The position numbers were made by a program, and so were the translations under genes. The notes under the pieces are model-generated. The model was not told the DNA's origin. It searched no databases and was given only the letters and a program-made list of their open reading frames with translations. This document shows positions 1 to 64,000 of a stretch of 64,000 nt of DNA, in pieces. The stretch's first letter is position 1. The number at the start of each line of letters is the position of its first letter. The DNA comes from Leuconostoc suionicum. GTDB taxonomy: Bacteria > Bacillota > Bacilli > Lactobacillales > Lactobacillaceae. The stretch is from NCBI RefSeq assembly GCF_001891125.1, contig NZ_CP015247.1:638501-702500 (forward strand), written 5' to 3'.

Positions 1-866
1 AGCGTAAAGTGCGCACTTTTTTGCAAAATCATGGCGTTTCGCATAGAATGTTTAGCCAAATGAAGCATAATGGCGGCGCAATCTTGGTAAATGAAAAACC
101 AGTTTATACATCCGATTATTTGACGAATGGTGACATCGTTACGATTGTTATGCCTACAGAAAAAAGTAATGACTTGGTTGTACCAGATTATAAACCATTA
201 GACATTATATTTGAAAATGAACATTGGCTAGTTGTTGATAAACCATACGGTATAACAACGGTTCCAGGACATGCTGATCGTTTGCATACTTTGGTCAATC
301 AAGTTAAAGGACACCTTGAAACAATTAAGGCTGATGATTTAGTTCCTCATGTTGTTACTCGCCTTGATCGTGACACATCAGGAATTGTCTTATTAGCCAA
401 GCATAGATTTGCCCATGCAGTTTTGGATCAACAATTACAAAACCATACGGTTGAAAAATTTTATTTAGCTTATCCGTCAGGTATTTTACCGGATGACCAT
501 GGCGATATTAATGCACCGATTGGTCGCATGGATGGGGATTTTATCAAAAGAGAAGTCCGTGATGATGGCAAACCATCTCGCACAGAATATTGGGTCGAAC
601 GTCGTTATGAAGATGATGAACAAAATATGACTCGTGTGAAAGTACAATTGCATACAGGACGAACACACCAAATCCGTGTTCATTTTGCCAATATAGGGCA
701 TCCTTTGGTAGGGGATACTTTGTATGGTGGACCAGCATGGCATGGATTACAAAGACAAGCATTGCATGCTTATCACATGAAATTCTATGATCCCTTCATT
801 GAGGAATACCGAGAATTTAATACGCCTTTACCAGATGATTTAAAAACTTTGAGAGATATAGAGTAA
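1..866 (+). CDS. RluA/RluD-family RNA pseudouridine synthase (5' truncated by window edge)
   Basis: Converts specific uridines in structured RNA (usually 23S rRNA) to pseudouridine in the cytoplasm. The visible part has an S4-like N-terminal region (about residues 1-50 from the GTG at 9), the catalytic RLDRDTSG motif near residues 118-125 with the active-site Asp after RL, and the GRTHQIRVHF motif that closes the catalytic domain. The reading frame is open to base 1, and family members begin a few dozen residues before this point, so the GTG at 9 is probably internal and the true start lies outside the window. The gene ends 3 bp before mgtE, suggesting co-transcription. Which RNA position it modifies cannot be told from sequence alone; it resembles the YjbO/YhcT-type paralogues of Firmicutes. 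Confidence 0.9.
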   Translation, partial: RKVRTFLQNHGVSHRMFSQMKHNGGAILVNEKPVYTSDYLTNGDIVTIVMPTEKSNDLVVPDYKPLDIIFENEHWLVVDKPYGITTVPGHADRLHTLVNQVKGHLETIKADDLVPHVVTRLDRDTSGIVLLAKHRFAHAVLDQQLQNHTVEKFYLAYPSGILPDDHGDINAPIGRMDGDFIKREVRDDGKPSRTEYWVERRYEDDEQNMTRVKVQLHTGRTHQIRVHFANIGHPLVGDTLYGGPAWHGLQRQALHAYHMKFYDPFIEEYREFNTPLPDDLKTLRDIE

Positions 867-869
867 ACA

Positions 870-2234
870 GTGGAAGAAAAATCAGAACAATTACATCAAA
901 ATATCGCTCATCTTTCCGATTTATTGCATTCAGGACAAGATGAGGCCTTTGTGACGTCATTCAACGCGCTACACGACTTTGAAATGGGACAAGTGTATAG
1001 TGGATTACCGGAACAATTACGTGCAGTAGCATGGCGATTGCTTGACAATGAAACATTAGCGACTGTTTTTGATAATATAGATGTTGATGATGAAGATATT
1101 GATGACTTATTGCAAGAAATGCCCCCTCAAAAAGCTGTTCAAATTTTGCGCAATATGTATGCCGATAACGAGGTCGATCTTCTCCAGGAAATGCCAACAC
1201 GATTAGTTGCAACCTATTTAAGCTTGATGCCAAAAGATGAGGCTGAAGATATTCGCAAGCTGATCAATTACGAGGAGCAAACTGCTGGTTCATTAATGTC
1301 AATTGAGTACTTGGCAGTTGAGGCAGATTTGCGTGTTGATGAAGTGATGCGTTTAGTTAAGCAACAAGCACTTGAAGCTGAGGCGATCAACTACGTTTAT
1401 GTATTAGATAAACAAGAACGGCTAGTTGGTGTTATTTCTCTTCGTGATTTGTTAACACATCCTGATGACATGTTAGTTTCGGAAATTACGAAAGACAGAA
1501 TTATCAGTGTTAAAGCTGGTGATGATCAGCAAGACGTTGCACAAATTGTGGCTGACTATAACTTCATATCCATTCCAGTTACAGATGATAATGACCGATT
1601 ATTAGGTGTCATTACAGTTGATGATATCGTGGATGTTATTGATGAAGAGGCTGTTGAAGATTATTCCGGATTGGCCGCCGTCAACGTTAGTCAAACAGAT
1701 GATACAGCATGGCATTCAGCGATTAAACGTATTCCTTGGTTGATTGCACTTCTTTTATTAGGAATGTCAACGGCTACACTGATTAGTTCATTTGATGGTC
1801 TGGTACGAAAAGCGTCAATATTGGCTGTGTTTATTTCTCTGATTACTGGTACAGCTGGTAATGCTGGGACGCAAGCATTAGCGTTGGCTGTCCGGCGCTT
1901 AGCTGTAGGAAGTAATAATAGTGCTGTCAAAAATTTCTTGAGTGAAATTCTTGCGGGGTTTTTAGTAGGGACAGCAACGGGTTTCTCAGTTTTTCTAATT
2001 GTTACTTTTTGGAAGCATAATTATCAACTGGGTCTTGCAGTGGGTATCGCGATGGCAATTGCCATTATGGTAGCCAACCTAGCGGGGTACTTGATTCCCG
2101 TACTTATTGATAAATTAGGCATGGATCCGGCGGTAGCAAGTGGCCCATTTATTACAACTTTATCAGATTTAACTTCAGTTCTAATTTATTTTAATATTGC
2201 ACAATTATTTATTTCACATTTTACCGGCGCGTAA
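870..2234 (+). CDS. mgtE: Magnesium transporter MgtE
   Basis: Mg2+ channel/transporter of the plasma membrane. The 454-residue product has the family layout: an N-terminal superhelical MgtE_N domain (about 10-130), a pair of CBS domains (about 135-260) that sense cytosolic Mg2+, and a C-terminal membrane domain with five hydrophobic segments (about 285-450). The conserved pore signature GMDPAVASGPFITT near residue 420 is intact; its Asp is the ion-selectivity residue in characterised homologues. The GTG start at 870 follows the previous stop by 3 bp and has only a weak ribosome binding site, so translation is probably coupled. No M-box leader is possible in this spacing. A strong bidirectional terminator follows. 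Confidence 0.95.
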   Translation: MEEKSEQLHQNIAHLSDLLHSGQDEAFVTSFNALHDFEMGQVYSGLPEQLRAVAWRLLDNETLATVFDNIDVDDEDIDDLLQEMPPQKAVQILRNMYADNEVDLLQEMPTRLVATYLSLMPKDEAEDIRKLINYEEQTAGSLMSIEYLAVEADLRVDEVMRLVKQQALEAEAINYVYVLDKQERLVGVISLRDLLTHPDDMLVSEITKDRIISVKAGDDQQDVAQIVADYNFISIPVTDDNDRLLGVITVDDIVDVIDEEAVEDYSGLAAVNVSQTDDTAWHSAIKRIPWLIALLLLGMSTATLISSFDGLVRKASILAVFISLITGTAGNAGTQALALAVRRLAVGSNNSAVKNFLSEILAGFLVGTATGFSVFLIVTFWKHNYQLGLAVGIAMAIAIMVANLAGYLIPVLIDKLGMDPAVASGPFITTLSDLTSVLIYFNIAQLFISHFTGA

Positions 2235-2247
2235 AACTAAAACACGC

Positions 2248-2287
2248 GAAAAAAGCAATAGCGGTTCTCATCGCTATTGCTTTTTTG
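2248..2287. terminator. Bidirectional rho-independent terminator between mgtE and the opposing gene
   Basis: A 13-14 bp stem (AAAAGCAATAGCG paired with CGCTATTGCTTTT) with a short loop, A-rich on the left and T-rich on the right, so it can stop transcription from both sides. It sits between two convergent genes. Confidence 0.9.
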
Positions 2288-2288
2288 T

Positions 2289-2786
2289 TTATATGATTTT
2301 AAATATTGGTTTGATTTGCTTCGCGAAGCTACCATCAGGGTCATTGACAAATGAAGCGTAGTCTTGCCAATATTTGTCTGATAAAATAATTGGTTCAGCA
2401 ATATTGTCGGGGATGTATTGGCGAGGAATCGCACCATCCTCTGTAACGGGGCCATCATAACTGTTGATGAAGTCTTGCATTTTTTTCTCAATTACAAGTG
2501 CTTGTGGACCAAACCAATTATATGGCTCTCGATGGATATTACTTTCATTAATATCAAATAATTCATCACGATTAATCACTGTAAATGGATGAACCAAAGT
2601 AATAAATTTAACTTGACCAGTGTCACTGACTTCGGCTAATGCGCCTGCCATTTCAGACGGCAGGTTTGGTTGTTGATGCGCTGTTGATGCTAGAAGTAGT
2701 TGGCCTGCATACGAAATATCTAAAGTTATGGGTTGCCCAATGATCATTGTTAATAATTTTTCTGGGGGAATACTTAATGCTCTCAT
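2289..2786 (-). CDS. Uncharacterised 165-aa protein downstream of adenine deaminase
   Basis: I do not recognise this family. The open frame extends upstream to 2816, but the ATG at 2786 is preferred: it has AGGAT about 8 nt upstream and lies 4 bp after the ade stop codon, whereas the longer start overlaps ade and has no binding site. The product (MRALSIPPEK...) is soluble, acidic, with no signal peptide or membrane segment. A stretch around residues 75-100 reads HPFTVINRDELFDINES. The tight spacing predicts co-transcription with ade, so a role linked to adenine or purine use is possible, but this is inference from position only. A real gene is likely, given the start site and the terminator placed just after its stop. 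Confidence 0.75.
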   Translation of the reverse strand: MRALSIPPEKLLTMIIGQPITLDISYAGQLLLASTAHQQPNLPSEMAGALAEVSDTGQVKFITLVHPFTVINRDELFDINESNIHREPYNWFGPQALVIEKKMQDFINSYDGPVTEDGAIPRQYIPDNIAEPIILSDKYWQDYASFVNDPDGSFAKQIKPIFKII

Positions 2787-2790
2787 TTTT

Positions 2791-4446
2791 TTAATCCTGT
2801 ACTGTGATGAAATCAAATTTTTCGAAATCGAATAGGCCTTGATCGGTAATCTTCAAACTTGGAATGACCGGTAATGCCATGAATGACAAAGTTAAAAATG
2901 GATCAAATGGCACGTCGCTGATTTCTGAGAAAGCTTGTAATAATTGCTGATTAGTTTTGATGACATTTTCAAATGGTTGGTCTGACATTAAACCGCCAAT
3001 TGGTAGTGGTAGGGTCGTGATTTTACCATGGTTAACGACGACTTGGCCACCGCCAATTTCATGCAGCGTATCTGCCGCTAAAATCATGTCGTCATCGTTT
3101 ACGCCTGCTACAATCACGTTATGGGAATCATGAGCAATAGTTGAAGCAATCGCACCGTCGCGCATGTTAAATCCTTTGATGATACCGACACCATGGCCGA
3201 GATTGTGATAACGTTCTGCAACTACAATTTTAGCGAAAGTTTCGTTTGCAACGAACTGTCCTTGTTCAACGGGGACTTCTTCCACAGTGTGCTCGGTGGT
3301 GATGTGGTGAGGTGTGATATTGATAATATGCGCTGGTTTATCAGATTGGAGAGGTAAGGCGATATCGGATTTAGTTAATGAGAAGTTTAATGATTGGTTA
3401 GCTAACGGTGTGACAGTTGATTGATTGTCTTTATACCAATGACCACCAATCATGACCTTTGGTGTCTTCAAATGTGCTAGATCATCGAATACTGCTAGAT
3501 CAGCCACAAATCCATTTGTTAATGCGCCGGTGTTTTGTAACTTATGCGCTTGAGCGGCATTATATGTTGCTATCGTAAAGGCAATTGCTGGGTCCATACC
3601 ATTTTCAATAGCAAGTTTCACGCTATAATCAATGGAACCTTCGCTTTGGATGTCGTTAGCTGTTTTGTCATCTGTGGCAAAAGAAAAGTGTGATTGATTG
3701 GCAATCGTAATTGCCGGTAGTATTGCTTTTTCATCACGCTCAACCGTTCCTTCGCGAACAAATATGGAGAAACCAGCATTTAAACGCTCTAATGCTTCTT
3801 TAGCATTCTCACTTTCGTGATCGGTGTCAATGCCAACTTTTCGATAAACTGCAAGTTGCTCCGGAGTTAAACCGGCAGCATGCCCGTCAACATGTCGACC
3901 AGCATCTTCAGCATCTCTAATTTTTTGTAACATATCGGGATCAAGATTTGCTACAGCAGGAAAATCCATAACTTCTGCTAATCCGTTGACTTCCGGTACG
4001 CTATAGAATGGCTTTAAAGCATCAGCGTGAAGCGTGGCTCCAGCATGTTCAAAAGGTGTAGCGGGTACTGAAGAGGGTAACATGTAATGAATATTTAGCG
4101 GTGTTTGTTTAGCATCTTCCAACATATATTGGATGCCAGACACACCAGCTACACTGGCAATTTCGTGGGGATCTGCAAATATTCGTGTAATGCCATGTGG
4201 AATAACCAGTTTTCCGAATTCACTGGGCGTGAGTAATGAACTTTCAATATGCAAATGGGAATCTATCAACCCAGGAACAATATATCCGTCACCAGCATCA
4301 AAGGTATTTTTAGCTGTCAAGTCACTTCGTTTTCCGCGGTATAAAATTTGATTATCGTTAATCCATAATTCTGTATCGTCAAATTTTAAATTAAATACAT
4401 CTAGAATTTTGGCATTTTTGATGTGCCATGTAACGAGTTTTGTCAC
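2791..4446 (-). CDS. ade: Adenine deaminase
   Basis: Hydrolyses adenine to hypoxanthine and ammonia for purine salvage. It is a metal-dependent amidohydrolase with the first metal-binding motif SHLHIES around residue 64, further metal-site histidines (ADPHE, DGHAAG, a TDHES stretch) and the C-terminal Adenine_deam_C domain ending with the conserved PSLKITDQGLFD region. I place the start at the GTG at 4446 (551 residues, MTKLVTWHIKNAK...), because GAAGGTGAG lies 7 nt upstream. The open frame to 4491 runs through what looks like the promoter (TATCAT about 4480 on this strand) and has no binding site. The ATGGs further upstream are therefore rejected. It leads a two-gene operon with the 165-aa protein. 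Confidence 0.93.
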   Translation of the reverse strand: MTKLVTWHIKNAKILDVFNLKFDDTELWINDNQILYRGKRSDLTAKNTFDAGDGYIVPGLIDSHLHIESSLLTPSEFGKLVIPHGITRIFADPHEIASVAGVSGIQYMLEDAKQTPLNIHYMLPSSVPATPFEHAGATLHADALKPFYSVPEVNGLAEVMDFPAVANLDPDMLQKIRDAEDAGRHVDGHAAGLTPEQLAVYRKVGIDTDHESENAKEALERLNAGFSIFVREGTVERDEKAILPAITIANQSHFSFATDDKTANDIQSEGSIDYSVKLAIENGMDPAIAFTIATYNAAQAHKLQNTGALTNGFVADLAVFDDLAHLKTPKVMIGGHWYKDNQSTVTPLANQSLNFSLTKSDIALPLQSDKPAHIINITPHHITTEHTVEEVPVEQGQFVANETFAKIVVAERYHNLGHGVGIIKGFNMRDGAIASTIAHDSHNVIVAGVNDDDMILAADTLHEIGGGQVVVNHGKITTLPLPIGGLMSDQPFENVIKTNQQLLQAFSEISDVPFDPFLTLSFMALPVIPSLKITDQGLFDFEKFDFITVQD

Positions 4447-4570
4447 AATATGTCTCACCTTCAATTTTTTTATATGATACCATAAACTCATATTTTATAG
4501 AAGAAATATTCTAAATAATAATATTGTACCAATCACTTTTTATAAGGTATACCAATAAATTAAGAGTTGT

Positions 4571-4599
4571 TTGACAATGGCTTTTAAGCTGTGTAAAAT
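4571..4599 (+). promoter_or_regulatory. glmS promoter, consensus sigma-A type
   Basis: TTGACA at 4571-4576, a 17-bp spacer and TAAAAT at 4594-4599. Transcription should start near 4606, giving a leader of roughly 50 nt. That is too short for a glmS ribozyme. Confidence 0.85.
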
Positions 4600-4654
4600 A
4601 ACACTTGTGAACAAAATAAAAAATAAAACCATTTTTGAAAGTAGGACTATATAA

Positions 4655-6460
4655 ATGTGTGGAATTGTTGGATTTACTAGTTTTAATCAAGTGTTACCAA
4701 CTTTGTTAAAAGGTCTAGAAAAGCTAGAGTATCGTGGTTATGATTCCGCTGGCGTGTATGTAAATGATGGTGACCAAGGAGACTATTTGGTCAAGGAAAC
4801 AGGCCGTGTAGCTGATTTAGAACGTGCTACGGAAGACAAGAATATCAGGGGTACTTCGGGTATTGCTCACACGCGTTGGGCAACTCACGGTGGCGTATCT
4901 GTTGAAAATGCGCATCCCCATGCTTCAGAAGATGGACGTTTCTATTTAGCACACAACGGTGTAATTGAAAATTACGACGAATTACGCGATACATATTTGC
5001 AAGGTGTAAAACTACATTCTCAGACAGATACTGAAGTTGCTGTCCAATTGATAGATAAGTTTGCAAAAGAAGAGAATTTGTCAGCAGTTGACGCTTTTAA
5101 GAAAATGATTGCTTTACTAGACGGCAATTCAGCATACGCGTTCTTGTTGATGGATCGCCAAGAACCTGGTGTTATGTATACTGCTAAAAAGAAAAGTCCT
5201 TTACTGATTGGTGTTTCAGATCAAGGAAATGTGGTGACATCCGACGCTGCTGCTATGTTAGATGTAACCCATGACTTTATCGAATTGATGGATGATGAAG
5301 TTGCGATTGTTGAGAAAGATAAAGTGACCTTATTCAATGCGCAAGGAGAACCAATTACACGGTTACCATTCCATCTCGATATTGATGCTGCAGAAACAGA
5401 TAAAGGTGTTTATCCATACTACATGCTTAAAGAAGTGGATGAGCAAGCAATTGTTACTCGCACACTTTCTCAATATTATTTTGATGATGAGAATAATATT
5501 CAAAATATCGATACCAAAATTATTGATGCAATGAAGGCGGCTGATCGCTTATATATTGTTGCTGCGGGAACATCTTATCATGCCGGATTAGTTGGCAAAC
5601 GGTATTTTGAACAATGGGCTAAGATTCCGACTGAAGTTCATATTTCTTCAGAATTTGCTTATGATCAACCAATGCTCAGCCAAAAACCATTTTTTATTTT
5701 CTTAAGCCAATCAGGTGAGACGGCTGACTCTCGTGAAGTTTTGGATAACATTACGAAACAAGGCTATCCAACCTTGACTATTGCTAATGTTATGAATTCA
5801 ACATTAACACGAGAAGCTGACTTCGCATTACCTCTACTCGCCGGACCGGAAATAGCGGTTGCTTCTACCAAAGCATACACGGCTCAAATAAGTGTTGAAG
5901 CTATTTTAGCTCACGCTATTGGTCATTCAGAATTGGATTTGAAGCTTGAATTGGCGAAAGTAGCTGTTGAAATGCAAGTGATCATTGATCAAAAAGAAGA
6001 TTTTAAAGCAATAGCAGAAAGCGCATTATCTGGACAGCGCTCAGCATTTTATATCGGACGTGGCCTAGATGCTGCCGTAGCTGTTGAGGCGGCGCTCAAA
6101 TTAAAAGAAATTTCTTACATCCAAACGGAAGGGTTTGCAGCTGGAGAACTAAAGCATGGTACGATCTCACTTATTGAAGAAGGTACACCAGTTTTTGCAC
6201 TCCTTACACAAGCGAAGACAGCTGGATTAGTTCGAGGTGAGATTGCACAAGTTGCCGCACGTGGTGCTAATACAATTGTTATAGCAACCAAAGAACTGGC
6301 TAAAGCAGGCGACGCCTATATTTTGCCGGAAGTTAATGAGTTACTGATGCCATTATTGGAAGTGATTCCAGCTCAATTAATAGCCTATTATGCAACTCTA
6401 GATAGAGGATTGGATGTTGATCGACCTCGAAATTTGGCAAAGAGTGTAACAGTTCAATAA
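4655..6460 (+). CDS. glmS: Glutamine--fructose-6-phosphate aminotransferase (isomerizing)
   Basis: Makes glucosamine-6-phosphate from fructose-6-phosphate and glutamine, the first committed step to UDP-GlcNAc and peptidoglycan. The protein is full length (601 aa). After Met removal the N-terminal Cys (MCGIVGFT) is the glutaminase nucleophile, and the class II glutaminase domain covers about 1-215. Two SIS isomerase domains follow (about 285-420 and 455-590), with SQSGETADS and the conserved C-terminal RNLAKSVTVQ. It is a single-gene unit with its own strong promoter and terminator. The short leader rules out the self-cleaving ribozyme that controls glmS in Bacillus, so control must be different here. 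Confidence 0.97.
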   Translation: MCGIVGFTSFNQVLPTLLKGLEKLEYRGYDSAGVYVNDGDQGDYLVKETGRVADLERATEDKNIRGTSGIAHTRWATHGGVSVENAHPHASEDGRFYLAHNGVIENYDELRDTYLQGVKLHSQTDTEVAVQLIDKFAKEENLSAVDAFKKMIALLDGNSAYAFLLMDRQEPGVMYTAKKKSPLLIGVSDQGNVVTSDAAAMLDVTHDFIELMDDEVAIVEKDKVTLFNAQGEPITRLPFHLDIDAAETDKGVYPYYMLKEVDEQAIVTRTLSQYYFDDENNIQNIDTKIIDAMKAADRLYIVAAGTSYHAGLVGKRYFEQWAKIPTEVHISSEFAYDQPMLSQKPFFIFLSQSGETADSREVLDNITKQGYPTLTIANVMNSTLTREADFALPLLAGPEIAVASTKAYTAQISVEAILAHAIGHSELDLKLELAKVAVEMQVIIDQKEDFKAIAESALSGQRSAFYIGRGLDAAVAVEAALKLKEISYIQTEGFAAGELKHGTISLIEEGTPVFALLTQAKTAGLVRGEIAQVAARGANTIVIATKELAKAGDAYILPEVNELLMPLLEVIPAQLIAYYATLDRGLDVDRPRNLAKSVTVQ

Positions 6461-6465
6461 AATAT

Positions 6466-6499
6466 AAAAATCGATAGAAATATTCTTATCGATTTTTTT
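6466..6499 (+). terminator. Rho-independent terminator after glmS
   Basis: Stem AAAAATCGATA / TATCGATTTTT with a 10-nt loop and a run of seven T. The T-run overlaps the -35 of the next promoter. Confidence 0.8.
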
Positions 6500-6526
6500 G
6501 TACGCAGCGTTTCATTCTGGTAAAAT
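6498..6526 (+). promoter_or_regulatory. Putative promoter for uppS-cdsA-rseP-proS-polC
   Basis: TTGTAC at 6498-6503, 17-bp spacer, TAAAAT at 6521-6526. It begins inside the T-tract of the glmS terminator and lies about 50 bp upstream of uppS. Confidence 0.6.
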
Positions 6527-6576
6527 GTACTAGATACCATTATGCAAAAAAATATTGCATACGAAGGAGGAGCGTT

Positions 6577-7356
6577 TTGGCGCTTTTTAAAACAAAAGAG
6601 AACACCGTTTACGATACTACGCAACTTAAAATTCCAGAGCATATTGCAATTATTATGGATGGTAATGGTCGATGGGCAAAGAAGCGCTTGATGCCAAGAG
6701 CTGCGGGACATAAAGCTGGCATGAATACAGTAAAGCGCATTGCGTCTGCAGCAAGTGATATGGGCGTTAAAGTCTTGACACTATACGTATTTTCTACGGA
6801 AAATTGGTCACGCCCTAATGATGAGGTCAACTTTCTAATGCAGCTGCCGATCGCTTTTTTTAATGATTTCGTACCTGATTTGATTAAAAATAACATTCGA
6901 GTTTCTGTTACTGGAAATGTTGATGCGTTACCAGTAGCTACTCAAGATGCCGTTAACAGAGCAATTGAAGAAACTGCCAGCGGTACCGGCATGGTTTTAA
7001 ACTTTGCAATGAATTATGGCGGACAAGTTGAAATCGTTGGTGCCACAAAAAAAATAGCCGAAGAAGTGGCCAAGGGTCATTTGTCACCGGATGATATTAA
7101 TTCGGAAGTTTTCTCTGCTGCCTTACAGACAGCACACTTGGGAGACTTGGCTACACCAGACTTGATGATTAGAACCTCTGGTGAATTGCGCTTGAGTAAT
7201 TTTTTGCCATATCAAGCCGCTTACGCAGAACTATATTTTACTGATGTTCTATGGCCTGACTATTCTTCGGATGATCTCATGGCAGCCATACAATCTTATA
7301 CAAAACGAGATCGACGATTTGGCGGTCTCAATGATGAAAGTGAGAAACAAGCTTAA
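6577..7356 (+). CDS. uppS: Isoprenyl transferase (undecaprenyl diphosphate synthase)
   Basis: Cis-prenyltransferase that extends farnesyl diphosphate with isopentenyl units to undecaprenyl diphosphate, the lipid carrier for cell-wall precursors. The 259-aa product carries the catalytic IMDGNGRWAKKR motif (about residues 25-37) and the signature RTSGELRLSNFLPYQAAYAE near residue 205. Translation starts at TTG 6577, which has a very strong AAGGAGGAG site; no in-frame ATG is near. Its stop overlaps the cdsA start (TAATG), so the two are coupled. The order uppS-cdsA-rseP-proS-polC is the conserved Firmicutes arrangement. Confidence 0.96.
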   Translation: MALFKTKENTVYDTTQLKIPEHIAIIMDGNGRWAKKRLMPRAAGHKAGMNTVKRIASAASDMGVKVLTLYVFSTENWSRPNDEVNFLMQLPIAFFNDFVPDLIKNNIRVSVTGNVDALPVATQDAVNRAIEETASGTGMVLNFAMNYGGQVEIVGATKKIAEEVAKGHLSPDDINSEVFSAALQTAHLGDLATPDLMIRTSGELRLSNFLPYQAAYAELYFTDVLWPDYSSDDLMAAIQSYTKRDRRFGGLNDESEKQA

Positions 7357-8150
7357 TGAAAACACGTGTTATTACAGCAATCGTTGCTTTAATTATCTTT
7401 GTGCCATTGTTAGTAATTGGTGGTACGCCTCTTTTAATTTTGACGTTAGCCATGGCTGTTGTTGCTATGGGCGAGATACTACGTATGAAACATCGTTTTT
7501 TCGTATCTGCGGAAGCATTGCTGAGCTTTGTTGGTGTTATTGTAATTGCACTACCGAAAGCGACTTGGCAGAATATGCCCTTTAATCTTAATGGAAGCGT
7601 CATTTTTTATATTATTGTCTTCTTACTTTTGTTGCATACTGTTTTGAGTCGTAATCATTTTAATTTTGATGATGCAGGAACACTGGCGCTGACGATTGTA
7701 TATGTTGGTACAGGATTTCATTACTTTTTTCAAGCAGATAGTAAAGGAATTGCTACGGTCATGTTCGGTATGCTGATTGTATGGATCACTGATTCAGGTG
7801 CGTATATGGTTGGTCGTGCCATTGGGAAAAATAAGTTGGCTCCTAAAATCAGCCCCAATAAAACTTGGGAAGGTTCTATTGGTGGTAGCATGGTAGCTAT
7901 TATTGTTATTCCGGCATTGTTTACCATTTTCCATTGGTTGCCAGATTATAATTTTATCGAGTTGCTGGCATTTACGGCTATTTTGTCAATTGCTGGTCAG
8001 TTAGGTGACTTAATTGAATCCGGTTTCAAACGTCATTATGGTGTGAAAGATTCGGGTAATATTTTGCCTGGACATGGTGGCATATTAGACCGTTTTGATT
8101 CAATGTTAATCGTTATGCCTATGATGGCCGTATTGGGTATACTCAATTAA
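7356..8150 (+). CDS. cdsA: Phosphatidate cytidylyltransferase
   Basis: Integral membrane enzyme that makes CDP-diacylglycerol from phosphatidic acid and CTP, the branch point for phosphatidylglycerol and cardiolipin. The 264-aa product is almost wholly hydrophobic, with about eight membrane segments. The C-terminal CDS signature is present (GDLIESGFKRHYGVKDSG... through HGGILDRFDS) along with the conserved SPNKTWEGSIGG loop. Its ATG overlaps the uppS stop by one base, implying translational coupling. Confidence 0.96.
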   Translation: MKTRVITAIVALIIFVPLLVIGGTPLLILTLAMAVVAMGEILRMKHRFFVSAEALLSFVGVIVIALPKATWQNMPFNLNGSVIFYIIVFLLLLHTVLSRNHFNFDDAGTLALTIVYVGTGFHYFFQADSKGIATVMFGMLIVWITDSGAYMVGRAIGKNKLAPKISPNKTWEGSIGGSMVAIIVIPALFTIFHWLPDYNFIELLAFTAILSIAGQLGDLIESGFKRHYGVKDSGNILPGHGGILDRFDSMLIVMPMMAVLGILN

Positions 8151-8203
8151 AAATGATTTTGCAAGAATGTTAGATTTCTTCAAATCAAGTAGGTGCTAAA
8201 TTT

Positions 8204-9457
8204 ATGAATGTTACATCAATTATTGCTTTTATATTTGTGTTTGGCGTGCTCGTTACAGTGCATGAATTTGGACATTTTTTTGTCGCGAAAAAATCTGGTG
8301 TATTAGTTCGTGAATTTGCAATCGGAATGGGACCAAAACTGCTCAGTTGGAATCGAAATCATACAGCCTATACTATTCGCATACTACCTGTAGGTGGATA
8401 TGTTCGCATGGCTGGGATGGATGAAGAACCCGATCTGGATGCAGGTCAACGACTACGTTTGACTTTTAATGAACAAGGAAAAGTCACAAAAATAGATACA
8501 CAAATAGATGAGGCTGGGATTGGTGTGCCTTTCCAAGTTGATTCATTCGATTTAAGTGATGCTTTAACCCTGACGGGATATTCAGACAATGCCACAGAAA
8601 TGACGACTGTACATGTCGATCATGATGCAACGATTATTGAGGAAAATGGTGTTGAGGTTCAGGTTGCACCACGAGATGTGTGGCTACAAAGCGCCAAAGT
8701 ATGGAAACGTGCGTTAATTAATATTGCTGGTCCAGTTATGAACTTTATATTAGCCCTAGTTATTTTTTCAGGAGTAGGGTTTGCCATCGCTAGTGTGGGT
8801 TTGAATGAACCTATTATTGGCACCGTTCAAAAAAATATGCCGGCTTATCAAGCTGGCCTAAAATCTGGCGATAAAATCACACAAATTGATACGGTCAAAA
8901 CGACTACTTGGGATCAAATTGCCAATGCTATTGGTAATTCTAAGAAAAATCAGCTGAATATCACAGTGTCACGCAATGGTCACAAAAAGCAGGTTGAAGT
9001 GAGACCAAAAACTGTTAAAATAAATGGTGTGCAGACTAAACAAATTGGTATCATCGAAAAAAAACATACTGATACCATTTCACGTCTAAAATATGGTTTA
9101 ATAAATACTGGTGCGACAATTGGCCAAATATGGCATGCTTTAAGCCATCTATTTACTGGTGGCTTTAGCTTAGATAAGCTTGGTGGCCCTGTATCTATTG
9201 CTAAAACAACTTCATCTGTAGCAAAAACAGGATTCTTAAACATATTAATATTTATGGCTATGCTATCACTTAATTTGGGTATTATGAATCTAATTCCAAT
9301 TCCAGCATTGGATGGCGGTAAACTCATTTTAAATTTATTGGAGGGCATATTGCGTCGACCTTTGCCACAATCATTTGAAAACGCTGTAACTATCGTTGGC
9401 GCTGTATTTATGATTATTTTAATGATCGCCGTCACTATAAACGATATTTTAAGATAA
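8204..9457 (+). CDS. rseP: RIP metalloprotease RseP (site-2 protease family)
   Basis: Intramembrane zinc metalloprotease that cleaves membrane-bound anti-sigma factors, remnant signal peptides or pheromone precursors within the bilayer. The 417-aa protein has the zinc-binding HEFGH motif in the first membrane segment (about residues 21-25), a PDZ-like domain at about 190-275, and the second active-site motif NLIPIPALDGGK near residue 365. Family homologues in Firmicutes are RasP/Eep. It is separated from cdsA by 53 bp and belongs to the same cluster. Confidence 0.95.
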   Translation: MNVTSIIAFIFVFGVLVTVHEFGHFFVAKKSGVLVREFAIGMGPKLLSWNRNHTAYTIRILPVGGYVRMAGMDEEPDLDAGQRLRLTFNEQGKVTKIDTQIDEAGIGVPFQVDSFDLSDALTLTGYSDNATEMTTVHVDHDATIIEENGVEVQVAPRDVWLQSAKVWKRALINIAGPVMNFILALVIFSGVGFAIASVGLNEPIIGTVQKNMPAYQAGLKSGDKITQIDTVKTTTWDQIANAIGNSKKNQLNITVSRNGHKKQVEVRPKTVKINGVQTKQIGIIEKKHTDTISRLKYGLINTGATIGQIWHALSHLFTGGFSLDKLGGPVSIAKTTSSVAKTGFLNILIFMAMLSLNLGIMNLIPIPALDGGKLILNLLEGILRRPLPQSFENAVTIVGAVFMIILMIAVTINDILR

Positions 9458-9462
9458 AAACT

Positions 9463-9477
9463 GGTGCTAATGGCACC
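9463..9477 (+). other. Small hairpin between rseP and proS
   Basis: GGTGC paired with GCACC around a 5-nt loop, not followed by a T-run. It lies in the 50-bp gap before proS. The gap is far too short for a T-box leader. The hairpin may affect mRNA stability or have no role. Confidence 0.3.
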
Positions 9478-9507
9478 GTACATAACAACAAAACATAAGG
9501 GGAATTC

Positions 9508-11226
9508 ATGAAACAGTCGAAATTATTAATGCCAACATTGCGGGACATTCCAGCAGAGGCTGAAGTAAAAAGCCATCAACTCTTGCTAAAAGCAGGGTAT
9601 ATTCGCCCAATTGCAGCGGGAATGTTTTCATATTTACCACTAGCAAAACGAGTTTTAAATAAAATTGAAACAATTATTCGTGAAGAGATGGATAAGATTG
9701 AGGCCAACGAAATGTTGGTACCTGAAGTCTTACCAGCCGAGCTATGGCAACGTTCTGGTCGTTATGAAACATACGGACCAGCTTTATATAAGTTTAAAAA
9801 TCGTCAAGATCGCGATTTTATTTTGGGCCCCACGCACGAAGAAACTTTTACGCAATTAATTGCTGATGAAATTAAGTCATACAAGAAATTACCGTTAACT
9901 GTTTATCAAATTCAGGCAAAGTTCCGTGATGAAAACCGACCACGTTTCGGCCTATTACGCACTCGTGAATTTATTATGAAAGACGCTTACTCATTTAGTG
10001 CTGATCAAGAGGGGTTGGATGAGGCATTTCATAATATGGAAGAAGCCTACACCAATATCTTTGATCGACTGGGGCTCGAGTATCGTGCAATAGTTGGCGA
10101 TGCTGGTGCTATGGGTGGATCAGACTCTAAAGAATTTTCGGCACCTGCTGCAGCTGGTGAAGATACGATTGCATATTCTGATGCAACAGATTATGCGGCT
10201 AATCTTGAAATGGCTAAAGACTTCTACGAACGTCAATCTGCAACAGGTGAACAGTTGGCGCTTGAAAAGATTTCAACCCCTGACGAAAAAACAATTGATG
10301 ATGTTGCCACATTTTTGGATAAGCCAAAGAATGAATTGGTGAAGACGATTATGTTCGTTGCAGATGACGAATTGGTTGCTGTTGTGACAACTGGCGATTT
10401 TGAAGTCAATGAAGTTAAGGTTCAGAATTATTTACATGCTGATTCGTTGGTTATGGCTGAAGAAGCGGATGTTCGTAAAGCGGTTGGTGCCGGATTTGGT
10501 TCATTGGGACCAATTGGATTACCAGAAGAAGTTAAACTTCTAGTTGATGAGAGAGCGGCTGATCTAGCTAATTTTGCAGCTGGTGCTAATGAAGACGGGA
10601 TGCATTATGTCAATATTAACTGGAATCGTGATGTTGACTTACTCGCGGAAAATGTTAGTGATTTCCGTACAGCACGTGAGGGTGATTTATCCATAGATGG
10701 TAAGGGTAAATTACAGTTTACTTCAGGTATTGAAATTGGTCATATTTTTAAACTTGGTACACGCTACTCGAAAGCCTTAGGCGCACAAGTTCTGGATAAT
10801 AATGGACGACAAACTGATGTCATCATGGGATCATATGGTATTGGTGTGTCACGTTTATTGAGTGCTATTGCCGAACAAAAGGCTGATGAAGATGGTTTAG
10901 TTTGGCCTGCTAGCGTAGCACCATTTGACATTCATATTGTTCCAATTAACATGAAAGATGAAGACCAAGCTCGTGTGGCTGAACAGTTAGAGACATTGTT
11001 GGTAGCGCAAGGCATGGAAGTACTAGTTGACGATCGTAAAGAACGAGCTGGAGTTAAGTTTGCTGATGCGGACTTGATTGGCCTACCAATCCGTATTACA
11101 GTCGGTAAAAAGGCTGACGAAGATGTTGTAGAAGTCAAAGTTCGAGCAAGCAATACAAACATTGAGATGCGAGTAAGCGAAGTCGTAGATTCTGTCTCAG
11201 TATTGCTAAATGCGTCAGAAAAATAA
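9508..11226 (+). CDS. proS: Prolyl-tRNA synthetase (bacterial type, with editing domain)
   Basis: Charges tRNA-Pro. The 572-aa product is the bacterial ProS form: a class II catalytic core (about 1-230) with motif 2 (RDENRPRFGLLRTREF) and GPTHEE, an inserted YbaK-like editing domain (about 235-385) that hydrolyses Ala-tRNA-Pro, then motif 3 (SYGIGVSRLL) and the anticodon-binding domain (about 465-565). A GGGG-type binding site precedes the ATG. It lies between rseP and polC as in other Firmicutes, with no T-box visible. Confidence 0.97.
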   Translation: MKQSKLLMPTLRDIPAEAEVKSHQLLLKAGYIRPIAAGMFSYLPLAKRVLNKIETIIREEMDKIEANEMLVPEVLPAELWQRSGRYETYGPALYKFKNRQDRDFILGPTHEETFTQLIADEIKSYKKLPLTVYQIQAKFRDENRPRFGLLRTREFIMKDAYSFSADQEGLDEAFHNMEEAYTNIFDRLGLEYRAIVGDAGAMGGSDSKEFSAPAAAGEDTIAYSDATDYAANLEMAKDFYERQSATGEQLALEKISTPDEKTIDDVATFLDKPKNELVKTIMFVADDELVAVVTTGDFEVNEVKVQNYLHADSLVMAEEADVRKAVGAGFGSLGPIGLPEEVKLLVDERAADLANFAAGANEDGMHYVNINWNRDVDLLAENVSDFRTAREGDLSIDGKGKLQFTSGIEIGHIFKLGTRYSKALGAQVLDNNGRQTDVIMGSYGIGVSRLLSAIAEQKADEDGLVWPASVAPFDIHIVPINMKDEDQARVAEQLETLLVAQGMEVLVDDRKERAGVKFADADLIGLPIRITVGKKADEDVVEVKVRASNTNIEMRVSEVVDSVSVLLNASEK

Positions 11227-11240
11227 GTATATTTAAAATT

Positions 11241-11263
11241 GCCGATATTTTATCGGCTTTTTT
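11241..11263 (+). terminator. Intrinsic terminator between proS and polC
   Basis: GCCGATA paired with TATCGGC around a 3-nt loop, followed by TTTTTT. No clear promoter sits between it and polC (18 bp), so it probably works as a partial terminator that lowers polC expression relative to proS. Confidence 0.75.
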
Positions 11264-11281
11264 ACTCAAGTAGAGGATAAA

Positions 11282-14200
11282 ATGAAGTTAACGCAACAAG
11301 AACAATTACAACACTTACTTACGCATATTCAACTACCAGAAGAAATTCATCATTATTTTGATAACGGTTGTTTGTCTCAAGTTGATGTTTCAGTTAGTCA
11401 AAAAATGTGGCTTTTTCATGTCGAAATTGAACAGATACTACCGGTAAATGTATACATGCAATTTCAGCAGTATTTACGAACTGCGTTCACTAATATAGCA
11501 GTGGTTCAACTTGAGATCACCACGCCAGTGCAGCAAGTTAACGAAGAAGTTGTCAATTCTTATTGGCATCTAGCGCTACAAGAATCAAGTCTTAACCATG
11601 CTACAACGCAGCAACTTGCAAGCAACACGATACTAAAGACAATTGAAACGAACCACTTTGGTGTTGCAGTCGGCGCATCAATTTTGTATCGCGCACTGAC
11701 TGTTGAGGTTATCGATTCAATTACGACAGTTTATCATTCTTTTGGTTTACCAAAAATTAAGTTGACTCCAAAGTTGGATGAACAACTTGAGCAAGAAATT
11801 CAAGAAAATGTGGCACAACATCATGCTAAAGCGCGTGAAGATTTGCAGAGAGCAATTGTTGCTAATGAACAATCAAAGCCTAAAGTTTCTAGTGAAGGTG
11901 TTGCATTAGCTTTAGGGCGTAAGATACCTGCTGATGCTGAAATTACACGTTTAGATAGTATAGATGGTGAAGAAAATCGTGTTGTTATAGAGGGATATAT
12001 TTTTGCGGAAGAAATAAGAGAGCTACGTTCTGGACGGAAACTACTAACACTCAAATTGACAGATTATTCAAGCTCTATTTCTGCTAAGAAATTTTCAAAT
12101 AACGAAAATGATGAAGCTGTTTTTGACGGTTTAAAGTCTGGTTTGTGGGTGCGATTAAGTGGAAACATTCAAGAAGATCAATATGCACGCGAATTGGTGA
12201 TGAACATATATGATTTGCAGGTTGTAGATCATGCGAATCGACAAGAAGCTTATCAAGCTGAAAAAAAACATATTGAATTACATGCACATACTAATATGTC
12301 AGCGATGGATGCAGTTACTGATTTTTCAGGCGTCGCGAAATTAGCAAAAAGTTGGGGACAAACTGCTTTGGCTGTTACTGATACGGGTAATGTTCAGGGA
12401 TTCCCTGAGGCATCAGCTGCTGGTGCAAAAAATGGTTTGAAAATGATTTATGGCATGGAAGCTAACTTGGTTGAGGATGGTGAGCCCATTGGCTTTAATT
12501 TAAATCAAACCGAATTATTGAATAAAGACACTATTTTTGTAGCTTTTGATTTGGAAACAACTGGTTTATCGGCAGTGACAGATCGTATTATTGAGTTATC
12601 CGCGGTTAAAATGCAGTTGGGTAACGTTATTGAGAAGTTCTCAGAGTACATTAATCCTGGCTTCCCACTTTCTGAGTTCACCACCAAGTTAACTTCCATT
12701 ACTGATGCTATGGTTGCTAATTCAGATACAGAAGAAAATATTATTAAACGTTTTCGTGAATGGTCTGGGAATGCCGTCTTGGTTGGGCATAATGTCACAT
12801 TTGATGTCGGTTTTATGAATGCTGCCTATACGCGCTATAATCAACCCATTATTATGAATGCTATTATTGATACGTTACCATTTACACGCTGGTTATACCC
12901 TGATTATAAGTCTTATAGATTAGGCACAATTGCCAAGCGTTTCAATATTAATTTGGAACAAGCGCATCGCGCCATTTTTGATGCAGAAACCACTGGACAT
13001 ATCGCTTGGCGATTAATTAAAGAAGCACACGAACGTTATAATTTAAACCGCCATAATGAGTTGAATGATCACATGACTGAAGGAGACGCTTGGAAGCACG
13101 GGCGCCCCGTGCATACCACCTTGTTAGTTCAAAATGCAATAGGTTTGAAAAATTTATATAAATTAGTGTCTCGATCTAACATTGAGTTTTTTGCCCGGGT
13201 ACCGCGTATTCCAAGATCAATTCTAGAACAGTATCGGGAAGGGTTACTTATCGGTACAGGAGATACGGGTGGTGATGTTATCATTACCTTGATTGAAAAA
13301 GGATATCAAGAAGCAAAGAAAAAGGCAGCATATTACGATTTTATTGAAATACAGCCAACAGCCAATTATCAACCAATGATTGAATCAGGATTGATTGCAG
13401 ATGAAGAAAAATTGCAAGATATTTTGAAAGATATGGTGTCAATAGGTGATAAACTTAAGAAACCTGTTGTAGTTACCGAGGATGTAAAGTACACAAATCC
13501 TGAAGACAAGATTTATCGAAATATCTTAATTGCCACACAACCTGGAAACCCACAAAATAGAACCGAATTGCCGGACCTATATTTTAAAACAACACAAGAA
13601 TTACTTGATGATTATGCTTTTATGGGTGAAGCATTAGCAAAAAAGTTGGTTATCGATAATACACATTTAATTGCTGATATGTTAGAGAATGTTGAACCAC
13701 TAAAAAGTGGTTCGTATCCACCAAATATTCCTGAGGCTGGCGATGAGTTAACTGAAAAAACTTATCGCACAGCTAAGGAATGGTACGGTGATCCTATTCC
13801 AGAAGAAATACAGGCTCGCATCGATCAAGAATTAAAAGCCATTATCGGTAATGGGTTTGCGCCACACTACATTATTGCACAAAGGCTGGTTGCGAAATCA
13901 ATTAAAGATGGTTATTTGGTTGGTTCTCGTGGGTCTGTAGGATCCTCATTTGTCGCTACAATGTCTGGAATTACAGAGGTTAATCCCTTGCCACCTCATT
14001 ACCGTTCTTCCCATGGAGATTATTTTGAATTGGTAGATCCTAAGCAGTATGAGTCCGGTTATGATTTGCCTGAAAAAGAAGATCCAAATCATCCCGGTGA
14101 ATTATTGATCGGTGATGGACAAAATATACCGTTTGAAACTTTCATGGGATTTACTGGTAACAAAGTGCCTGATATTGATTTGAATTTTTCTGGTGATTAC

Positions 14201-15595
14201 CAACCAATTGCACATAACTACATGAAAGTATTGTTTGGTGAACATAATGTTTATCGTGCTGGGACAATTGCGACAGTCGCTGAAAAAACAGCTTTTGGTT
14301 ATGTTAAAGCTTATGAACGTGAACATGAAAAACATTACCGTGGTGCCGAAATTGAACGACTTGCACAGGGAATGACAGGGGTTAAACGTACTACTGGTCA
14401 ACATCCGGGTGGTATTTTGATTGTACCGCGTGAATATGAGGTATATGACTTTACACCAATACAATATCCAGCTGATGACCAAAAATCTCTCTGGCAAACT
14501 ACACACATGGATTATCATTCAATACATGATAATTTACTTAAAATGGATATACTGGGTCATGATGATCCAACAATGGTACGTACTTTAAAGGATATGTCGG
14601 GAATTGACCCGCAGTCAATTCCTGCCAATGATCCTGGTGTGTTGAGCTTGTTTACATCAACTGAAGCATTAGGCGTTACACCTGAGCAAATTTTTTCTAA
14701 CACAGGAACACTTGGCTTACCTGAATTTGGTACAAATTTTGTGCGAGGTATGTTAACAGAAACGCAGCCACATACTTACTCGGAATTATTACAAATTTCT
14801 GGTTTATCTCATGGTACTGATGTTTGGTTAGGTAATGCCAATGAATTAATTGAGAATGGTACAGCAACAATCGGTACAGTAATTGGAACGCGTGATAAAA
14901 TTATGACCGATTTAATTAACTGGGGATTTCCTGCTGCTGATGCCTTCAATATTATGGAAAAAGTACGTAAAGGAAAAGGAATAACAGACGAATACCAAAA
15001 ACAGTTGCGTGAAGCAAAAATTCCTGAATGGTATATTCAATCAATGCTGAAGATTAAGTATATGTTCCCACGTGCTCATGCTGCGGCGTACGTTCTTATG
15101 GCGCTAAGAATTGCTTACTTTAAGGTATACTTTCCAACGATATACTATGCCACTTATTTTTCTGTAAGGGCTGATGCGTTTGATATCGTTGCTATGAGTC
15201 GCGGTAAGGATGCAACTAAAGCAGCAATACAGAAGCTCAAGTCGCTAGGAAATGATGCCACTGTTGGAGACAAAAATTTGTTAACTGTTTTAGAGATGGC
15301 TAATGAAGCATTGGAACGTAATATCACTTTTGCTATGGTTGATTTAAATAAGTCTGAAGCACTGGAGTGGGTCATCGATGGGGATACATTGATTCCGCCA
15401 TTCGTTTCTTTACCTGGATTGGGAGATAATGTGGCAAAGCAAATCGTTGCTGCTAGAACAGAAAAACCATTCATCAGTAAAGAAGATTTAAAGAAGCGTG
15501 GAAAAGTCTCACAAACAATTATTGAGTTTATGACATTGCACTCGGTTTTAGATGGATTGCCGGATGAAAATCAGTTAAGTTTGTTTGATTTTTAG
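11282..15595 (+). CDS. polC: DNA polymerase III alpha subunit, Gram-positive PolC type
   Basis: Replicative DNA polymerase with built-in proofreading. The full-length 1437-aa protein shows the PolC order: N-terminal domain, OB fold (about 230-320), first half of a PHP domain (HAHTNMSAMD near 337), an inserted DEDDh 3'-5' exonuclease (FDLETTGL near 422, GHNVTFDVGF near 505, FDAETTG near 564), the rest of PHP, then the C-family polymerase core with the metal-binding PDIDLNFSGD motif near 960, and a C-terminal helix-hairpin-helix region. It is the last gene of the uppS cluster. PolC-type enzyme is a Firmicutes marker. Confidence 0.98.
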   Translation: MKLTQQEQLQHLLTHIQLPEEIHHYFDNGCLSQVDVSVSQKMWLFHVEIEQILPVNVYMQFQQYLRTAFTNIAVVQLEITTPVQQVNEEVVNSYWHLALQESSLNHATTQQLASNTILKTIETNHFGVAVGASILYRALTVEVIDSITTVYHSFGLPKIKLTPKLDEQLEQEIQENVAQHHAKAREDLQRAIVANEQSKPKVSSEGVALALGRKIPADAEITRLDSIDGEENRVVIEGYIFAEEIRELRSGRKLLTLKLTDYSSSISAKKFSNNENDEAVFDGLKSGLWVRLSGNIQEDQYARELVMNIYDLQVVDHANRQEAYQAEKKHIELHAHTNMSAMDAVTDFSGVAKLAKSWGQTALAVTDTGNVQGFPEASAAGAKNGLKMIYGMEANLVEDGEPIGFNLNQTELLNKDTIFVAFDLETTGLSAVTDRIIELSAVKMQLGNVIEKFSEYINPGFPLSEFTTKLTSITDAMVANSDTEENIIKRFREWSGNAVLVGHNVTFDVGFMNAAYTRYNQPIIMNAIIDTLPFTRWLYPDYKSYRLGTIAKRFNINLEQAHRAIFDAETTGHIAWRLIKEAHERYNLNRHNELNDHMTEGDAWKHGRPVHTTLLVQNAIGLKNLYKLVSRSNIEFFARVPRIPRSILEQYREGLLIGTGDTGGDVIITLIEKGYQEAKKKAAYYDFIEIQPTANYQPMIESGLIADEEKLQDILKDMVSIGDKLKKPVVVTEDVKYTNPEDKIYRNILIATQPGNPQNRTELPDLYFKTTQELLDDYAFMGEALAKKLVIDNTHLIADMLENVEPLKSGSYPPNIPEAGDELTEKTYRTAKEWYGDPIPEEIQARIDQELKAIIGNGFAPHYIIAQRLVAKSIKDGYLVGSRGSVGSSFVATMSGITEVNPLPPHYRSSHGDYFELVDPKQYESGYDLPEKEDPNHPGELLIGDGQNIPFETFMGFTGNKVPDIDLNFSGDYQPIAHNYMKVLFGEHNVYRAGTIATVAEKTAFGYVKAYEREHEKHYRGAEIERLAQGMTGVKRTTGQHPGGILIVPREYEVYDFTPIQYPADDQKSLWQTTHMDYHSIHDNLLKMDILGHDDPTMVRTLKDMSGIDPQSIPANDPGVLSLFTSTEALGVTPEQIFSNTGTLGLPEFGTNFVRGMLTETQPHTYSELLQISGLSHGTDVWLGNANELIENGTATIGTVIGTRDKIMTDLINWGFPAADAFNIMEKVRKGKGITDEYQKQLREAKIPEWYIQSMLKIKYMFPRAHAAAYVLMALRIAYFKVYFPTIYYATYFSVRADAFDIVAMSRGKDATKAAIQKLKSLGNDATVGDKNLLTVLEMANEALERNITFAMVDLNKSEALEWVIDGDTLIPPFVSLPGLGDNVAKQIVAARTEKPFISKEDLKKRGKVSQTIIEFMTLHSVLDGLPDENQLSLFDF

Positions 15596-15663
15596 TAATT
15601 ATGTTAAACTTTTGATACGGATATAAAACATTCTAAATCTGTCTACATTAGAGGGAGAAATTT

Positions 15664-16071
15664 ATGAAACATGAATGGCATCAAAAGGTAGCTGGATATT
15701 TTGAATACGTTTTAAATATTATGATGATTTTAATTGGTATCGTTATATTTGGTTTTTTGATTCGTGAAATTTGGAATTTGGCACAAATGTTGTCAATTAA
15801 GGATATTTCAGGGCATTTTACGGAATTAGCTGAGCAAATATTGATTGTCTTTCTATTTTTTGAATTTTTGGGATTAGGGAGAGAATACTTTGTTAAGGAT
15901 GCGCATATTTCCACTGATAATTTCTTGTATATTGGTGTTACAGCTATTGTACGAGCAATGCTTGTATATCACGATGAAACTTATAAAACATTAATGCTAG
16001 CTGCTTCGATATTCTTACTTATTTCAGCTCAGGCAATTTATCGTTACTTTAGACCAAAGCAAAAATATTGA
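15664..16071 (+). CDS. PsiE-family membrane protein
   Basis: A 135-aa integral membrane protein with four hydrophobic segments (about 12-34, 55-75, 88-104, 108-127). The pattern of an acidic residue in segment 2 (LFFEFLGLGREYF) and the following LYIGVTAIVRAML matches the PsiE/PF06146 family, described as phosphate-starvation inducible in Escherichia coli; its biochemical role is unknown. GAGGGAGAAA gives a good binding site for the ATG. A possible promoter (TTGATA at 15612, TAAATC at 15634, 16-bp spacer) is weak. No Pho box was recognised. Confidence 0.75.
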   Translation: MKHEWHQKVAGYFEYVLNIMMILIGIVIFGFLIREIWNLAQMLSIKDISGHFTELAEQILIVFLFFEFLGLGREYFVKDAHISTDNFLYIGVTAIVRAMLVYHDETYKTLMLAASIFLLISAQAIYRYFRPKQKY

Positions 16072-16128
16072 ATAACTAATATTTAAAAAAGAATGTTTAG
16101 TAATCTATGCTTTTCGTTATCTATTTCA

Positions 16129-16137
16129 TGGTATGAT
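16129..16137 (+). promoter_or_regulatory. Putative extended -10 promoter for ribokinase gene
   Basis: TGG followed by TATGAT (16132-16137), 34 bp before the chosen ribokinase start. No good -35 is visible, in keeping with an extended -10. Confidence 0.45.
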
Positions 16138-16170
16138 AATAAAAGAAATTTTATTAAAATGGACGGAAAC

Positions 16171-17082
16171 ATGACTAAAAACATTGTTGTACTCGGCAGC
16201 TTGAATGTCGATAATATTATGAAAATGCCACGGATGCCACTTGTTGGCGAAACAATGGCGCTTACTGATGTAACAACAGCACCAGGTGGTAAAGGGGCTA
16301 ATCAGGCAGTTGCCGCATCACGGCAAGGAGCAAATGTTTCATTTATTGGTGCTGTTGGCAACGATGCGAATGGACAGTTTATGAGAGCAACATTACTCAC
16401 TAATGGTGTTAATGTGGACGCAGTGTCAACAAATAGTGATGTGCCAACTGGGTCAGCATACATTATGTTGCAAGATAGTGGTGCAAATACAATATTGATT
16501 CATGGTGGGGCAAACCAAGCCTTAACAATTGAGGACATAAATACAGCGTTAATTGCGCAAGCTGATGTACTAATCGCACAATTTGAAGTGCCGTTCGAAG
16601 TTATTTTGGCGGCATTTAAAATTGCTAAACAAAATAATGTGCAAACAATCCTAAATCCAGCTCCGGCTGTGTACGAACTTACCCCAGAACTAATGGCTGT
16701 TACTGATATTGTGCTGCCAAATGAAACAGAAGCGCAATTACTAACGGGCATCAGTGTTATCAATGACGAGGGTGTTTTAAATCGAGTTAGCGATGCCCTA
16801 CAAGCGAAGGGAGTCCAACGGAGTATTATCACATTAGGAGAAGCGGGATCATTTATCGCCGATGGTCAAAAAAGATGGTGGGTACAACCCGAAAAGGTAG
16901 ATGCACAAGATACTACTGCGGCAGGTGACACTTTTATTGGTACATTAGCCAGCGTCATAGCACCTGATTTTAGTAATTTAGATGATGCTGTGCAGCGAGC
17001 TAACATTGCTAGTGCAATCGCTGTAACACGTCCAGGTGCTATTCCTTCAATTCCAACAGACAAAGAGGTTGATAACTATTGA
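16171..17082 (+). CDS. rbsK: Ribokinase (PfkB family)
   Basis: Phosphorylates ribose to ribose-5-phosphate using ATP, feeding the pentose phosphate pathway and PRPP synthesis. The chosen start at ATG 16171 gives 303 aa beginning MTKNIVVLGSLNVDNIMKMP; the open frame to 16093 would cover the promoter and encode a non-homologous extension. PfkB signatures are present: GGKGANQAVAASRQGA near residue 41 and DTTAAGDTFIGT near residue 250 with the catalytic Asp. No ribose transporter or repressor is adjacent. The stop overlaps the next gene, so the two are probably translated together. Confidence 0.9.
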   Translation: MTKNIVVLGSLNVDNIMKMPRMPLVGETMALTDVTTAPGGKGANQAVAASRQGANVSFIGAVGNDANGQFMRATLLTNGVNVDAVSTNSDVPTGSAYIMLQDSGANTILIHGGANQALTIEDINTALIAQADVLIAQFEVPFEVILAAFKIAKQNNVQTILNPAPAVYELTPELMAVTDIVLPNETEAQLLTGISVINDEGVLNRVSDALQAKGVQRSIITLGEAGSFIADGQKRWWVQPEKVDAQDTTAAGDTFIGTLASVIAPDFSNLDDAVQRANIASAIAVTRPGAIPSIPTDKEVDNY

Positions 17083-18494
17083 TGTTGCCTGAAGACTTTA
17101 AAAATAAATACAATCGGCTCCTCGGCGATGAGTATGAAGATTTTTTATTGAGTTTTGACGCACCGGCTCAAAAAGCGTATCGTGTGAATCCATTAAAACC
17201 GCATCCTGTCGTCAATGATACAGAAGATCATGGTAATCTTCCCTATGGTAAATGGGGACATTTTGGAGCTGTTAACGGACATTCAGTAGACCACGTTACT
17301 GGTGTGGTCTACTCCCAAGAGCCGTCAGCGCAATTTGTGGGTGAGGTTGTTAGGCCAAATCCAGGCGAACGCGTTTTAGATTTAGCCGCTGCACCGGGTG
17401 GGAAATCAACTCATCTTGCAGCATTCATGGGGCAAGAAGGACTATTATGGTCTAACGAAATATTCTTAAATCGTGCAAAAATTTTGAGTGAAAATATCGA
17501 GCGTATGGGCATTAAAAATGCAATTGTTAGTTCACATACACCAGCTGAACTGAGTTCAAGATTACCTCTTTTTTTCGATAAAATCTTATTAGACGCCCCT
17601 TGTTCTGGTGAGGGAATGTTTCGTAAAGATCCCAGTGCGACAGACTATTGGCACGAACATTATCCAGCAGAGAATGCCACGAGGCAGCGTGAAATTCTCG
17701 GAGAAGCTGTTAAAATGCTTCGTCCGGGTGGGCAGATAGTTTACTCAACTTGTACATTTGCTCCAGAAGAGGACGAACAAATAATCAATTGGCTCATGGC
17801 GGAGTATCCTGAATTTAGTTTGGTTTCGATTGAAAAACCAAACAGCGCTAATATCAGTGATGCACGTCCTGAATGGATAGACGAACTTTTTGTAAATGGA
17901 ACAAATGAGCACAGTGCAACGACAACCAAAGATGAGATGAAAAAAGCTGCAAGATTGTGGCCACATAAGCTTGAAGGGGAAGGACATTTTGTGGCGAAGC
18001 TTGTTAAGGCTAATGACGATTACGATGATGTATCTGTTGTCAAACCGCTTAAAAACAAACCTTTAGATAAACAACAACGTGAACTCTTATTTAGTTTTTT
18101 TGAGGAAACATTGGTTACATTTGATCAAAAAGCAAATGAATATGTTTTGTTTGGAGATCATTTGTATATGGCACCATTTGGCACACCAGATATTTCAAGT
18201 ATGAAGATATTACGTCTTGGCCTTGAATTAGGTTTATTTAAGAAAAAAAGATTCGAGCCAGCACATGCGTTAGCTCTGGCCTTGAACCCTGATGAAGTTA
18301 ATCAGTCGTATGAAATGAACCATGAGGAGTGGGCACAATTTGTTCATGGTGATGTCATTCAGACAAGGCAGGACCTAGACAAAGGTTGGGTATTAATGAC
18401 TGCTAAAGGTAACGGTGCTGGATGGGGACGCTACGTTAACGGACAAATTAAGAACTTTTTTCCAAAAGGATTGCGGTTTGTTGTTAAAAAATAA
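17082..18494 (+). CDS. rRNA (cytosine-5-)-methyltransferase, RsmF/NOL1-NOP2-Sun family
   Basis: SAM-dependent m5C methyltransferase acting on 16S rRNA in related bacteria. The 470-aa product has the SAM site VLDLAAAPGGKSTHLA (about 103-118), the DAPCSGEGMFRKDP motif (about 172-185) and the second active-site Cys in YSTCTFAPEEDE (about 222). The PCSGEGMFRKD form and the C-terminal PUA-like region (about 330-470, ending FFPKGLRF) are typical of RsmF/YebU-type enzymes of Firmicutes. The ATG at 17082 overlaps the ribokinase stop; a TTG at 17079 is an alternative. A terminator follows. Confidence 0.9.
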   Translation: MLPEDFKNKYNRLLGDEYEDFLLSFDAPAQKAYRVNPLKPHPVVNDTEDHGNLPYGKWGHFGAVNGHSVDHVTGVVYSQEPSAQFVGEVVRPNPGERVLDLAAAPGGKSTHLAAFMGQEGLLWSNEIFLNRAKILSENIERMGIKNAIVSSHTPAELSSRLPLFFDKILLDAPCSGEGMFRKDPSATDYWHEHYPAENATRQREILGEAVKMLRPGGQIVYSTCTFAPEEDEQIINWLMAEYPEFSLVSIEKPNSANISDARPEWIDELFVNGTNEHSATTTKDEMKKAARLWPHKLEGEGHFVAKLVKANDDYDDVSVVKPLKNKPLDKQQRELLFSFFEETLVTFDQKANEYVLFGDHLYMAPFGTPDISSMKILRLGLELGLFKKKRFEPAHALALALNPDEVNQSYEMNHEEWAQFVHGDVIQTRQDLDKGWVLMTAKGNGAGWGRYVNGQIKNFFPKGLRFVVKK

Positions 18495-18517
18495 ATTTTT
18501 TTGGACAGCTTTTCTTT

Positions 18518-18550
18518 AAAAAACAAGGACTGAAAATGGCCTTGTTTTTT
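18518..18550 (+). terminator. Rho-independent terminator
   Basis: AAAAAACAAGG paired with CCTTGTTTTTT around an 11-nt loop, just after the RsmF-like gene. Confidence 0.85.
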
Positions 18551-18594
18551 CTTCGCGGTCACGTAAAATGTATTAATGTTAGTATTCGAGAAAG

Positions 18595-18603
18595 TGCTAC
18601 ACT
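18595..18603 (+). promoter_or_regulatory. Putative extended -10 promoter of the BMP-family gene
   Basis: TGC followed by TACACT at 18598-18603, 48 bp before the start codon. The -35 region is poor. No PurBox or purine riboswitch was seen here, although nucleoside uptake would be a plausible context. Confidence 0.45.
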
Positions 18604-18650
18604 AATCAAGATTATTTTATTGAAAACAAGGTGAAACGGGAGAAATTATC

Positions 18651-19766
18651 ATGAATAGGTCAACAAAAATTTTTACTGGTTTGGCAGCTGTTGCTGTGAT
18701 TGCAGGTGGCATTTACGCAGCTACCAGTCACAACTCATCTAGCTCAAAAAATACAAATAAAAGCGCTACTTTAGGATTGGTCTTAGATGTTGGTGGTGTT
18801 GATGATCATTCTTTTAACCAATCAGCATGGGAGGGTGCAAAATCTTATGCCAAGGAAAACAATTTAAAAGCTGGACAAAATGCAGCAGTTACATATTTTA
18901 ATACAAAAAGTCAGTCAGACTTAAATCAGAATTTTAATTTGGCTACAAAAAGTAAAAAATATGATATTGTTTACGGTATTGGTTACTCATTAAACCAATC
19001 AATTAGCAAATCAGCAAAACTTAATCCAAAACAGAAATTTGTGCTAGTTGATGATATTGTCAAAAACCGTAAGAATGTAGCAAGTGTGATGTTCCGTTCG
19101 GAGCAATCTTCTTACTTAGCTGGTGTAGCTGCAGCAACGAAAGCAAAAGAAAATGGTGAAAAAACAGTAGGATTTATTGGTGGTATCCATGGAAACATCA
19201 TCGACGCTTTCGATGCGGGATTTGAAGCGGGCGTGAAAGCAACGGATTCATCATTGACAGTTCAAAAACAATATGCAGATTCTTTCTCTGATTCCGCCAA
19301 GGGGAAGACGATTGCGGCTGCTATGTATGCTTCTGGTATTCGCACAATTTTTGCTGCCGCAGGATTTGTCGGTAATGGCGCATTTGCTGAAGCTAAGGCT
19401 GAAAATACAAAGTTAGATGCAGACTCAAAAGATCGTTTGTACATTATTGGTGTTGACCGTGATCAAAAATCTGACGGATCATATACATCAAAAGATGGGA
19501 AAAAGGTCACATCGACGATGGCCTCTTCAATTACTTCAGTTGGCGATGGTGTGAAAAACATTGCTGATAAATATAATAAAGACAAGAAGTTCCCTGGTGG
19601 TAAAACAATCGCTTATGGCTTGGAAGATCATGGTGTTTATTTAACAAAGTCTGAATTGACTAAGTCTCAAAAGGCCGCAGTTAAAAAGGCAGCAAAGTCA
19701 ATTATTAATGGTAAAATTACAGTACCAAACCATCCTAAGGGTTCACAATTTAATCAAAACTTTTAA
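18651..19766 (+). CDS. BMP-family substrate-binding protein, membrane-anchored, no lipobox Cys
   Basis: Belongs to the BMP/Med/TmpC family, periplasmic-type binding proteins that usually deliver nucleosides to an ABC transporter. The 371-aa product has a short basic N-terminus and a hydrophobic stretch (about residues 7-24), then the mature fold starting ATLGLVLDVGGVDDHSFNQS. Typical motifs follow: GIGYSL, FRSEQSSYLAG, GFIGGI and GVDRDQ. Unlike most Gram-positive members, there is no cysteine anywhere, so it cannot be a lipoprotein. It is probably held by its uncleaved N-terminal helix or released after cleavage at a site such as IYAA. No permease or ATPase genes are adjacent. Own promoter and terminator; GGGAGAAA binding site. 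Confidence 0.88.
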   Translation: MNRSTKIFTGLAAVAVIAGGIYAATSHNSSSSKNTNKSATLGLVLDVGGVDDHSFNQSAWEGAKSYAKENNLKAGQNAAVTYFNTKSQSDLNQNFNLATKSKKYDIVYGIGYSLNQSISKSAKLNPKQKFVLVDDIVKNRKNVASVMFRSEQSSYLAGVAAATKAKENGEKTVGFIGGIHGNIIDAFDAGFEAGVKATDSSLTVQKQYADSFSDSAKGKTIAAAMYASGIRTIFAAAGFVGNGAFAEAKAENTKLDADSKDRLYIIGVDRDQKSDGSYTSKDGKKVTSTMASSITSVGDGVKNIADKYNKDKKFPGGKTIAYGLEDHGVYLTKSELTKSQKAAVKKAAKSIINGKITVPNHPKGSQFNQNF

Positions 19767-19771
19767 ATACT

Positions 19772-19800
19772 AAAAGCTATTCGTTTGAATGGCTTTTTTT
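19772..19800 (+). terminator. Rho-independent terminator after the BMP-family gene
   Basis: AAAAGCTATTC paired with GAATGGCTTTT (one G-T pair), 4-nt loop and a T-run. Confidence 0.85.
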
Positions 19801-19875
19801 GTACTTAGTTAATACTTTTTAGTACTACCTTCGTTTAAGAAGTTTATTGGTAGCAAAGCATTTGACTGAAATACT

Positions 19876-19884
19876 TGTTATAAT
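19876..19884 (+). promoter_or_regulatory. Putative extended -10 promoter
   Basis: TGT followed by TATAAT at 19879-19884, 32 bp upstream of the DUF1831 gene. A TTGACT at 19862 is only 11 bp away, too close to be its -35. Confidence 0.55.
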
Positions 19885-19916
19885 ATTAATTAGACAAATC
19901 AGGGAGAAAATCAGAC

Positions 19917-20261
19917 ATGGCTTTTGACAAAACTGTAACGATACCTGGCGATAAGACATATAAGCTCAGTAATAATGTTAAAAAATATACACTTGGAGAT
20001 CTTGGATTTATTACAAATAAAGCTGGTGTACATATATTACACCGTGCTTTAGAACCAGAAAAGGCGCTCGATAATGCTATTCAATTGAAAGTCTCAATCA
20101 ATCAAGAACTGACTGGATTTAAAATGAGTACAGTTTCTGCTGGAGATGTTGTGCGAGTTGATATTTTTAAAAACAATAATGCTGCTGAGTTGGTGAAACT
20201 TTATTATTTTTTCGTGAATGAATTAATTGAACGAGGCGTTCTGGAAGAAATAAATGAATAA
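19917..20261 (+). CDS. DUF1831 family protein
   Basis: A 114-aa soluble protein starting MAFDKTVTIPGDKTYKLSNNVKKYTL. The alternating strand pattern, the central NQELTGFKMSTVSAGD region and the C-terminal helix (ELVKLYYFFVNELIERGVL) match DUF1831, a family I know only from Lactobacillales, whose structure is a small alpha/beta fold. The function is unknown. AGGGAGAAAATC gives a good binding site. It is followed closely by the histidine phosphatase and recD2, with which it may be co-transcribed. Confidence 0.8.
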   Translation: MAFDKTVTIPGDKTYKLSNNVKKYTLGDLGFITNKAGVHILHRALEPEKALDNAIQLKVSINQELTGFKMSTVSAGDVVRVDIFKNNNAAELVKLYYFFVNELIERGVLEEINE

Positions 20262-20305
20262 ACTTCTTTTGAAGTGGTTAATGCAGGAGGCCTAAGTAAT
20301 TAATT

Positions 20306-20959
20306 ATGACAAAATTTTATTTTGTACGACATGGACAAACTGAATGGAATCTTGAGCGCCGTTTTCAAGGTGGGCATGGTGATTCTGAATTGTTACCTTC
20401 GAGTTACAATGATATGAAAAAAGTGGGCAAGTTCTTGAGTGAAATCAAGTTCGACCACATTTATGCTTCGCCAATACGTAGGGCACGTATTACTGCGATT
20501 AATATCGCTAAACAACTAAAATATAAGCCTGCTTTATCTTTACGGTCAAATCTAGCTGAAGTTGGTTTGGGCGCATGGGAAGGGGAACTAGTTGCTAATG
20601 TAAAAGAACAGTATGCATCAAGCTATGACAATTACCGCAATGATTTAGATAAGTTTGAAGGAAAAGAATTTGGGGGCGAGGGATATACAAAAGCTGAAGC
20701 CCGGTTTGTTCGTTTTATCAAAGCAACCGCCAATAATTTCCCAGAAAGCAATATTTTAATTGTTTCTCATGGTATGGAGCTGTCTTTTGGATTAAATGGC
20801 TTACTAAAGCAACCCCGTATGAGCATTCGTGAGCGAGGTGGCTTGACTAATACATCAACGACTATTTTATCAACTACTGATGGTGAAAATTTTGTGATAG
20901 AAGACTGGAATAATACCAGTTATCTGAATAAAAAACAGGATGATTCGACAACAATTTGA
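20306..20959 (+). CDS. Histidine phosphatase family protein (phosphoglycerate mutase-like)
   Basis: A 217-aa member of the histidine phosphatase superfamily, with the catalytic RHGQTEWN motif at residues 8-15, ASPIRRARITA around 50-60, GAWEGE near 91 and a second His in VSHGMEL near 155. These features fit broad-specificity phosphatases (GpmB/PhoE-like) rather than the glycolytic mutase, so the substrate is undetermined. AGGAGG lies 15 nt upstream of the ATG, an unusually wide spacing, but an in-frame stop between them leaves no alternative start. The stop overlaps the recD2 start. Confidence 0.85.
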   Translation: MTKFYFVRHGQTEWNLERRFQGGHGDSELLPSSYNDMKKVGKFLSEIKFDHIYASPIRRARITAINIAKQLKYKPALSLRSNLAEVGLGAWEGELVANVKEQYASSYDNYRNDLDKFEGKEFGGEGYTKAEARFVRFIKATANNFPESNILIVSHGMELSFGLNGLLKQPRMSIRERGGLTNTSTTILSTTDGENFVIEDWNNTSYLNKKQDDSTTI

Positions 20960-23346
20960 TGGCATATCCGGAAAAACAATTAGATAAAATAACTGGCACG
21001 TTACAAAACGTTATTTTTTCATCGACAGAATCTTATTTTAAAATTTTGTCGGTACATATTGAAGAATCAACTTTAGAAGATTGGCAAGAGCCAGAAATGA
21101 TTGCCACTGGAACATTTGCTGACGTCCAAGAAGGAAGTGTATACGGATTTTATGGCCATTTGGTTCGACATCCAAAATACGGACAGCAATTTAAAGTCGA
21201 CCATTACGAAAATGAACTGCCTCCTGATGAAAATGGATTGATTAAGTATTTTGCTAGTGGTCAATTTACTGGAATTGGTAAAAAAACGGCTGAAAAAATT
21301 GTTAACCATTTGGGATTAAATGCGGTTAATCTAATTCTAGATGACGTAAAAATTCTTGACGGTATTGTAAAACCAGAAACAGCTCGAAAATTGGCTCGAA
21401 CATTGCAACTTAACTTAGGCCTAGAACGCTTGTTCCAAATCGGCAATCAATTTGGTATCGGCGCGGACATTGCCGGACGTTTATATGATCAATACGGTAA
21501 CGAGGCACAAGACATTTTAACACAAGACCCTTACCGTTTAGTATTTGAATTTGATGGCATTAGTTTTAAAAAAGCCGATGATATTGGTCGTAAGGTTGGT
21601 GTAGATAAATTCGATGAACGGCGTATGCAAGCCGCTGTTTACGCAACAATTATGAATGTAACGTTTCAATATGGTCATATGTTTTTATCACACGATCAAC
21701 TATTATTGTCAGTCGAGCAAATGTTGCATCAAAACAACACCGAAATGTCGAAGCAAATTCAAAAGGCTATTCAGAGCTTAATTGATAGCAATATTTTGGT
21801 TAACGATGATGGCCGTTATTATGCCCAAAGGTTATATATCGCTGAAAAAGAAACGGCCAGTAATTTAAAGCGATTATTAAATACAAGCTCTCCATTGAAT
21901 ATAACGGCAAACGATATTGATGAATCATTTGTGACGCCTGGACAAATGACGCTTGATCAGACACAAGTTGAGGCGGTTAAAGCCGGTTTAAAATCACAAA
22001 TTTTCTTGTTAACAGGTGGACCCGGCACTGGAAAAACAACAATTATTCGCACAATGGTCGCCACTTGGAAGAAAATGATTCAAAATCGTGCAAAGTTTGC
22101 AGATAATACTAAAGATTTCCTCAAAAATTATCAGGTCAGAATGGCTTCACCAACAGGACGTGCAGCAAAGCGTATGACTGAAGTAACAGGTTATGATGCT
22201 TCGACAATCCATCGGTTGCTGGGGATTGCTGATTTAGATGAGCCAGAGTTTAATGCGGACAATCCTATCGCAGGCGGTTTGCTTGTAATAGATGAAGCCT
22301 CGATGCTGGATATTGAGTTAACGTCAAAATTACTAGCAGCGGTTCCAAATGGGATGAAGGTAATTATCGTCGGAGATAGCGATCAACTACCGTCGGTTGG
22401 GCCTGGCAATGTATTAGAGGATTTAGTTAGTAGCGGAGATATCACTCATATTGAATTAGAAGTTATTTATCGACAAGGCCGTGGTAGCAGTATTACTGAA
22501 CTTGCAACGCATATTAAAAACGGTGAGTTACCAACAGATTTCTTAGAGAATCAACCAGATCGTTCGAGTTTTATGGTGAATTCAGAGCAAGCTTCGCAAG
22601 CGATTGAACAAGTGGTTGCATTGGCGATAAAAAAAGGTTACACGCAAGATGATTTACAAATATTAACCCCAATGTACAAAACATCTGCCGGTGTAATTGC
22701 TTTAAATCAAATGGCTCAAAAATTGTTTAACCCGCTTAAATCAAATCAAAAAAGTTTGCAGTTTGGCATGACGATTTTCCGAAAAGGTGATAAGGTCTTA
22801 CAGTTAGAAAATGACAGCGAGCGAGATGTTTATAACGGAGATATGGGCAAAATAATTGCTGTCCAGTACAAGTCTGACATTGGCAATGATGATAATGAAG
22901 ATCGCCTCATCATTGATTTTGATGGTAAAGAATTGGCTTATCCAAAAAAAAATTTGAATCAACTATCATTAGCGTACGCTACGACCGTCCATAAAGCACA
23001 AGGTAACGAGTTTCAATTGGTTATCATGGTTTTGACAAATCATTTTGGTTTAATGCTTAATCGAAATTTATTGTATACAGGAATTACCAGAGCTAAAGAG
23101 GCTTTGATTCTTGTGGGAGAATACACCGCATTTGAACGTGCTTCACGCACCTTGGTGCCGAAGAGATTCACATTTCTGCAACAAAGGTTGGGCCACAGCA
23201 AAACTGAAGTGAATGAGCATGATAGTACAAACGAACCGGAAACTATCCGTGAAAAAGAACCTCATTTGACAACAACAATGATTATTAGTAATGCGGTTAA
23301 TCCGATGATTGGAATGGAAAATATTACCCCATATGATTTCATGTAA
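20959..23346 (+). CDS. recD2: RecD2-type ATP-dependent DNA helicase
   Basis: Superfamily 1B 5'-3' DNA helicase found in bacteria without RecBCD, involved in replication-fork and mismatch-repair functions. The 795-aa product has the long N-terminal region with OB-like and helix-hairpin-helix elements (GQFTGIGKKTAEKI near 97), then Walker A GGPGTGKTT near 352, GRAAKRMTE, the Walker B-type VIDEASMLD near 440 and the UvrD-like C-terminal motif YATTVHKAQGNEF near 676. The start codon ATG 20959 overlaps the preceding stop (TGATG); a TTG at 20956 is an alternative. A tail of about 45 polar residues ends the protein. Confidence 0.93.
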   Translation: MAYPEKQLDKITGTLQNVIFSSTESYFKILSVHIEESTLEDWQEPEMIATGTFADVQEGSVYGFYGHLVRHPKYGQQFKVDHYENELPPDENGLIKYFASGQFTGIGKKTAEKIVNHLGLNAVNLILDDVKILDGIVKPETARKLARTLQLNLGLERLFQIGNQFGIGADIAGRLYDQYGNEAQDILTQDPYRLVFEFDGISFKKADDIGRKVGVDKFDERRMQAAVYATIMNVTFQYGHMFLSHDQLLLSVEQMLHQNNTEMSKQIQKAIQSLIDSNILVNDDGRYYAQRLYIAEKETASNLKRLLNTSSPLNITANDIDESFVTPGQMTLDQTQVEAVKAGLKSQIFLLTGGPGTGKTTIIRTMVATWKKMIQNRAKFADNTKDFLKNYQVRMASPTGRAAKRMTEVTGYDASTIHRLLGIADLDEPEFNADNPIAGGLLVIDEASMLDIELTSKLLAAVPNGMKVIIVGDSDQLPSVGPGNVLEDLVSSGDITHIELEVIYRQGRGSSITELATHIKNGELPTDFLENQPDRSSFMVNSEQASQAIEQVVALAIKKGYTQDDLQILTPMYKTSAGVIALNQMAQKLFNPLKSNQKSLQFGMTIFRKGDKVLQLENDSERDVYNGDMGKIIAVQYKSDIGNDDNEDRLIIDFDGKELAYPKKNLNQLSLAYATTVHKAQGNEFQLVIMVLTNHFGLMLNRNLLYTGITRAKEALILVGEYTAFERASRTLVPKRFTFLQQRLGHSKTEVNEHDSTNEPETIREKEPHLTTTMIISNAVNPMIGMENITPYDFM

Positions 23347-23360
23347 TCGTTTTCATATAG

Positions 23361-23373
23361 TATAATGTATAAT
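23361..23373 (+). promoter_or_regulatory. Putative prs promoter -10 region
   Basis: Two overlapping TATAAT copies at 23361-23366 and 23368-23373, about 25-30 bp before the prs start. No convincing -35. Unlike purD and purE, there is no CGAAC 66 bp upstream of either -10. Confidence 0.5.
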
Positions 23374-23395
23374 ATAATAATGAATGGAGAACTTT

Positions 23396-24367
23396 ATGAC
23401 ACCAGCATATGAGTTATTTAACCTTGGCAGTAATGATGAACTGGCAGGTGAAATATCAACAATTTTAGGTGTACCATTAGCCCCAATTGATATCAAAACA
23501 TTTGCTGATAATGAAATATATGAGCGAATTGAAAATACTGTTCGTGGTCGGAATGTGTATGTCATCCAAGGAATTACGGCACCAGTAAATGATAATTTTA
23601 TGAAGTTGATGATTTTTATTGATGCAGCGCGTCGTGCTTCTGCTAATTCAATCAACGTTATTATTCCCTATTTCGGTTATGCACGTTCAGACCGAAAAGC
23701 CCGTTCTCGCGAACCTATTTCAGCACGTATGATTGCTAACATGTTGGAGTCTCAGGGTGTGAAGAGAGTCATGACGATGGATTTACATGCGGATCAGGTT
23801 CAAGGATTCTTTGACATTCCAGTAGATCATTTGCTAGCCATGCCGGCATTGGGGCATTACTTTTATGCTAATGATTTGTTAGGGGATGATTTAGTTGTTG
23901 TTGCGCCGGATCATTCTAGTGTGGCTCGTGCACGCAAGTTTGCCAAACTTTTACATGCAGATTGGGCACTAGTTGACCGACGTGTCGATAGTGTTCGCCC
24001 GAATACACCTTATCAAATTACCGGTAATGTGTCTGGTAAACGTGCTATTTTAATCGATGATATCATTGATACAGGGACAAGCATGGTCCTTGCCAGCGAA
24101 GCGGCTACAAATGCTGGTGCGATTGAAATTTATGCTGTCGCTACGCATGCTGTGTTGTCAGATAACGCGGTCGATCATCTTGAAAAAGCACCAATTGATC
24201 ATGTTGTTGTAACAAATACTGTTGAAATAGCCGAACATAAAAAAATGAGCAAACTGAAAGTATTGTCCGTGGCCGAATCATTTGCTGAAGCGATCAGACG
24301 CATCAATGTGTTTGAAAGTATTGAGGATGTGCTGAAAAGCCCAGATAATTTGGACGTAATGTTATGA
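23396..24367 (+). CDS. prs: Ribose-phosphate pyrophosphokinase
   Basis: Makes PRPP from ribose-5-phosphate and ATP, the activated sugar for purine, pyrimidine, histidine and NAD synthesis. From ATG 23396 the protein is 323 aa. The in-frame ATG at 23384 overlaps the GGAG binding site and is rejected. Signatures: FADNEIYERI near 38, the PYFGYARSDRKARSREPIS flexible loop near 90, the MDLHADQVQGFFDIPVDH signature near 127 and the PRPP loop LIDDIIDTGTSM near 218. Its stop overlaps the start of the SGNH hydrolase (ATGA). It could be one of two prs paralogues; many lactobacilli have two. Confidence 0.95.
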   Translation: MTPAYELFNLGSNDELAGEISTILGVPLAPIDIKTFADNEIYERIENTVRGRNVYVIQGITAPVNDNFMKLMIFIDAARRASANSINVIIPYFGYARSDRKARSREPISARMIANMLESQGVKRVMTMDLHADQVQGFFDIPVDHLLAMPALGHYFYANDLLGDDLVVVAPDHSSVARARKFAKLLHADWALVDRRVDSVRPNTPYQITGNVSGKRAILIDDIIDTGTSMVLASEAATNAGAIEIYAVATHAVLSDNAVDHLEKAPIDHVVVTNTVEIAEHKKMSKLKVLSVAESFAEAIRRINVFESIEDVLKSPDNLDVML

Positions 24368-25254
24368 AAATAGTGGATCTAGAATCTTTTTTATCTCCTG
24401 AATGGGGAAAAACAAGTAATGGATTTGTTACAACTCAATTTGGCGCAGCGTTGGAATTTATAGTTCAAGGTGCGCGAGAAGTTACTTTAAAGTTTGCAAA
24501 AAAATACGAGGGTCTCTCGCTGGTAATGTCTCTTAACGGAGAAAATTGGCATGAAATTAACGTTGAAAACGATGTGATCAATTTATCAGTAACTGACGGC
24601 CGCTATATTTTATTGGTACGGTCCATTGCTGGTAATCAAATGACACTATGGACTAATCCAATCACATTAGTTTCGTGTCAAATTGACGCTGGAGAGTTAG
24701 CCCCAATTGCAACCAATGTAAATTACATTACATTTATTGGTGATTCAATTACTGCTGGTGAGGAAATGATTGAGCATGAGCCGCATCCAGAGCTTAGCTA
24801 TCCTGAATTGATTGCTGAAATGGTCCATAAGCCACTAGCTCGGATTGGCTATGGTGGTTCAGGTTTAACGCCGAGTGCTCCTTTTCAGGAACCAACGGCT
24901 GTTGAGGCATTGTGGCATGTTGCTCCGAATGTTGAGCGTCCTAGGGTGACTTCTGATTTAGTAATTGTTAATTATGGCACAAACGATTATAATTATGGTG
25001 CAACGGTGCAAGATTTTTGTTTTGGGTTACGGGTGTACTTGCTCGAACTAATTAAACGTTTCCATGATGCTAAGATAGTGCTACTAGTGCCTTTTAATGG
25101 TGCGTTTAAAGAAGTTTTTGAGCAAGAGATAAAACGCTTCGATTGTTTTGTTTTATTGGATACTACGCCGTGGAAAATTTCGCCACAACAAGTGCATCCG
25201 AATATTTTGGAGCACGAGCGCGCGGCAAAACTACTTTTAGGAGGATTGATTTAA
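24364..25254 (+). CDS. SGNH/GDSL-family hydrolase
   Basis: A 296-aa putative esterase. The N-terminal 110 residues look like a beta-rich accessory domain, as in carbohydrate esterase family 2-like proteins. The SGNH core then starts with block I FIGDSITAGEE (about 122-132), block II Gly in IGYGGSGL, block III YGTNDYNYG with Asn near 208, and block V VHPN with the catalytic His near 279. There is no signal peptide, so it probably acts on a cytoplasmic substrate. Overlap with prs by 4 bp and 1-bp spacing to the aldo/keto reductase indicate an operon. The substrate is unknown. Confidence 0.85.
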   Translation: MKIVDLESFLSPEWGKTSNGFVTTQFGAALEFIVQGAREVTLKFAKKYEGLSLVMSLNGENWHEINVENDVINLSVTDGRYILLVRSIAGNQMTLWTNPITLVSCQIDAGELAPIATNVNYITFIGDSITAGEEMIEHEPHPELSYPELIAEMVHKPLARIGYGGSGLTPSAPFQEPTAVEALWHVAPNVERPRVTSDLVIVNYGTNDYNYGATVQDFCFGLRVYLLELIKRFHDAKIVLLVPFNGAFKEVFEQEIKRFDCFVLLDTTPWKISPQQVHPNILEHERAAKLLLGGLI

Positions 25255-25255
25255 A

Positions 25256-26248
25256 ATGGTATATGCAGCAGATGAACAACGTTACGAAAAGTTACCTTAT
25301 CGCCGAGTTAGTGACTCTGGTCTTATTCTACCTGCAGTTTCGTTTGGATTGTGGCGTAATTTAGGTGATCAAATGCCACTTGAAAATTCCAGAAATGTGA
25401 TTTTAAAAGCGTTTGACAGCGGTATTTTTAGTTTTGATAACGCATCAAATTATGGGCCAAGTAACGGCACAGCCGAAGTGACATTTGGAAATGTTTATCG
25501 TAATGATTTAAAGCCTTATCGTGATGAATTGGTGATTACGACGAAAGCCGGTTATCATATGTGGCCTGGACCTTTAGGCGAATTTTCTGGTAAGAAAACA
25601 TTAGTTGCTGCGCTGGATTTGAGTTTACAACGTATGGGACTAGATTATGTTGATATCTTTTATGCACATCGTTGGGATCCAAACACACGTTTAGAGGAAA
25701 CAGCTCGTGCATTAGACTTGATTGTAAAACAGGGTAAGGCGCTTTATGTTGGTGTTTCAAACTACACAGCTGAACAAACGAAAGCAATTACTAAAATATT
25801 CGATGAACTTGGCACACCATTTATTGGTAACCAAGTATCTTATAACATGTTGAACCGCACAGCTGAAAAAGATGGTCTTCTAGATGTCTTGGATCAAAAT
25901 CACGCAGGTCTTGTAGCCTACGGACCGCTTGCGGAAGGTTTATTGACTGATCGTTATCTGAAAGAAATTCCTGCTGATTATCCAATCCATCCAACAAATC
26001 AATTCTTATTTAAGAACGGTAAGGATGCTCTAATTGCTAAGCTAAATGCTTTAAATGCAATTGCGCAAGGCCGTGGACAAAAATTGTCACAAATGGCGCT
26101 AGCTTGGTTATTAAAGGATGAACGCGTTGCAACAGTCGTCATTGGTGCAAGTAAGGTTGAACATTTAGTTGACAACTTAAAGTTTTCCGACAATTTAGAT
26201 TTCTCTGCGGCTGAACTTAAAGAGATTCAAGCTATTTTAGACAAATAA
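25256..26248 (+). CDS. Aldo/keto reductase (YghZ/GPR-like)
   Basis: NAD(P)H-dependent aldehyde/ketone reductase of 330 aa with the TIM-barrel family motifs: FDNASNYGPSNGTAE (catalytic Asp and Tyr, about 60-74), the Lys in ITTKAG near 98, the His in YAHRWDP near 139, and the cofactor-binding GASKVEHLVDNLK near 300. It resembles YghZ-type L-glyceraldehyde-3-phosphate reductases and potassium-channel beta-subunit-like proteins. AGGAGGATTGATTTAAAATG provides a strong start. It ends the prs operon and is followed by a terminator. A role in methylglyoxal or glyceraldehyde-phosphate detoxification is inference. Confidence 0.88.
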   Translation: MVYAADEQRYEKLPYRRVSDSGLILPAVSFGLWRNLGDQMPLENSRNVILKAFDSGIFSFDNASNYGPSNGTAEVTFGNVYRNDLKPYRDELVITTKAGYHMWPGPLGEFSGKKTLVAALDLSLQRMGLDYVDIFYAHRWDPNTRLEETARALDLIVKQGKALYVGVSNYTAEQTKAITKIFDELGTPFIGNQVSYNMLNRTAEKDGLLDVLDQNHAGLVAYGPLAEGLLTDRYLKEIPADYPIHPTNQFLFKNGKDALIAKLNALNAIAQGRGQKLSQMALAWLLKDERVATVVIGASKVEHLVDNLKFSDNLDFSAAELKEIQAILDK

Positions 26249-26263
26249 TACTGGATATATCAG

Positions 26264-26290
26264 GAATCAGTTTTGAACTGGTTCTTTTTT
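26264..26290 (+). terminator. Rho-independent terminator after the aldo/keto reductase
   Basis: GAATCAGTT paired with AACTGGTTC around a 3-nt loop, followed by TTTTTT. Confidence 0.85.
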
Positions 26291-26324
26291 GTTGTCAAAA
26301 AAAGAAACCGTTTACAATCCAAAC

Positions 26325-26439
26325 GTTCGACAAATTTTGTCAGATTGTGAAAATGTCCATCAAAAAGCGAACTATATCTTCGTTTATTATAAAAATATAA
26401 TTTAAAAACATACAAAATGGCCAACATAATTGTTAAACT
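26325..26439 (+). promoter_or_regulatory. purD-fhs promoter with two PurBox-like sites
   Basis: GTTCG at 26325-26329 (inside AACGTTCG), CGAAC at 26368-26372 and an extended -10 TGT-TAAACT (hexamer 26434-26439), with no good -35. Exactly the same spacings (43 and 66 bp between starts) occur at purE. CGAAC is the core of the PurR-binding PurBox of Firmicutes. With a start site about 7 nt after the -10, the CGAAC centre lies near -76. A third half-site, CTTCG at 26378-26382, is close by. Confidence 0.7.
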
Positions 26440-26468
26440 ATAGTTATTAACAAACAAAGAGGCCAGTC

Positions 26469-27713
26469 ATGACAAAAGTTTTGATTATCGGTTCTGGTGC
26501 ACGTGAGCATGCGCTAGCACAAACATTTTTAAAAAGTCCACAAGTAGATGAAGTCATTGTTGCACCCGGGAATGATGGGATGTCAGATGACCATTTACGA
26601 CGAGTTGAAATTCCAGTGACTAATTTAATTGAACTAAGGGATTTCGCAAACCAAGAACACGTTGATCTAACGTTTGTTGGCAATGAAGAGCCGTTGACAC
26701 TAGGTATCGTTGACGTATTTACAGAAGCCTCCTTAAAAATATTTGGTCCAACAAAAAAGGCAGCCCAACTTGAAGGTTCTAAATCATTTACGAAGAACAT
26801 TCTTCAAAAGTATAATATTCCAACTGCACAATCACTGACCGTAACTTCTTTGAATGAAGCTAATCAAGCTATTGCAAAATTTGGTTTTCCAATTGTTTTT
26901 AAGCTCGATGGCTTGGCTTTGGGCAAGGGGGTAACTATTATTGAAAATGCCGCTGATGCTCAAGAATATTTGGAAAAGTTATACACGCAAAATGCTGATG
27001 CCAAATTGGTTATTGAGGAATATCTGAAAGGAGTTGAGTTTTCTGTATTCACATTAGTAGGTCCAAACGGTGTGATGACTAATGCGCCTTTAGCACAAGA
27101 CCATAAACGTCGTTTTGATGGTGATGAAGGACCTAATACTGGTGGAATGGGGGCTTATAGCCCAGTGAAATGGATTTCAGATCAAATTCGTCAGGAAACT
27201 ATTGAAACTTTAGTTAACCCAACAGTGAAAGCAATGGTTGAAGAGCATGCGCCATTTACTGGTGTCTTATATACAGGCGTCATGTTAACTGAAGAAGGAC
27301 CTAAAGTCATTGAATTTAATGTTCGATTTGGTGACCCTGAGGCGCAAGTAGTATTACCTCAATTTGAGGGTGATTTTTATCAATTAATTTTGCAACTATT
27401 GTCAGGTGAAAAACCAACGTCACATTGGCAAGATGAAGAAGTGTATGTTGGGGTTGTTCTAGCAGCTAAGGGTTATCCTGAACGTCCTCAGAAAGGAGCA
27501 ATCGTTCCTCAAATTCCATTAGTGACTAATTATGCTGGCGTCAAATTGGCGAACACGGTGTTGCGTGCAAATGGTGGGCGTGTAGCCACTGTTATTGCCC
27601 ATGACAAAAATGTGAAATTGGCACAAGAAAAAGTTTATAATGTATTAGATAAGACACCGATGGATTTACAATATCGTCACGATATTGCTTATCAAGCTGT
27701 TCAAAAATTATAA
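26469..27713 (+). CDS. purD: Phosphoribosylamine--glycine ligase (GAR synthetase)
   Basis: Second step of de novo purine synthesis: joins phosphoribosylamine and glycine using ATP. The 414-aa ATP-grasp protein has the N-terminal IGSGAREHALA (about 6-16) and APGNDGM, the ATP-grasp core with FKLDGLALGKGV near 140, DHKRRFDGDEGPNTGGMGAYSP near 210-231, and FNVRFGDPEAQV near 284. It lies apart from the main pur operon, paired with fhs (12-bp gap) under a PurBox promoter. The purE operon has no second purD, so this is the pathway's copy in the window. Confidence 0.97.
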   Translation: MTKVLIIGSGAREHALAQTFLKSPQVDEVIVAPGNDGMSDDHLRRVEIPVTNLIELRDFANQEHVDLTFVGNEEPLTLGIVDVFTEASLKIFGPTKKAAQLEGSKSFTKNILQKYNIPTAQSLTVTSLNEANQAIAKFGFPIVFKLDGLALGKGVTIIENAADAQEYLEKLYTQNADAKLVIEEYLKGVEFSVFTLVGPNGVMTNAPLAQDHKRRFDGDEGPNTGGMGAYSPVKWISDQIRQETIETLVNPTVKAMVEEHAPFTGVLYTGVMLTEEGPKVIEFNVRFGDPEAQVVLPQFEGDFYQLILQLLSGEKPTSHWQDEEVYVGVVLAAKGYPERPQKGAIVPQIPLVTNYAGVKLANTVLRANGGRVATVIAHDKNVKLAQEKVYNVLDKTPMDLQYRHDIAYQAVQKL

Positions 27714-27725
27714 AGGGAAACAAAC

Positions 27726-29390
27726 ATGCAAACAGATATTGAAATTGCCCAATCCGTTGAAATAAAACCCATTACCGAAATTGCAACTGCTGCAGGGCTG
27801 CAGGCCAATGAAATTGAGCCCTATGGATACGACAAAGCAAAAATTAAATTGGATCCATCTATCGTGCGTAAGCAAGAATTGGGTAAACTGATCTTGGTTA
27901 CGTCAATTAATCCAACTCCCGCCGGTGAAGGAAAATCAACAGTAACGGTTGGTTTGGCTGATGCGCTAAGTTTGGCCGATAAAAAGACGATGATTGCGCT
28001 ACGTGAACCTTCCTTGGGACCTGTGATGGGACTTAAAGGTGGCGCAACTGGTGGTGGCTTTGCGCAAGTTGTTCCAATGGCTGATATTAATTTACATTTT
28101 ACTGGAGACTTCCATGCATTAACATCAGCTCATGATACACTAGCTGCATTACTAGATAATAGTATTCACCAAGGAAATCCACTAAATATTGATCCACGTC
28201 GTATTTTGTGGAAACGCGTAGTAGATATTAATGATCGTGAATTGCGTCATGTTACCGTCGGCTTAGGTGGACCAACTTCAGGCGTTCCGCGTGAAGATGG
28301 TTTTGACATTACTGTAGCTTCTGAATTGATGGCTATTCTAACACTCTCAACTGATTTAATGGATATGAAAGAGCGTATCAAGCGTATTGTTGTTGGTTAT
28401 ACCTACAGCAAAGAACCAGTAACTGTTGCTGATTTAGGTGTTGCAGGAGCCCTAACTGTTTTGTTAAAGGACGCTATCAAACCTAATCTTGTCCAAACGT
28501 TGGTGCACACACCGGCAATTATTCACGGTGGTCCATTCGCTAACATCGCTCAAGGGACTAACTCTATTTTGGCAACCAAAACAGCTCTGAAATTAGCAGA
28601 TTATGTTGTCACGGAGGCGGGATTTGGTGCCGACTTGGGTGGCGAGAAGTTCCTAGATATTAAAGTACCGTTGCTGGGTAAAACGCCAGATACAATTGTT
28701 ATTGTAGCTACTGTACGTGCTTTGAAACATCATGGTGGCGTTGCATTAGCAAATTTGAATAATGAAGATGTCATGGCGCTCAAGAACGGCTTAGAGAATT
28801 TGGGTCAACACCTGACAGCGATGAATCGTTATGGCGTACCAGTGTTAGTAGCCATTAATCGCTTCACTTCGGATACGGAAGCAGAGTTACAGGTCATTAA
28901 AGATTATGTCCAACAATTTGGCGCTACAGCTTATACAACAGAAGTTTGGGCAAAAGGCGGTGCAGGGGCACAAGAGCTGGCTACGGCTGTCATTAAAAAA
29001 TCAGCTCAAGAAACAGATTTTACACCACTATATCAAGCTGACGATTCAGCTATTGATAAACTAAATACTATCGTGCAAACAATATACGGTGGAGATGGTG
29101 TTGAATTATCAACTAAGGCGCAAAAGCAATTACAAGATTTTGAAAAATATGGTTGGGACAAGTTACCAATTATTATGGCAAAAACGCAGTACTCATTTAC
29201 AGATGACGCTAAAAAACTTGGGGCACCTAAAGATTTCAAAATTCATATCCGTGAATTCGTACCGAAACTTGGGGCTGGATTTTTAGTCGCATTAACGGGA
29301 AACATCATGACAATGCCTGGATTACCAAAACATCCAGCGGCTTTGGATATTGATGTTGATGAAAATGGTACAATTACTGGTTTATTTTAA
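27726..29390 (+). CDS. fhs: Formate--tetrahydrofolate ligase
   Basis: Makes 10-formyl-THF from formate, THF and ATP. 10-formyl-THF is the substrate for PurN and PurH, whose genes lie 25 kb downstream. The full-length 554-aa product has the family motifs [20 protein letters not shown] (ATP site, about 59-78), [16 protein letters not shown] (about 96-111) and the conserved C-terminal region [35 protein letters not shown] gives the ribosome site. Co-transcription with purD places formyl-donor supply under the same PurBox control. Confidence 0.97.
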
Positions 29391-29393
29391 ACT

Positions 29394-29419
29394 AAAAAAT
29401 GGCTTTTTGGCCATTTTTT
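29394..29419. terminator. Bidirectional terminator between fhs and the CDF transporter gene
   Basis: AAAAAATGGC paired with GCCATTTTTT around a 6-nt loop; U-rich tails on both strands, between convergent genes. Confidence 0.85.
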
Positions 29420-29421
29420 TA

Positions 29422-30297
29422 TTACATATTTGCCGGTTCGACATGGATTTCAACGTCAAAAATTTGGTACTCTTCCAATAATTTTTTTTCAATAAGTTTT
29501 GTGATGGCATGACTTTCTGCCACAGTCAGTTGTGGGTTCATTGTTACGACAATATCCAAGGCAATGTTTTCACTATAGGATCGACCTCTTATCTCTTTTA
29601 CAGTGATGACACCAGGAATTCTGTTAACTGCCAAACGATATTGATCCAGCGTATGCTGATCAAAACCGTCTGAGAGCATAAACACACTATTTTTAAAAAT
29701 ATCAATTGCCATGTTAAGAATTAATAGAGAAATAATGATTGCTACAGTGGCATCAAGCCATGAAAAATGAAGTGATGATGCGAGGATGGCCAACGTGGTA
29801 GCCATACTAGTAAAAATATCACTGAGATTGTCCTTTGCAGCAGCAAGCAAAGCTGTGCTATGTACGCGTTTGGACAACTTTTTGTTGTGAAAGTACAAAA
29901 AGCTAAGTAGAATGGCTGAAACGATGCCAACAATTGCGCTGAGAGGACTCGGAGTGGCTATCTGATTGCTCAGGATATTTTTAAAAGCGCTAAGTAGAAC
30001 TTGTAACGCAACGATTAGCATCATTATTGAAGTAATCATACTGGCGATGTTTTCTGATTTCCAGTGGCCATATTGATGGTTTTTATCCGGTGGTCGGCGC
30101 GAAAAATGAAGCCCAATCAGTACAGTTAGTGACACTAAAATGTCAGTTAAATTATTAAAGCCATCAGCGATTAAAGCTTCCGAATGGCCAATTTTTCCAA
30201 CTAGCAATTTCATAACAGTGATTAGGCTGTAGGCAGTAAGGCTGATAATAGCACCACCTTCAGCGGCTTTAAGTTGTTCATAGCGTTTATTGAGCAT
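29422..30297 (-). CDS. Cation diffusion facilitator family metal exporter
   Basis: Proton-coupled divalent metal efflux transporter of the plasma membrane. The 291-aa product has six membrane segments (about residues 15-205) and a C-terminal cytoplasmic metal-binding domain (about 210-291) containing HAITKLIEKK and VEIHVEP. The metal site in segment 2 reads ADGFNNLTD and in segment 5 AAKDNLSDI. The DGxNN form resembles the manganese-exporting branch (MneP/MneS) more than zinc exporters with HxxxD. That specificity is inference. The promoter on this strand (TATAAT at 30352-30347) has an inverted repeat over its -35. Confidence 0.88.
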   Translation of the reverse strand: MLNKRYEQLKAAEGGAIISLTAYSLITVMKLLVGKIGHSEALIADGFNNLTDILVSLTVLIGLHFSRRPPDKNHQYGHWKSENIASMITSIMMLIVALQVLLSAFKNILSNQIATPSPLSAIVGIVSAILLSFLYFHNKKLSKRVHSTALLAAAKDNLSDIFTSMATTLAILASSLHFSWLDATVAIIISLLILNMAIDIFKNSVFMLSDGFDQHTLDQYRLAVNRIPGVITVKEIRGRSYSENIALDIVVTMNPQLTVAESHAITKLIEKKLLEEYQIFDVEIHVEPANM

Positions 30298-30369
30298 TTT
30301 GGTACCTGCATATCAATGATAAATACATGTGCAAGAGTTCACTTTTATTATACAATGGAATACAGTTGT

Positions 30370-30399
30370 TCCACCAAATTTGACTTTATTATTGGTGGA
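30370..30399. promoter_or_regulatory. Inverted repeat over the CDF exporter promoter
   Basis: TCCACCAA at 30370-30377 and TTGGTGGA at 30392-30399, a perfect 8-bp inverted repeat with a 14-bp centre. The left arm covers the -35 region of the leftward promoter whose -10 (TATAAT) is at 30352-30347. Placement suggests an operator rather than a terminator. Confidence 0.5.
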
Positions 30400-30456
30400 G
30401 AATAAGTTCCTTTTAACGTCGTGCTTGAACCGTTTTAAACCAACAATATAAAGGTG

Positions 30457-30465
30457 TGTTATACT
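30457..30465 (+). promoter_or_regulatory. Extended -10 promoter directly before the csp-like gene
   Basis: TGT followed by TATACT at 30460-30465. Only 6 nt separate the hexamer from the start codon at 30472, so a transcript from this promoter would begin at or next to the ATG. Confidence 0.55.
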
Positions 30466-30471
30466 ATATTT

Positions 30472-30696
30472 ATGAAAACAGGAACAGTAAAAATTTGGCA
30501 AAAAGAACGTGGATATGGATACATTACACCTGATGAAGGTGGAGATGATGTCTTTGTTCATTTTAATGGTATTGATATGGATGGCTTTAAGTCATTGATT
30601 CAAGGCGAAAAAGTAGCATACGTACTGGTACAAGGGTATAAGTCTTATCAAGCAGCCCAGGTTCGTCCGCTTTCGGTTGAGGCAGCAGACATTTAA
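30472..30696 (+). CDS. Cold-shock-domain protein (divergent CspA family)
   Basis: A 74-aa single cold-shock domain, a beta-barrel that binds single-stranded nucleic acid. It begins MKTGTVKIWQKERGYGYITP and has the DVFVHF RNP-2-like motif, but several aromatic residues of classical Csp proteins (WFN, GFGFI) are changed to IWQ and GYGYI. The family start is the ATG at 30472. The frame opens at a GTG at 30454, but that extension is not family-like. No ribosome binding site lies at normal distance (AAGGTG is 15 nt upstream). The stop overlaps the NUDIX start (TAATG), placing it first in a csp-NUDIX-small protein-mtnN operon. Confidence 0.85.
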   Translation: MKTGTVKIWQKERGYGYITPDEGGDDVFVHFNGIDMDGFKSLIQGEKVAYVLVQGYKSYQAAQVRPLSVEAADI

Positions 30697-31250
30697 TGGT
30701 GGCATATCGTGAGACAGTAACATCGTCTAAGATAATTTATGAGGGACCAATCTTTAGCGTTGAAACGCAAGATGTTGATCTCTATAATGGAAAAAAAGCT
30801 AAAAGAGATATTGTTCGGCACGTGCCTGCAATTGGCGTTTTAGCTTTTGTTGATGATGAACATATTATTTTAGAGAAACAATGGCGTGCCACAATTGGCG
30901 ATTTTATTTTGGAAATTCCCGCTGGAAAATTAGATCAACGTGATTTTGACGAACCTCATCATGCAGTTGAGCGTGAACTAAATGAAGAATTACGCATGGC
31001 AGCGGGTTCTATTGAAAAAGCGTTGGGTTTTGTTGAAACAGTTGGTTTTTCTGATGCTTATATGCATTTATATGTTGCAAGAAATTTGACACCCATTGAA
31101 CAAAATCAACAATTACCACGCGATTTAGGGGAGACAATGGATTTAGTAACCATGTCTTTTAGTGAGGTAAAATCGTTGTTTGACTCAGGAAAATTGATTG
31201 ATCAAAAAACTGTCACAGCCTTTTTGTATTGGAATTACTTGCGGGGTTAA
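30696..31250 (+). CDS. nudF: NUDIX hydrolase, ADP-ribose pyrophosphatase-like
   Basis: Hydrolyses nucleoside diphosphates linked to another group, most likely ADP-ribose to AMP and ribose-5-phosphate. The 184-aa product has the conserved ADPRase N-terminus (a strand-exchanged beta sheet, about 1-45), the LEIPAGKLD motif near 70-78 and a NUDIX box ending AVERELNEELRM (about 90-101) with the metal-binding Glu residues. A family-typical region follows (GFVETVGFSDAYMHLYVA). Translation is coupled to the csp-like gene by the TAATG overlap. The NUDIX-small protein-mtnN order is one I know from other lactic acid bacteria. Confidence 0.88.
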   Translation: MVAYRETVTSSKIIYEGPIFSVETQDVDLYNGKKAKRDIVRHVPAIGVLAFVDDEHIILEKQWRATIGDFILEIPAGKLDQRDFDEPHHAVERELNEELRMAAGSIEKALGFVETVGFSDAYMHLYVARNLTPIEQNQQLPRDLGETMDLVTMSFSEVKSLFDSGKLIDQKTVTAFLYWNYLRG

Positions 31251-31253
31251 TTT

Positions 31254-31547
31254 ATGGATAAAATGTCACGTAAAGCAGCCAAAAAAGAGCAAAAGGTACG
31301 TGAAAAAGAACGTATCAAAGTTGAAAAAGAATACGCTAGAAAACATCCGACGCAAATTGAAATTGTCCAACCAGAAACTCGAGAAGAGATGCGGTTAACA
31401 CGTAAAGGACGTTATGAATTAGGGTCAGATGGTAAGTTAACAGCGAAAGGTAAATCAAAACGCTTAACGCATCGTTACAATGTAATTATTATTGTTTTGA
31501 TTCTATTAATTATTGCAACGTACGCTGCCTTTTTTTTAATTAACTAG
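31254..31547 (+). CDS. Small basic tail-anchored membrane protein
   Basis: A 97-aa protein with a highly charged N-terminal 70 residues (Lys/Arg/Glu-rich, likely helical: SRKAAKKEQKVREKERIKVE) and one C-terminal membrane helix (about 75-95, VIIIVLILLIIATYAAFFLI). The topology would leave the charged part in the cytoplasm. No known domain is recognised. It starts 3 bp after the NUDIX stop and ends 17 bp before mtnN, and so belongs to that operon. A second ATG at 31263 is an alternative start. Confidence 0.8.
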   Translation: MDKMSRKAAKKEQKVREKERIKVEKEYARKHPTQIEIVQPETREEMRLTRKGRYELGSDGKLTAKGKSKRLTHRYNVIIIVLILLIIATYAAFFLIN

Positions 31548-31564
31548 TAAATTTGGAGAAAAAA

Positions 31565-32239
31565 ATGAAAATAGGAATTATCACGCCAATGGCGGAGGAA
31601 AAGATTGCATTGTCTGCAATTCTTGAAAACACAGAAACAAGACAGCACGGTAGCACAACGATTACTTCAGGAAATTATAAAAATCATGAAGTAATGCTCA
31701 CTGAGTCTGGCATTGGTAAGGTGGCTGCAGGTTCTGCCGCTACAGTGATGATTGATAATTTTAATCCTGATTTGATTGTTAACACTGGTTCTGCTGGTGC
31801 ATTAGACCCCGATTTGAAAATAGGGGATGAAGTTATTGGCACACGTATTGCGTATTCTGATGTTGATGTGACAGCATTTGGCTATGCTTATGGTCAATTA
31901 CCAAATAAGCCCTTATATTACGAAGCTGATCCAGCAGTGGTTGCTGATTTTATGAATTTGACTGCGGGCAAAAAAGGCTTAATTGTTTCTGGTGATCAAT
32001 TTGTTCAAGACGACGGTAAAAAGAAAATCTTGTCCTATTTTCCAGAGGCATTAGTTGCTGAGATGGAAGCAGCAGCAGTAGCTCAAGTTGCGACACAGTT
32101 TGGAACCCCATTTATTGTATTACGTGGTGTTTCCGATTTAGCTAACGGAGAATCTAATATTGTCTTTGATGATTACGTAGTTGAAGCTGGTAAGGCGTCA
32201 GCCCAGTTATTAATCAACTATATGAATCAAAAAAACTAA
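31565..32239 (+). CDS. mtnN: 5'-methylthioadenosine/S-adenosylhomocysteine nucleosidase
   Basis: Cleaves methylthioadenosine and S-adenosylhomocysteine to adenine plus the thioribose or ribosyl-homocysteine product, recycling SAM by-products and feeding the AI-2/LuxS pathway. From ATG 31565 (TTGGAG 8 nt upstream) the protein is 224 aa; the longer TTG start lies in the binding site itself and is rejected. Motifs: MKIGIITPMAEE, NTGSAGALDP near 75, SGDQFV near 143, VAEMEAAAVAQVA near 165 and the catalytic Asp in LRGVSDLA near 193. The adenine released can be used by the ade product or by phosphoribosyltransferase. Confidence 0.95.
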   Translation: MKIGIITPMAEEKIALSAILENTETRQHGSTTITSGNYKNHEVMLTESGIGKVAAGSAATVMIDNFNPDLIVNTGSAGALDPDLKIGDEVIGTRIAYSDVDVTAFGYAYGQLPNKPLYYEADPAVVADFMNLTAGKKGLIVSGDQFVQDDGKKKILSYFPEALVAEMEAAAVAQVATQFGTPFIVLRGVSDLANGESNIVFDDYVVEAGKASAQLLINYMNQKN

Positions 32240-32258
32240 GCCGACAGGCTTTTTTTTG
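32238..32258 (+). terminator. Short rho-independent terminator after mtnN
   Basis: AAGCC paired with GGCTT around GACA, then eight T. The 5-bp stem begins inside the stop codon region, so strength may be modest. Confidence 0.6.
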
Positions 32259-32384
32259 TACTGTGAAGTTAGTGCAGTGCGAGATATAGCTGATTTCTAT
32301 GGTAGCTCGTATAGAGGTTAGTGTGCAAGCTAGTGAAGAATAATGTAAAATAGAAAATATATTAAATTTAAGGAATATAATAAA
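32259..32384 (+). other. Intergenic region before ytpR
   Basis: No gene seen. TAAAAT at 32346-32351 may be a -10 (no strong -35), and AAGGAATATAATAAA provides the ytpR binding site. Confidence 0.4.
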
Positions 32385-33041
32385 ATGATTACTTCATATA
32401 ACCAAAAATCTTGTGGGGACATACTTGTCGTTACACTTACTCCTAACGCGGAAAAACAGATTGTGACTACTAGTGGAAACGTGACACGAATAAGTAATGC
32501 TGAAACAGGTCAGGCAACTGGATTTAACATTGCTAATGTAGGTGCCGAATTAGGGATTATTGGAGAAAATGGTCAAATATTCTTAAACGAAGAGCAAATA
32601 AATATTCTTAATGCCAATATCAAATCAGCTGGATTTGATGAAATTATGAAGGTTTCACCTTCAAAGCTTGTTATTGGTTTTGTTGAAAGCCTTTCGAATC
32701 ATCCAGATTCAGATCATTTACATATCACGCAAACAAAAGTTAGTGATCAAAAAAGTTTGCAGATTGTTTCTGGATCGCCAAATATGAAAACAGGGATTAA
32801 AGTAGTGGTAGCTCAGCCTGGAACTATGATGCCTTCAGGCGCCTTAATATGGGATGGTGCATTACGTGGCGTGCCATCTTCAGGGATGATTGTTTCTGGG
32901 CGAGAGTTACATTTACCGGGTGCTCCAGAAAAGCCAGGTGCTTTGGTTTTACCAAATGATTTTGGTGAAATTGGCGATGTGTTTGACTTCAAAAAGGGTG
33001 CAACGCTCTATACAAATGGATTAGTTGATACAAATTATTAA
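32385..33041 (+). CDS. ytpR: YtpR-family tRNA-binding domain protein
   Basis: A 218-aa protein of the YtpR family: an N-terminal DUF4479-like domain (about 1-90) and a C-terminal tRNA-binding OB fold like that of PheT and Arc1p/EMAP (about 95-205), with the conserved stretch VESLSNHPDSDHLHITQTKV, the IVSGSPNM turn, and a core ending in VPSSGMIVSGREL. Members bind RNA non-specifically in vitro; their cellular job is unknown. The length is normal for the family, so the gene is complete even though the same frame continues open for 66 codons beyond its TAA. Confidence 0.9.
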   Translation: MITSYNQKSCGDILVVTLTPNAEKQIVTTSGNVTRISNAETGQATGFNIANVGAELGIIGENGQIFLNEEQINILNANIKSAGFDEIMKVSPSKLVIGFVESLSNHPDSDHLHITQTKVSDQKSLQIVSGSPNMKTGIKVVVAQPGTMMPSGALIWDGALRGVPSSGMIVSGRELHLPGAPEKPGALVLPNDFGEIGDVFDFKKGATLYTNGLVDTNY

Positions 33042-33071
33042 GACAGGGGAAGTACAGCTAGTGTTGATCAA

Positions 33072-33242
33072 TTGATTAATGCAGCTGAAAGTGTTGATAA
33101 GATGGTAGATAAAATTAGAAACGCACCACGTGTTTATCGAATATTCAATGATGAAAGTACAAAGTATCGGAAATTGGTGTTTGAGTTACGAAAAGGTGAG
33201 TTACAGTATTTCACATTTGTGATGGAGATCGTAAAAAAATGA
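33072..33242 (+). CDS. Possible small protein overlapping murC (start uncertain)
   Basis: After the ytpR TAA the same frame stays open to a TGA at 33240-33242, which overlaps the murC ATG as ATGA. The stretch reads VDQLINAAESVDKMVDKIRN and continues to the end FTFVMEIVKK, an amphipathic, protein-like composition. Candidate starts are TTG 33072 (56 aa) and ATG 33102 (46 aa); neither has a good binding site, although AGGGGA lies at 33045-33050. It may be a small gene translationally coupled to murC, or a gene that has lost its start. I recognise no family. Confidence 0.45.
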   Translation: MINAAESVDKMVDKIRNAPRVYRIFNDESTKYRKLVFELRKGELQYFTFVMEIVKK

Positions 33243-34573
33243 GTAAAAAATATTATTTTATTGGCATTAAAGGGACAGGAATGGGACCTTTAGCACAAAT
33301 TTTGCATGATCAAGGGAACGAGGTACTTGGTTCAGACATTGATACGTATACATATACGCAAGCTCCATTAGAGGCTGCAGGTATTAAAATATTACCATTT
33401 GATGCAAGAAATGTAGATGCCAATCAAGATGCTATTTTTGTGAAGGGAAACGCTTTTAATAATGATCAAATTGAAGTGGCTCGTGCATTAGAAATTGGTG
33501 TAACCATGATTTCTTATCCAGAAGCTGTTCAAGAACAAATATCACAAACCACATCCATAGCAATTGCAGGAGCCCACGGCAAAACGTCAACAACCGGATT
33601 ATTGGCTCACGTGTTAAAAAATATTGCCCCTACCTCATATCTTATCGGGGATGGTACAGGACGAGGAGTGCCTAATTCACAATTTTTTGTTGTCGAGGCA
33701 GATGAATATCGTCGTCATTTTAAAGATTATGCCCCAGATTATGCGATTTTAACAAATATTGATTTTGATCATCCTGATTATTATACTGGCATTGAAGATG
33801 TAACGTCTGCGTTTGCTGATTTTGCTAATAATGTTAAAAAGGCTATTTTTGCTTGGGGTGATGATGAGCACTTACGTTCTTTGAAACCTTCAGCGGATGT
33901 TTACTACTATGGTGTCAATCCAGATAGAGATGATTTTGTGGCGACTAATATTCACAAATCAACTCAGGGATCGCATTTTAACGTTGTTTTTCGTGGTAAA
34001 GACTTAGGCGAATTTGCTGTTCCTTTATTCGGGCAACATGGTATTTTAAATGCGTTAGCAGTGATTGCTGTATCTTATATGGAAGAGGTTGACCTTGATT
34101 TAATTCGTCAATATTTGCTGACCTATCAGGGTGTTAAACGTCGTTTTAGTGAAAAGCAAATTGCTGATATTACAGTGATTGATGATTATGCTCATCATCC
34201 AACAGAAATTACGGCGACATTAGATGCGGCACGCCAAAAGTATCCCAACAAAAAAATTATTGCCATTTTCCAACCACATACTTTTTCACGCGTAATTGCG
34301 TATAAAGACGAATTTGCTAGTAGTTTAGAAGCGGCAGATCAAGTTTATCTAGCCAATATTTTTGGATCTGCACGAGAACAAGCCGGAACGATTACTTCCA
34401 AGGACTTAGGATCTGAAATTAGTAAGTTTGGTGGCATCATTGAAGAAAATGACATGAGTTTGTTGATGCCATATGAAAATGCTGTAATGGTCTTTATGGG
34501 CGCTGGTGACATTGAAAAATATGAATTTGCTTATGAAAAGCTACTTGGCCAATTGAGAACGGACTTGACTTAA
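33239..34573 (+). CDS. murC: UDP-N-acetylmuramate--L-alanine ligase
   Basis: Adds the first amino acid (L-Ala) to UDP-MurNAc in cytoplasmic peptidoglycan synthesis. The 444-aa Mur ligase has the N-terminal nucleotide-binding IGIKGTGMGPLA (about 8-19), the ATP P-loop AGAHGKTSTTG (about 109-119), the catalytic EADEY region near 152, the NIDFDHPDYY motif near 174, and the C-terminal domain starting at the VKRRF and DDYAHHPTEI motifs (about 300-325). GGAG sits 8-11 nt upstream of the ATG. Confidence 0.96.
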   Translation: MSKKYYFIGIKGTGMGPLAQILHDQGNEVLGSDIDTYTYTQAPLEAAGIKILPFDARNVDANQDAIFVKGNAFNNDQIEVARALEIGVTMISYPEAVQEQISQTTSIAIAGAHGKTSTTGLLAHVLKNIAPTSYLIGDGTGRGVPNSQFFVVEADEYRRHFKDYAPDYAILTNIDFDHPDYYTGIEDVTSAFADFANNVKKAIFAWGDDEHLRSLKPSADVYYYGVNPDRDDFVATNIHKSTQGSHFNVVFRGKDLGEFAVPLFGQHGILNALAVIAVSYMEEVDLDLIRQYLLTYQGVKRRFSEKQIADITVIDDYAHHPTEITATLDAARQKYPNKKIIAIFQPHTFSRVIAYKDEFASSLEAADQVYLANIFGSAREQAGTITSKDLGSEISKFGGIIEENDMSLLMPYENAVMVFMGAGDIEKYEFAYEKLLGQLRTDLT

Positions 34574-34593
34574 TATCTATTTAATGTGATTTC

Positions 34594-34602
34594 TGTTATA
34601 AT
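34594..34602 (+). promoter_or_regulatory. Putative extended -10 promoter of the Bax-inhibitor-1 family gene
   Basis: TGT followed by TATAAT at 34597-34602, 42 bp before the start codon. Confidence 0.55.
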
Positions 34603-34644
34603 TGATATAACCAGAATTGTTTAGAATACTGGAGGTAAATAGTA

Positions 34645-35364
34645 ATGGATAATTTTAATATGCACGCCCGTCGTGATGTGACGGGTGTAGATGAGGGAAT
34701 GCGCGCATTCTTTAAACAAACATATAGCTTTATGGGTATAGCAGTTTTACTTACCGCAGTGACAGGCTTTATAGTACAAAACTTTTTTTTGGAACAAGTT
34801 GCTAAGTTGCTTGTAGGTAATGTTATTGGTCTTTTGGCGCTGTTGGGTATTCAGATGTTGATTATAACGATGATTGGTCGTGCAACTTTTAAAAATCCTG
34901 CTCGTGCTTTTGGTTTGTTGATGGCTTTTGCAGTGGTTGAAGGCTTAACGCTTGGTGTCTTGTTAGCTGTTTATACAGGAGCTTCTGTGATGATGGCTTT
35001 CGTTTCTGCATCCGCGGTTTTCGGTGGAATGGCGGCTTATGGTGTCCTCACAAAACGTGATTTGACGGGACTAGGTTCGATTTTGTTTGGTCTGTTAATC
35101 GGTTTGCTGATAGCATCAATTGCTAATATGTTTTTCTACAGTGGAATCGTTTCGCTACTGCTTTCATGGGCTAATGTCGTTGTCTTCTCCTTATTCACAG
35201 CATATGATAATCAGAATTTGAGGGTAATGTACTCACAATTTGCTGGTCAAGCAGATACAACAGGACTTGCAGTAAATGGCGCCTTGAGATTATACTTAGA
35301 CTTTGTCAATATTTTCTTCGCGCTGTTACGCATCTTCGGTGTTGTTAGTGGCTCACGTGATTAA
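34645..35364 (+). CDS. Bax inhibitor-1/YccA family membrane protein
   Basis: A 239-aa membrane protein with seven hydrophobic segments, preceded by a polar N-terminus (MDNFNMHARRDV). Family features include FFKQTYSFMGIAVLLTAVTG in segment 1 and the C-terminal AYDNQNLRVMY and ALRLYLDFVNIFFALLRIFG, whose paired acidic residues form the pH-sensitive di-Asp site in the structurally known YetJ calcium leak channel. In bacteria it probably conducts Ca2+ or interacts with FtsH; this is inference. TGGAGG gives a strong start. It is a monocistronic unit with its own terminator. Confidence 0.92.
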   Translation: MDNFNMHARRDVTGVDEGMRAFFKQTYSFMGIAVLLTAVTGFIVQNFFLEQVAKLLVGNVIGLLALLGIQMLIITMIGRATFKNPARAFGLLMAFAVVEGLTLGVLLAVYTGASVMMAFVSASAVFGGMAAYGVLTKRDLTGLGSILFGLLIGLLIASIANMFFYSGIVSLLLSWANVVVFSLFTAYDNQNLRVMYSQFAGQADTTGLAVNGALRLYLDFVNIFFALLRIFGVVSGSRD

Positions 35365-35366
35365 TG

Positions 35367-35394
35367 AAAAAGACCCATAGGGGTCTTTTTTTTT
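35367..35394 (+). terminator. Rho-independent terminator
   Basis: AAAAAGACC paired with GGTCTTTTT around a small loop, with nine T. Confidence 0.85.
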
Positions 35395-35502
35395 GTGAAA
35401 AAAATTTAGCTATAAACTAGAAACAAAAGTTTTAATTTTAATCATATAATCACGTATAATGAAATAGTTGTGGAAATATGAAGGTTACTGTTGAGGAATA
35501 TT

Positions 35503-35898
35503 ATGAATTTGAATCGGAGAAAAAGCATTATTTTGGTATCAATTATCTTGGTATTACTAGCTATTATTTGTGTGCAAGTGGCACGTTATTATCATGATAC
35601 ATATGTAACAGAAGTCGGCTATGCCAAAACATCTGCACATGTTCCTAAAAAAGAAAAAACTACAGATGATAACGGGAAAATTATTGCTCATTCACATAGC
35701 TATATATACAAATTTTACTTTGTTACCAAAAAAGGTGAAAGAAAGACACTCAATTATGAATTAAGTGGTGAAAATGTGAGGCCATTGAAAGAGAATAGTT
35801 TTGTTAAAGCCGATATTAGTGATAAACGGGTAGTAAGAGGTCCATATATCATTAGTAAGTCAACAATTCCAGATAATATTATTCATATGCTGAAATAA
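35503..35898 (+). CDS. YxeA-like (DUF1093) exported or membrane-anchored protein
   Basis: A 131-aa protein with a basic start (MNLNRRKS) and one hydrophobic segment (about 9-28, IILVSIILVLLAIICVQVA), followed by an extracellular beta-rich domain of about 100 residues. The Y-rich region (SYIYKFYFVTKKGERKTLNYEL) and the ending LKENSFVKADISDKRVV agree with the YxeA/DUF1093 family, an OB-like fold of unknown function. The start at ATG 35503 is chosen because GAGGAATATT precedes it; the TTG at 35491 overlaps that site. TATAAT at 35455-35460 may be its -10. Confidence 0.7.
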   Translation: MNLNRRKSIILVSIILVLLAIICVQVARYYHDTYVTEVGYAKTSAHVPKKEKTTDDNGKIIAHSHSYIYKFYFVTKKGERKTLNYELSGENVRPLKENSFVKADISDKRVVRGPYIISKSTIPDNIIHMLK

Positions 35899-36072
35899 TA
35901 TTTTTGAACACTTTCATAAATACTGCCTAGTATAGTCCGTTGCTTTCAAAATGTGATCGTTTTAAAATATTTTATGTGCTTTCAACTCTACCGAAAAATG
36001 CACACTCTTGAATGTGGGACCACATGCTTACCTATTGTGTGGCTCTTTTTATTTAGCTAAAATGACTAACGT
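35899..36072 (+). other. Intergenic region upstream of the GH32 gene
   Basis: No gene seen. It holds a direct repeat TGCTTTCAA (35941-35949 and 35977-35985), and a CCACA/TGTGG hairpin followed by a T-rich tract at about 36021-36055 that may terminate the upstream transcript. A cre-like stretch near 35951 has two mismatches to the consensus and is not claimed. Confidence 0.35.
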
Positions 36073-36100
36073 TTGACAAATAAAATGTTTCAGGTAAAAT
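36073..36100 (+). promoter_or_regulatory. Promoter of the GH32 gene
   Basis: TTGACA at 36073-36078, 16-bp spacer, TAAAAT at 36095-36100, about 37 bp before the chosen start codon. Confidence 0.75.
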
Positions 36101-36137
36101 AAATCTTATGCGCAAATTTAAGGGAGAGAGTATTTTT

Positions 36138-37715
36138 ATGACATTTACTAGACTACTAAGGGTAGCCGGAGCAATATTTTCACTATTTTTCATCAGCACT
36201 TCAACTGTTCAGGCAGGGACTTTGACATCAAATGAGTATCAACAATATTATCATCATAATATTGAGCAAGGACTTATGAATGACGTACAGAGTATTTGGC
36301 AGGACTCATCGGGATACTACCATATTTACTATTTAGCTGATTTGAATTATAAGCATGATGACGACGGCACGGAATGGTATCATGTTAAGACAAAAGACTT
36401 TGTACATTACGAAAAACTAGGAGTAGCTATCCCTAAGTTTCAGAATAAATGGGAAGCAGTTGCTACTGGATCAGTAATTAAAAACACGAACAAAATTTTT
36501 TCTGATTTGCCAAAAAAAGCAATAATTGCTTACTTCACTAGTTATACACCAACTGGACAAAAACAATATGTGGCTTATTCTATTGACAATGGTGTGACCT
36601 ATCAACCTTACTCCGATGGAGCCATTATGTCTGCGTCATCCGCAAAAGCTCACTTTAGAGATCCATACGTTTTTTTCAATAAAGAAACTAAAAAAATAAC
36701 GATGTATCTTGCTGAAGATGATAAAATTGGCGTTTACACTAGCGATGATGGTAAAAACTTCAACTATGTAGGTGCTACAGTATTGAACAGCGGTGCCTTA
36801 AATGGCAAAGATTTGGGATTGATTGAATGTCCAAACCTAAAAACAATGAGTGATACAACTACGGGGATAACTAAAACTGTGATGTTTTTCGGTGCTAATG
36901 GCTACAATTACGGACAGACAAGTGGTTCTTATTATATGGTTGGGCACCTTGACAATAATGGTGTATTTGTCGCTGAACAGCAACCAAAACGTGTTGATGA
37001 TGGTTCAGATTATTATGCTAGTAACTATTTTCAAACAGCGGATAATACGAATATATTGTCGATTGGTTGGCTAGGTAATTGGGGGTATTCATGCAAAAAA
37101 ATAGTTGATGCGAATAATGAACAATCATATAAGTTGGGCTCATTATCTTTAGCGCACCAATTGAATCTAACCAAAGTCAACGGTGAGTACACAATGATAT
37201 CTTCACTGGTTAAACCCTACGGTAGTTTAACACAAACAGTTAAAGACACGATTAATACGAGTCAGTTATCTAAGGATAACGATGGCTATTATCAACTATT
37301 GAATGCTCAACGCTGGACAAGTCAAAACTTCTATTTACAAATGACAAATAAAAAGAAGGGGACTGTCTGTGGAAATGTTCATTTATCATTCAAGCAAAAA
37401 GATTCAAACGTTGAGCTAAATTATAATGCGGATACCGGATATTACACGGTAACACGACAAACAAAAAATATTGCTGATAGTGATGCAAATACTGAATATA
37501 ATAAAACATTTGTTGAACAAAGCGGTGTCGTTAATCCAAATGTCTTCAAGCTTCATGTATACACGGATAAAACAAGTGTTGAGTTTGAATTTGAAAATAG
37601 TGGACGCACTTATTCATTGTTAAAGTATTCGACAGAAGATGATTTATTATTTAATATTGAAACTGACAGTGAGAACGACTTGTTTTATTCGATGAGCAAT
37701 GTTGATAATAAATAA
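36138..37715 (+). CDS. Secreted glycoside hydrolase family 32 protein (fructan hydrolase)
   Basis: Predicted extracellular enzyme cutting beta-fructans such as levan or inulin, or sucrose. From ATG 36138 (AAGGGAGAG upstream) it is 525 aa. A signal peptide covers about residues 1-26, with cleavage likely after STVQA. The five-bladed catalytic domain has the nucleophile in GLMNDVQSIW (Asp49), the transition-state Asp175 in HFRDPYV and the acid/base Glu230 in LIECPNL. A beta-sandwich domain follows (about 365-525). The usual NDPNG is replaced by NDVQS, which sets it apart from ordinary sucrose hydrolases and levanases. There is no LPxTG anchor or repeat domain, so it is likely released. Exact substrate unknown. 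Confidence 0.88.
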   Translation: MTFTRLLRVAGAIFSLFFISTSTVQAGTLTSNEYQQYYHHNIEQGLMNDVQSIWQDSSGYYHIYYLADLNYKHDDDGTEWYHVKTKDFVHYEKLGVAIPKFQNKWEAVATGSVIKNTNKIFSDLPKKAIIAYFTSYTPTGQKQYVAYSIDNGVTYQPYSDGAIMSASSAKAHFRDPYVFFNKETKKITMYLAEDDKIGVYTSDDGKNFNYVGATVLNSGALNGKDLGLIECPNLKTMSDTTTGITKTVMFFGANGYNYGQTSGSYYMVGHLDNNGVFVAEQQPKRVDDGSDYYASNYFQTADNTNILSIGWLGNWGYSCKKIVDANNEQSYKLGSLSLAHQLNLTKVNGEYTMISSLVKPYGSLTQTVKDTINTSQLSKDNDGYYQLLNAQRWTSQNFYLQMTNKKKGTVCGNVHLSFKQKDSNVELNYNADTGYYTVTRQTKNIADSDANTEYNKTFVEQSGVVNPNVFKLHVYTDKTSVEFEFENSGRTYSLLKYSTEDDLLFNIETDSENDLFYSMSNVDNK

Positions 37716-37760
37716 TCTTTGCTAATAAGCAGCATTTTTAACTAAATATAAAGTATGTAG

Positions 37761-37796
37761 AACTTTTAGCTGGTGAATTTAGCTAAAAGTTTTTTA
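37761..37796 (+). terminator. Rho-independent terminator after the GH32 gene
   Basis: AACTTTTAGCT paired with AGCTAAAAGTT around a 9-nt loop, followed by TTTTT. Confidence 0.9.
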
Positions 37797-37919
37797 TCTT
37801 TTTGACTAGTAATAACATAAAATGCGTGCAAAAACTGGTTTATAAGAAATTACTATACTTAAGTGACATATCAACGTGTGTTACACTTAATATAGATAAA
37901 TATAAGATGGGACATTAAG
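37797..37919 (+). promoter_or_regulatory. polA upstream region
   Basis: TGT followed by TACACT (about 37880-37888) fits an extended -10; the -35 is poor. GATGGGACATTAAG carries a weak ribosome binding site for polA. Confidence 0.4.
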
Positions 37920-40601
37920 ATGACCAATAAAAAACTATTACTTATTGATGGCAATTCGCTGGCTTTTAGGGCTTTTTATGCGATGTACAATCAGTTAGAT
38001 CGTATGATCTCGCATGAAGGGTTGCATACAAATGCATTAGTTGCTTTTAATAACTTTTTAGATAAAATTGTAGATCCAATGGCTCCAGATTTAGCATTAG
38101 TGGCTTGGGATGCTGGTTCTGGGAAAGAAACACATCGTGGGAAGTTATTTCCTGAATATAAGGACGGCCGTTCTAAAGTACCAGAGGAATTTAAAGAACA
38201 GTTTCCATATTTACGTGAAATGGTTATGTTGCATGGCTTGCGGAATTATGAACAGGCCGGTTTAGAAGCTGATGATATCATTGGAACTTATTCACGTATG
38301 GGTGAAGCAGCAGGATATTCTGTCATTATTGTAACTGGCGACCAGGACTTGACACAGTTAGCCACGGAAAACATTACTGTAAACGTGACCAAAAAAGGTG
38401 TAACAGATATTGAAAGTTATACACCAGCTTATATAAAAGAAAAATTTGGGCTTACACCGGACCAAATTATTGATAAGAAGGCGTTGACAGGTGATACATC
38501 TGATAATTATCCCGGTGTTACAAAAGTGGGCGAAAAAACAGCATTAAAAATACTTGCCGAATATAATAACATTGACAATTTGTATGATAATATTGATAAA
38601 ATGAAGCAGTCAAAAATGAAGGACAATTTGATCAATGATCGTGAATTAGCCTTCCAAGCACGTGAATTAGCTACAATTTTAACTGATGCCAAACTACCTT
38701 TACCGCTTGAAGAAATGGAATATAGAGGTGTCGATTTTGAGAAGATTATTCCATTTTATGAAAATTTGGATTTCAAACAACATTTAGCTAAAATAAAAGC
38801 ATTACGTAAATCTGGACAACTTGAGAATACAAAAGAATTTGACAATGGTGTAAATTTTGTCGAATTAAAAGAAAATAATTTAAGAGCAATTGCGATGCTA
38901 GGTGATAAGATATCAGTTCATATTGAATTTGTGGGTGATAATTATCACGAGGGTGAAATGATTGGTTTCGCCATTGGTAATCCAGAAGTTGGCTACTATG
39001 CTAGTCGTGACATCTCTTTATTACAGACCGAAGAGTTGAAGTCAGTGATTGAGAATGACCAGATTTTAAAAAATGTTTTCAATGTTAAAGCACAGCTTGT
39101 ATTATTTAAGCGACTTGGTTTGGCACTTAAGGGCGTGAGTTTTGATTTTATGCTGGTTGCTTATTTGCTTGATACGGTAGCTAATGATAATGTTTTGTCA
39201 ACTTTAGCACAGCGTTTTGATGTTTACTTGGCACCTGATGAAGATATTTATGGTAAAGGCGCCAAATTCACGGTGCCAACCGATACCAATCTCTTATTGT
39301 CGCACATTGCTCATAAAGCGGATGGACTTTTCAAATTAGAAAAACCAGCGTTCACAGAATTAAAGCAACACGAACAGACCCATCTATATACGGACATTGA
39401 GCTACCATTAGCGTTTGTTTTAGCTGATATGGAATATCAAGGCATTAAGGTCAATCCGGAATACTTACGAAATAAAGGCAAGGATTTATCCGAGCGAATA
39501 GCTGATATTCAATCTGCCATCTATATTGAAGCTGGTGAAGAGTTTAATCTGAACTCGCCAAAACAATTAGGGGTATTGTTGTTTGAAAAAATGGGTTTGC
39601 CAGTGATTAAAAAGACAAAGACAGGCTACTCAACGGCTGTGGATGTTTTAGAAAAACTAGCACCGCAAGCGCCTATAGTGGACCATATTTTGCAGTATCG
39701 TCAACTAGCAAAACTGAAATCAACTTACATTGACGGACTGCTTTCAGTTATATATCCTAAGGACAGCAAAATTCACACACGATTTTTGCAGACTTTGACA
39801 CAAACTGGTCGATTGTCATCAGTTGATCCTAATTTGCAGAATATTCCAATGCGTTCAGAAGAAGGGCGCTTAATCCGAACAGCATTTATTCCTAGTCATC
39901 CGGACTGGCAAATATTTGGTGCCGATTATTCTCAAATTGAATTACGTGTTTTGGCCCATGTTACAGGTGATAAAAACATGCAAAAAGCCTTTCTAAACGG
40001 CGAGGACATACATGCCGAAACAGCTCGTGCTGTCTTTGGCTTAGCCGATGATGCAGTAGTTGATCCACTTAAGCGTCGTACGGCTAAAGCTGTGAATTTT
40101 GGTATTGTGTATGGTATTTCGGATTATGGCTTGGCTAATAATTTAGGGATTCCACGCGCCGAGGCGAAACGTTTTATTGATACTTATTTCCAAGAGTTCC
40201 CTCAAATTCATGAATGGATGAACACAATTAAGACTTTTGCACATGAACACGGTTATGTAGAAACAATTGCCCATAGGCGACGTTATTTGCCGGATATTCA
40301 AGCAAAGAACTTTAATTTAAGGTCATTCGCAGAACGAACTGCGATGAATTCGCCCATACAGGGTTCAGCGGCAGATATTATCAAAATTGCGATGATAAAG
40401 GTTAACGAAGCTTTACGAGAGAATAATTTACAGGCGAGAATGTTGCTTCAAGTACACGATGAATTGATTTTTGAAACCCCCGTAGACGAAATTGATGAAT
40501 TAACCGAAGTTGTCACGAATGTTATGGATTCAGCCGTTGCATTAGATGTACCATTGAAAGTTGATGCACATCATGGTGACACTTGGTACGATGCAAAGTA
40601 G
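37920..40601 (+). CDS. polA: DNA polymerase I
   Basis: Gap-filling and Okazaki-fragment polymerase. The 893-aa protein has an intact 5'-3' exonuclease domain (about 1-290, with IDGNSLAFRAF at the start and VTGDQDLTQLA near 140), a degenerate 3'-5' exonuclease-like domain (about 310-480), and the family A polymerase domain (about 490-893) with motif A DYSQIELRV near 677, the O-helix RRTAKAVNFGIVYG near 720 and motif C QVHDELIFE near 848. The first exonuclease motif DxE is absent (IEF in its place near residue 336), so it should lack proofreading, as in Bacillus. Confidence 0.97.
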   Translation: MTNKKLLLIDGNSLAFRAFYAMYNQLDRMISHEGLHTNALVAFNNFLDKIVDPMAPDLALVAWDAGSGKETHRGKLFPEYKDGRSKVPEEFKEQFPYLREMVMLHGLRNYEQAGLEADDIIGTYSRMGEAAGYSVIIVTGDQDLTQLATENITVNVTKKGVTDIESYTPAYIKEKFGLTPDQIIDKKALTGDTSDNYPGVTKVGEKTALKILAEYNNIDNLYDNIDKMKQSKMKDNLINDRELAFQARELATILTDAKLPLPLEEMEYRGVDFEKIIPFYENLDFKQHLAKIKALRKSGQLENTKEFDNGVNFVELKENNLRAIAMLGDKISVHIEFVGDNYHEGEMIGFAIGNPEVGYYASRDISLLQTEELKSVIENDQILKNVFNVKAQLVLFKRLGLALKGVSFDFMLVAYLLDTVANDNVLSTLAQRFDVYLAPDEDIYGKGAKFTVPTDTNLLLSHIAHKADGLFKLEKPAFTELKQHEQTHLYTDIELPLAFVLADMEYQGIKVNPEYLRNKGKDLSERIADIQSAIYIEAGEEFNLNSPKQLGVLLFEKMGLPVIKKTKTGYSTAVDVLEKLAPQAPIVDHILQYRQLAKLKSTYIDGLLSVIYPKDSKIHTRFLQTLTQTGRLSSVDPNLQNIPMRSEEGRLIRTAFIPSHPDWQIFGADYSQIELRVLAHVTGDKNMQKAFLNGEDIHAETARAVFGLADDAVVDPLKRRTAKAVNFGIVYGISDYGLANNLGIPRAEAKRFIDTYFQEFPQIHEWMNTIKTFAHEHGYVETIAHRRRYLPDIQAKNFNLRSFAERTAMNSPIQGSAADIIKIAMIKVNEALRENNLQARMLLQVHDELIFETPVDEIDELTEVVTNVMDSAVALDVPLKVDAHHGDTWYDAK

Positions 40602-40634
40602 GGATCACAAGAATTCAGGTGAGGACGGATTATT

Positions 40635-41633
40635 ATGATGATAAAATTGCCTTCAGTATTAGCGGTGACGTCTAGTGGCGACATGACAGTATGGCAGATC
40701 ATGCAAAAAATAGGGATATATGTTGCGGTTTTCGTGATGATCTTTTTGTTAGTTGCTGCTGGTCAACTCGTAATTTCTAGACTACGTCATAAGAAGTTTA
40801 GTCATCATCATTTGTTTTATGATGCACTGTTTGCCACAAGTTTTATCTCGTTGCTTGTCCTTGGGGGCTCTTACTTATACCAAAAAAATGTGTTTGGCAT
40901 CAAAACAGCCATCTTAGAACCAATTCATGAACAAGAACGCAAAACGGCTAATAAAAAAGCAGCAGAGGATACAACTTCGCGCGCCCTTATTCGAAAAATG
41001 GTTATGCGAAATGCAACAAAAAATTTTGAAAAACAAGGATTTGTAGCAATTCCAAGTAGAAATATTTTATTACCAATTTATAATGATGCCTATAGTGATG
41101 AAGGACTGAACCTTGGTGCAAATTACGCGAATAAATCCGAAAAAGACCCAGAGGGGAAACAAAAGCCAGTTATGGGGCAAGGGAACTATGGATTAGCAGC
41201 CCACAATTTTAATGATGGTCAGACTGGATTTAGCGCGTTGCAACAGACAACCAATAATGATTCACCGTATTTACAGGATGGCAAGTTGAAGGGGTCATCA
41301 TGGTTAAACGGGAAAAGTATTTTGTTGGCTAATAGCAAGGGGATTTATCGGTACGAAATTACTAGCCAAAATACAGTTTCATCAACAGAGGTGTCAGTGT
41401 TAAACCCAACTAAGAAAGCACAGTTAACAATTATTAGTTGTCTTTTTCCTTCAACGACGTATCGAATTATCACTCATGCTGAATTGAAAAAAACGTATAC
41501 GTGGCGTAATGCACCCGAAAAATTGGTTAGTGAATTTAATTTGAAAGTACGCAATACTAATGCCCGTGTGAGTTGGTGGAATCCAGGAATAGAAGAAGGC
41601 GCAAATGGTGATGCTGGTGGAACAAAAAAATGA
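40635..41633 (+). CDS. srtA: Class A sortase-like transpeptidase with two N-terminal membrane segments
   Basis: Membrane transpeptidase that attaches LPxTG-type proteins to peptidoglycan. The 332-aa protein has two hydrophobic segments (about 28-45 and 64-82), a charged linker (95-130) and a sortase beta-barrel (about 132-290). The catalytic residues can be assigned as His190 (NYGLAAHNF), Cys269 (LTIISCLFP) and Arg277 (TTYRII). The TLxTC box is altered to TIISC and most class A enzymes have a single anchor, so this is a divergent member. It follows polA by 33 bp. A tail of about 25 residues ends EEGANGDAGGTKK. No LPxTG substrate is nearby. Confidence 0.85.
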   Translation: MMIKLPSVLAVTSSGDMTVWQIMQKIGIYVAVFVMIFLLVAAGQLVISRLRHKKFSHHHLFYDALFATSFISLLVLGGSYLYQKNVFGIKTAILEPIHEQERKTANKKAAEDTTSRALIRKMVMRNATKNFEKQGFVAIPSRNILLPIYNDAYSDEGLNLGANYANKSEKDPEGKQKPVMGQGNYGLAAHNFNDGQTGFSALQQTTNNDSPYLQDGKLKGSSWLNGKSILLANSKGIYRYEITSQNTVSSTEVSVLNPTKKAQLTIISCLFPSTTYRIITHAELKKTYTWRNAPEKLVSEFNLKVRNTNARVSWWNPGIEEGANGDAGGTKK

Positions 41634-41645
41634 ATTGACTGAATA

Positions 41646-41676
41646 AAAATGGTTTCAGATAATGAAACCATTTTTT
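41646..41676 (+). terminator. Rho-independent terminator after the sortase gene
   Basis: AAAATGGTTTCA paired with TGAAACCATTTT around a 5-nt loop, T-run to 41676. Confidence 0.9.
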
Positions 41677-41720
41677 GATAAATAAAATTTATTACCATTT
41701 ATTTATACTGTGAACAGCGC

Positions 41721-41726
41721 TATAAT
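41721..41726 (+). promoter_or_regulatory. Putative -10 of the HerA-like gene
   Basis: TATAAT 51 bp upstream of the start codon; no good -35 at 17 bp. Confidence 0.45.
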
Positions 41727-41777
41727 AAGCGAAAGCATAAAAATAGTGTCAAAATTTTTCTTTATATAGGAATAAAA

Positions 41778-43007
41778 ATGATGGATAAACAAAAACGTAA
41801 GGATACCTCACTAATATTTAAGCGACAATTTTTCGATGTGAAAGCACAAGAATATTTGCCCATCTCTGCTGATGAATTATTATCTCAGCACTTACTGATT
41901 ACTGGTGTTACCGGTAGCGGAAAGTCTTCGACTGCGCTAACCATTATAGAAGAACTTAAAAAGAACCAGCAGAATGTTATTGTATTAGATCCAACAGGTG
42001 AATTTCGTACAATACCAAATGTACAGCGTATCGTGTTGGGGAATGATGGCTTTTTTGATGTTACTCACTTAACGAGTGATCAAATTGCTCATCTATTAAA
42101 TATTACAGATGAATCGTTGCTGGGCAAATTACCCGCTGCAATTGAAAGTTTGCAAATACAAAACAATGTTGTAGTTAAACCAGGAATCTATAAAAAAATC
42201 AATAGAAGCCAAATTGAACATGATAACCTAGTGGAACAACTTAAAATCAAGGATAAATACTTTGATTTAAGTTTGCTGGCTAATCAATTGCAAGAAGAGT
42301 TTATTACGCCGTATGTTGATGAGTGTGCTGATTTTTCATTATTAGGCCAAATTTATGATAAGGAAGCTATTGCCAAAGCATGGTCAAGCCTTGCCCAATT
42401 AAAGCAAACCTTAAAAAATAAACAAATTCGTACTTTATTGTCAAGATCAATGAAACAAGGAAATGTGCACTATGATGTCGATTATTTACTGCGACTATTT
42501 ATAACACGTCAGGCGACCAAACAGAGTTTGATTATTGATTTATCTTTGTTTAGTCACGAACAAAAATTAAATCAAGTACTTGTTGAGATTCTGACTATGC
42601 AGATGATGAGCATAGCAAAACTTACTGGACCAAGCTTTCCCGTAACAATCTTTATTGATGAAGCACATCGATACTTGTCAAATAATGGGCATGGCAATCA
42701 CGGCATCTTTTCGTTAATACGTGAGGGACGGAAACTAGGGTTGGATTTGATGATGAGTACACAAAGCCCGTTGGATGTTCCTGTCGAGTTGCTCGGACAA
42801 TTTGGAAGCTTTATCGTGCAGCGACTAAACACACGAAATGAAATGAAAAGTTTATTAATCATCAAAGAGGACCTAATTGACCAAGTAGCAAATCTTGCAA
42901 CTGGGGAGGCGTTTTTAAAAACAATTGGTCGCCAGGAGTTGAAAAAGGTCAAAGTTGAACTGAGTACAATTAGTCACCAAACCGAAAATATTCAATTTGG
43001 TTTATAA
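41778..43007 (+). CDS. HerA/FtsK-like ATPase (DUF87 type), orphan
   Basis: A 409-aa P-loop ATPase. Walker A GVTGSGKSS is at residues 43-51, LDPTGEF near 70, Walker B IFIDEAHRYL near 291, the sensor-like MMSTQSP near 325 and VQRLNTRNE near 345. This set matches HerA-type hexameric DNA translocases. The N-terminal part before Walker A is only about 40 residues, shorter than the HAS-barrel of archaeal HerA. No NurA nuclease or SIR2/DUF4297 partner gene, with which HerA acts in repair or phage defence, is adjacent. Its role is unknown; the flanking genes (sortase, glnR) give no hint. ATG 41781 is an alternative start. Confidence 0.8.
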   Translation: MMDKQKRKDTSLIFKRQFFDVKAQEYLPISADELLSQHLLITGVTGSGKSSTALTIIEELKKNQQNVIVLDPTGEFRTIPNVQRIVLGNDGFFDVTHLTSDQIAHLLNITDESLLGKLPAAIESLQIQNNVVVKPGIYKKINRSQIEHDNLVEQLKIKDKYFDLSLLANQLQEEFITPYVDECADFSLLGQIYDKEAIAKAWSSLAQLKQTLKNKQIRTLLSRSMKQGNVHYDVDYLLRLFITRQATKQSLIIDLSLFSHEQKLNQVLVEILTMQMMSIAKLTGPSFPVTIFIDEAHRYLSNNGHGNHGIFSLIREGRKLGLDLMMSTQSPLDVPVELLGQFGSFIVQRLNTRNEMKSLLIIKEDLIDQVANLATGEAFLKTIGRQELKKVKVELSTISHQTENIQFGL

Positions 43008-43017
43008 CTAAATTCAA

Positions 43018-43034
43018 TGTTAGGAAACCTGACA
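43018..43034 (+). promoter_or_regulatory. GlnR box upstream of glnR-glnA
   Basis: TGTTA-N7-TGACA, a perfect match to the Firmicutes GlnR/TnrA consensus TGTNA-N7-TNACA. It ends 6 bp before the -35 hexamer. Confidence 0.85.
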
Positions 43035-43040
43035 CATAAT

Positions 43041-43069
43041 TTGCAAAGGCCATTAACTTCGTTTAGAAT
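43041..43069 (+). promoter_or_regulatory. glnRA promoter
   Basis: TTGCAA at 43041-43046, 17-bp spacer, TAGAAT at 43064-43069, directly downstream of the GlnR box and about 27 bp before glnR. Confidence 0.8.
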
Positions 43070-43096
43070 AAAAGTATCTTAAGCGGAGGTATTGTG

Positions 43097-43435
43097 ATGA
43101 GCGAACGCGAATTGAGACGTAATTTATCAATTTTACCAATTGGTACTGTACGCGAGCTCACGTTATTGACTGATCGTCAGATTAGATACTATGAACAACA
43201 GAAATTAATTGCGCCGGGTCGCGGCAAAGGTGGCCAGAGACGTTTTTCATTAAATGATGTTGATCGTTTGCTCGAGATTCGTGATTTTTTGGATGCTGGA
43301 GACTCTATCAAAGATATTCAAGAAATTTTCGCCAAGCAACGCCGTAAAGCACAAGAAAAACAAGATTCAGAAGCAGCACTACGCCGTTCACTACAAAAAG
43401 AATTCGCCCAACTGGGACGATTCGGGGCTCATTAA
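43097..43435 (+). CDS. glnR: Nitrogen regulator GlnR (MerR family)
   Basis: Transcriptional repressor of glnRA and other nitrogen genes, active when glutamine is plentiful through contact with feedback-inhibited glutamine synthetase. The product (112 aa from ATG 43097; GTG 43094 possible) has the MerR winged helix: IGTVRELTLLTDRQIRYYEQQKLI then GRGKGGQRRFSLNDVDRL, and a short C-terminal tail rich in Gln and Arg in place of a ligand-binding domain, typical of GlnR. It lies 12 bp before glnA and behind a GlnR box, so it is autoregulated. Confidence 0.95.
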   Translation: MSERELRRNLSILPIGTVRELTLLTDRQIRYYEQQKLIAPGRGKGGQRRFSLNDVDRLLEIRDFLDAGDSIKDIQEIFAKQRRKAQEKQDSEAALRRSLQKEFAQLGRFGAH

Positions 43436-43447
43436 GAAAGGACAATC

Positions 43448-44794
43448 ATGGCTCGCAAAACTTTTACCAAAGAAGAAATTAAGCAAATCGTGGCAGACGA
43501 AAACGTGGAGTTTATTCGCGTAACCTTTACAGACGTCTTGGGCGCTATTAAAAATGTTGAAGTGCCCACATCACAGTTAGATAAGGTGTTAGACAATAAT
43601 CTAATGTTTGACGGTTCATCTATCGAAGGATTTGTACGTATTAATGAATCAGATATGTATCTATATCCTGATTTGTCAACATTCATGATTTTCCCATGGG
43701 CGACTGACGGACACGGCGGTAAGGTAGCACGATTAATTGCTGATATTTATACAGCGGATCGTGAACCGTTTGCTGGTGACCCTCGTCACGCACTACGTAC
43801 TGTGTTGACAGAAGCACGTGAAGCTGGATTTACTTCATTTAATGTTGGTACTGAGCCTGAATTCTTTTTGTTCAAGCTTGATGAAAAAGGGAACCCAACC
43901 ACAGAATTGAATGATAAGGGCGGCTACTTTGATTTGGCACCTTTGGATATGGGTGAAAATGTTCGTCGTGAAATCGTCTTGACATTGGAAAAGATGGGCT
44001 TTGAAATCGAAGCAGCTCACCACGAAGTTGCTGAAGGTCAACACGAAGTTGATTTCAAGTATGCATCGGCATTGGAAGCGGCAGATAACATTCAGACATT
44101 CAAGCTCGTTGTTAAAACAATTGCACGTAAGAATGGTTACTTTGCAACATTCATGCCAAAACCAGTTGCTGGTATTAATGGTTCAGGTATGCACACAAAC
44201 ATGTCTTTGTTCACTAAAGAAGGTAATGCCTTTGAAGATGTTTCTGATGAAATGGGACTTTCAAAAGCAGCTTATAACTTCTTGGGTGGTGTTTTGGAAC
44301 ACGCTACAGCCTTTACAGCTTTGGCAAACCCAACTGTTAATTCATATAAGCGTTTGACGCCTGGCTTTGAAGCACCAGTTTATGTTGCTTGGTCAGCTTC
44401 AAACCGTTCACCAATGGTACGTGTTCCAGCGTCACGCGGGCAATCAACACGTTTGGAACTACGTTCAGTTGATCCAACCGCCAACCCTTATACATCCCTT
44501 GCAGCAATTCTTGCTTCAGGATTAGATGGTATTAAGCGTGAGTTGGAACCACTGGCTTCAGTTGATAAGAACATTTACTTGATGGATGAAATTGAACGTG
44601 AGCGTGCCGGTATCACAGATTTGCCAGATACATTGTTGGCGGCAGTTCGTGAACTTGCAGCTGATGAGGTTGTTCGTGCAGCAATCGGTGAACATATTGC
44701 TGACAAATTTATTGAAGCAAAGAAGATTGAATATACATCATATCGTCAGTATGTTTCTCAATGGGAAACAGATTCATATTTAGAAAAGTATTAA
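43448..44794 (+). CDS. glnA: Glutamine synthetase type I
   Basis: Makes glutamine from glutamate, ammonia and ATP. The 448-aa protein is the shorter GSI-alpha form, which lacks the adenylylation site region of GSI-beta enzymes. Motifs: [19 protein letters not shown] (about 54-72), EPEFFLF near 138, [12 protein letters not shown] near 242, and a C-terminus ending [21 protein letters not shown] gives the ribosome site. Glutamine from this enzyme supplies GlmS, PurF and PurQ encoded in the same window. The gene is co-transcribed with glnR. Confidence 0.97.
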
Positions 44795-44802
44795 TTTCGT
44801 AG

Positions 44803-44822
44803 AAGCAGAAATGCTTTTTTTT
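44803..44822 (+). terminator. Rho-independent terminator after glnA
   Basis: AAGCA paired with TGCTT around GAAA, then a run of T. The stem is short but has a stable loop type. Confidence 0.65.
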
Positions 44823-44840
44823 ATTGCTCAAAATTTTAGA

Positions 44841-45016
44841 CGAACGTTCAGTTTTGATGTTTTTGTAAACGCATACATTGCTAACGTTCGGATAAAAATA
44901 AATAAAAGTCAAAAATGTTCGTTATATACGAACTCTTTTTTGATTATTGTGAATTTTCTTATTTTAAAACGAACACAAATGTATAAAAATCTGTTAAATT
45001 GTAATTGTAAACGAAC
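44841..45016 (+). promoter_or_regulatory. purE operon control region with six PurBox-like CGAAC sites
   Basis: CGAAC on the + strand at 44841, 44929, 44970 and 45012, and as GTTCG at 44886 and 44917. The extended -10 is TGT-TAAATT (hexamer 44995-45000) without a recognisable -35. The pair 44886/44929 and this -10 have exactly the spacing seen at purD. Most sites fall about 41-45 bp apart. There is no G-box purine riboswitch and the leader is about 55 nt. Confidence 0.7.
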
Positions 45017-45060
45017 GATAACCTTGCAAATTACAAAGAATGTACACATTGGAGAAGAAT

Positions 45061-45546
45061 ATGCCTCAAGTTGCAGTTGTTATGGGATCAACTAGTGATT
45101 GGTCCAGCATGAAAAAAACGACAGAAATTTTGGATATATTAGGTGTTACTTACGAAAAACATGTCATTTCAGCACACCGCATGCCTCAAGAATTACAAGC
45201 GTTTGGCGCACAAGCAAGAGACAATAAGCTTCAAATAATTATTGCTGGTGCCGGCGGTGCAGCTCATTTGCCTGGTATGCTGGCAGCTAATACGACGCTA
45301 CCAGTTATCGGCGTGCCGATGCAATCACGGGCACTAAATGGACTGGATTCTTTACTCTCTATTGTTCAAATGCCAGCGGGGGTCCCCGTTGCTACGGTTG
45401 CGATAGGCGATGCAGGTGCAAAAAATGCGGCAATTCTAGCTGCGCAAATTATTGCTTTAAATGATGATGACATATTGCAGGCCTTGAATGAATATCGAGA
45501 ACGCCAAACAAAGACTTCTATTGAAAGCGAGGCAGAATTGATATGA
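45061..45546 (+). CDS. purE: N5-carboxyaminoimidazole ribonucleotide mutase
   Basis: Class I PurE: moves the carboxyl group of N5-CAIR to give CAIR. From ATG 45061 (TTGGAGAAG upstream) it is 161 aa; the frame to 45040 includes the binding site and is rejected. Motifs: VVMGSTSDWSSM (about 6-17), SAHRMPQE near 40, and AGAGGAAHLPGMLA near 67-80. First gene of a ten-gene pur operon; its stop overlaps the purK start by 4 bp. Confidence 0.97.
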   Translation: MPQVAVVMGSTSDWSSMKKTTEILDILGVTYEKHVISAHRMPQELQAFGAQARDNKLQIIIAGAGGAAHLPGMLAANTTLPVIGVPMQSRALNGLDSLLSIVQMPAGVPVATVAIGDAGAKNAAILAAQIIALNDDDILQALNEYRERQTKTSIESEAELI

Positions 45547-46652
45547 CAGGAGCAATTTTACCACCGGCAACGATTGGTATTATTGGCGGTGGCCAACTTG
45601 GTCAAATGATGGCTCTTTCCGCAAAGGAAATGGGGTATCGTGTCGGAATTTTGGATCCGACGAAAGACTCTCCAGCTGGACAAGTATCGGATTTTCAGAT
45701 AGTTGCTGATTATGATGATGTCGAAGCATTAAATGAATTATCACGGCGAAGTGAAGTGTTAACATATGAATTTGAAAATGTTGATCGAGATACATTAAAT
45801 GAGCAAAGCGATGCAGAATTGCCGCAAGGTACTGAACTATTAAGAATTACAAGCAATCGCATTACTGAAAAAAAGTTTATTCGAGATGATGCTAAAGTAC
45901 CAGTCACAAATTTTATTGAAGTAAATTCACCCGAAGATTTACGAAAGGTAGCTTTACCAGCTATCTTAAAAACAGTGAGTGGCGGATATGATGGACATGG
46001 TCAGTGGTCAATCAATACAGTGCAAGATATTGTTAATCTTGAAAAAGATTTTCCAGATACGCAATTAATTTTAGAACAAGTTGTGGATTTTAAGCAAGAG
46101 CTAAGTATTATGGTTTCACGTTCCCAAGATGGGCAAATTGTGACCTGGCCGATTGTCGAAAATATTCATGAAAATCACATTTTAAAAACGACAACAGCAC
46201 CTGCTAACATTTCATTGGCACTCAAGAATAAAATTGAAGCAATTGCTGAGAATATCGCTGAGTCACTTGAATTGCGTGGCGTACTTGGTATTGAGTTATT
46301 TGTCGCTGACGAGGAAGTGTGGGTTAACGAATTAGCACCGCGACCACATAATTCTGGACATTATAGTATTGAAGCGACAAATGTATCACAGTTTGAAGGA
46401 CATATTAGAAGTATTGTCGGTTTACCTATACCAAAAATTGAGTTGCAAAGCCCGGCTACAATGCTGAATTTGTTGGGCGATGAGCTAACCCAAGCTAGAG
46501 AAGATTTAATTCATCATCCTGAATGGCATTTTCACGATTATGGTAAATTGGCTGTTAAACCTAATCGTAAAATGGGTCATATTACGGTACTAGGAACAGA
46601 AAATGGTCGAAAATTAAAAGAATGGGGTGACTTGCATGAGCAGCGCAACTGA
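45543..46652 (+). CDS. purK: N5-carboxyaminoimidazole ribonucleotide synthase
   Basis: ATP-grasp enzyme that carboxylates AIR with bicarbonate to give N5-CAIR for PurE. The 369-aa product has IGIIGGGQLGQMMALSAKEMG near the start, the ATP-grasp domain (about 105-290) with KTVSGGYDGHGQ near 142, and ELAPRPHNSGHYSIEA near 262. The ATGA overlap with purE indicates coupling, and it overlaps purC by 17 bp. Confidence 0.97.
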   Translation: MTGAILPPATIGIIGGGQLGQMMALSAKEMGYRVGILDPTKDSPAGQVSDFQIVADYDDVEALNELSRRSEVLTYEFENVDRDTLNEQSDAELPQGTELLRITSNRITEKKFIRDDAKVPVTNFIEVNSPEDLRKVALPAILKTVSGGYDGHGQWSINTVQDIVNLEKDFPDTQLILEQVVDFKQELSIMVSRSQDGQIVTWPIVENIHENHILKTTTAPANISLALKNKIEAIAENIAESLELRGVLGIELFVADEEVWVNELAPRPHNSGHYSIEATNVSQFEGHIRSIVGLPIPKIELQSPATMLNLLGDELTQAREDLIHHPEWHFHDYGKLAVKPNRKMGHITVLGTENGRKLKEWGDLHEQRN

Positions 46653-47385
46653 ATACGAAGACAAAACAGTGACTCGCGGGGAACTGAAATATCAAGGTAA
46701 GGCAAAACAAGTTTATTTCACAGATAATCCTACAATTTTGTGGGTTCATTATATGGATCAAGCAACAGCCCTGAATGGTAAAGTACATGAGGATATTCCT
46801 GAAAAGGGAAGACTGAACAGTGCTATTTCACATATATTGTTCAATTATTTAACTCGTCAGGGTATTGATAATCATTTTCTCTCTTCAATTTCAGAAACAG
46901 ATGAACTTGACACTGCTCTTGATATCTTGCCGATTGAAGTAGTTACCAGAAATTATGCATCCGGGCATTTTGTTAGTAAGTTCGATGCAAAACCTATGCA
47001 AAAGTTATCACCTATTGTTCAGGAATTTTACTATAAATCAGATAAGCTAGATGATCCCTTTATGAATGATTCTCAAATTTTAGCTCTTGGTTTGGCCACA
47101 TTATCTGAACTCACAAAATTACGAGCTTATGCCCAAGAAGTTAATCAAGCGCTCAAAGAAATATTTGATCAAATTAATATTAACTTAGTCGACTTTAAAT
47201 TAGAATATGGTCGTGATAGCGAGGGGAAGTTAATCTTGGCTGATGAATTGTCACCAGATAATATGCGTTTGGTCGACCAAAAAACAGGTCAGTCACTTGA
47301 TAAAGATGTATTTCGAAAACATGCTGGTGATGTTACTGTTGGTTATCGTGATGTTTTATCACGCTTAGAAAATTTGGAGAAATAA
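46636..47385 (+). CDS. purC: Phosphoribosylaminoimidazole-succinocarboxamide synthase (SAICAR synthetase)
   Basis: Joins CAIR and aspartate using ATP. The start at ATG 46636 gives 249 aa and has GGGGTGA upstream; the GTG at 46627 lies within that site. The family core starts at LKYQGKAKQVYFTDN; further motifs are VVTRNYASGHFV near 104 and LADELSPDNMRL near 200, which form the conserved signature regions. Overlaps purK and ends 1 bp before purS. Confidence 0.96.
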   Translation: MSSATEYEDKTVTRGELKYQGKAKQVYFTDNPTILWVHYMDQATALNGKVHEDIPEKGRLNSAISHILFNYLTRQGIDNHFLSSISETDELDTALDILPIEVVTRNYASGHFVSKFDAKPMQKLSPIVQEFYYKSDKLDDPFMNDSQILALGLATLSELTKLRAYAQEVNQALKEIFDQININLVDFKLEYGRDSEGKLILADELSPDNMRLVDQKTGQSLDKDVFRKHAGDVTVGYRDVLSRLENLEK

Positions 47386-47386
47386 T

Positions 47387-47656
47387 ATGTACTTAGCAAA
47401 AATATATGTCACATACAAGCCATCAATCCTTGATCCACAAGGAGAAGTGATTAAAGCTGCGTTAAATCGTATGGATTATAGCGGAATCGAGCAAGTATCA
47501 CAAGGAAAATATTTTGAAATTAAGCTGAAAGCAACCGATGTTGATGCTGCCACTTCAGAAGTTGAAAGTTTCACTGATGCCCTATTAATCAATCAAAATA
47601 CCGAAACCTACCGCTTTGATTTATCTTTGGTAGATGAGGACGAGGTATTATCATGA
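47387..47656 (+). CDS. purS: Phosphoribosylformylglycinamidine synthase subunit PurS
   Basis: Small structural subunit (89 aa) that bridges PurL and PurQ in the three-part FGAM synthetase of Gram-positives and archaea. It starts [21 protein letters not shown], with the typical SILDPQG turn and a C-terminal [10 protein letters not shown]. Overlaps purQ by 4 bp. Its presence fits the short-form PurL below. Confidence 0.95.
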
Positions 47657-48321
47657 AAGCTGCGGTTATTAGTTTTCCAGGATCAAATTGCGATTTTGAC
47701 ATGTTACATGCATTGCAAGAATTTGGTGTTGAAGCAGAAATTGTTTCTGCAAAACATAATAATTTAAAAGAATATGATGCAATCTTTTTACCAGGTGGTT
47801 TCTCATACGGAGATTATTTGCGTACAGGAGCAATTGCCCGTTTTTCACCAATCATGAGTGCTGTGACACAGGCGGCTAATGATGGCAAGCTTATTGTTGG
47901 CATTTGTAATGGATTTCAAATTTTGACAGAAGCTGGTTTATTACCTGGACAACTATTAACAAATAAAAAACCAGGATTTATTTGCGATGAGATAGCACTT
48001 TCAATTGCGAATCCAAATACTGCTTATACAAATGCTTATGATTCTGAAGAAATAATTAATATTCCTGTGGCGCATGCAGAAGGAAATTATTATGCCGATG
48101 CAGAAACATTGACGAAACTTGAAGAGGACAATCTGATTGTTTTCCGATATGTGGATAATCCCAATGGGTCAGCACATGATATAGCAGGAATTATGAATGA
48201 AAATGGTAACGTCTTTGGTATGATGCCACACCCAGAGCGCGCAGTTGATGCAGTGACTGGTAACGAAGATGGTAAGAACTTTTTCAAAAGTATTTTGAGC
48301 GGCATTCTAGCAGGAGCCTAA
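47653..48321 (+). CDS. purQ: Phosphoribosylformylglycinamidine synthase subunit PurQ (glutaminase)
   Basis: Class I glutamine amidotransferase subunit (222 aa) that supplies ammonia to PurL. Triad: nucleophile Cys in [10 protein letters not shown] (about residue 85), and His and Glu in [10 protein letters not shown] (about 194-196). The N-terminal [11 protein letters not shown] is a PurQ hallmark. Translationally linked to purS (ATGA overlap) and followed 4 bp later by purL. Confidence 0.97.
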
Positions 48322-48325
48322 TATA

Positions 48326-50542
48326 ATGACAACAAATGAATTATCACCCGAAGAAGTACGTGACAGTAAAATTTATATAGAGTGGGGTCTCACAGAACAA
48401 GAATACGATTTGATTGTTAAGGAGTTAAAGCGTCTACCTAATTTTACTGAAACAGGCATTTTTTCAGGAATGTGGTCGGAACACGTTTCTTATAAGAAAT
48501 CAAAGCCAATTTTGCGCAAATTCTGGTCAACCAACGAACGCGTTTTACAGGGACCAGGTGAAGGTGCTGGGATTTTAGACATTGGCGACAATCAAGCAGT
48601 TGTTTTTAAGGCTGAAAGTCATAATCATCCTTCATTTGTTGAACCGTACGAGGGGGCAGCAACCGGAGTTGGTGGTATCTTACGTGATATTTTTTCAATG
48701 GGTGCCCAACCTATTGCTGTACTGGATTCACTACGCTTTGGTGAATTAGACAATGCGCATACAAAACATATTGTTGACGGTGTCATAGCAGGAATTGCGG
48801 GATACGGCAATGCGATTGGTATTCCCACAGTAGGAGGCGAAATTGGTTTTGATGGCGTTTACGCTGGCAATCCGTTGGTAAATGTTATGGCTGTTGGCTT
48901 GATGGACCAAAATGCTATGCAGGTTGGACAAGCTAAAGGCATAGGAAATTCAATTATCTATGTTGGTGCTAAAACTGGTCGTGATGGTATTAATGGCGCC
49001 TCATTTGCTTCTGCTGAGTTCTCAAGTGAAGAAAAGTCTGATCGTTCGGCTGTTCAAGTTGGTGATCCATTTTTAGAAAAGCTAGTAATGGATGCGACAC
49101 TGCAGGCAGTACGTGAGCACTCCGATATTATTGTTGGTATTCAAGATATGGGTGCAGCTGGGCTCCTATCATCAAGTTCTGAAATGGCTGCTAAAGCAGG
49201 TATGGGCATTAATCTGAACTTGGATATGGTCCCTCAACGTGAAACAGGAATGACGCCATATGAACTAATGTTGTCAGAGTCACAAGAACGCATGGTGCTT
49301 GTTGTTAAAAAGGGTGAAGAACAAGCTATTATTGACTTGTTCCAATCAGCTGATTTAGATGCTGTAATCATTGGTCAAGTTACCGATGATGGTCGTTATC
49401 GATTAAACTTTAAAAATGAAGTTGTTGCAGATGTACCTGTTGACTTTTTGACACATGCACCAAAACAAGACTTACCAATGGCCGAACCAGCAAGATTGGC
49501 AAATCTTTCGAATGATCAATTTGAGCCAGACATGGGTAATGTCAAAGAAACGATATTAACATTACTCGCGCAGCCAACAATAGCTTCCAAAGCATCGTTG
49601 TTCCGTCACTTTGATTCACAGGTGCGTGCCGATACCGCCATTAAGCCCGGCGGGGATGCAGCACTAATCCGTATCCGTGATACGCAAAAGGCATTAGCGA
49701 TGACAACAGATGTTAATGCTCGTTATTTATATCTCAACCCGCGTGTGGGTGCCAAAATGGCAGTTGCTGAAGCGGCCAGAAATATTGTATCTACTGGATC
49801 AAAGCCAATTGGCATTACGGATGGCTTGAACTTTGGTTCACCGGATAATCCAGAAGTTTATTATGAGTTGGATCAAGCTGTTGCTGGGATTAATGACGTG
49901 GCTAAACAGCTTGACACACCAATCATTTCTGGAAACGTGTCTCTTTACAATGAAACAGATGGGCAAGCAATTTACCCAACACCAATGATTGGCATGGTTG
50001 GTTTGCTTGAAGATATCACAAAAGCAACACGAATCGCATTTCAATCAGCAGGTGATAGTATTTATCTTGTAGGACGAACGAAAGATAGCTTTAACGGTTC
50101 AGAAATTCAAAAGATGCAAACGGGACACATTGCCGGTCAATTATTTGATTTTAATGATGAGGACGAGTTAGCAGCGCAACAGTTCATTCTAGATGTCACT
50201 GATCAACGTCTCCTTAATAGTGCGCATGATTTATCTGAAGGTGGATTAGTCGTTGGTCTTCTTGAGAGCGCCTTTGCTGGAAATCTCAGTTTTGATATCT
50301 CGGTAGACTTAGCCGATAAGTATTTATTTTCAGAAACACCCAGTCGTTTTGTAGTCAGTGTGTCACCTGAAAATAGAACAACATTTGAATCACTAGCCGG
50401 TGACCGAGTAACAAAATTAGGTGTGGTTACAGCAGATGATACGATTAATATTACAACGACAACAAGCGATATTCAATTGTCATTCAGCGAAACGAAGAAA
50501 ATCTATCAGGAGAGCATCGCATGGAAACTAAACGCGGAGTAA
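48326..50542 (+). CDS. purL: Phosphoribosylformylglycinamidine synthase subunit PurL (short form)
   Basis: Catalytic subunit that converts FGAR to FGAM with ATP. The 738-aa length is the short PurL that works with PurS and PurQ; the long enterobacterial form would be about 1300 aa. Motifs: [11 protein letters not shown] near 49, [12 protein letters not shown] near 73, [24 protein letters not shown] near 92-115, [16 protein letters not shown] near 273, and [17 protein letters not shown] near 633. Separated from purF by 2 bp. Confidence 0.97.
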
Positions 50543-50544
50543 CG

Positions 50545-52131
50545 ATGATGAACGAACAAAAAAATGAAACATCACGTCTTAATGTGCGTAGTTTGAATGA
50601 AGAATGTGGCATTTTTGGCGTCTGGGGTCGCTCCGATGCGGCGCAATTAACATACTATGGGTTGCATGCATTACAACATCGTGGTCAAGAGGGCGCTGGT
50701 ATTGTTGCTAACAATAATGGTCATTTGTGGCAGGAACGTGGTTTAGGTCTACTGAGTGATGTTTTTCGAGACACATCTCGCATTGAAGCATTAGCTGGGA
50801 AAAGTGCTATTGGTCACGTGCGTTATGCCACAGCCGGATCTAATGGGTTAGAAAACATCCAACCTTTGATGGTGAATTTTCATGACATGCAAATCTCGTT
50901 AGCGCACAATGGTAATTTGACAAATGCACTCACATTACGTGAAAATTTGGAAGAAGAAGGAGCCATTTTTCAATCATCTTCTGATTCTGAAATTTTATTG
51001 CATTTAATTCGCCGGTCTAAAGCAGACAAATTTATTGATAAACTAAAAGAAGCTTTAAACATTGTACACGGTGGATTTGCGTTCTTGCTATTGACACCAC
51101 ATGGGATGTTTGCTGCGTTGGACCCACACGCGTTTCGACCTTTTGTCATTGGTCAAATGCCGGATGGTCACTACATTGTTACATCTGAAACAGCTGCTAT
51201 TGAAGTTGTTGGTGCCAAGTTCGTGCGCGATGTACAACCTGGTGAACTAATCGCGATCGACGACAATGGTTTAACAATCGATACATATACCGATAAAACC
51301 ACCTTAAATATTGACTCGATGGAATATATCTATTTTGCTCGCCCTGATTCAATGATTTATGGTGTGAATGTGCATAAAGCACGTAAGCGAATGGGCTCAG
51401 CCTTAGCAGCGGAACAACCCGTTCCAGAAGCAGATATTGTTGTCGGCATCCCAAACTCTAGTTTGAGTGCAGCGGCTGGATTTGCTGAAGCCAGTGGTTT
51501 ACCAAATGAAATGGGGCTGGTTAAGAATCAATATATTGCGCGAACATTTATAGAGCCAACACAGGATAAAAGAGAGCGTGCTGTTCGCATGAAGTTAAGC
51601 GCTGTTCGTGATGTTGTTGTTGGAAAAAATGTTGTCTTGATTGATGATTCAATTGTTCGTGGTACGACGTCAATGTTTATTGTACGTATGCTAAAAGAGG
51701 CTGGTGCTAAATCAGTTCATGTAAGAATTGCGAGCCCTATATTTAAATTTCCGTCATTTTATGGTATTGATATGCAAACAACAGAAGAACTGATGGGCGC
51801 AAATCATTCATTGCATGAAATGACAAAAATGATTGAAGCTGATTCACTTGGATTTTTGTCAGTTGATGCGCTGGTTAAGGCAATTGACTTACCATATGAT
51901 GGAGAAGGAACTGGGCTAACGACCGCTTACTTTGATGGGCATTATCCAAGCCCCATTTATGATTATAAAGCCAGTCTAGATAAATTTGTGCATGCTGGAG
52001 AAGTTGATTTTGTTCCAGAGCCAACTACTACTTATCATCCCCGTCAAGTGGCATCACTACGACATCAAGAGCTTTTATCAGATGGCACTATTCACTTAGA
52101 TTCACAAACAATTCAGGGGGTAGAAATATGA
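50545..52131 (+). CDS. purF: Amidophosphoribosyltransferase, without Fe-S ligand cysteines
   Basis: Commits PRPP to purine synthesis by making phosphoribosylamine from glutamine. From ATG 50545 (528 aa; ATG 50548 also possible, GGAG 5-8 nt upstream) a propeptide of about 20 residues precedes the N-terminal nucleophile Cys in NEECGIFGVWG. The glutaminase domain (about 21-255) and the PRPP loop VVLIDDSIVRGTTS (about 365-378) are intact. The catalytic Cys is the only cysteine. The four cysteines that bind 4Fe-4S in the Bacillus subtilis enzyme are replaced (for example KFPSFYGID and GLTTAYFDG). The C-terminal extension of about 35 residues is unusual. Allosteric control by purine nucleotides is expected from the family. 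Confidence 0.95.
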   Translation: MMNEQKNETSRLNVRSLNEECGIFGVWGRSDAAQLTYYGLHALQHRGQEGAGIVANNNGHLWQERGLGLLSDVFRDTSRIEALAGKSAIGHVRYATAGSNGLENIQPLMVNFHDMQISLAHNGNLTNALTLRENLEEEGAIFQSSSDSEILLHLIRRSKADKFIDKLKEALNIVHGGFAFLLLTPHGMFAALDPHAFRPFVIGQMPDGHYIVTSETAAIEVVGAKFVRDVQPGELIAIDDNGLTIDTYTDKTTLNIDSMEYIYFARPDSMIYGVNVHKARKRMGSALAAEQPVPEADIVVGIPNSSLSAAAGFAEASGLPNEMGLVKNQYIARTFIEPTQDKRERAVRMKLSAVRDVVVGKNVVLIDDSIVRGTTSMFIVRMLKEAGAKSVHVRIASPIFKFPSFYGIDMQTTEELMGANHSLHEMTKMIEADSLGFLSVDALVKAIDLPYDGEGTGLTTAYFDGHYPSPIYDYKASLDKFVHAGEVDFVPEPTTTYHPRQVASLRHQELLSDGTIHLDSQTIQGVEI

Positions 52132-53165
52132 GTGAGCAAAACGCCTATCAAAGGGCTGGTGTTGATATTAAAGCTGGAGAACGTGCCGTTGACCTAATGA
52201 AAGATGCAGTGGCGGCTACGTATAATGACCAAGTTTTGGATGGTATTGGTGGCTTTGGGGCAGCGTTTGCTTTAGGAAAAGACTACACGGATCCAGTTTT
52301 AGTTTCAGGCGCTGATGGTGTAGGGACAAAGCTATTGCTAGCTATTGCTGCGGATAAACATGATACAATTGGCCAGGATTTAGTAGCGATGGTGGCCAAT
52401 GATATTTTAGCTCAAGGAGCAAAACCTGCTTTTATATTAGATTATCTAGCTGTGGATAAAATGAGACCAGAAGTGGTTGCTGAAATTGTCACAGGCATTG
52501 CCAAAGCTGCTAAAGAATCAAATATGGCTTTGATTGGCGGTGAAAGCGCTGAATTACCGGGATTATATGCGGAAAAGCATTATGACTTAGCTGCTTTTGC
52601 TGTTGGTATTGCAGAGCGACAACAATTATTGTCGGCAAAAAATGTCTCTGAAGGAGATGTTTTGATTGGTTTGCCGTCTTCTGGAATTCACTCTAATGGC
52701 TATTCATTAGTACGTCAGGTTTTTGATATTCATTCTGATAAGGACTTCAATAAATTATCGTCTGAAACAAAAGAAACACTACTGACGCCAACCGCCTTAT
52801 ATGCTAAGACTGTTTGGCCACTTGTGGAAGCAAAATTAATACAGGCAATGGCGCATATTACCGGTGGAGGAATCATTGAAAACTTACCAAGAGCATTGCC
52901 GGAAAATGTTTCTGCAGAAATAAACTGGGGTTCATGGCCTATTTTACCAATTTTTTCTGAAATACAAGCCAAGGGGACACTGTCGGTAAAAGACATGTTA
53001 TTAACCTTTAATAACGGACTCGGAATGATTTTGATTGTAAAGCCACAACAGTTAGCTGATGCGATGACATTACTAACAGAACAAGGTCAGACAGCTTATG
53101 TAGTCGGTAAAATAACGCCTGCTCAGAAGGAACGAGTTGTCTTTACAGGTAATGAACCATGGTGA
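52128..53165 (+). CDS. purM: Phosphoribosylformylglycinamidine cyclo-ligase (AIR synthetase)
   Basis: Closes the imidazole ring of AIR using ATP. The 345-aa product begins with YQRAGVDIKAGERAVDLMK and has GIGGFGAAFALG near 42, SGADGVGTKLLLA near 63-75, VAMVANDILAQGAKPAFILDYLA near 89, GGESAELPGLY near 142 and the HITGGGIIENLPRALP motif near 243. Its start overlaps purF (ATGA) and its end overlaps purN by 7 bp. Confidence 0.97.
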   Translation: MSEQNAYQRAGVDIKAGERAVDLMKDAVAATYNDQVLDGIGGFGAAFALGKDYTDPVLVSGADGVGTKLLLAIAADKHDTIGQDLVAMVANDILAQGAKPAFILDYLAVDKMRPEVVAEIVTGIAKAAKESNMALIGGESAELPGLYAEKHYDLAAFAVGIAERQQLLSAKNVSEGDVLIGLPSSGIHSNGYSLVRQVFDIHSDKDFNKLSSETKETLLTPTALYAKTVWPLVEAKLIQAMAHITGGGIIENLPRALPENVSAEINWGSWPILPIFSEIQAKGTLSVKDMLLTFNNGLGMILIVKPQQLADAMTLLTEQGQTAYVVGKITPAQKERVVFTGNEPW

Positions 53166-53749
53166 GAAAAGTAAGGTTAGCAGTTTTTGCATCTGGGACG
53201 GGTACCAACTTCCAAGCATTAAATGATGCGATTTTACAAAGAGGGCTTAATGCTGAAATCGTGCGTTTGATTGTTGATAAATCAACTGCTGGTGCCCTGA
53301 ATTTAGCAAAATTATTTGGTATTCCTGCTACAGCAATTAAATATTCGAATTATGAAACGAAGACGGAAGCGGAACAGGTCATTATTAATCAACTTAAAAC
53401 AGATCAAGTTGACGGTATTTTATTGGCTGGTTATATGCGTATTTTGACGCCAAAGTTAATCGATGCCTATTCGGGGAAGATTATCAACCTCCACCCGGCC
53501 ATGTTACCTAATTTTCCAGGAAGGCACAGTATTTTAGATGCCTTTGAAGCCGGCGTTTCAGAGACTGGGGTAACTGTTCATTTTGTGGATAATGGCATTG
53601 ATACTGGCGAGATAATTGCTCAAGAAGCTGTGCCAATCCTGATTAATGACACAATTGATATACTTGAGACACGCATTCATAATGTTGAACATGTGTTGTA
53701 TCCTAACACACTTGCAAAGTTAATAGATGAAGGAGTATTTTTAAAATGA
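53159..53749 (+). CDS. purN: Phosphoribosylglycinamide formyltransferase
   Basis: Transfers the formyl group of 10-formyl-THF to GAR. The 196-aa product has [13 protein letters not shown] (about 9-21), the catalytic Asn/His/Asp set in [16 protein letters not shown] (about 108-123) and the Asp in [12 protein letters not shown] near 143-154. It uses the cofactor produced by fhs. A formate-dependent PurT is not present in the window. Confidence 0.97.
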
Positions 53750-55272
53750 CACGAGCATTACTTAGCGTTTCTGATAAGAGTGGTTTAATCCCTTTTGCCA
53801 AAAATTTAGTTGAATTAGGTTATGAATTGGTATCTACTGGCGGTACTCATAAGGTATTGGCAGATGCTGGTTTAGCTGTTATCTCAATTGATGAGGTAAC
53901 TGATTTTCCAGAAATGCTGGATGGGCGTGTAAAAACTTTGCATCCCCGTGTCCATGCAGGTTTGCTTGCTCGTCGTGATTTACCAGAGCACATGGCAAAA
54001 TTAGCAGAATTTGATATCACACCGATTGATATGGTAGTTGTTAATTTATATCCCTTCAAATCAACCATCCAAAAAGAAGGTGTTACTGAGGCGGAAGCAA
54101 TTGAAAACATTGATATTGGTGGTCCTTCAATGTTACGTTCTGCTGCCAAAAATTTTGCGTCAGTTTTGCCAATTGTTGATCCAAAAGACTATGACGTTGT
54201 TGTCAATAAGTTGAAAGCTGGCGAAGTTGATCGTGAATATCGTAAGTCGTTGGCCGCAAAAGTATTCCAACATACCGCTAGCTATGATGCTTTGATTGCC
54301 AATTATTTGACGGAAACAGCATTTCCTGAAAATCTAACATTACCTTACGAAAAATTTGATGATATGCGTTACGGGGAAAATCCACATCAACCAGCTGCTG
54401 CCTATAAGACAGCCTTACCTGAAGCTTATTCGGTTCTGAATGCTGATATTTTACATGGTAAACAATTGTCATATAACAATATTCGTGACGCTGATGCAGC
54501 ACTTAGAATAATTGCTGAGTATGAAGAAACGACAGTTGTTACAGTTAAGCATATGAACCCAGCTGGAATAGGGCAGGGAGAAACTTTGGAAGCTGCTTGG
54601 GATCAAGCCTTTGCTGCTGACGATATTTCAATTTTTGGTGGTATCGTAGCGCTTAATCGTGAAGTTGACGTGGCGACTGCAGAAAAGATGCATGCTATCT
54701 TCCTTGAGATTATTATTGCGCCAAGCTTTACACCGGAAGCATATGAAATCTTAGCAACTAAGAAAAATCTTCGTTTACTGACGTTGCCATTTACAACGAA
54801 CATTCCACAGAAACTAGAAGTTACTTCTGTATTAGGTGGTGTAGTAGTACAAGAGCGTGACTTGGTTGGCGAATCTGAAGATAACTTTACTGTGGTTTCA
54901 AAAGCACAGCCTACCAAAGAACAGTTACAAGCAATGATTTTTGCTCAAAAAGTAGTGAAACATGTGAAGTCAAATGCAATTGTTGTCGCTCGTAATGGAC
55001 AAACATTGGGTATTGGTGCGGGACAGCCTAATCGTATTGATTCAGTTGTTTACTCAATCCAAAAAGCAGAAAAAAAGCCAGGGTTTGATGAAGCAGTATT
55101 AGCTTCAGATGCATTTTTCCCAATGGATGATTCTGTTCAGTATGCAGCAGAACATGGTATCAAAGCGATTGTTGAGCCTGGCGGATCCATAAAGGACAAA
55201 GATTCAATTGCCAAAGCTGATGAATTAGGAGTTGTTCTAATATTTAGTGGCACAAGACATTTTAAGCATTAA
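53746..55272 (+). CDS. purH: Bifunctional AICAR transformylase/IMP cyclohydrolase
   Basis: Last two steps to IMP. The 508-aa protein has an N-terminal MGS-like cyclohydrolase domain (about 1-195; starts [13 protein letters not shown], with [14 protein letters not shown] near 30 and [16 protein letters not shown] near 65) and a C-terminal transformylase domain with [13 protein letters not shown] near 208 and [15 protein letters not shown] near 263. Ends the pur operon, with a terminator directly after. purB is not in the window. Confidence 0.98.
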
Positions 55273-55283
55273 AATAATAGCCC

Positions 55284-55309
55284 AAAAGCGCTTTAAAGAG
55301 CGTTTTTTT
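55284..55309 (+). terminator. Rho-independent terminator after purH
   Basis: AAAGCGCT paired with AGCGTTTT (one G-T pair) around TTTAAAG, followed by a T-run. Confidence 0.8.
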
Positions 55310-55311
55310 AG

Positions 55312-55340
55312 TTGAATCGCGGTATTTTTTTAGGTATACT
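55312..55340 (+). promoter_or_regulatory. yhaO promoter
   Basis: TTGAAT at 55312-55317, 17-bp spacer, TATACT at 55335-55340; a start site is predicted near 55347. Confidence 0.8.
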
Positions 55341-55348
55341 TATTTATA

Positions 55349-55362
55349 CGAACAAATATTCG
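55349..55362 (+). promoter_or_regulatory. SOS (LexA/DinR-like) box over the yhaO start site
   Basis: CGAACAAATATTCG has the CGAAC-N4-GTTCG layout of the Gram-positive LexA box with one mismatch (ATTCG). It covers about +2 to +16 of the predicted transcript, where bound repressor would block the promoter. Confidence 0.6.
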
Positions 55363-55375
55363 CTTAGGAGATTAT

Positions 55376-56548
55376 ATGAAATTTATTCATGCGGGTGATG
55401 TACATTTGGGAAATCCTTTTTCTGGTCTGGATAAGCAGTTGCCATTTGCCCTAAAAAAAACAGTTCAAACAGCGACAATTAAGGCATTTGAGCAATTAAT
55501 TGATGATGCTATTTCTACTGAGGTTGATTTTGTCTTATTCCCAGGAGATTTATATAATTCAGCGGAGAATAGTCCATTTATTCAAGAAGTAGTGAGCAAA
55601 CAATTCCAACGACTTTCAGATGTGAACATTGATGTTTTTTTAAGTTTTGGGAATCATGACTTTGAGGCAGATACAAGAAATCATCTGCCTTGGCCAAACA
55701 ATATCCACGTTTTTCCTCAAGAAGTAGAAACAAAAATTAAAATACTTCATTCAGGAGAAAAAGTTGCGCTGACGGGATTTAGTTACCAAACTCAACGCCA
55801 AACTGAAAAAATCATTGATGATTTTCCCAGCAAGGGGGATGCTGACTATCAAATAGGCTTGTATCATGGTGCACTTGGTGTTGCTGGTGAGCCTTATGCT
55901 CCTTTTTCCTTGAGTGATATGTTGCAAAAGAACTATGATTACTGGGCTTTGGGGCACATTCATATACGTCAAACGCTAAATGAACAGCCGTTTATTGGTT
56001 ATTCTGGCGTTTTACAGGGCTTAAATCGTAAAGAAACCGGGGACAAAGGCTATTACTTGGTTCACTCTGAGAACCAACGTTTGATTCCAGAATTTAAAAA
56101 TATTGCATCAATTAATTGGAATAGTATGACGATTTCGTCAATGATAGATGAGGCTGACCTAATTGATCAAATTATCAGTCTCAAAAATGAAAAAATAACT
56201 TTTTGGTCAATCACTATAACTGCTCAGATTGATGCAACCATTATTGAACGAATTAATGGCGGTGTGACATTAGACAAAATTCGTGATCAATTACCAACTA
56301 ACATGTGGGTAGTTCGTTTAAGTGTTGCTAATTCTGGACAATCATCATTAGTTTCTGACAATATTGATCAACAATACTGGACGGGCGCTCTTGAGAAGGT
56401 GTTTGAAGAGTCTAACATAACTAATTACTTGCCGAGTCAAGTTCCTGTGTTTATTCGTGAGCATTTCATGAGTGATGATGGTCAGGAAGAACTTCAAAAT
56501 GCTATGGAGCAATTAATCGCAGAAAGGCGACAAAACAATGAAGATTAA
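55376..56548 (+). CDS. yhaO: DNA repair metallophosphoesterase YhaO (SbcD-like)
   Basis: Calcineurin-type nuclease subunit, partner of YhaN in an SbcCD/Mre11-Rad50-like complex. The 390-aa product carries the metallophosphoesterase motifs: HAGDVHLG (about 5-12), FPGDLYN near 55, SFGNHDFE near 91-98, YHGALG near 163 and GHIHIRQ near 195. The last 130 residues form the capping and partner-binding region. AGGAGATTAT gives the start site. The end overlaps yhaN by 11 bp. In Bacillus subtilis the yhaONM operon is listed among LexA-controlled genes, matching the box found here. Confidence 0.93.
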   Translation: MKFIHAGDVHLGNPFSGLDKQLPFALKKTVQTATIKAFEQLIDDAISTEVDFVLFPGDLYNSAENSPFIQEVVSKQFQRLSDVNIDVFLSFGNHDFEADTRNHLPWPNNIHVFPQEVETKIKILHSGEKVALTGFSYQTQRQTEKIIDDFPSKGDADYQIGLYHGALGVAGEPYAPFSLSDMLQKNYDYWALGHIHIRQTLNEQPFIGYSGVLQGLNRKETGDKGYYLVHSENQRLIPEFKNIASINWNSMTISSMIDEADLIDQIISLKNEKITFWSITITAQIDATIIERINGGVTLDKIRDQLPTNMWVVRLSVANSGQSSLVSDNIDQQYWTGALEKVFEESNITNYLPSQVPVFIREHFMSDDGQEELQNAMEQLIAERRQNNED

Positions 56549-58901
56549 ACGCTTAGAAATTAGCGGATTTGGCCGTTGGTCGCAAGAAGCTTTTGATTTA
56601 TCGGATGGTTTACAGGTTATTTTCGGACAAAATGAGTCGGGAAAAACAACCCTAAGAGCATTTATTGTAGGTGTCCTGTTTGGTTTTCAAACGAAAAAAA
56701 ATGGCCATAACGTTTACGATCCAAAGGACGGAAGCCAATACGGTGGTAGCCTAATTTTAGAAACAGAAGAGGGTGATGTCAAAATAACGCGTTTGAATCG
56801 TACCAAAACAACTTTGACAATTACACGCTTAATTAATCAAACGGAAATTATTGATCCAGAAAAGTGGCTGAAACAAAAATTATCGCCACTCACAAGAGAA
56901 GCTTTTGACGATATTTTTAATTTTAACCAAGAAGACCTAACCCGAATTTCTCAAATCAAATCAGTGGATTTTCAAAGGTTGCTATTAAATATTGGTGCTG
57001 TAGGAAGCACAGGTTGGTTAGATGTCATGGATGAATTTGATAAGTCTGCTGATAAACTATTTGCTCCGCGGGCAAATAAAAGACCTTTAAATATTGCCAT
57101 TAAAGAATATGAAAATGCAACGGAAGAATTACATCAAAAAAGTGCTGAATTAGATGATTTCATGTCGACAGAACAAATACTAACTGATTTAGAAAGCAAG
57201 CAACATGAGCAAGAAGAAAAAATTCTTACTGTTAGTCAGCAACTACAAGAAATACAACAGTTAGTACAACAATACCAATTGTTTGAATCAGCTAAAAAAA
57301 TAGAAATCGAAAATGTACCATCTGTTGATGAAAAACAGGTCGTGCAAGCACGACGATTGCAAATCGAAATTGATTCTTTGAATGACAGTATTTCGCGGCA
57401 TAATGAAACGTTAAAAACTATTGAAGTGCCTCACGAAGTGAGTGACGATAATACCGACCAAATGGTTTTAACAAAAGCACAAGTAGCGCAACGGAATTTG
57501 GCAGTGAATACTGAAAAACGTGCGAATTTGCTAAAACAAAAGGAACAAATTGAAGCTCAGTTTGAGAGGGATGTGCCAAAAAGATTAACAGACAGTGAGT
57601 TGCAAAATTTATCCTCTTCAAATGTGTATTTGTTGTCGACTGGTGCGTTAATTTTAATCTTATTTGTTAGTATTTTTATAATGCACTGGCCTGCCCTGTG
57701 GATGGTTATTTTGTCACTAATTGTAGCCGCAGGTCTGTTCTATAAGCAACAGAAGCAAAATCAAATACGGCAAATGATTCAAAAGGCTTATAGCCCGCTT
57801 AATATACAAAGCATTAAGAAGATACAGGCTGAGATAGATCAATATGAACAACAAAAAATTGATATTCAAAGCTTAGATGAACAAATTGAAGGTCAATATG
57901 ATGATCTTATTCAAATGTTACAGCCAATTGCACTGAAGCTTGATATTCAAATTCTTTCGGATTCATTAGAATTAACCATTGCGCAATTAATAAGTGTTCA
58001 ACAACAAGAAAGCCTTTCAGAGCAAAGTAAACGAAGCATGTATGTGCAACAGCAAAATCAAATTGTCACTGAGATACAACAACAACAGGAAAAGTTGTCT
58101 GAGAAGTTGAACGAACAGAAAACAATTTTTAAAGAATATCATGTCACAGATTTGCACGAACTGCAAAACACATTAAATCGATATAATAAAAATGAACAAT
58201 TAAAGCAGCGCTATCAAGATATCATGAACCAAATTGACGAAAGTACGCGCCAAGAATTGTTAAATTATGATAACGAAGCACAACTGCTTGAGCAGAAGGA
58301 AAAACAGCAAAATTATTTAACGATACTCCAAAGGCAGGCCTTTGAATTGCAGAGCGATATTGCACATTACAAAGCGCAGCAGGAGCAACGGACTAGTAAC
58401 GATCAGTTCATGATGCTACAACAAGATCTTGCTAACCAAAAAACAGAGCTCACACAACAATTTGGCGAATATTTAGCAAAAAAAATGAGCGTAAAATGGA
58501 TAAATCAAGCCCTGCAAGATGCATCTCAAAATCGCTTTCCAAAGATGCAGCAGCTAGCAACGGACTATTTTCAAAAACTTACAGATGGTCGATATGTAAA
58601 CATTCAATTCGATAAAAATACGTTGCAGGTCGTGAGAAATGATCGACAAAAGTTTAGTGTAGTAGAATTATCTACCGGGACACAAGAACAACTTTATGTG
58701 GCCTTTCGTTTAGCGTTAAGCCAAGTTATTCGGGATATTATTAATATGCCTATTCTAGTAGATGATGGATTTGTTAATTTTGATTTAAGTCGTAAACAAA
58801 ATGTTATAGCATTATTAACTGATATTGGTCGCAATCAGCAAGTTATCTATTGGACAGCTGCTATTCATAACGAACACTTCGACAAAGTGATAGAATTATA
58901 A
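56538..58901 (+). CDS. yhaN: SbcC/Rad50-like ATPase YhaN
   Basis: SMC-like ATPase expected to pair with YhaO in double-strand-break end processing. The 787-aa product has an N-terminal ATPase half with Walker A GQNESGKTT (about 31-39), two long coiled-coil arms (about 175-360 and 410-650), and the C-terminal half with signature ELSTGTQEQLYVAFRLAL (about 712-729) and Walker B MPILVDDGFVNFD (about 738-750). A hydrophobic hairpin at about 365-403 lies where Rad50 has its zinc hook. This suggests membrane attachment and is typical of YhaN-type proteins. Start overlaps yhaO. Confidence 0.92.
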   Translation: MKIKRLEISGFGRWSQEAFDLSDGLQVIFGQNESGKTTLRAFIVGVLFGFQTKKNGHNVYDPKDGSQYGGSLILETEEGDVKITRLNRTKTTLTITRLINQTEIIDPEKWLKQKLSPLTREAFDDIFNFNQEDLTRISQIKSVDFQRLLLNIGAVGSTGWLDVMDEFDKSADKLFAPRANKRPLNIAIKEYENATEELHQKSAELDDFMSTEQILTDLESKQHEQEEKILTVSQQLQEIQQLVQQYQLFESAKKIEIENVPSVDEKQVVQARRLQIEIDSLNDSISRHNETLKTIEVPHEVSDDNTDQMVLTKAQVAQRNLAVNTEKRANLLKQKEQIEAQFERDVPKRLTDSELQNLSSSNVYLLSTGALILILFVSIFIMHWPALWMVILSLIVAAGLFYKQQKQNQIRQMIQKAYSPLNIQSIKKIQAEIDQYEQQKIDIQSLDEQIEGQYDDLIQMLQPIALKLDIQILSDSLELTIAQLISVQQQESLSEQSKRSMYVQQQNQIVTEIQQQQEKLSEKLNEQKTIFKEYHVTDLHELQNTLNRYNKNEQLKQRYQDIMNQIDESTRQELLNYDNEAQLLEQKEKQQNYLTILQRQAFELQSDIAHYKAQQEQRTSNDQFMMLQQDLANQKTELTQQFGEYLAKKMSVKWINQALQDASQNRFPKMQQLATDYFQKLTDGRYVNIQFDKNTLQVVRNDRQKFSVVELSTGTQEQLYVAFRLALSQVIRDIINMPILVDDGFVNFDLSRKQNVIALLTDIGRNQQVIYWTAAIHNEHFDKVIEL

Positions 58902-58928
58902 CTAATTAAGCTGGTAAGGGGCCGTGAG

Positions 58929-59879
58929 ATGAAAAAATTATTAGCAGAGTATCAAGATACAGAGCACATTGATAATTTTGCACTAATCAAAGCTGCAGAA
59001 GTACGTTTAACGAAAACAGGGAAAACTTATATCAGTATACTGTTTTCGGATCGTTCAGGAGATTTACCTGGTAATCTTTGGGATGCTACTGATGAACAAA
59101 TTAAAACTTTGATTCCTGGGAAAGTCGTTAGTTTACAAGGCGTTAGGGGATCATATCGTGATCAGCCTCAGATACAAATTACTCACGTCAGACTAACTGA
59201 AGCTGGGGAACCTGATAGTCCTTCAGATTTTATGACTCATGCGCCAATTAAAGAAGCCGAAATGAGCGAAGAACTTAGTGATTTTATCTTGTCAATTGCT
59301 AATCCTACCTGGAATCGATTAGTTAGAAAATTATTTACGCAATATAATGATTTGTTTTTAAAATATCCTGCCGCAAAGATGAATCATCACGCATTTGGAG
59401 GCGGACTGGCATTTCACTCTTTGTCGATTGCTAAACTAGCAAAGAATCTTGTTTTACAATATCCGCAACTTAATCAGGATTTGCTGATTTCTGGTGCCTT
59501 GCTACATGACTTGGGGAAAGTGATCGAACTTTCTGGACCAATCGCTACACAATATACATTGGCCGGAAACTTAATTGGTCATATTACGTTAATTGATGAG
59601 CAAATTGTTTTAGCAGCAAACGAGTTACATTTTGATTTGCAGAGTGAGGAAATGATTATTTTGCGTCATGTGGTTCTAGCACATCATGGTTTACTAGAGT
59701 TTGGATCGCCTGTTCGTCCGGCATTAATGGAAGCAGAAGTTCTTCATCAACTGGATGAGCTGGATGCAGGGATTCAAATGATGACGGGGGCTTTAGAAAA
59801 AACAAATTCAGGATCATTTTCCGATAAAGTATTTGGCTTAGATAATCGGAAGTTTTACAAAACAGAAGAGGACGATTAA
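58929..59879 (+). CDS. yhaM: 3'-5' exoribonuclease YhaM
   Basis: Manganese-dependent 3'-5' exonuclease acting on RNA and single-stranded DNA in Gram-positives. The 316-aa protein has an N-terminal OB-fold (about 15-95, TKTGKTYISILFSDRSGDLPG) and a C-terminal HD domain (about 150-290) with metal ligands in HHAFGGGLAFHSLS near 150, ALLHDLGKVIELSG near 193 and LAHHGLLEFGSP near 255. It follows yhaN by 27 bp and completes the conserved yhaONM cluster. No terminator is visible after it. Confidence 0.94.
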   Translation: MKKLLAEYQDTEHIDNFALIKAAEVRLTKTGKTYISILFSDRSGDLPGNLWDATDEQIKTLIPGKVVSLQGVRGSYRDQPQIQITHVRLTEAGEPDSPSDFMTHAPIKEAEMSEELSDFILSIANPTWNRLVRKLFTQYNDLFLKYPAAKMNHHAFGGGLAFHSLSIAKLAKNLVLQYPQLNQDLLISGALLHDLGKVIELSGPIATQYTLAGNLIGHITLIDEQIVLAANELHFDLQSEEMIILRHVVLAHHGLLEFGSPVRPALMEAEVLHQLDELDAGIQMMTGALEKTNSGSFSDKVFGLDNRKFYKTEEDD

Positions 59880-59903
59880 CTGAAAAATCAGTAGTGTAAC
59901 CTA

Positions 59904-60062
59904 TCATATACGTTTGAATAAGAAAAACGCAAAGGCACAAAATCCAATTTGGATAATCAAAACAGTGCTGACAAATACAAGTAAGTGAATATCATTCAGA
60001 CGGAATGATATATAAATTAGTAACAATAATACTGAAAAAATGATGATAAAAAAACCTGGCAT
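59904..60062 (-). CDS. Small two-helix membrane protein (52 aa)
   Basis: A short gene on the minus strand: ATG at 60062 preceded by AAGGAGAAGTTT, a consensus binding site 6 nt away. The product starts MPGFFIIIFSVLLLLIYISF, has a short polar turn (RLNDIH) and a second hydrophobic stretch, and ends FFLFKRI. It is almost entirely two membrane helices with a positive C-terminal end. The length and strong start site support a real small protein; no family is recognised. It points toward the 3' end of yhaM. Confidence 0.65.
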   Translation of the reverse strand: MPGFFIIIFSVLLLLIYISFRLNDIHLLVFVSTVLIIQIGFCAFAFFLFKRI

Positions 60063-60295
60063 AAACTTCTCCTTATTTATTGTGACCTTATTTTAGATTA
60101 TTATAAGTTGCAATAGTTATATGGATTTTAAATGATCATAAGATGCCCACCATTTATGGATTGGTCTATTTAGTGCTGAATTTAAGTTAAAGTTTAGTAC
60201 TCAAATACTAATATTATATTTTTGAACGTCTATCATATCAGTGCTACAATAAATGAAATATAAATATTTGTAATTTGACGAGAAGGAAGAAATTC
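60063..60295. other. Divergent intergenic region
   Basis: It separates the minus-strand 52-aa gene from the phosphodiesterase gene. It holds an inverted repeat TTAGTA-N6-TACTAA (60194-60211) and the promoter at 60222-60250. TATAAT on the minus strand at 60104-60099 could serve the 52-aa gene. No further gene seen. Confidence 0.4.
60222..60250 (+). promoter_or_regulatory. Promoter of the phosphodiesterase gene
   Basis: TTGAAC at 60222-60227, 17-bp spacer, TACAAT at 60245-60250. An inverted repeat (60194-60211) lies just upstream. Confidence 0.75.
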
Positions 60296-61585
60296 ATGAC
60301 TATTAAAAACCCGTTAGTAATTGTATCTTTTGATGCTATGGGTGCTGAAGATATTGCAGAGCACATTAATTTGATGCCTAATGTTGCTGCTTTAATCGCT
60401 CGGGGAACCCATGTAAAAAAAGTTGAAGGTATTTACCCAACACTAACTTATCCTTCACATACAACTATTATGACTGGTGTTTATCCCGCCAAACATGGCA
60501 TTGTAAACAATACAAAAATCCAGCCGGAGTTAGGGGATTCACCAGACTGGTTTTGGTATGCGCGAGACATCAAGACGCCAACTTTATTTGATTTGGCACA
60601 CAACAAGGGATTGAAAACAGCAGCCTTTTTATGGCCGGTTTCAGCCAAAGCGCCAATTACATGGAATATTGCTGAAATTTTTCCTAACCGAATTTGGACC
60701 AACCAATATTTTGTGTCGTTTCATGCTAGTTCACCTTATTTTTTGTTTGACATGAATAGAAAATTTGGTAAATTTCGAAAAGGAATTGCACAACCACAGT
60801 TAGACCAATTTATTACAAAAGCCGCAGCAGATACAATTAAACACAAAAAGCCAGATATGACAGCTATTCATTTAGTTGATATGGATTCGCATCGGCACAG
60901 ATATGGGGTGCGTTCTAAAGAAGCTTATGAGGCTTTAAAAAGATTAGATAGTAACCTTGGTGATATTATTCAAGCGACGAAAGATGCAGGTACTTTTGAC
61001 CAAACCAATTTCGTTGTTTTAGGTGATCATTTTCAAATTGACGTTGAAAATATGATACATTTGAACAAGTTGTTTGCCATTAATAATTGGCTTACTGTGA
61101 CTGACAAAGGGCTGATTGCAAATGATTGGCGAGTATTAGCCAAAACAACTGATGGGTCTACGTATATTTATATAAAAGATCTTTCATTAGTAGATGAGGT
61201 ACGTGATGTTGTACAGCAAGTACCAGGTATTGAAATGATATATACCTCTGCAGATATTATTAAGTGGCACATTGATCCAGAAGCCACTTTTATTGTTGAA
61301 GCACAAAACGGTTTTTTCTTTACAGATGAAGTTGACCGACCCGTAGTTGTGGAACCGACAGATGAGAAGGAATTAGGTCAAAGCGACCGCTATAAAGCAG
61401 TGCATGGATTTAGGCCGGATAAAGTAGGCTATCAGACTACCCTTGTGATGGCCGGACCAGATGTTGCGCATGGCACAATTGAAGAAGCGAGCTTGGTGGA
61501 TGAAGCACCCACCATGGCACAATTACTTGATGTGGAGTTTGAAAACGTCTTAGACGGTATACCGCTCACCAAAGCGTTTAAATGA
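60296..61585 (+). CDS. Alkaline phosphatase superfamily protein (type I phosphodiesterase/nucleotide pyrophosphatase)
   Basis: A 429-aa enzyme of the ENPP-type family (PF01663). From ATG 60296 (GAAGGAAG upstream) the protein begins MTIKNPLVIVSFDAMG; the TTG at 60275 would lie upstream of that site. Metal ligands: Asp in SFDAMG, the nucleophile Thr in TLTYPSHTTIMTGVYPAKHG (about 50), then DMDSHRHRYG near 196, LGDHFQID near 246 and the late His in KAVHGF near 364. No signal peptide, so it should be cytoplasmic. The substrate could be a nucleotide sugar or phosphodiester, but is not known. Confidence 0.87.
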   Translation: MTIKNPLVIVSFDAMGAEDIAEHINLMPNVAALIARGTHVKKVEGIYPTLTYPSHTTIMTGVYPAKHGIVNNTKIQPELGDSPDWFWYARDIKTPTLFDLAHNKGLKTAAFLWPVSAKAPITWNIAEIFPNRIWTNQYFVSFHASSPYFLFDMNRKFGKFRKGIAQPQLDQFITKAAADTIKHKKPDMTAIHLVDMDSHRHRYGVRSKEAYEALKRLDSNLGDIIQATKDAGTFDQTNFVVLGDHFQIDVENMIHLNKLFAINNWLTVTDKGLIANDWRVLAKTTDGSTYIYIKDLSLVDEVRDVVQQVPGIEMIYTSADIIKWHIDPEATFIVEAQNGFFFTDEVDRPVVVEPTDEKELGQSDRYKAVHGFRPDKVGYQTTLVMAGPDVAHGTIEEASLVDEAPTMAQLLDVEFENVLDGIPLTKAFK

Positions 61586-61609
61586 AAATATCTTTTTTGG
61601 AGATTGATT

Positions 61610-62935
61610 GTGGATAAAAAAATGGATAAAAGCGAGTTGAAGGTTGCAACACGCTACAAGACAGTGTTAAAAAGTCTGGATAATACATGGCGTATTCTTG
61701 ATGAAGGTAGGGTAGCTGTACTAAAAGAAGTTTTGATGTGGTTAGGGCATCCTGACAAATCATTAAAAATAATTCATATTGCTGGGACTAATGGAAAAGG
61801 GTCAACAGGCACAATGTTGGGATCAATTTTAAAGGCCAATGGATACACCTATGGTCATTTTTCAAGTCCTTATATCATGGATGATCGTGAACAAATTCGT
61901 ATTAATGGGGAAATGATATCCAAAAGTGATTTTTTAAAATATTATGATCAGATAGTCGCTCTTTTTAAACAACACGATGTGCCCCTTTATTATTTATCTT
62001 ATTTTGAGTATTTTACGATTATTTCATTGCTGGCATTTGTTGATAAAAAAGTTGATTTAGTTATTTTCGAATCTGGATTAGGTGGACTCTGGGATGCTAC
62101 TAATGCAATTGAGCCACCAATGTTAACTGTTTTTACTAAAATTAGCATCGACCATCAAAATTTGTTGGGACATAATATCGCTGAAATTGCCGAGAACAAG
62201 GCTGCTATTATCAAACCGGGTATATGGGTAATCGATTACCCGGGACAAGATATTGAGGCCAAAAAGGTATTAAAAGCGCGAACAGAAAAGGTTGGCGCAC
62301 GTTGGTTTGAACATAAGCGAGATGAAATCATTATAGCCAATACATCACCATCTGGTCTTGATTTGATTATTAATGGCAAGAGCGGTTATTTCTTAAGTAT
62401 GGCTGGTGCTTTTCAGGTTCACAATTTCAGTATCGTATTGAAAACGAAAGCGGCATTAATCGAAAAGGGATATCAATTTGATGCCGAAAAGACTCGTAAT
62501 GGTATTGCCAATGTAAAAATGTTGGGGCGGATGAATTATCATGCTGATAAAAACATTTTGTTTGATGCTGCTCATAATGTTGATGGCATTCAGGGATTAG
62601 TCTCTGCATTGAATTCTTGGCACTTAAAAATTAAGCCGACTTTGATTCTAGGCGTTCTCAAGGACAAAGATTATCATGAGATGTTGGATGAAATTATACC
62701 ATTTGTTCAGCGTGTCATTACCGTCACACCGAATAACAAAACACGAGCGTTATCTGCAGACGAATTGGCAACTGATATTTTATCGAACTATCCAAGTATT
62801 GAGGTTGAGATTGCTAATGATGCTTCGGCAGCCATCTCACTTGCAATGCGTGTTCGTGAGTCTTCTCAGGCATTGATTGTCGTTACTGGATCATTCTATA
62901 CTTTAAGTGCAATTCATAGGGAAGGTCGTATTTAG
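61610..62935 (+). CDS. folC: Folylpolyglutamate synthase/dihydrofolate synthase
   Basis: Adds glutamate to folates (and in some species to dihydropteroate), retaining cofactors needed by Fhs, PurN and PurH. The GTG at 61610 is preferred (GGAG 7 nt upstream); TTG 61604 and ATG 61622 are alternatives. About 441 aa, with the Mur-ligase-like ATP site IHIAGTNGKGSTGTML near 55, GHFSSPYIMDDREQIRING near 82, the FESGLGGLWDATN motif near 150 and the C-terminal domain starting near LFDAAHNVDGI (about 320). Separated from the phosphodiesterase gene by 24 bp, probably same transcript. Confidence 0.93.
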   Translation: MDKKMDKSELKVATRYKTVLKSLDNTWRILDEGRVAVLKEVLMWLGHPDKSLKIIHIAGTNGKGSTGTMLGSILKANGYTYGHFSSPYIMDDREQIRINGEMISKSDFLKYYDQIVALFKQHDVPLYYLSYFEYFTIISLLAFVDKKVDLVIFESGLGGLWDATNAIEPPMLTVFTKISIDHQNLLGHNIAEIAENKAAIIKPGIWVIDYPGQDIEAKKVLKARTEKVGARWFEHKRDEIIIANTSPSGLDLIINGKSGYFLSMAGAFQVHNFSIVLKTKAALIEKGYQFDAEKTRNGIANVKMLGRMNYHADKNILFDAAHNVDGIQGLVSALNSWHLKIKPTLILGVLKDKDYHEMLDEIIPFVQRVITVTPNNKTRALSADELATDILSNYPSIEVEIANDASAAISLAMRVRESSQALIVVTGSFYTLSAIHREGRI

Positions 62936-63004
62936 AGCCAGTTCAAAATGATGTTGCTTAGTAGCCATTGATCATTTATTCACTTTTTCTAGGTTGTCAA
63001 TCTT

Positions 63005-63041
63005 TTGTGAAAATGTCTCTCTCATGTTAAAATGGGAGAGA
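63005..63041 (+). promoter_or_regulatory. dus promoter overlapped by a 10-bp inverted repeat
   Basis: TTGTGA at 63005-63010, 17-bp spacer, extended -10 TGT-TAAAAT (63028-63033). TCTCTCTCAT at 63016-63025 and ATGGGAGAGA at 63032-63041 form an inverted repeat centred on the -10 (one G-T pair if folded as RNA). It ends near the predicted start site, so it is unlikely to be a transcribed terminator for this gene, but it could stop folC readthrough or be an operator. Confidence 0.55.
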
Positions 63042-63077
63042 TATTTTTATGAGTATGAAACTTTATGAGGCAAAATA

Positions 63078-64000
63078 ATGTCAGAATTAAAACAAAATTT
63101 TTTCTGGGACGAAGTCGTTGAAAAAGTACAAAACAATCACAAGAGTAAACAACCTTTTTTTAGTATGGCACCTATGGAGGCCGTAACTGATACTGTTTTT
63201 AGACGTGTTGTTGCCAAAGCAGCAGCCCCAGATGTTTATTACACTGAGTTCACCAATGCCAGTTCAATGGTTCATCCTAAAGCTAAGTTTTCTGTTCAGG
63301 GTCGCTTGGCAGTCGCTGAAGACGAACAACAGCCTGTGGCACAGATATGGGGATCAAGACCAAAAGAAATAGCTGGGTCAATAGAAATTTTAGCCGACAT
63401 GGGTTATCAGGCTGTTGATATTAATATGGGTTGCCCAGATGGCACAGTGATTAAAAATAGTTCTGGATCTGATTTGATCAGGCATCCTGATTTAGCTGAA
63501 AAAATTATTGTTGCTGCTCAAAGCGGTAGTTTGCCGGTTTCAGTAAAAACACGGCTTGGGTTTTATAAACCAGAAGAATTTAGAGAGTGGTTACCAATTA
63601 TTTTGCGGCATCAGGTAGCAGTTTTGACTGTCCATCTACGCTCCCGTAAAGAGATGTCTAAAGCACCAGCTCATTATGAACATATTGATGAAATACTGGC
63701 AATGCGTGATGAAATAGCACCTAACACATTGATTCAAATTAATGGTGATATTAAAACTAGAGCACAGGGAATAGCACTAGTCCAAGAGCACCCGGGTATT
63801 GATGGGATTATGATTGGTCGAGGAATTTTTGAAAATCCGTATGCTTTTGAAAAGCAACCACGCCAACATACACTAGAAGAATCAATTGCGTTGTTAAATC
63901 TACAATTAGACTTATTTGATGAAGTTAGTGAAACGGTAACTACGAAACATTTTGAGGCTTTGAAAAGATACTTTAAAATTTATTTGCGTGGATTCGCCCA
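63078..64000 (+). CDS. dus: tRNA-dihydrouridine synthase (3' truncated by window edge)
   Basis: FMN enzyme that reduces uridines in tRNA D-loops. The frame runs open from ATG 63078 (ATGAGG upstream) to the window end, at least 307 aa. It starts MSELKQNFFWDEV and has SMAPMEAVTDTVFRRV (FMN site, about 29-44), the catalytic Cys in INMGCPDGTV near 120, SVKTRLGF near 155, LTVHLRSRKEM near 183 and the phosphate-binding GIMIGRGIFENP near 243. The family is clear. The subgroup (DusB-like or another) cannot be fixed without the C-terminus; the motif after GCP (NSSGSDLI) differs from the usual GAGSAL. Confidence 0.9.
   Translation, partial: MSELKQNFFWDEVVEKVQNNHKSKQPFFSMAPMEAVTDTVFRRVVAKAAAPDVYYTEFTNASSMVHPKAKFSVQGRLAVAEDEQQPVAQIWGSRPKEIAGSIEILADMGYQAVDINMGCPDGTVIKNSSGSDLIRHPDLAEKIIVAAQSGSLPVSVKTRLGFYKPEEFREWLPIILRHQVAVLTVHLRSRKEMSKAPAHYEHIDEILAMRDEIAPNTLIQINGDIKTRAQGIALVQEHPGIDGIMIGRGIFENPYAFEKQPRQHTLEESIALLNLQLDLFDEVSETVTTKHFEALKRYFKIYLRGFA

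Follow-up and report, generated by a model that had tools for sequence, protein, structure and literature searches.

A conserved PurBox array at the purine promoters of Leuconostoc that probably serves activation by PurR

Introduction

PurR-activated pur promoters carrying the PurBox AWWWCCGAACWWT were reportedly described in Lactococcus lactis by Kilstrup and Martinussen in 1998 and by Jendresen in 2012, and a CGAAC core near -76 presumably marks the activator PurBox of that species. PurR of L. lactis is called an activator in passages of one study (PMC3547956), and an excerpt of another states that purH expression becomes undetectable when the PurBox is deleted (PMC5449655). The Bacillus subtilis operator consists of two inverted 14-bp PurBoxes separated by a 16–17 bp spacer and lying upstream of the -35 element, and the same text discusses DNA wrapping and extended occupancy by PurR, as far as its available sections go (PMC8789054). 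PurR regulons of lactic acid bacteria are known, with purB among the Lactobacillaceae targets in the accessible part of a regulon survey (PMC3616900). Members of one regulator family thus act as repressors in Bacillus and as activators in Lactococcus, which raises the question of how promoters pass from one mode to the other.

The Leuconostoc layout reported here is a variant of the known PurR system. Like that of L. lactis, it combines a PurR homologue with a CGAAC core predicted to lie near -76. It also contains the tiled motif TTC-N8-CGAAC found in excerpts on L. lactis (PMC3547956), which is seen at the purE and formate/nitrite-transporter (FNT) promoters of our genome and not at its purD promoter. 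Relative to L. lactis, the Leuconostoc array would add a box at the -35 position, a box at +7, an outer inverted box 43 bp upstream and a cre-like block, none of which was found described in the literature covered. With B. subtilis the array shares a CGAA core, AT-rich flanks and several dimers per promoter, but its plus-strand boxes are direct repeats at 41–43 bp, it lacks a -35 element and its -10 is extended. The B. subtilis-type pair CGAAC-N22-26-GTTCG is absent from our purE and purD promoter sequences, and boxes upstream of a canonical -35 were not found at these promoters, purD having weak alternatives. The cre-like block resembles known cre sites in its consensus match at a fixed place and in the presence of ccpA in the genome; unlike the usual cre, it forms part of a PurR promoter, whose predicted start lies about 137 bp further on. 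No published description of the layout was found in the literature covered; most subscription papers, including the central L. lactis studies, lie outside it, so novelty is not established.

Results and discussion

The purD and purE promoters share one operator spacing

The window analyzed is a stretch of 64,000 nucleotides of Leuconostoc suionicum, whose genome comprises 2,048,833 bases and its chromosome 2,026,850. A sequence-only reading of this window had claimed that the purD and purE promoters share an exact geometry, with CGAAC 43 bp after GTTCG and an extended -10 hexamer 66 bp after CGAAC. Inspection of the sequence found GTTCG at 26325, CGAAC at 26368 (+43) and the hexamer of TGT-TAAACT at 26434 (+66) before purD, and GTTCG at 44886, CGAAC at 44929 (+43) and the hexamer of TGT-TAAATT at 44995 (+66) before purE, exactly as claimed. 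GTTCG-N38-CGAAC occurs twice in the window against 0.03 expected from 100 shuffles, none of which contained two. The 43/66 geometry is real and not due to chance. Sites resembling cre were scored against the consensus TGWAANCGNTNWCA. The features of the purD promoter and operon are as follows.

26303..26316, plus strand: cre-like (LacI-family type) operator AGAAACCGTTTACA, one mismatch to TGWAANCGNTNWCA, none to the L. plantarum cre consensus (PMC2329647, in part); offset -22 also in relatives
26325..26329, minus strand: outer PurBox half-site GTTCG, from the promoter alignment
26368..26372, plus strand: PurBox half-site CGAAC, offset 43, predicted centre about -76
26386..26408, plus strand: AT-rich UP-element-like block, from the alignment and the UP consensus
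26409..26413, plus strand: CATAC, degenerate counterpart of the -35-position PurBox of our purE and FNT promoters
26431..26439, plus strand: extended -10 TGT-TAAACT, predicted start about 26446
26451..26455, plus strand: CAAAC, one letter off the purE start-site PurBox (offset 126)
26469..27713, plus strand: purD gene (TIGR00877)
27726..29390, plus strand: fhs, formate-tetrahydrofolate ligase (NF010030)

The purE promoter carries the following features.

44841..44845, plus strand: far-upstream CGAAC, offset -45, CGAA kept in 16/20 purE promoters
44864..44877, plus strand: cre-like operator TGTAAACGCATACA
44886..44890, minus strand: outer PurBox half-site GTTCG
44917..44921, minus strand: inner PurBox half-site GTTCG, offset 31; with 44929 it forms GTTCG-N7-CGAAC, which fits the Lactococcus TTC-N8-CGAAC and is also terminator-like
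44929..44933, plus strand: PurBox half-site CGAAC, offset 43, predicted centre about -76
44947..44969, plus strand: conserved block TTGTGAATTTTCTTATTTTAAAA, UP-element-like
44970..44974, plus strand: PurBox CGAAC at the -35 position, 25 bp before the -10 hexamer
44992..45000, plus strand: extended -10 TGT-TAAATT, predicted start about 45007
45012..45016, plus strand: PurBox CGAAC, offset 126, lying at the predicted start; among the 20 purE promoters, CGAA is found at 126 in 19 and at 125 in one
45040..45546, plus strand: purE, first gene of the pur operon (TIGR01162)

Behind the purE promoter, purC scored just under its cut-off and purH was identified as NF002049; the genes between those checked were assigned by position and length alone.

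The half-sites named in the earlier reading are correct, but the purE list was incomplete, since GTTCG at 44917 and CGAAC at 44970, 45012 and 44841 are also present. At the corresponding purD offsets of 31, 84 and 126 stand TCCAT (no box), CATAC (degenerate) and CAAAC (one letter off). The surroundings had been said to differ otherwise; this needs qualifying, as a cre-like 14-mer precedes GTTCG by an equal distance in the two promoters (26303 and 44864). The inner GTTCG, the -35 PurBox, a periodicity of 41–42 bp, the cre-like block and a third copy of the geometry had all been missed.

This third exact 43/66 copy is located near C1:1328034-1328146 (minus strand) of the same genome, upstream of purB and of an FNT gene matching PF01226 (C1:1327227-1327994, minus strand), and it has TTACAATCCAAACGTTCG in common with the purD promoter. 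Loosening the spacing gave no enrichment: GTTCG-N30..46-CGAAC-N50..72-TAAA was found 4 times in this genome against 24 in the reversed control. We therefore used fixed spacing and a profile instead. CGAAC-N36-CGAAC-N17-TGNTA with up to two mismatches was likewise not enriched in this genome (8 matches against 20 reversed); two of the eight are exact (purE and FNT), purD is among those with two mismatches, and the other five, also with two mismatches, are not pur promoters.

The claim that a recognisable -35 is lacking held across the genus: a TTGACA-like element at the usual distance, with at least 4/6 letters, was found in 1 of 56 aligned Leuconostoc promoters, fewer than in shuffled sequence. 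A plain promoter consensus scan gave no site in the purE region (1.4 expected) and five weak promoter-like sites in the purD region (1.3 expected), including TTAAAA-17-CATAAT, whose CATAAT (26425–26430) ends 4 bp before the claimed -10 hexamer. An Rfam search of the purD promoter found no element.

Boxes are retained in Leuconostoc while the spacers drift

A scan of 84,980 species with GTTCG-N16..36-GTTCG-N7-CGAAC-N48..68-TGNTAAA, which allows 441 spacings, matched 68 stretches. Spacing 26/58 was present in 17 of the 18 Leuconostoc matches, the exception (26/57) coming from a record flagged UNVERIFIED. In the remaining 50 stretches there were 51 matches with 40 different spacings, and 26/58 was found in 0/51.

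The layout recurs at the purE, purD, FNT-purB and purB promoters of Leuconostoc, and 56 promoters were aligned (20 purE, 16 of 19 purD, 15 purB, 4 FNT and 1 phnD-like). Counted from the outer GTTCG at 0, the cre-like 14-mer begins at -22, GTTCG at 31, CGAAC at 43, the block TTTGTGAGA...ATTTA spans 61–83, and CGAAC follows at 84, TGn at 106 and the hexamer at 109. The purE promoters additionally carry CGAA at 126 (19/20) and at -45 (16/20) and CGAAC at 167 (11/20). With presence defined as at least 4/5 letters, the boxes are distributed in the aligned set as follows.

Outer box: purE 20/20, purD 11/16, purB 11/15, FNT 4/4, phnD-like 1/1
Inner box: purE 18/20, purD 7/16, purB 10/15, FNT 4/4, phnD-like 1/1
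Box 43: purE 20/20, purD 16/16, purB 12/15, FNT 4/4, phnD-like 1/1
Box 84: purE 20/20, purD 12/16, purB 15/15, FNT 4/4, phnD-like 0/1

The distance from box 84 to the -10 is 25 bp in 56/56, with a placement script that allowed 83–86 and 107–110 only, and that from box 43 to box 84 is 41 bp in 44 promoters, 42 in 11 and 40 in one. The 43/66 spacing is not without departures, to 43/67 in 10/15 purB promoters and one purD promoter and to 43/65 in a single draft genome.

Between purE and the other families, the N26 spacer is 0.40 identical (shuffled 0.34), while the outer box with its AAC reaches 0.96 and box 43 reaches 0.97. Drifting spacer letters between near-fixed boxes mean that the lengths are kept while the letters change. 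Together with the 17 of 18 Leuconostoc matches at one of 441 spacings, this bears out the proposal that the spacing is selected. The geometry could instead be an inherited copy, an ancestral promoter having been duplicated before several genes and its spacing being mere inertia. Conserved blocks are common to the promoters, TTACAATCCAAACGTTCG in purD and FNT being an example, but near-random spacers of constant length between well-kept boxes make inertia very improbable. The promoters may have a common origin; the spacing would then have been maintained by selection.

The view that an outer inverted half-site belongs to the device was borne out in 20/20 purE, 15/19 purB and FNT, 11/16 alignable purD and 14/14 phnD-like promoters. 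The last are 14 further promoters (13 from Leuconostoc and one from genus g8; L204–L217) of phosphate/phosphonate ABC binding protein genes. Each carries the outer GTTCG and, at 31, an inner box that agrees with GTTCG in at least 4/5 letters, and the hexamer lies at 110 in 13 (67 from box 43) and at 109 in one. CGAAC is present at 43 in one, the others having CGG- or CGT-type words at 44; box 84 is present in none and cre in three. This layout indicates that the outer and inner boxes can occur where both cre and the -35 box are missing, and that not every such promoter has the -35 PurBox. In L. lactis, pur genes likewise cluster with a phosphonate transporter, according to passages of PMC3547956.

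With 10.5 bp per turn, the box starts at 0, 31, 43, 63, 84, 126 and 167 deviate from whole turns by no more than 0.1 turn, in a post hoc test in which 63 was our own choice; the periodicity of 41–42 bp was also noticed after the fact.

An FNT-family transporter lies between a PurR-type promoter and purB in 4/19 Leuconostoc genomes. As the purD operon also contains fhs, the uptake of formate and its activation would come under one control.

purE promoters of the family fall into two classes

Profile R1, built without the cre part, recovered three promoters in our genome (purE, purD and FNT, at 83.0, 66.6 and 52.9 bits) among the 150 of 1872 candidates scored; the only other match listed there is a weak reverse-strand overlap of purE. 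R1 matched in 19/19 Leuconostoc genomes and at three promoters of one genome of the neighbouring genus g8, more weakly in g2 and g56, and once weakly in family genus g18 (G309), where no pur gene is evident alongside. In 295 sampled genomes from other families of the order no convincing match was found, the best having an E value of 3.4e-4 under stricter filters. Such a rigid signature also aids the annotation of PurR targets.

We compared 67 script-classified purE promoters from 21 Lactobacillaceae genera. CGAA pairs 41–43 bp apart occur in 28/28 promoters of five genera (g1, g2, g7, g8 and g56) and in 0/39 of the 16 others, and CGAA triples in 26/28 against 0/39. A PurBox replaces the -35, 24–25 bp before an extended -10, in 26/28 against 0/39. 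Conversely, a canonical TTGACA-like -35 downstream of a PurBox is present in 1/28 against 21/39, with two of the 21 (G196 and G220) far upstream of the gene and probably spurious, and with a few of the 39 (e.g. G587 of g39, and G311) lacking any PurBox. In genomes of g5, g37, g40, g49 and g53 the pair CGAAC-N24/25-GTTCG is found, followed in most cases by a TTGAC or TTGAT -35; this pair is the B. subtilis plan as given in sections of PMC8789054.

The layouts sampled within one family thus form two clean classes, so that the switch may become datable, and testable through box swaps. As a tentative reconstruction, which we hold with low confidence, a cis rewiring in the Leuconostoc lineage may have converted -35-bearing, PurR-repressed promoters into ones in which a four-turn PurBox array replaces the -35 and PurR wraps the DNA and activates, while a PurBox-cre module makes CcpA a co-activator and synthesis requires both PRPP and good carbon.

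Activation by PurR is the favoured mode

A PurR (TIGR01743) is encoded in the genome (337 bits against a cut-off of 258.7; 309 bits to B. subtilis PurR 1P4A). With starts predicted from the -10, inverted boxes lie at about -119 and -88 and plus-strand boxes at about -76, -35 and, at purE, +7; successive plus-strand boxes are 41–43 bp, or four helical turns, apart. The CGAAC centre would lie about 76 bp before the predicted start, near the place of the activator PurBox in L. lactis. The missing -35, the extended -10 and PurBoxes near -76 and -35 suggest an activator. From these sequence comparisons, we consider that the Leuconostoc pur promoters are probably activated by PurR and follow one conserved design with an upstream PurBox and a carbon-status input. 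Activation rather than repression, as the earlier reading had it, remains the best fit, and is a reading of promoter sequence.

At high PRPP, PurR would bind the face-aligned array, probably wrapping the DNA between dimers. Instead of a -35, the two boxes near -76 and -35 would then recruit RNA polymerase together with the intervening AT-rich block. The outer box, often accompanied by the cre-like site, would form a dispensable upstream module through which CcpA may add a carbon-status input, probably a positive one.

Other observations pull the opposite way. Our purD promoter has a degenerate -35 box (CATAC), no inner box and weak alternative promoter-like sites nearby. The boxes near -35 and +7 could equally block polymerase. 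PurR might thus repress as in Bacillus, with these boxes obstructing polymerase, PRPP releasing PurR and the extended -10 sufficing alone. The boxes do overlap the -35 and, at purE, the start, and the B. subtilis homologue is a repressor in the account of PMC8789054, as far as its text was available. A comparable position in our own purR promoter is occupied by a single PurBox, TTTCCGAACAATT, 24 bp before TATAAT (L001 2300–2400); this box was counted against activation, together with the repression of L. lactis purR by PurR reported in passages of PMC3547956. However, a repressor needs no loss of the -35, and in sister genera a TTGACA-like -35 still follows the PurBox in 21/39 purE promoters. 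Moreover, few boxes are as well kept as the one near -76 (53/56 at 4/5 letters or more), which lies well upstream of the promoter. Repression is therefore credible but unlikely, and we retain activation. The purR leader of this genome has an inverted CGAAC/GTTCG pair, unlike the biosynthetic promoters.

The block between the two boxes was compared with the UP-element consensus. All 56 promoters average 9.8/14 (shuffled 7.0), with the block 2 bp from the expected place; purE scores 11.4, purB is weaker at 9.0, and FNT is weaker with its best place elsewhere. Two other assignments were rejected. A third inverted PurBox (GTGAG for GTTCG) had insufficient support, the block fitting the UP-element consensus. 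A CodY site was set aside, CodY being listed under Streptococcaceae and not Lactobacillaceae in a flattened table from the accessible part of PMC3616900.

The inner GTTCG-N7-CGAAC raises a different question, namely whether it is mainly the intrinsic terminator of the upstream gene and not an operator. Terminator-like matches occur on both strands at 44917–44933 (2 found against 0.1 expected), a T tract follows the repeat, and at our purD promoter, where the inner pair is missing, another terminator-like stem lies at 26262–26286. The flanks also covary, with a mean of 1.85 consecutive pairs against 1.00 (sd 0.15) for permuted 3' flanks, a permutation that ignores relatedness. On the other hand, flank pairing is absent in 12/33, including our purE and FNT, and the repeat fits the L. 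lactis TTC-N8-CGAAC, described in passages of PMC3547956 as highly specific for purine genes or as upstream of several. A mainly terminating function thus seems improbable, and operator and terminator roles may coexist. In many promoters the flanks change as complementary pairs (AAC/GTT, ATC/GAT, ATA/TAT), in the manner of an RNA hairpin.

The cre-like block suggests a carbon input

A cre-like operator with at least 9/11 letters of TGWAANCGNTNWCA stands at offset -22 in 44/56 promoters, each with an outer box (chance 0.0009 per site). Neither element is present in 9/56, and the outer box alone in 3/56, that is, 3/47 of the outer-box promoters. This 44/9/3 split suggested that cre and outer box are strictly coupled, but the phnD-like promoters weaken the idea, as 11/14 of them have the outer box without cre.

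Against the L. plantarum cre consensus, in the form given in part of PMC2329647, 43/47 outer-box promoters show 0–1 mismatch. At this 14-bp consensus our purE and purD sites have no mismatch and FNT one; mismatches to three other published consensuses number 0–2. The ccpA gene is present in the genome. We therefore suggest, from the sequence matches, that CcpA probably acts at the cre-like site. Another LacI-family protein, such as a sugar or ribose regulator, might bind the block instead: several LacI-family genes are present in the genome (14 matches to the CcpA model, one of them over the cut-off), and LacI-family operators resemble cre (sections of PMC2329647). Given the close consensus match and the presence of ccpA, we judge this a possibility of some weight that is nonetheless doubtful, and keep CcpA as the preferred candidate.

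In L. mesenteroides, purine genes were lower on sucrose than on glucose, for a cause left unexplained in the sections of PMC5691038. In L. rhamnosus without ccpA, 13 purine genes went down and none up in low-nitrogen medium, and purine genes are not listed as enriched in MRS in the corresponding part of PMC12652480. The sucrose drop and the ccpA-deletion result would fit a positive CcpA input and prove nothing for the sites described here. A cre within the promoter may offer an explanation, open to test, of why purine genes fall on sucrose relative to glucose in L. mesenteroides.

In one clade, with genomes G006, G011, G012 and G018, the purD (L048, L053–L055) and purB (L148, L150–L152) promoters both lack the outer box and cre at the usual place, while purE retains them.
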